DNA of 20,719 bases, taken from positions 2,582-23,300 of IMG/VR virus record IMGVR_UViG_3300030099_007964; one strand, written 5' to 3'. The notes below the pieces were generated by a model. That model searched no databases and was not told the DNA's origin. It saw nothing but the letters and a program-made list of their open reading frames with translations. Positions 1 to 20,719 of the stretch are shown here, piece by piece; the stretch's first letter is position 1; each line of letters starts with the position of its first letter. The position numbers and the translations under genes were made by a program. Origin of the DNA: a virus.

Positions 1-16
1 AGGATGTGACTAGATT

Positions 17-973
17 ATGAAAATTGTATACGTTACTGGATGTTTGGGTTTTATTGGATCTCATGTGGTAAACAGGTGTTTGGGATTGGGCTGGAAGGTA
101 TACGGAATTGACAGCGAAACGTATGCTGCAAATCCAAAATTGATCAAGACCTTCAAGAGCCACTATAAAGAAAATTTTACTTTTATCAATGAAGATATCG
201 CAGATTTAAAATACCTTCCTGACTGCGATTACGTAATTAACATCGCTGCGGAGACTCATGTTGGAAATAGTATTATAGATAGCAAACAATTTCTTAGATC
301 TAATGTTGACGGGGTATACAATCTATTAGAATTAATCAGGCAAAAACCAAACAATGTTGACCGCAGACCAATATTTTTTCATTTTAGTACTGATGAAGTT
401 TACGGAGATATTGAAGAGGGTGAGCACACAGAAGAAGATCTGATGAATCCGAGCAATCCCTACTCTGCTTCAAAGGCAGCTGCTGACATGTTGGTAAAAG
501 CTTGGTCTAGAACGTATGGGTTGGAATATATTATCTTGCGACCAACCAATAATTATGGATCTTATCAATACCCAGAGAAACTTATCCCACTTTCAGTAAA
601 ACTTTTACAGCGAGGTAAAAAGATTAGACTTCATGACGAGGGATTGCCTACGCGGAATTGGTTACACGCCGAAGACACAGCATCTGCGGTCATAAGTATC
701 ATAAATAGTGGGAAAATTAACGAGACTTACAACGTTGCTGGAGGCTTTGAGCAACAAAATCGCGAAACAGTTAGGAAAATTATTGAATCTTATCATGGTA
801 CAGACAAAAACTGGGAACAATATGTCGATTTTGGTTATAAAAGGCTTGGGCAGGACGTAAGATATGCCTTAAACGACGACAAATTAAGGGCGTTGGGTTG
901 GAAACCCGAAAAAATATTTAACGAAGAGGTACCAAAGCTGGTACAATTTTATAAAAATAACTTTAAATGGTAG
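17..973 (+). CDS. rfbB-like: dTDP-glucose 4,6-dehydratase-like NAD-dependent sugar nucleotide dehydratase (extended SDR)
   Basis: The predicted protein of 318 residues is an extended short-chain dehydrogenase. An N-terminal Rossmann dinucleotide site (GCLGFIG, residues 8-14) is followed by an acidic residue after the second strand (D32). The STDEVYGD block (124-131) carries the Thr-Asp-Glu triad (T125, D126, E127) typical of dTDP-glucose 4,6-dehydratases, and the catalytic YxxxK pair is Y149/K153. RPTNNYGSYQYPEKLIPL (175-192) is also characteristic of RmlB-type enzymes. The family converts dTDP-glucose to dTDP-4-keto-6-deoxyglucose using bound NAD. Length is slightly short of the usual 330-360 residues, but all key motifs are intact, so it is probably active. 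AGGA at 1-4 is a possible ribosome site. No rmlA, rmlC or rmlD partner is visible, so the final sugar is unknown; another NDP-hexose 4,6-dehydratase specificity is possible. It is best seen as an auxiliary metabolic gene, perhaps for host surface or virion glycan modification. Confidence 0.88.
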   Translation: MKIVYVTGCLGFIGSHVVNRCLGLGWKVYGIDSETYAANPKLIKTFKSHYKENFTFINEDIADLKYLPDCDYVINIAAETHVGNSIIDSKQFLRSNVDGVYNLLELIRQKPNNVDRRPIFFHFSTDEVYGDIEEGEHTEEDLMNPSNPYSASKAAADMLVKAWSRTYGLEYIILRPTNNYGSYQYPEKLIPLSVKLLQRGKKIRLHDEGLPTRNWLHAEDTASAVISIINSGKINETYNVAGGFEQQNRETVRKIIESYHGTDKNWEQYVDFGYKRLGQDVRYALNDDKLRALGWKPEKIFNEEVPKLVQFYKNNFKW

Positions 974-980
974 GAGAACT

Positions 981-1181
981 ATGAAACTTTCAAAACAAGC
1001 AATGGGTGCTCTCATGATGGCTCTGCAAAAGAGTCTTATGGAGCAAAGTGATATCACAGAGTCGCTACAAAAGATGGATTTTACCCCTGGCGCAGAAACA
1101 GAGGGATCAGAACCAGAACTTTATGTAAAGAACCCCCCTCTTGTAAAATTTGGCAACGAAGACCTCGAAGAAGAGGTATAA
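981..1181 (+). CDS. Small hypothetical phage protein (66 aa)
   Basis: I do not recognise this protein with certainty. It begins with a methionine-rich amphipathic helix (residues 1-22, including LMMALQ and LMEQ), then becomes Pro/Glu-rich with an acidic tail (EDLEEEV). Its ribosome site AGGAGA (972-977) overlaps the TAG stop of the upstream gene, and its own TAA overlaps the ATG of the next gene by one base (TAATG at 1179-1183). This supports a real, translationally coupled gene. No signal peptide, membrane segment or metal site is visible. Its place in the cassette leading to the late sigma factor suggests a regulatory or assembly accessory, but that is inference from position only. Confidence 0.7.
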   Translation: MKLSKQAMGALMMALQKSLMEQSDITESLQKMDFTPGAETEGSEPELYVKNPPLVKFGNEDLEEEV

Positions 1182-1420
1182 TGCCAAGCTACGTGTATGA
1201 ATGTGAAAGCTGCGGGGAAGTCATTGAAGTTTTTCATTCTATGTCTGAGGAATTAGCTGATTGTGAGTTATGTAAAAAACAAAATACTCTTAGGAAGATC
1301 CCAGAAGTTCCGATTTACATAAAAAATAACTCCGCGGGAAAGGTTGTCAAAAAACACATCGAAGATGCCAAGCGACAACTTCGCGAGGAGAAAAAAGAAA
1401 TGACGAAGGATTACAAATGA
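1181..1420 (+). CDS. FmdB-type zinc ribbon protein (79 aa)
   Basis: The N-terminus matches the FmdB/CxxC_CxxC_SSSS regulatory family: MPSYVYEC start, paired CxxC motifs at C8/C11 and C28/C31, and the SMSEE stretch (20-24) between the two metal knuckles. One zinc ion is expected to bind the four cysteines. After the ribbon, residues 50-79 form a highly charged basic helix (Lys/Arg/Glu-rich) that could contact nucleic acid or a partner protein. FmdB-type proteins are described as putative regulators, and small versions recur in phages, but their function there is not established. The start ATG overlaps the preceding stop (TAATG), with GAGG just upstream (1173-1176). The gene ends by overlapping the next start (ATGA at 1417-1420). 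Placement three genes before the gp55-like sigma factor makes a role in transcription possible but unproven. Confidence 0.85.
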   Translation: MPSYVYECESCGEVIEVFHSMSEELADCELCKKQNTLRKIPEVPIYIKNNSAGKVVKKHIEDAKRQLREEKKEMTKDYK

Positions 1421-1722
1421 TAAGTCTAATAATTGTTTCTTTAATACTCTCATTCAGCCTGAACTTATTGCTGTTGTGGTATATAAGAAAGATGCTGTCT
1501 AAGCTGTTATATGTCTCCGACAGCATCGGGGACCTATTGGTATCGGCAAAGAATTTTTCTAATCACTTGGGCGGATTACACGAAATGGAAACATATTATG
1601 GAGATGAAACTCTGGGCGGATTAATAAGACATTCTAAGCAAGTTATAGAAGATATAAGAGAATTTGAAGATATATATGCTCTAACAAATGAAGGCTTGGA
1701 AGAAGATGAAGAACAAGAATAA
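1417..1722 (+). CDS. Small membrane-anchored hypothetical protein (101 aa)
   Basis: Residues 2-23 form one strongly hydrophobic segment rich in Ile, Leu, Val and Phe, followed directly by Arg-Lys (RKML). This fits an uncleaved N-terminal membrane anchor with the rest of the protein in the cytoplasm. The remainder looks helical (roughly 30-55 and 68-95) and ends in a very acidic tail (EGLEEDEEQE). I do not recognise a family. A good ribosome site (AAGGA, 1406-1410) lies six bases before the ATG, inside the end of the zinc ribbon gene. The ATGA overlap with that gene and the TAATG overlap with the sigma gene show tight coupling. A spanin, holin or other lysis role cannot be excluded, but there is no lipobox and only one membrane segment, so I assign no function. 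Confidence 0.72.
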   Translation: MISLIIVSLILSFSLNLLLLWYIRKMLSKLLYVSDSIGDLLVSAKNFSNHLGGLHEMETYYGDETLGGLIRHSKQVIEDIREFEDIYALTNEGLEEDEEQE

Positions 1723-2408
1723 TGCCAAAAAAAGCAAAAAAGAAAAATCATTACTTTACTCAGGATCATGAAGACGCAATAGTCAAATATGCACAAACAA
1801 ACGACATCAAGATCCGTACAGACCTCTACATCCAGTGGATAGAGCCTGCCTTTAATGAGATGGTTGATAAGATTATCTACACTTACAAATTCACAAACCT
1901 TCCAAATATTGATGTCCTAAAAGATGAATGCAAAATATGGCTAACGACCATTCTAGATAAGTATGACCCAAACAAGGGGTCGAAAGCGTTTTCTTATTTC
2001 AGTGTTATTACAAAAAATTGGTTCATTCACAAGGTAAAAAAAACAACTCTAGAAAATAAAAGAGAGGTAAAATTTGACCAGATTCCAAAAAATGTCGAGA
2101 TCAGACAATTTACTGTTGTCAATGAGTATGAATCCAAGAGGTTAGAAAAAGAATTTTGGATGAACTTTTGGGAAGAGGTTAATTCTTGGGAAACAACAAA
2201 CATGAAGCCCAACGAAGAGAAGGTTTACGAAGCGATTAGATTAATTTTTTCAAATCCAGATAGAATTGACATCTTCAATAAAAAAGCAATCTATTTTTAC
2301 ATTAGAGAAATTACAGGTCTCAATACAAAACAAGTTGTTAACAATCTAAATAAAATGAGAGTTAAGTACAGAGTTTTTAAAAAGAAATGGGATAAAGGCG
2401 ATTTATAA
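1722..2408 (+). CDS. 55: T4 gp55-like RNA polymerase sigma factor for late transcription
   Basis: The 228-residue protein resembles the late sigma factors of T4-like phages. The central part (about 66-108) fits sigma region 2: an acidic helix (DECKIWLTTILDKYD), then KYDPNKGSKAFSYFSVITKNWF (80-101), the DPxKG-SYF-N-WF signature of phage sigma factors, with a basic follow-on (HKVKK). The C-terminal part (about 188-222) looks like a helix-turn-helix (AIYFYIREITGLNTKQVVNN) and ends in basic residues (FKKKWDKGDL). The family directs host RNA polymerase to late promoters of the form TATAAATA, or NATAAATA in cyanophages, normally with sliding clamp help. T4 gp55 is shorter (185 residues). The start is fixed by TAATG overlap with the membrane-protein gene. 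The baseplate genes just downstream are the kind of genes it should express. It is the best functional clue to a T4-like phage in this half of the window. Confidence 0.85.
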   Translation: MPKKAKKKNHYFTQDHEDAIVKYAQTNDIKIRTDLYIQWIEPAFNEMVDKIIYTYKFTNLPNIDVLKDECKIWLTTILDKYDPNKGSKAFSYFSVITKNWFIHKVKKTTLENKREVKFDQIPKNVEIRQFTVVNEYESKRLEKEFWMNFWEEVNSWETTNMKPNEEKVYEAIRLIFSNPDRIDIFNKKAIYFYIREITGLNTKQVVNNLNKMRVKYRVFKKKWDKGDL

Positions 2409-2441
2409 TACTTTTTTTGTCTTTAACTATTTATTTTTGTT

Positions 2442-2732
2442 ATGAAGGACTTAGAAGCATATATTAACGAAGCAATTAAAAATATTAGAAGTGATCGTGC
2501 TATTACAACGACTCTCTTGATGGAACTAATGGAGTACATCAAAAAAGATGAAGATAGGAGAGAGTCTGTTGGCACTATTGCTGCTAAATATGTTGAGACA
2601 CTCCAAAGATCAAATGAACAACTTGTAAAAATAAGCGCTCTTCTCCAAAAAAAGGCAGGATCTGAACAGGGATTAACAGATGAGGATAAAAGTGAACTGT
2701 TTGATCTTATAAAGGACTCTAGTAATGGTTGA
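2442..2732 (+). CDS. Small helical hypothetical protein (96 aa)
   Basis: The protein is almost entirely predicted helical and charged: residues 1-37 form one or two amphipathic helices, and 50-75 another with heptad-like spacing (ETLQRSNEQLVKISALLQKK). The tail is acidic. There is no membrane segment, signal peptide or metal site, and I do not recognise a family. It follows a 33-base AT-rich gap after the sigma factor gene and ends eight bases inside the baseplate hub gene, so it is probably co-translated with the hub. No clear Shine-Dalgarno sequence precedes the ATG; the upstream bases are a T-rich run. A small helical protein encoded directly before a hub could be a chaperone or hub-assembly factor, but this is positional inference. 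Confidence 0.72.
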   Translation: MKDLEAYINEAIKNIRSDRAITTTLLMELMEYIKKDEDRRESVGTIAAKYVETLQRSNEQLVKISALLQKKAGSEQGLTDEDKSELFDLIKDSSNG

Positions 2733-4821
2733 CAGAAGTAAAACAAATCATTTTGTTGATGGCTTATTAAATCCATATGTTGACACCAATCGTCAAGTAG
2801 TTGAGTCTGGTGAATTTGGAACCACAGAAAAACTTTATAAAGCTTCTCAAAGAGCAGTATCTGATAATTTAGACACAGGAGAATTCCTGGGTATAGTATT
2901 GAGAGTCGATGGCTCCACTATTATGACCCCATCTAAAAATTCAGCTGTATCAAAATCAAATATTATAACAGAGGGTGCTTTAGAAAATAAAATCCAAGAT
3001 CAAGCAAATTTATTACAACTAAGAATAAGAATCCCAAAACTACATTCAATGTTGCCAATTCCAGCTATGAATCCGTCAAATTTTCAAAACCATCCAGACA
3101 ATGAAATAATTGACATGTATCCTGTTTTTGTAGCCAAAGAAGAGGACATGGATATTCCCTCTCCAGGTGATGTTGTATGGGTAAGGATTACAAATAAAAA
3201 TGACAACAACTCTGGGCTTTACACTGGAGTCTACAAAAAATCAGGATACATTACAGAGTCTGAACACATTAAATCACCAAAAAGCATTTATGATCAAAGC
3301 TGCAAAGGTGTGTTATCTACAAGCAAGCAACACAGCCTCGGTGTGGCTTTCCCTCCCCCGATTGAGGGGGGGACTAGTGCCTTTGTATATAACGATTTTT
3401 CGAAAAACAAAAATTCATTAATAAATGATGAAAACCTAATATCATCAAAAGCAGTTCAAGAGCTGTACAATCCAAAAAAGAAACCGAAGGGTGGTAAGGG
3501 CATATGCATCGGAAAACAAGTAATGGGATATACTTCAGAAGATGCTGGTTCACAAAGTGGTCCAATGATGGTTTCTACGACAGGGGGATATCAAAGTTAT
3601 AAAAATGTACCAACAAAAGTAGAAATATTCACAGCGACACCAATAACCCCTCCAGGATGGAGGCTACCTTCTAATAATGGAAGTGCAAGACCAAGGGGCT
3701 TATTAGAAAATAGAGTTAGAAAGTTTGCATTTGACACATTACCCCCAGATTCTCCCTTGGTGGTCAAACTTCCTGAAGGGGGCAGACCTGTTCATAAATT
3801 ACTCGCAGACAGAGTTAGAGCACTAAACAAGTTTTGGAAAAAAACAGTTTTAGATAATATAAAATCTCAGTCTGAAAGGGAAGAGAAAAAAATAACTGGG
3901 ATATGGAATGCAAAAACTCCAAAAGGGGGTTTGAGAGAGCAACTTTATGACAATAATTATACTCGATATAAATATGAAATGTTGCTAGGTGCACACACGG
4001 GTGTAGATGAAAGTGGTAACAAAGACGCAAGAGCATATTCAACTCTTAGCGCCGCTCTTAGCAGAAAAGCGTTTCAGTCGCCACATGAAACTGGTTTAGC
4101 TATAGATTTTTCAACAAATGGACAATATTCAGGAAATGGAAAAAACCAGTACGATAGGATGAATAGTTGGTCATGGCAATGGCTTGTTAATCATGCGTGG
4201 CTTTTTGGCTTAACCCCATTTTCAAATGAGAGTTGGCACTGGGAACTGTTGCCTACTAGGGAATCTTGGGAAACTGGTGTAGATTATGTTGATATTAATG
4301 ATCCATCGTCAGGAATATGGGTGGGAAAGCTTCCATCTTCGCCAGAAAAACAAGCGGAGTTGTACAAAGAAAATTCATTACTACGAGAAGCTGTTGCAAC
4401 TAATGTTCAAATATATGATACAATACCATATTCAAACATAGGACTAGATTCATTTCCGCTAATTCAAAATGATAGTTTATATATTCTGGATAAATATGCC
4501 GAGCCAATGCATTTTCCATACGCTGTTTTTGTTAGAGAGACTCTTCTTGATAATAGCGAGGATCATGGTGTGACAACTGCTAGTGATAGATGGACATATA
4601 GTAAAGAATATAATATTAGAAAAACAAATAGAAAGAAATTTACAGTAAAAGTTGGTCTTCCAAATCCATATATGTCCAATGGAGAAGAAAAAATAAGCTC
4701 TTTATATACTAAAGAGGTTATAGAAAAGGGAGTTAGTGTTGGAGACACGCTGAAATTCAATATGAGAGAAGAACAAATAAGCAAAGAAATATATTTTGGA
4801 TGGTCTGGTAATAATAAATAA
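2725..4821 (+). CDS. 5-like: gp5-like baseplate hub protein with M15 (VanY-type) peptidoglycan peptidase domain
   Basis: This 698-residue protein combines two modules. The N-terminal part (about 50-178) fits a gp5/VgrG-type OB fold: a GEFLGIVLRVDG strand, LQLRIRIPKLHSMLPIP (97-113), then PSPGDVVWVRI (145-155) and a GLYTGVY strand. The central part (about 355-512) is a peptidase of the M15B/VanY D-Ala-D-Ala carboxypeptidase type. SPHETGLAIDF (452-462) gives zinc ligands H454 and D461, and ESWHW (502-506) gives catalytic E502 and ligand H505. T4 gp5 instead carries a lysozyme domain. The expected role is a tail-tip enzyme that opens the cell wall during DNA injection. The C-terminal 180 residues are not assigned. 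A linker (about 205-290) is rich in Gly, Pro, Ser and Lys. AAAGGA (2711-2716) eight bases upstream supports this ATG. All catalytic residues are present, so activity is likely. Confidence 0.86.
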   Translation: MVDRSKTNHFVDGLLNPYVDTNRQVVESGEFGTTEKLYKASQRAVSDNLDTGEFLGIVLRVDGSTIMTPSKNSAVSKSNIITEGALENKIQDQANLLQLRIRIPKLHSMLPIPAMNPSNFQNHPDNEIIDMYPVFVAKEEDMDIPSPGDVVWVRITNKNDNNSGLYTGVYKKSGYITESEHIKSPKSIYDQSCKGVLSTSKQHSLGVAFPPPIEGGTSAFVYNDFSKNKNSLINDENLISSKAVQELYNPKKKPKGGKGICIGKQVMGYTSEDAGSQSGPMMVSTTGGYQSYKNVPTKVEIFTATPITPPGWRLPSNNGSARPRGLLENRVRKFAFDTLPPDSPLVVKLPEGGRPVHKLLADRVRALNKFWKKTVLDNIKSQSEREEKKITGIWNAKTPKGGLREQLYDNNYTRYKYEMLLGAHTGVDESGNKDARAYSTLSAALSRKAFQSPHETGLAIDFSTNGQYSGNGKNQYDRMNSWSWQWLVNHAWLFGLTPFSNESWHWELLPTRESWETGVDYVDINDPSSGIWVGKLPSSPEKQAELYKENSLLREAVATNVQIYDTIPYSNIGLDSFPLIQNDSLYILDKYAEPMHFPYAVFVRETLLDNSEDHGVTTASDRWTYSKEYNIRKTNRKKFTVKVGLPNPYMSNGEEKISSLYTKEVIEKGVSVGDTLKFNMREEQISKEIYFGWSGNNK
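3353..3372 (+). repeat. GC-rich inverted repeat inside the hub gene
   Basis: CTCCCCC (3353-3359) and GGGGGGG (3366-3372) can pair as a seven-base stem with one U-G wobble around the six-base loop GATTGA. It stands out in AT-rich surroundings. In frame it encodes a PPPIEGG turn in the hub linker (about residues 210-216), so protein constraint alone may explain it. No T-run follows, so it is not an intrinsic terminator. Confidence 0.5.
4813..4820 (+). promoter_or_regulatory. Candidate T4-type late promoter (AATAAATA)
   Basis: AATAAATA matches the NATAAATA late promoter form described for T4-like cyanophages and differs from the T4 TATAAATA octamer by one base. It overlaps the TAA stop of the hub gene and lies 53 bases before the next ATG, leaving room for a start site and leader. 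Perfect TATAAATA octamers occur elsewhere only inside genes, but this copy sits in one of the few intergenic gaps. The site is short and the DNA AT-rich, so chance is a real alternative. Confidence 0.45.
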
Positions 4822-4837
4822 AATAAAAAACAATTAA

Positions 4838-4857
4838 TTTAAAAAACATTTTTTAAA
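4838..4857 (+). repeat. Perfect A/T inverted repeat in the 4822-4873 gap
   Basis: TTTAAAAAA (4838-4846) and TTTTTTAAA (4849-4857) are exact reverse complements separated by CA. The arms hold only A/T pairs and the two-base spacer forces a smaller real stem, so any hairpin is weak. It lies between the candidate late promoter and the ribosome site (AAGG, 4858-4861) of the next gene. It could tune the leader or be a by-product of base composition. Confidence 0.4.
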
Positions 4858-4873
4858 AAGGTATTATAATAAT

Positions 4874-5866
4874 ATGACAAGCCATATAAGATCTGAGAAA
4901 AAACAAAAAAGAAATACAACAGCCAAGAATAGGCAAAGACTAAACAATGCTTCATCGGATACTAGATTAAAAAGATCTGGTTTGGGTGGCACAAAACAAG
5001 TAGAAGAAATACCAAACTACGTTCAAGCTGAATGCGAAACAGTGGTAAAGGGGTCAACCAATAGTTGGGTTGTTTTAGGAAGAGACAGACCTGCAACTAG
5101 GCTCTCTGGTGTTGGTGCAGGAATTGATTCTCATTGTTCTATGATAGATTTGTGCGTTGGTCGAGGTGGTAGAGATGTCGTTACCGAGGACGACGAAAGA
5201 CTAATGGAGACAGTTGACCACGATGGAAACCCAGCAACTCCAGAACTAAAGTTCTTTAATAACGATTTTAAGGCTGACGCTGCAAGAATATACATTTCTC
5301 AAAAAACATCTATCGATAAAAATTTTGGTTTAGTTCCTGGCAAAATTGGAAATTATGATGGGCAGTTGGCTAGATCTGCGATTGGTATAAAAGCAGATAA
5401 TATTAGAATGATTGCAAGGCATGGAATAAAATTAGTAACAAGAACGGACGATACTTATTCGACTGGAGGATCAAGTAGTGGAGAAGTTAAAGGCATAAAC
5501 ATAATCGCTGGAAATGATGATTCTGACTTACAGCCAATGGTGAAAGGAAGAAACCTCCGCGCTTTGCTAAGATTAATATGCGAAGATTTAAGAACCACAT
5601 CGTCAGCTGTGCATGATTTGGTTGTAGCTCAAATGGCTTTTAATAATATTTTGGCTGCTCATGTACATGTGGACCCAGTAAGTGGTGTAACTGGACCCTC
5701 AGTTGAGGTAGGTGTAGCAGCTAGCCTTAAGGCTTCGAGAGAAGCGATTCAAATCATACCCTCCCAAATAAATGAAATAATCAATAGGGTGGTAGAAGAC
5801 ATTGAATTCCTATTACCAGCAGGAAGTAGTCGCTCAATTTTAAGCAAACATAATCATGTTAATTAA
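4874..5866 (+). CDS. Putative virion structural (baseplate-associated) protein, 330 aa
   Basis: I do not recognise a named family. The first 45 residues are very basic and probably disordered (Lys/Arg/Asn-rich). The middle (about 130-215) is beta-rich, with the segment ARSAIGIKADNIRMIARHGI (about 165-185) followed by KLVTRTD. That style of short repeating strand resembles beta-helical spike regions and phage structural proteins that follow gp5-like hubs. Residues 225-325 are mostly helical, ending in RSILSKHNHVN. There is no signal peptide or membrane segment. It follows the hub after a 52-base gap with a candidate late promoter and precedes the giant gene by 21 bases. AAGG at 4858-4861 is a distant ribosome site (12-base spacing). 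Position suggests a hub- or spike-proximal component expressed late; the exact role is unknown. Confidence 0.7.
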   Translation: MTSHIRSEKKQKRNTTAKNRQRLNNASSDTRLKRSGLGGTKQVEEIPNYVQAECETVVKGSTNSWVVLGRDRPATRLSGVGAGIDSHCSMIDLCVGRGGRDVVTEDDERLMETVDHDGNPATPELKFFNNDFKADAARIYISQKTSIDKNFGLVPGKIGNYDGQLARSAIGIKADNIRMIARHGIKLVTRTDDTYSTGGSSSGEVKGINIIAGNDDSDLQPMVKGRNLRALLRLICEDLRTTSSAVHDLVVAQMAFNNILAAHVHVDPVSGVTGPSVEVGVAASLKASREAIQIIPSQINEIINRVVEDIEFLLPAGSSRSILSKHNHVN

Positions 5867-5887
5867 TAAAAAGGATGTAGAGAGATA

Positions 5888-8800
5888 ATGAGTCTTTATC
5901 AGCACGTCAAAGTTAATAAAAAGATAAAAATTAAATCAAGTGCATTCTTTGAAATGCCGTTGAATACTGCTAATTCTTCTCATTACAATGTGAACATGGA
6001 CAGTGTGACGCAAATTGGTCCCGATGGAAACCCAGCTGTGATATCTGTTCCAGTAACCTTCGAGAGTCTTTACAATGGGTACGACGAATTTACAGGTTAT
6101 CAAATATTAAGCAAGCTAGTAACGGATTCAATACTTCCCCGAGCGTTAAGGTATGGATTACTTTATAACTATTTCGGCTACCCTGTGGCAAACGTCTCTC
6201 CTTATGACGACAACACAAATGATTATAAATCAGATCAAAGCGCTAAGTATTCTGTTTCAGACGGCGACAAAACAAGTCTTTCGCAATATGTGGATCAAGT
6301 TTACCCTCAAGGTAATTTAGCATACATTGTTCCATTTGACTATTCTGGAGAATATGAGCCCATATTTTATCAAATAAGCTATCTCGAATACGCTATAGAG
6401 AATCACAATGAAGGATACGAGGCTGACGAGGGTATTTCAAGTGTTGGATCTTATTATGATTTAGCTAAAAAAGCAAATAAAATTAGTGACTCTTACTACA
6501 TTGACCATGTTTTTTCTTATTTGAGAGGAAATAGAATGTATGGAAGCGACTGGTTTTCGTGTAAGGTTGATCCTGTTTCTTTGCATCTTTGCTCAACCCA
6601 ACTTAATATGTTAAATAAAACCAAGTTTGTTCTTTCAACGGACGATTCCGATGGGAGTTTAGATTATACATTTTTAAGGGCGGGCACTAGTGATGACGGA
6701 GTTGATTACGGACTTGCGTATCAAGACCCTCCAGATCCCAACGATCCAAAAATAACATGGAACAAAGATCAATTGGGTCTTTGTCATTTTTGGATGATAA
6801 ACAACAGGGCGCACTTTGAAAATTTGCAGAGTCTTTATTCACTTGAAGGAGGCAGTGCCGATATAACAAACGACGAATTATACGTGGCATATTTCCCAGG
6901 CATTTTTGGTCTTACAGAATATGCAGGAACGGCTAATATAGCTGCAATTTCTGTAGCTAAACAATATTATGGAATATCATCTAATAGATTATGGGAAAGT
7001 GTAACAAACCCTCTGCACAAAACTTGGGCTAAAGCATTTCTACCAGGGTCGATCACGCCCTCCGCGGGTTCTTACGAAGGGGATCTTGTTTATTTCTCCT
7101 CAGTCGAAGGAACGCTGCAAGAATACTATAAATATGGTTCACCAACTGAGCCATATGCTACAGAATCAGGTGTTGATTTATGGCAAATTGACGGAGAATA
7201 TTCTTTTGTAAATCCTGGTAGCGACATGAGAAAGATCGTTGGAAAATATGCCAATACTAAATGGTACTGGCAATATGACTTAAATCCCGATGAGTTTGGT
7301 TTGATCAATGGATCTGTAAAAGATCCAGATTTGGAACTTTCTGGCATACCTTTGTGGCAAAAATTCAGGTACTCAAATATCGCTTCAGCTTTTTGCTTAA
7401 CTCCAGGTCCTAAAGTAAAAAATCAAAAAAGTTATGACTTTTATCTAACAAATCCAAATGAAACTTTGAATGCTATTGTTCCTCAAATTATTGATTATGT
7501 TGCAAAAGTAGTTCCAAAAAGTTTGAATAATAGTGCAAATGATTCTATAGACGGAATCAAAAAGTTTAGAATTTCAAATAAAATTAAAGAAAATTTGTCT
7601 CCTAACGAACAAAAAATGGAGCTAATTTCAAATTATAAATTAGGAATCACTGCAAACCATGAAAACGATCTTGAAATGATTGGGTATGAGTATGTTGAAC
7701 AACAAGGTCTTGTAGGAGCTACAGATTTCGGAGTCGTTGGTTGGCCAAGCTACGGAACATATTCTGGAATAGTGCCATCAAAAAACAAAGTAAACTATGC
7801 TCTTTTAGACAGCCCATGGTACTCATATGGTGAGATCCAGAATGATAAGCCAGACAATTTTATGATTGTCCCCGCGGACCCAATGTCTTTGGCACACATG
7901 GTGAACGTAATGCCAAAACAGAAAAATCAAGCTGGGGGATATTATGCAGACGCCGCACAGTTGTATTTTAGTAAAAAAAACTACACAGATGGAATCGGTG
8001 AGTCCACTTCCCTTCCAGAACGCGCTTGGAAACAATTAGAAATTTCTAAAGTAGTATCGGACCTTTTTGCAGCACATAAATTTGGAAGAAAACCATACGG
8101 ATTTTATCAAAATAATTTTCCAGACCCTAATGGGTTCACAGGCCCATCCCCAAATACCCCAGATGCGGAATTTGCATATGGATTTACAACACCTGCTGGT
8201 GGATATAAGGGAGAAGATCCAGATTCTTTCCAAGGAGTAGGGTTTGGTAGCTACAGCGAAATTACAGAAATGTCTAATTTGATATTTCCTGTTTGGGAAT
8301 ATGATCAAGAGGCGATTGATGAAATTAACTGGCAACCTCTGATAAAAAGTTTTGAGGATGAAGAAAAATATGCTGATCAAATTTCTGATTTTCCAGCATT
8401 TAAAAACAGAATTAATTACGGCTTACCAGACTGGGTTAAGAAAATATCAATATACCCATCTATTGAAAGACATGTCACATCCGTTGGATTATCTTTCTAC
8501 TACGGTCCCTTACAGCGTAAAAGCTTTGACCAAGGTGGCACTATAGAATTTTCCCCACCTGGTCCTTATTACGCACTCAACAAAATGACACCCGAAGCAG
8601 CAAGCTATAATATCGCCGCGCTGGATCAACACATTCTTACATATCAAAATTCTGATTTTACTGGATTTATTGGTGGCGGACTTCCATGGGTAAAATATAA
8701 CTACAATTATGATCCTAAATCCAACACTTATCGAGAAATAATTACCGTTAGGTATGTTGTGGAGATGGAAATTGATGAGAGTCAGTTAATCGCTGATTTA

Positions 8801-11800
8801 GTTGGATATGGTGCCGTTAGTTTATCTGGTACACCAGAGGGATACTTGAAGCAAGGCTTTGATGTTGTAGACTTGTTGGTTAAATCAAACGGAAATATTG
8901 AAAATGAATTATTAAAAGAAGAATACGATAACATAATTAATTCAGCAGAAGCGCTTGGTTTAGATCCCTCTCAGTTTCCTAGTCTTTTCCCAGAAGAATT
9001 TGTCGAAGATTTTAATCTTGAGGAAAAAGAAATTGATCTAATAAACGACGGGCTAGATCCAAATGCATGGATAAACCTCCCGAATGATCAGAGCACAATA
9101 GCTTTAAAAAGAACCCCAGGACCCGATGCAGAAAATATTGGATATGTGGATAAATATACATTTGTAAAAGTCCTTAAAGAATGGGTAAACGGAAAAGGAG
9201 AGTTTCATAAGGTAAAAATAACAGATTCAGACTCTCCCTACAATGGAAGTGTCGGGTTCCTGCCTCCTGAAGTGATTTCTCCAAGTCCAAAATCAGTTGA
9301 AAACAAGATATTTTTTGAGGATAAGTTTTCGCAGGAAGGCTTAAAATTAACTGAAACTGAAGTTCAGTATATGTCAGAAGCTGCTTTAGCCTTAAATGCA
9401 CCAAAATGGTTTGAACTTGATGATCCATATTATTACAAAGGGGACGGAGAATATTGGATAAATGTTAAATTACCCGCTGCATCGTTCAGTGAGGTAGGGT
9501 GTATTGTTGATGAGCAGGACCTAGAAAACAAAAAACAGTTTGCAAAAGATTTAGCTTTGAGAGAAATTTTAGACTTTCTTAATAAATCTTATACAGATGA
9601 GGATGTCACTAAGCTTTTAGAAACATACCTTGTTGTTAGAATAGACGAGGGCGTTGATAATTATTATTTAAATTTAAGACCTGGAGAACCAGTACAGTTC
9701 TTGGTAAAAATTGGAGCAATTTATGTTAAAGCTTTTAAATCCAAAGCGATGGTGTTGGAAGAATTAAAAGAAAGTTCAACCTATGTTATTGATTTGGACA
9801 CGAGGTTTTATCAACAGCATGTAACTCAGGCTTTATTTTCTTTAAATAAAATATATTTAGATATTTTCACATCTCAGTTTTCTGTGAAGGGGTTTAATGT
9901 GCTCAAAGAGGCTAAGAGAATATCTGTAATACCAGTTGAATTAAACAGGCTGATTGCTTTAAATGGCTACGAGATAGGAAACAAAAATCTTAGAAACAGA
10001 ATTACTATAGGTTTTGATTCTGATTTTAAAGTTGTTTTTGTTTCTTATAAAGAACAAAACGCAGATGAAAAACTTTTAGAAATTGGTTTAAATAAATTAA
10101 TTAATAGAGAGCCATTCGTGTACCAGAATACAATGTCGCTATTCTATCACCATAGGCTCTTAAAAAATCCAACAATTTCTTGGAAATCTGTGGTTGAAAA
10201 TTATTTAATTAATCCCAAAGCACAGATAGTGCCAAAAGACCCAGGGGACTTAAAAATACCATCCTCTGTTTGTTCACCCCCGTCTTTTGTATTTCCAGAC
10301 TGGCAAGATATTCTCCAGGGAATAGCCCAACAACTAGATACTGCACTTGATCTCGATCCAAGATTTGACGCTGGGTCTTTTCAGTTTAGCTTGCTTCAAC
10401 TTTTCCCCCCATGCCCAAAACCTCCAAGCGGAAAAGGACCTGCCCTCTTTCAAATGCTGTTGGACGTTGGCAATGAAACAGCCTTTGTCGAAGGGCGAGG
10501 AAAATTAAATTTTGGAGAAGATGGCGTTTCCTTTGATGGAAACGGCGAAGAGTTATTAGCACAATTTAATTCGATGCTTGAAGGATCAAAAGAGTGGGCA
10601 ACAGATAATTTCTTCGGATCTGAATCTTTAAAAAATCTTAGAACTAGAATTTTTTCTCTCGATGACCTTCAAGAATTAGTTCTGGATTATGTTGATCCAG
10701 CTAGCCTCTATAGTAGAATATGTAAGTGTTTCCTTGATATTGTAGGATTTGACGAAATACAAGCACCAAATTTTGAAATAAGTGCAGAGGGCGGTTCTGC
10801 TGGTATGAGAGTAAGACCTGGGCAAGCTATGGTTAACTCCATAACAGATGATGAATCAGGTCCTAAACCTTCTGCTTTTGAATTAGAAGCCAAAGGACCA
10901 AAAGCGGAGACAAATTTTTTCGATCCAAACAAAAAAGTATCAATCAATACAGATGACTTGCTTTGCTCATTTTGCTTTAATATACCAAGTGTATTCTTAA
11001 GATTGCCAACAACAAATATATTAGATGAGCTTATTAGAGCACTAAAAGCTCTCCTTGAATTTGCCTTAGCACAGCTTTTGCTCTCTCTAATCGCCGCGGC
11101 ACTAGATATTTTAACAACATGTCCCGATATTCAATGCCCAACGGGTGGAGAAAATGTCAGAGATTATGGTAGAAATAATCTTAATGATATTTTTGACAAT
11201 TCTGATGTTGACATAGTGGATACATATGAGGCTTGTGGGTTGTTTGTAGATGATATTACTATAGACAGAAGCATGATACTAGGCTTTATGAACGCTGTGT
11301 CATCTAAATTAAGCACGATTGAGATTTTGGGTCTTTTGGATGGAACACCAGATGCAATAACTTTAAATGTAATTCAAGGAGTGCTTAACACTGAAGAATT
11401 CTCTCCCCTTAAGCCTCAAATGGACACTAAAGCAAAAATTGAAGACTTTTTTGCTTGCGCGGGGCAACAACTTCCACCAAATGCCCTAGCAGATCTTGAA
11501 GATGAACTAGTTGAAATTTATCAAGATATTGATTTTTGTAAAAATTTATATGATGATGCATCAGCAAAGTTAGCTGATAAGTGTGGGGATGTCATTAACG
11601 CTCAAGAAATATTGGATAAAATAGAAAATTTAGATCTTGAGAATTATAAAAATATAGCAAACATTTTTAGACAAACAGACGACCTATCCACGCAACTTCC
11701 ACCTATGTTTTCAGACGGAAGTGGAGTCCAGAGCATTATGTCTCAACTTACAAACAAATCCCCGTCTGTTAATTATGCTATAGATAAAACAGTTGAAACC

Positions 11801-14800
11801 GCCGTGGTTTCAGTTGCATCGATTCTGACAAAAGAGAGTGTTGAGTTCAATACTGTTTCAAAGGTGGGCGGAGAATATAGAAATGTTATGCTCTTTCCAG
11901 ATGATGGACTTGAAGATGTTCTTAGGGAACCTATAGGATTGATGGGGGCAAGATTGTTGTTCATGTTGGGCGGCAATAGAGAAAATCGCTTAGTAAGAAA
12001 TATTGATATCAAGTTTAAGGATTTGCAAGCATATGTAACTGTCGATGAAGATGAGCAAAGTATGAGAATTACTACACTCGCTTCAAATGTTGTAGAATCA
12101 CCAGAGTCAGGCAATGAGTTGATGACAGAGGAAGAGCTTGAAGCATTAAAAATTTACCAAGAGCAAACTGGAGCTTCTAGCATTATTGGTGAGCAAATGG
12201 GCGAAGGAGCAAATAACCAAGTTATACTGACCTTTAATCCACCCAGTAAGGAAGACGGACAAGCGATATACACCAATAACTATACATTTGGATTTATTGT
12301 CTCGCATGGTGCAATGCCAAAAGACAAGCTAGAGGAAACAATACAGTCTAAAAATAATGTTTTACTGTCTGAATTTAACTCATACCCTGAAAGGTTTTCG
12401 GCGGTTGTTTTAAATGGTAAAGAAGAAGAAATTCCAGTAAATGTGAAGCAACTATTAGATCAATATCCTTTGGATGGATCTTCGGAAGTGTCTGAGCATT
12501 CTCAATTTTTTGGCAACTTGATAACAGGTGGAATATATAGCGGAGGTGTTCCTTATAATTTTGTTGAAAATTTCGACCCCGAAGCTCCCGCTGAACAGCT
12601 TACACTGCAATCATTGAATTTGCCAGAAGATTTTTATTCTTTGATTCAAAAAGATATATATTGGTCTATATCGACTTTTATTATTAATTCACTTGCAAAA
12701 AAAGTTTCTGAAAACGGTCTTTTGGGAAAATATGATGATAATCCTTTTAACAAAATTGATGGCAGTGTTGAGTCTATATTGGGTCTTGGGGGTGTTCTTC
12801 CTGTTGTCCTTGCGATGGCAATCGCTTCTCCAGGATTTTTATTTATAGCGTTTAAAAATTTAACTAGAAAGCTATACAGAAGAGAACTTCAAAATTTAGA
12901 TCTTGCACCCGCACCATCTAACCAAGGTGGTAGTACCATCCCCATCGGACTAATCAACTTTGCCGCTGTATCTGATTCTATAAAAATGAATTATGACATG
13001 TCTAAGTTTAACGACCCAACATCAGAGGAGTTGCAACCAACAAACCTCGCTTTTGCTGAAGGTTGGATAGGTGCTTTGATCCAATTGCATGCATCTGAAT
13101 TTTTCTGCAAAGGAATTCACACAACATCAGTGTTCCCAATCGAATTATTCAGAGACGAAGAAACAATCATTGAATATATTTTCAGCGACTTTGAATTTTG
13201 GCTTAATCTTCCAAACAACAATGCGTTTACTTTTGCTTATTACGATTTAGTTAATTCTATAATTAGATCAAAATCAGAGTGGACTCCAGACGATGAAGCT
13301 TCAGATTTCGGTTTTGAAATACATGGCGAAATATTTGATTTAAAAATGGGAAAACCAATTAGAGTTGATAGTTGGCAAGATGCGACAAAAATGCTTATAC
13401 GCAGATATTATATGGATTCACTATCTTTTATTAAAAATAGAGTCAACCAATTGCAGCTTGTTGGAAATGAACAACCAAAAGATTTAAACCCAATATCTAT
13501 ATTGACATATCCTCAAGTCTTAGAAATAGCTGATCCTCCTTATGGTATTTTAGTTCCAAACACTGAATATGCTTTTAACTTTGATGAATTGCACCTGGAT
13601 TATAAATATGATGAACTAGATTCCTTCTTAAAATCAGGTATTGGTATATATCATGACTCCCCTACCATACCAATAATGCCACAATCATTGTTTCAGCCCG
13701 AACGTGTATGGCAATTTTGGAATGGAAAATTCTTTTTTCAGACGTATTTTAAGTTGACAGAACTAAAGCCCAATGGCGAAAAATACAAAAAAACTGTAAA
13801 TAAGTTGATCGAAAAATGCGGATTTTCAGAGGACGGAGCGATGGATGTTCTTAATACTTTTGCTCAAAGATCTTTATCTTTTAAGGGGCACGTATCAAAG
13901 AGAAATTTACAGTTCATAGTGAATGAGTTAGCTAACGGAGATGCTTTTATGGGTTATCTTAAGCCAGATGATAAAGAATTGTTTAATGATATTGGATTGA
14001 TAGGAGAATCAGGGTTTAATTTATTAGAAGAAGTTCAGGAAGATTCTGAATATCATGAGATTATTGCTGATATTAAATTTCATCTTTCAGTGGAAGATTT
14101 TTTTGAGTCTGTAAATATGGGAGTAAGAATGTGTTTTGGCTTTGCAGACACAGACGACCCCGAAGTGTCTTTACCCATACAATTTCTTGGTATTAAACCC
14201 AATTACATAACACAAAAAATGAAAAACGTGATTAATGATCTTTTAAACGACTATGGTGATTCGGTTGAGGATGACTTAGACGGACAGTATGGCTCTCTTT
14301 TACAGCAAGCCTCATTAACAAAGTCTCTTAGAGTTGTAGAGGATGTGGGGTTTACTAACGGAGGTTTTCAAGAAAAGTATAGCTATATTTTCCCAATTAT
14401 CTCAAATGAGAGAACAATCGTTGGAGAACCATCTCCCGCCACCCCACACTATGGAGTAAACTCTGAACTCGATAATTACTTCAAAATCCAATTGGATGCC
14501 TTGAGCAACCCAGAACATTATCAATATTATGACTATAAAATTTTTATGGACAATTTAATGGCAAATCCTAGTTTTTCGTCAAAAATAGCTACCATGGTTT
14601 CTGAAATAATTGGAAGCACCCCGTACGAGAGTCTATTTAAATATAGCATCCCAGTTTCTAGAATTATGTCCATGGTATCTATTTATAATGCACAAGAAGT
14701 TAGCCTTTCTACTGCTACAAACGTTAACTTTATTGGCACAAAAGCTGTTTTAAAAGACATATTGCTGGGAATCTATAAATCAAGAGGAAAAGATTCTTAC

Positions 14801-14884
14801 AAAAATGAATCAGAAAGCATAAAGAAAAGTGGAGGTTCATCAGGTACAGCGGTATCTTCTTACAAAAGTTTTAAAGGACTATAA
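5888..14884 (+). CDS. Giant unassigned virion-type protein, 2998 aa
   Basis: One uninterrupted frame encodes 2998 residues; I cannot assign it to a family. The first ~1000 residues are rich in Tyr, Asn, Gly and Pro and look beta-rich, as in tail fibre or baseplate proteins. Residues 1068-1130 resemble a bacterial SH3 domain (ALKRTPGPD, a HKVKI strand, SVGFLPPEV end). Residues 1462-1899 hold 12 of the protein's 20 cysteines, including CKC (1612-1614), C1693xxC1696 and C1745/C1750, flanking a hydrophobic helix (about 1717-1743). Residues 2299-2322 are a membrane-like stretch bracketed by charged residues. The last 30 residues are Ser/Lys/Gly-rich and probably flexible. AAGGA (5871-5875) or GAGAGA (5880-5885) could serve as ribosome site. 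The position between hub and gp25/gp6 suggests a baseplate or tail component. A tape measure-like or host-contact role is possible. The open frame argues against decay. Confidence 0.75.
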   Translation: MSLYQHVKVNKKIKIKSSAFFEMPLNTANSSHYNVNMDSVTQIGPDGNPAVISVPVTFESLYNGYDEFTGYQILSKLVTDSILPRALRYGLLYNYFGYPVANVSPYDDNTNDYKSDQSAKYSVSDGDKTSLSQYVDQVYPQGNLAYIVPFDYSGEYEPIFYQISYLEYAIENHNEGYEADEGISSVGSYYDLAKKANKISDSYYIDHVFSYLRGNRMYGSDWFSCKVDPVSLHLCSTQLNMLNKTKFVLSTDDSDGSLDYTFLRAGTSDDGVDYGLAYQDPPDPNDPKITWNKDQLGLCHFWMINNRAHFENLQSLYSLEGGSADITNDELYVAYFPGIFGLTEYAGTANIAAISVAKQYYGISSNRLWESVTNPLHKTWAKAFLPGSITPSAGSYEGDLVYFSSVEGTLQEYYKYGSPTEPYATESGVDLWQIDGEYSFVNPGSDMRKIVGKYANTKWYWQYDLNPDEFGLINGSVKDPDLELSGIPLWQKFRYSNIASAFCLTPGPKVKNQKSYDFYLTNPNETLNAIVPQIIDYVAKVVPKSLNNSANDSIDGIKKFRISNKIKENLSPNEQKMELISNYKLGITANHENDLEMIGYEYVEQQGLVGATDFGVVGWPSYGTYSGIVPSKNKVNYALLDSPWYSYGEIQNDKPDNFMIVPADPMSLAHMVNVMPKQKNQAGGYYADAAQLYFSKKNYTDGIGESTSLPERAWKQLEISKVVSDLFAAHKFGRKPYGFYQNNFPDPNGFTGPSPNTPDAEFAYGFTTPAGGYKGEDPDSFQGVGFGSYSEITEMSNLIFPVWEYDQEAIDEINWQPLIKSFEDEEKYADQISDFPAFKNRINYGLPDWVKKISIYPSIERHVTSVGLSFYYGPLQRKSFDQGGTIEFSPPGPYYALNKMTPEAASYNIAALDQHILTYQNSDFTGFIGGGLPWVKYNYNYDPKSNTYREIITVRYVVEMEIDESQLIADLVGYGAVSLSGTPEGYLKQGFDVVDLLVKSNGNIENELLKEEYDNIINSAEALGLDPSQFPSLFPEEFVEDFNLEEKEIDLINDGLDPNAWINLPNDQSTIALKRTPGPDAENIGYVDKYTFVKVLKEWVNGKGEFHKVKITDSDSPYNGSVGFLPPEVISPSPKSVENKIFFEDKFSQEGLKLTETEVQYMSEAALALNAPKWFELDDPYYYKGDGEYWINVKLPAASFSEVGCIVDEQDLENKKQFAKDLALREILDFLNKSYTDEDVTKLLETYLVVRIDEGVDNYYLNLRPGEPVQFLVKIGAIYVKAFKSKAMVLEELKESSTYVIDLDTRFYQQHVTQALFSLNKIYLDIFTSQFSVKGFNVLKEAKRISVIPVELNRLIALNGYEIGNKNLRNRITIGFDSDFKVVFVSYKEQNADEKLLEIGLNKLINREPFVYQNTMSLFYHHRLLKNPTISWKSVVENYLINPKAQIVPKDPGDLKIPSSVCSPPSFVFPDWQDILQGIAQQLDTALDLDPRFDAGSFQFSLLQLFPPCPKPPSGKGPALFQMLLDVGNETAFVEGRGKLNFGEDGVSFDGNGEELLAQFNSMLEGSKEWATDNFFGSESLKNLRTRIFSLDDLQELVLDYVDPASLYSRICKCFLDIVGFDEIQAPNFEISAEGGSAGMRVRPGQAMVNSITDDESGPKPSAFELEAKGPKAETNFFDPNKKVSINTDDLLCSFCFNIPSVFLRLPTTNILDELIRALKALLEFALAQLLLSLIAAALDILTTCPDIQCPTGGENVRDYGRNNLNDIFDNSDVDIVDTYEACGLFVDDITIDRSMILGFMNAVSSKLSTIEILGLLDGTPDAITLNVIQGVLNTEEFSPLKPQMDTKAKIEDFFACAGQQLPPNALADLEDELVEIYQDIDFCKNLYDDASAKLADKCGDVINAQEILDKIENLDLENYKNIANIFRQTDDLSTQLPPMFSDGSGVQSIMSQLTNKSPSVNYAIDKTVETAVVSVASILTKESVEFNTVSKVGGEYRNVMLFPDDGLEDVLREPIGLMGARLLFMLGGNRENRLVRNIDIKFKDLQAYVTVDEDEQSMRITTLASNVVESPESGNELMTEEELEALKIYQEQTGASSIIGEQMGEGANNQVILTFNPPSKEDGQAIYTNNYTFGFIVSHGAMPKDKLEETIQSKNNVLLSEFNSYPERFSAVVLNGKEEEIPVNVKQLLDQYPLDGSSEVSEHSQFFGNLITGGIYSGGVPYNFVENFDPEAPAEQLTLQSLNLPEDFYSLIQKDIYWSISTFIINSLAKKVSENGLLGKYDDNPFNKIDGSVESILGLGGVLPVVLAMAIASPGFLFIAFKNLTRKLYRRELQNLDLAPAPSNQGGSTIPIGLINFAAVSDSIKMNYDMSKFNDPTSEELQPTNLAFAEGWIGALIQLHASEFFCKGIHTTSVFPIELFRDEETIIEYIFSDFEFWLNLPNNNAFTFAYYDLVNSIIRSKSEWTPDDEASDFGFEIHGEIFDLKMGKPIRVDSWQDATKMLIRRYYMDSLSFIKNRVNQLQLVGNEQPKDLNPISILTYPQVLEIADPPYGILVPNTEYAFNFDELHLDYKYDELDSFLKSGIGIYHDSPTIPIMPQSLFQPERVWQFWNGKFFFQTYFKLTELKPNGEKYKKTVNKLIEKCGFSEDGAMDVLNTFAQRSLSFKGHVSKRNLQFIVNELANGDAFMGYLKPDDKELFNDIGLIGESGFNLLEEVQEDSEYHEIIADIKFHLSVEDFFESVNMGVRMCFGFADTDDPEVSLPIQFLGIKPNYITQKMKNVINDLLNDYGDSVEDDLDGQYGSLLQQASLTKSLRVVEDVGFTNGGFQEKYSYIFPIISNERTIVGEPSPATPHYGVNSELDNYFKIQLDALSNPEHYQYYDYKIFMDNLMANPSFSSKIATMVSEIIGSTPYESLFKYSIPVSRIMSMVSIYNAQEVSLSTATNVNFIGTKAVLKDILLGIYKSRGKDSYKNESESIKKSGGSSGTAVSSYKSFKGL

Positions 14885-14887
14885 AAA

Positions 14888-15250
14888 ATGATTTCTTATT
14901 CACCAACCATACCGTTAAATCTAGACCCTGTGCTGGGCTATTCGATGAACACGGATTTAGTGCAAGTTGCAAAGCAAAATTTTAGAATGTTGATCCTAAC
15001 CGCACCAGGAGAAAGAATGATGATACCCGACTTTGGTGTCGGCTTAAGAAATTTTTTGTTTGAACAAATGGGTCCAATGACAAAAAATAAAATTAAAGAA
15101 AGAATAAATCAACAGGTTAATAGGTATATGCCATATATTGAAATTTTGAACGTTTCTTTTCAAGATACTGATATAGACAGAAACCAAGTTAACATATCTA
15201 TTTTTTATGCAATACCGTCCCTCGGAGTCGCAGAAGTGCTTAATGTTTAA
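14888..15250 (+). CDS. 25: gp25-like baseplate wedge protein
   Basis: The 120-residue protein is the gp25/TssE type found in contractile tails and type VI secretion systems. The diagnostic block is TAPGERMMIPDFGVGLRNFLFE (38-59), with the E42-R43 pair standing where T4 gp25 and TssE have the conserved Glu-Pro-Arg region. It is followed by a helix that starts FEQMGPMT and strands (EILNVSFQD, NISIFYAI) typical of the fold. The known role is a central wedge subunit that helps start sheath assembly at the baseplate. Length matches the family (T4 gp25 is 132 residues). AAAGGA (14873-14878) lies nine bases before the ATG and three bases separate it from the giant gene stop, so the two are probably co-transcribed. 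It is followed by a 73-base gap and the gp6-like gene, its physical partner in the wedge. Confidence 0.92.
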   Translation: MISYSPTIPLNLDPVLGYSMNTDLVQVAKQNFRMLILTAPGERMMIPDFGVGLRNFLFEQMGPMTKNKIKERINQQVNRYMPYIEILNVSFQDTDIDRNQVNISIFYAIPSLGVAEVLNV

Positions 15251-15259
15251 TATGCTTCT

Positions 15260-15279
15260 ATTTAATAATATCATTAAAT
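15260..15279 (+). repeat. A/T inverted repeat in the gap before the gp6-like gene
   Basis: ATTTAAT (15260-15266) and ATTAAAT (15273-15279) are exact reverse complements around AATATC. With seven A/T pairs only, the hairpin is weak, and no T-run follows, so it is unlikely to be an intrinsic terminator. The rest of the 73-base gap (15251-15323) is AT-rich with no open frame, and I see no clear TATAAATA-type late promoter in it. Confidence 0.35.
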
Positions 15280-15307
15280 TGTAAAAATACTAATTATATT
15301 ATTGAAT

Positions 15308-15313
15308 AAGGAG
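15308..15313 (+). promoter_or_regulatory. Strong Shine-Dalgarno (AAGGAG) that fixes a TTG start
   Basis: AAGGAG ends ten bases before the TTG at 15324. No in-frame ATG occurs until residue 59, which would delete the conserved gp6 N-terminus (INYTNRDF, residues 11-18). The site therefore supports TTG as the true start of the wedge gene. Confidence 0.72.
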
Positions 15314-15323
15314 AAATTCTGTT

Positions 15324-17129
15324 TTGCCTCAAGATAAAAAAAAGATAGTCCCCATAAATTATACGAATAGAGACTTTAATTCAATAAAAGAATCTCTAGT
15401 TAGCTATGCCAAAAAATATTACCCAGAAAGATATAAAGATTTTAGCGAGGCTGGCTTTGGTTCTTTGCTAATTGATACGGTTGCATATGTAGGTGACATA
15501 ATGTCTTTCTACTTAGATTATCAAACAAATGAGTCTTTTCTGCAAACTTCAATAGAATATGAAAATGTTTTAAAACATGCAAATCAGCTAGGATACAAAT
15601 TTCAAGGCATCGCGACATCATTCGGAGAAATTGAACTTTATGTAACAATACCAGCCACACCAAATGGCATAGGACCCGACATGTCTTATGCACCAATCAT
15701 AGGCAAGGGAACAACGTTTACCTCCACCTCTGGAGTGCCATTTGCTTTATTAGACGATGTAGTTTTTTCTGAAGCTTCTGAAATTATTGTTGCCTCTGTA
15801 TCTCAAGATGCAGCCTCTATACCCACACATTACGCTCTAAAAGCAAAGGGAAACGTAATATCTGGTATGCTAAAAACACAATCTATTACAATGGGCGATT
15901 ATGAAAGGTTCCCAAGAGTAAAAATAAATGATTTTGATGTGGTAGAAATTATTTCTGTTATGGATTCACAGGGAAACCAATATTATGAAGTGGATAATTT
16001 AAGTCAAGATATAATTTATAAATCTGTAGCTACCAAAAATGAAGATCAAAATACGACACCTTTTATTCTAAAACCTTTTCCAGTTCCAAGAAGATTTGTA
16101 ACTATGAACGATTATCCTTTTATGTATTTGCAATTTGGGTATGGGCAAGAAAACGATTTAACAACAGAGGAGGTATTAGACTCTAGCAAAGTTTCTTTAA
16201 ATCTTCATGGAAAAAATTACATATCCGAACCGTCATTCGACCCTACAAATTTAATAAAAACTGATAAATTAGGAATTTCTCCCAGCAATACAGCGTTGAC
16301 AATTCTTTATAGAAAAAATGGTAGAGAAAACGTCAATATTGCGTCTAATACATTAACAAACATATCTAATCCGATAGTGAATTTTGATAATATTCAAAAT
16401 TTAATTTTTAGTAGAGTTACGGAAGTTATTGAAAGTTTGGAAGTAGTGAACAGAGAACCAATTGTAGGTGATGTTTCTTTGCCAACAATTGAGGAAATAA
16501 AATATAGAACTTATGGGATGATCTCTTCTCAAAGTAGGGCGGTTACTAGAGAAGACTATTTGTCCTTGATATATAATATGCCAGCAAAGTTTGGCTCCGT
16601 CAAAAGGGCAACCATCGCACAAGATATTAATTCATTTAAAAGAAATCTGAACATATATACTGTTTCAGAGGACTCAGCAGGCAATTTAATTAATTCAAAT
16701 ATGACTTTAAAGAATAATCTTAAAACTTGGATTACAAAAAATAAGATGATCAATGATACAATTGATATTTTAGATGCAAAAATAGTCAATGTCGGAATTG
16801 AGTTTGAAATTATGGCTGATGATTTTGCTAATAAGTTTGAAGTATTAAATGCGGCAATTTTGGAATTATCAGCGCATGTTTCATCAGCTAAGTACAATAT
16901 TGGAGAATCTATAAGGGTTAGTGATTTATATAGAAAGATGAAAAATATTGATGGATTATTGGACGTAATAAATGTAAAAATTGTTAAAAAAACTGGTATA
17001 ATATATTCATCCGTAGATTTTGATGTCGCTGAAAATACATCTATGGACGGCAGACTTGTTAGTGCTCCGATTGATCACATTTTTGAATTTAAATATCCAA
17101 ATTTAGATATTGTAGGAAAAGTTAAATAA
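15324..17129 (+). CDS. 6: gp6-like (baseplate J type) baseplate wedge protein
   Basis: The 601-residue protein matches T4 gp6/baseplate J proteins. The N-terminus has the INYTNRDFNSIKESLV motif (about 11-26), then GFGSLLIDTVAYVGDIMSFYLDY with NESFL, the usual region in which adjacent gp6 copies pair. Later, a YRTYGMISSQSRAVTREDYL block (about 394-413) and KFGSVKRATIAQD are hallmark gp6 sequences. The C-terminal third fits the dimerising core. The known role is to form the iris-like ring that links wedges and triggers sheath contraction. T4 gp6 is 660 residues, so this is close to full length. The start is TTG with AAGGAG upstream. The stop overlaps the next start by one base (TAATG at 17127-17131). 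No frame disruption is seen. Confidence 0.93.
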   Translation: MPQDKKKIVPINYTNRDFNSIKESLVSYAKKYYPERYKDFSEAGFGSLLIDTVAYVGDIMSFYLDYQTNESFLQTSIEYENVLKHANQLGYKFQGIATSFGEIELYVTIPATPNGIGPDMSYAPIIGKGTTFTSTSGVPFALLDDVVFSEASEIIVASVSQDAASIPTHYALKAKGNVISGMLKTQSITMGDYERFPRVKINDFDVVEIISVMDSQGNQYYEVDNLSQDIIYKSVATKNEDQNTTPFILKPFPVPRRFVTMNDYPFMYLQFGYGQENDLTTEEVLDSSKVSLNLHGKNYISEPSFDPTNLIKTDKLGISPSNTALTILYRKNGRENVNIASNTLTNISNPIVNFDNIQNLIFSRVTEVIESLEVVNREPIVGDVSLPTIEEIKYRTYGMISSQSRAVTREDYLSLIYNMPAKFGSVKRATIAQDINSFKRNLNIYTVSEDSAGNLINSNMTLKNNLKTWITKNKMINDTIDILDAKIVNVGIEFEIMADDFANKFEVLNAAILELSAHVSSAKYNIGESIRVSDLYRKMKNIDGLLDVINVKIVKKTGIIYSSVDFDVAENTSMDGRLVSAPIDHIFEFKYPNLDIVGKVK

Positions 17130-19117
17130 TGGCTATAAAAAGATATATTGCAACAGCGGACAATACAATTACAAATGCTTACCAAATGGACCTGTCTACA
17201 AGGGGCACTGGTTCAAATATGGGAGCAGCAGATAGCTTGGAGGCGTTTTACATTTTTGGTCAAGCAGTAAATGGCACTGGGATTCATAGCCAGACATCTG
17301 AAAAGTCAAGAATTCTTGTTCAATTCGATGTTGACCAAATGAACAAGGACCGCACAAACGGTTTAATTCCAGTAAGTGGAAATGTTGCTTGGCAACTTAA
17401 CCTTTATAACGCCCCCCATGCTTTTACCCTGCCTAAAGATTATAAAATGGTAATTAAAGTTTGTTCTGGCTCTTGGCAAGAAGGGACTGGTCTTGATATG
17501 GACAACTACACAGATCAGACCTACGAAGGCACAGGATCCAACTGGGTTAGAAAAGGTGCTGCTGGAGATGGTCATTCCACATGGCTTACTGAAGGCGGCG
17601 ACTTTGCAGAGAGCAGCCTATCAGTTGTGTTTACTGGGTCGTTTACTGACGGAACAGAAGATTTATCTGTTGATATTAGCGACATTGTTGAAGATTGGAT
17701 GACTGGCGGCACACAAGCCACTTCTCTTGGCACAGTGGCAGGAACATCTACAAGTGCAAATCTTGATGACTTAACCTTTACATTGATTGACTCTCAGGGG
17801 ACTACAGTTGTATTTAGGTTTGACAAGGATGTTACGACAGCAGGAGAAGTTATAGGATTATCAGGACTAGCATCTACTTCGGCTATAACAAATCAAATAA
17901 TAGATTCAATAAATAACGTTTCTAAACTAAGAATAACTTCAAAACTAGGTGATATCCCAACTGAATTTATATTGACTATGGATGACATAGGTTTGGCAGG
18001 AAATACAATCGGTGGTCTAGGTAATTTTGAAGATTCGGGTTCTTTAGACTCTGGAAATCAAAGAATAACAGCTGCTGCTAATAATTTCACTCAAGGAACA
18101 GGAATACCAAACTATGGCTTAGGCATCTTTCTATCTTCCAGTTACGAAACTGGATCTCATTCATACTATACAAAGAAGTTCTTTTCTAGATCAAGTGAAT
18201 ACTTCTTTCTTAGACCAAATCTAGAAGCTAGGTGGGACTCCACAACAAAAGACGAGTCTGGTAATGTATACTTAAGTAGCTCTTTGGCTGATGGAGATGA
18301 CAACTTAAATACTCTATATTATTATAATTTTATAAGAGGTCAATTAAAAGATATACCTGAATATAGTCTTCATGGCGGAACTCAATCGGGAACTATAAAG
18401 TTGTATTTATTTTCAGCTTCATCAGATAGCTCTATGCCTGTGGGAATGAGAGCAGAGGATGCTTTTTTATTGCCAAAGGGCGGAGGAGTTGCATCAGACG
18501 GAGACAGAGTTGTTGTTGGAGGAAGACACAAAACATTAGGACCAGGAGTCTATACGGCGTCATTTGCAATCAACAATGACAGTGTTGATTCTTTTTATCC
18601 TGTTTGGGCATTGAGATCCCAAGGCGCAAGTTCTGACACCCAATTCCATACAGCTTCTTTGGTCGGCATCCAAGACTTTTTCAGCAAAGGGTCTCCTAAT
18701 AGCAATCCAGACTCAAGCTATGTAACAACTATCGATAACTTAAAGCCATCATATTCTAGAGAAGAAGAAGCTAGATTTAGATTGTTTATTAGATCAAAGA
18801 ATTGGAATCCAAACAGTTATACAAAAATGCAATCAAATATTCAAAGCGAAGTTATAGAAGATGCATATTTCAGCCTCCATAGAATTGTGGATGATTATGA
18901 AGTAATTGCTTACGGAACTGGCTCTGCATTATCTCCTCAACAGACAGGCTCTGTAGGGTCATATACAAGATTATCCTACGATATTTCTGGGAATTATTTT
19001 GACTTAGATATGAGTTTATTACAGGCAGGCTATGAATATGGATTAAAATTTGCTTATTACTCAAATGGGTCTTACAAAGAGCAGAGTGAAATATTCAAAT
19101 TTAAGGTAGAGGAATAA
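17129..19117 (+). CDS. Virion structural protein with DNRLRE-like domain split by an inserted beta domain, 662 aa
   Basis: The gene begins by TAATG overlap with the gp6-like gene, where a second wedge or adapter protein is expected. Residues 60-194 resemble the DNRLRE carbohydrate-binding-like fold (SRILVQFDV, GSWQEGTGLDMDNYTD at 114-129, GSNWV, and the VDISDIVEDWMTGG end at 181-194). The fold seems to resume at IPNYGLGIFLSSSYETGS (326-343). Between them (about 195-322) lies a second unit, with TFTLIDSQGTTVVFRFD (216-232), a helix (SAITNQIIDSINN) and an LAGNT turn, a pattern seen in phage and adhesin repeat domains. The C-terminal 300 residues are beta-rich and unassigned. No signal peptide is present, as expected for an intracellularly assembled virion part. 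T4 gp7 occupies the same position after gp6, but I see no sequence reason to equate them. Confidence 0.72.
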   Translation: MAIKRYIATADNTITNAYQMDLSTRGTGSNMGAADSLEAFYIFGQAVNGTGIHSQTSEKSRILVQFDVDQMNKDRTNGLIPVSGNVAWQLNLYNAPHAFTLPKDYKMVIKVCSGSWQEGTGLDMDNYTDQTYEGTGSNWVRKGAAGDGHSTWLTEGGDFAESSLSVVFTGSFTDGTEDLSVDISDIVEDWMTGGTQATSLGTVAGTSTSANLDDLTFTLIDSQGTTVVFRFDKDVTTAGEVIGLSGLASTSAITNQIIDSINNVSKLRITSKLGDIPTEFILTMDDIGLAGNTIGGLGNFEDSGSLDSGNQRITAAANNFTQGTGIPNYGLGIFLSSSYETGSHSYYTKKFFSRSSEYFFLRPNLEARWDSTTKDESGNVYLSSSLADGDDNLNTLYYYNFIRGQLKDIPEYSLHGGTQSGTIKLYLFSASSDSSMPVGMRAEDAFLLPKGGGVASDGDRVVVGGRHKTLGPGVYTASFAINNDSVDSFYPVWALRSQGASSDTQFHTASLVGIQDFFSKGSPNSNPDSSYVTTIDNLKPSYSREEEARFRLFIRSKNWNPNSYTKMQSNIQSEVIEDAYFSLHRIVDDYEVIAYGTGSALSPQQTGSVGSYTRLSYDISGNYFDLDMSLLQAGYEYGLKFAYYSNGSYKEQSEIFKFKVEE

Positions 19118-20719
19118 TGGCAGACGATTATTTACAGGACATTTTAGATAAATTCGGGGTTAACCTCGATGTTGACGGGGGAAAACAGACTCAAGCAGGT
19201 GCTATTGACGAATTCCTTGGTGGTTTCGGGTATAATCTTGGAGATGCTTCGTCTCCAAAGCCAACAGCACCTTTAACTCTCAATGATATGACAAGGATTG
19301 TAGAATCCCCAGGGTATATCAAAGAGTATATAAAGGATAGAAAAGCATTTTTCCCAACAGTTGATTTTTCTGATCCTGCATCATTTGCAAAATTTGGTCT
19401 TGCAGAAGAATACTATAAAAAATCTATTGAAAATATATACAAAACCTACCCTTACGATGGATCTTTAAAGGAAAAAATTCAATGGCATAATGAGGCGTCA
19501 TACATAGACAATTATATATTTGACGCTGAGTACCCAAGAACAAACGGGTATGTAAATATTGGTTTTCCATGGGGTTCTGTCTCTTCTGTGAAAGGAGATT
19601 ATAAATTATCCTCAACACCACAATATATTTCTTTTAAAGGTGGACCCCACGCTGCTTCAATACCAGCGTATAGTGGGCAATCTTATACTAAAGAAATTAC
19701 CTACAAGGAAGAGGAGCAAAAAGCTAACATTTATAATGCCACTAGTAGTCAAATACAAAATATGACTATCAACGGAGCTGCGGGTAATACAGTTGAATTT
19801 TGGTTTAAGTGCCAAACAGACCCTTCCAAAGCCGAGGTGAGTGATCAACCATCTAAAAACTTCGCCTATTTTGATCTTTGGAATGAGCAAACAATAGGAT
19901 CTGTTGTCCCTGGGTCTGAATATGGAAGGTTTCTGATCGAAACCAAGCTCAACTCATCTAATCAATATCAAGAATTATGCATGTTTAACGTCACTTACCG
20001 CTCTGGTAGTAGTGGAGTAGATTTTGCAAAGTTAGGTGGCGAGGGAACCGTCGCAACAGCAGGCCACGTCAAAGACAAGTTCGGAATAGACCTTTCAGAA
20101 TGGAACCATTATGCTTTTTCTGTAAAAAATAGTACAGATTCCAATCAGCTTGTGATAAAACTGTACATTAATGGAAACTTAGTAGATACAGTGCACACAG
20201 GATCTCAGGTAGGCGAAGTAAAAGAGGGACCCTTCAACGCAAATCTTGGCGCTTATAGAACCAAAGTGCATGCTGGGGGGGCGGCAATAACAGATGGTTT
20301 CGGAAGTATATCTGGATCCTTCGACGAGTTTAGATTCTGGACAAACCAAAGAACATCTGAAGAGATTAAGATATTTCACCGAAGCCATGTTGGGGGTGGA
20401 ACGAATACAGACTATGGCAATTTCATGTCAAAGTACAGTGGCTCCGTAAACCCAGTTGATTTAGGGGTATATTATAAGTTTAATGAAGGTATTGTTGGCA
20501 ATTCTGATTCAGATAAGGTTGTGTTGGATTATTCTGGTCGAGTGACAAATGGATTGTTTAACAATTATGCTTCAACTTGCAGAAGCACTAGTTCTGCGAT
20601 TGTAGAATCCAGCGCTTCAGCACATGAATTTAAAGATCCAATTATTTATAGTTTTCACCCAACTGTAGTGTCTTATAAAGATAAGTCCACCCAAAAAGGC
20701 AAAGAATATGATGATAGGA
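19117..20719 (+). CDS. LamG/concanavalin A-like domain virion protein, 3' end truncated by the window
   Basis: An open frame runs from ATG at 19117, which overlaps the previous stop (TAATG), to the right edge without a stop, giving 534 complete codons. Possible ribosome sites are AAGG (19103-19106) and AGAGGA (19108-19113). The N-terminus (1-60) is acidic and Gly-rich, followed by a helical segment (about 60-135). Residues 225-415 look like a LamG/concanavalin A-like jelly roll: NTVEFWFKCQ at the start, SEWNHYAFSV in the middle (about 327-336), LYINGNLVDT, and the diagnostic end SFDEFRFWTNQRTSEEIKIF (about 401-420). LamG-like domains in phage structural proteins usually bind sugars or host surface polymers. 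The position after gp6 and the DNRLRE-like gene suggests a baseplate or fibre-linked component with receptor or glycan contact. The C-terminal part is not visible. Confidence 0.8.
   Translation, partial: MADDYLQDILDKFGVNLDVDGGKQTQAGAIDEFLGGFGYNLGDASSPKPTAPLTLNDMTRIVESPGYIKEYIKDRKAFFPTVDFSDPASFAKFGLAEEYYKKSIENIYKTYPYDGSLKEKIQWHNEASYIDNYIFDAEYPRTNGYVNIGFPWGSVSSVKGDYKLSSTPQYISFKGGPHAASIPAYSGQSYTKEITYKEEEQKANIYNATSSQIQNMTINGAAGNTVEFWFKCQTDPSKAEVSDQPSKNFAYFDLWNEQTIGSVVPGSEYGRFLIETKLNSSNQYQELCMFNVTYRSGSSGVDFAKLGGEGTVATAGHVKDKFGIDLSEWNHYAFSVKNSTDSNQLVIKLYINGNLVDTVHTGSQVGEVKEGPFNANLGAYRTKVHAGGAAITDGFGSISGSFDEFRFWTNQRTSEEIKIFHRSHVGGGTNTDYGNFMSKYSGSVNPVDLGVYYKFNEGIVGNSDSDKVVLDYSGRVTNGLFNNYASTCRSTSSAIVESSASAHEFKDPIIYSFHPTVVSYKDKSTQKGKEYDDR

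Follow-up and report, generated by a model that had tools for sequence, protein, structure and literature searches.

A family of giant proteins encoded beside the baseplate wedge genes gp25 and gp6 in uncultured T4-like phages

A giant gene beside the baseplate wedge genes gp25 and gp6 is known from the marine T4-like cyanophage syn9, whose gp101 (phrog_701; an 18.2-kb gene encoding about 6,000 amino acids) lies downstream of gp6. The isolated phages closest to the present virus by gp6 are Flavobacterium phage immuto and Microcystis phage Mel-JY01 (32-33% identity over the full length), which have a comparable baseplate module with a small protein of 139-190 amino acids before gp25. The DNA studied here (the window) is a stretch of 20,719 nucleotides from a virus record of 37,144 bases. 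Like syn9 it carries a giant gene next to gp25 and gp6, but on the other side, before gp25, where immuto and Mel-JY01 have the small protein.

The giant frame and its neighbors

Gene order around the giant, in window coordinates, is as follows.

2725..4821, + strand: spike/hub-type protein with weak M15/VanY-like peptidase similarity at its C-terminus
4874..5866, + strand: p330, the conserved partner directly upstream of the giant, recurring in relatives' loci
5888..14884, + strand: giant protein, 2998 amino acids (intact frame, full-length homologues, conserved synteny)
14888..15250, + strand: gp25 baseplate wedge (Pfam GPW_gp25 1.2e-13, PHROG 1.5e-23)
15324..17129, + strand: gp6 baseplate wedge (PHROG 2.2e-19; 33% identity to immuto gp6 over the full length)

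The giant is read from an ATG through 2998 codons without an internal stop and fills 43% of the window, as the initial annotation of this DNA had described it. That annotation recognized no family along the protein, and neither Pfam nor PHROGs yields a whole-length match; tblastn returned zero matches in 50,697 phage records, and the giant as a lone query found nothing in viral contigs and nothing significant in the PDB. Its partner p330 is likewise without a match in the phage records. An assembly or frame artefact, which the same annotation had named as a possible undoing, is virtually inconceivable: full-length homologues occupy the same slot in eight independent contigs, which is beyond chance, the frame is free of stops, and nothing was found in favor of an artefact. 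The gene is real.

The product of 2725..4821 is probably a spike/OB-fold protein. Its weak M15/VanY-like C-terminus is replaced in one relative (L032) by an M23-type peptidase, and the spike seems to swap its wall hydrolases between relatives. A second giant open reading frame (ORF) of 3416 amino acids begins at 19117, after gp6 and a gene for a 662-residue protein, and runs past the window's end (19117-20719 and on; L006 4554-14804); it has Laminin_G_3-type similarity near its start, and its place is comparable to that of a cyanophage giant "putative fiber" gene. At L005 1-2600, ORFs resembling sulfotransferases, glycosyltransferases, and adenylylsulfate kinases (translations read by eye) precede the window genes.

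Relatives and conserved gene order

Used alone, gp6 retrieved nothing from viral contigs; an alignment of it with the three nearest relatives among the phage records retrieved 80 contigs, which fall into two groups by gene order. The distant, immuto-type group (about 34% gp6 identity) has small genes upstream of gp25, whereas the close group (37-50%) has a giant ORF there. The giants of the close group are too diverged for BLAST, and profile comparison resolved three collinear segments, X, Y, and Z. Hidden Markov models built with the window left out still detect the window giant (X 3.4e-22, Y 7e-30, Z 2.4e-13), although these values are somewhat favorable because models that contained it had been used to collect the other members; none of 200 shuffled sequences, nor the reversed sequence, was among the matches listed. 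A check free of that bias came from a second set of 80 loci, fetched by p330 rather than gp6 and repeating a few of the first. In these loci and five from genome contigs, the X, Y, and Z models match 70, 74, and 66 ORFs, respectively; these ORFs encode the giant that follows p330, whole or as split halves.

Full-length homologues of 2645-3307 amino acids occur at eight loci (L118-L125), 25-43% identical over the N-terminal part and 34-46% over the remainder, and the family core is encoded at more than 100 further loci of uncultured phage contigs, near-duplicates (e.g., L024/L025 and L144/L146) included. The order p330-giant-gp25-gp6 is complete in 80 of 116 loci; nearly all of the others run into a contig or locus end, or have a split giant. 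Among members encoded complete in one ORF, the shortest has 1291 and the longest 3307 amino acids (median 2217); the largest of all, of about 4690 (contig G003), was read from two overlapping pieces. Three giant genes occupy the baseplate region of that contig (43849-57927 and 76521-83444; about 4690, more than 3955, and 2308 amino acids). At L037 954-2339, a 462-residue ORF without detectable similarity to the giant lies between an upstream ORF and gp25.

Where the core is present it is found once: matches to the core1 profile are confined to a single locus per genome in 11 of 11, and the profile recovers all 11 of these positive controls. Core profiles had no match in LR756508 or in three complete genomes, those of immuto, Mel-JY01, and syn9. 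Scanning genome contigs added just five gp6 loci, all of them distant; three of these were searched with the core profiles, without a giant turning up. No relative was recognized among the cultured phages examined, and the literature searched held no description of the family. Since the window giant carries X, Y, and Z in order between p330 and gp25, it belongs to a previously unnamed family of giants in uncultured T4-like phages. Everywhere in the clade this gene comes before gp25, though its size varies, and this conserved position supports the early view of it as a very large baseplate-module gene.

The giant is encoded by two adjacent genes in about five lineages (L015 and its relatives, L043/L156, L134, L151, and L194), with differing break points. 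A ribosome-binding-type sequence precedes the second start at L015, L043/L156, and L007, so these splits look like real gene boundaries; at L194 the halves overlap, which could reflect a frameshift. That the giant occurs split speaks for domains able to work as separate chains. The initial annotation would have been undermined by homologues divided into ordinary genes, and division is indeed seen, but in a minority of lineages and into pieces of the same unnamed family rather than recognized baseplate genes.

Architecture of the protein

The nine-member subfamily that includes the window giant aligns with six other subfamilies from about residue 1065 to the end or nearly so (hhalign probability 98.6-100). 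Because these others align only from there on, we treat residues 1057-2998 as the core and residues 1-1056 as an add-on. The core runs in the order SH3b, X domain, helical Y domain, and C-terminal half, the last of which evolves fast.

5888..9055, + strand: N-terminal extension, residues 1-1056, seen only in the nine-member window subfamily
9056..9295, + strand: SH3b-like domain, residues 1057-1136, head of the core (AlphaFold [AF2] strands, Foldseek, PDB profile)
9395..10285, + strand: X domain, residues 1170-1466, alpha/beta, no known fold (profile comparison, AF2)
10832..11839, + strand: Y domain, residues 1649-1984, helical, the most widely conserved segment (74 model matches)
11015..11125, + strand: long hydrophobic helix, residues 1710-1746 (AF2 helix; hydropathy against background)
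11879..14881, + strand: C-terminal half of the core, residues 1998-2998, alpha/beta, no PDB match (alignment, AF2, Foldseek)
14522..14881, + strand: Z domain, first half only, residues 2879-2998 (leave-window-out model)

AF2 models of the two core halves reached a mean pLDDT of 76 and pTM values of 0.77 and 0.79, and in Foldseek searches with both the only solved structures matched were bacterial SH3b domains. Structure and sequence both identify residues 1057-1136 as such a domain (Foldseek probability 1.00, TMt 0.73; profile against PDB SH3b 5.6e-4), which shares the fold and a weak sequence profile with 2krs, 2kq8, and the phage endolysin 4krt. Pfam SH3_3 stays below its cut-off (E 0.12 in the window, 2.3e-4 in L123). 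This likeness covers 80 of 2998 residues. The domain was found in 47 ORFs of the family; roughly half of the family is without a detectable copy, so it is not the essential function. Beyond SH3b, the core1 model has significant matches in BFVD to unnamed large proteins only; four of these (A0A516MAR9, A0A1B1IUZ9, A0A516M7H3, and A0A1B1IUR6) match a large part of core1 (E 5e-18 to 6e-7) at just 12-13% identity and probably belong to the same family. The Y helix is hydrophobic in many relatives (median of the best 19-residue hydropathy 1.6, against a background median of 0.29).

Within the window subfamily, identity is 25-43% in the N-terminal extension, compared with 44-56% in p330, 43-51% in gp25, and 40-55% in core1, and such faster divergence is as may be expected of an exposed part. 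The extension is low in helix-forming residues, a composition consistent with the beta-rich N-terminus proposed earlier. One member (L126, 1649 amino acids) is almost without it.

Possible roles and comparison with known systems

We consider it moderately likely, with location judged from synteny, that the giant is a clade-defining structural protein at the interface of spike and wedge whose SH3b domain and N-terminal part face the cell envelope. Incorporated into the virion, a core of about 1,900 residues (SH3b-X-Y-C-terminal half) would sit between the central spike or hub and the gp25-gp6 wedge and stay in the particle as a scaffold, while its SH3b head, together with the variable N-terminal extension, would reach out to the envelope as a skirt or arm in contact with the wall or surface. 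The position between the spike set and the inner wedge genes, the SH3b head, and the variable N-terminus favor this reading. The M15- or M23-type wall hydrolase similarity of the neighboring spike genes also counts for it, and one other family member has LysM and endolysin/transglycosylase-type matches; a regular-expression search for that member gave nothing. Against it, SH3b domains can be purely structural, roughly half of the family has no detectable one, and the conserved hydrophobic helix could point to membrane insertion. A bolder version, rather doubtful, is that the whole uncultured clade has rebuilt its baseplate around one giant of several domains and new fold, which joins spike, wedge, and envelope, takes over the tasks of several T4 wedge and peripheral proteins, and is freely enlarged or split between lineages.

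An unlikely alternative is a protein packed in or near the hub and ejected with the DNA to build a periplasmic channel, with the hydrophobic Y helix and the relatives' hydrophobic C-terminal segments entering membranes. The conservation of the helix, the LysM and transglycosylase matches in one relative, and the hydrophobic, Gly/Pro-rich C-terminus of several relatives would fit, but the gene lies among wedge genes rather than head or connector genes, AF2 places the helix inside a helical domain rather than standing alone, and the C-terminal half of Z is commonly missing, in the window as well. Equally improbable is a receptor-binding adhesin or fiber of the baseplate with the first 1056 residues as its binding module. 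The lineage specificity, paucity of helix formers, and fastest divergence of that part are in keeping with it, as is a total size spanning about 1290 to 4690 amino acids; yet nearly 2,000 conserved residues exceed what a fiber anchor needs, members such as L126 nearly lack the extension, and the laminin-G-like second giant downstream of gp6 is a better fiber candidate.

A fusion of the ordinary T4 wedge and hub genes gp53, gp7, and gp27, of the kind that the initial annotation had entertained, is very unlikely. The two-gene members, some with a ribosome-binding-type sequence, are what it would lead one to expect, but PHROGs, Pfam, PDB profiles, and Foldseek of the core models (residues 1057 onward) show no similarity to gp7, gp27, or gp29, and Pfam shows none to gp53 (PF11246), for which a search of 11 genomes, one with no responding control, also gave nothing; without such similarity a fusion of known wedge genes is unsupported. 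Scarcely credible is a tape measure of an unusually long tail: size, the hydrophobic helix, and length variation between relatives recall one, but the core of the giant mixes alpha and beta structure instead of forming a long coiled coil, and six large giant-carrying contigs encode a separate helix-rich tape-measure-type protein (about 740-1055 amino acids) after the sheath, tube, and hub genes, away from the giant, an arrangement shared by the annotated phage immuto. At G001 60301-65135 the hub gene is followed by two tape-measure-like helical proteins side by side (737 and 875 amino acids); the other genomes have one.

Comparison of the giants by hhalign with the proteins that stand before gp25 in the immuto-type clade, helical ones of about 370 residues and others of 110-220 residues, revealed no homology, and no similarity was seen to syn9 gp94 or gp101 in a comparison covering roughly the first two thirds of gp101. 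The giant belongs to phrog_701 by neither sequence nor position. A 4- to 14-kb gene whose core fold has no name, which keeps its place between the spike and wedge genes in more than 100 environmental phage contigs and is absent from the phage records examined, makes p330-giant-gp25 a marker for the clade and a target for work on structure and host contact. The giant's nearest known counterpart is the virion protein of similar kind beside gp6 in T4-like cyanophages, unrelated in sequence, and the family suggests a way of building the baseplate that has not been described for T4, P2, or cyanophages.
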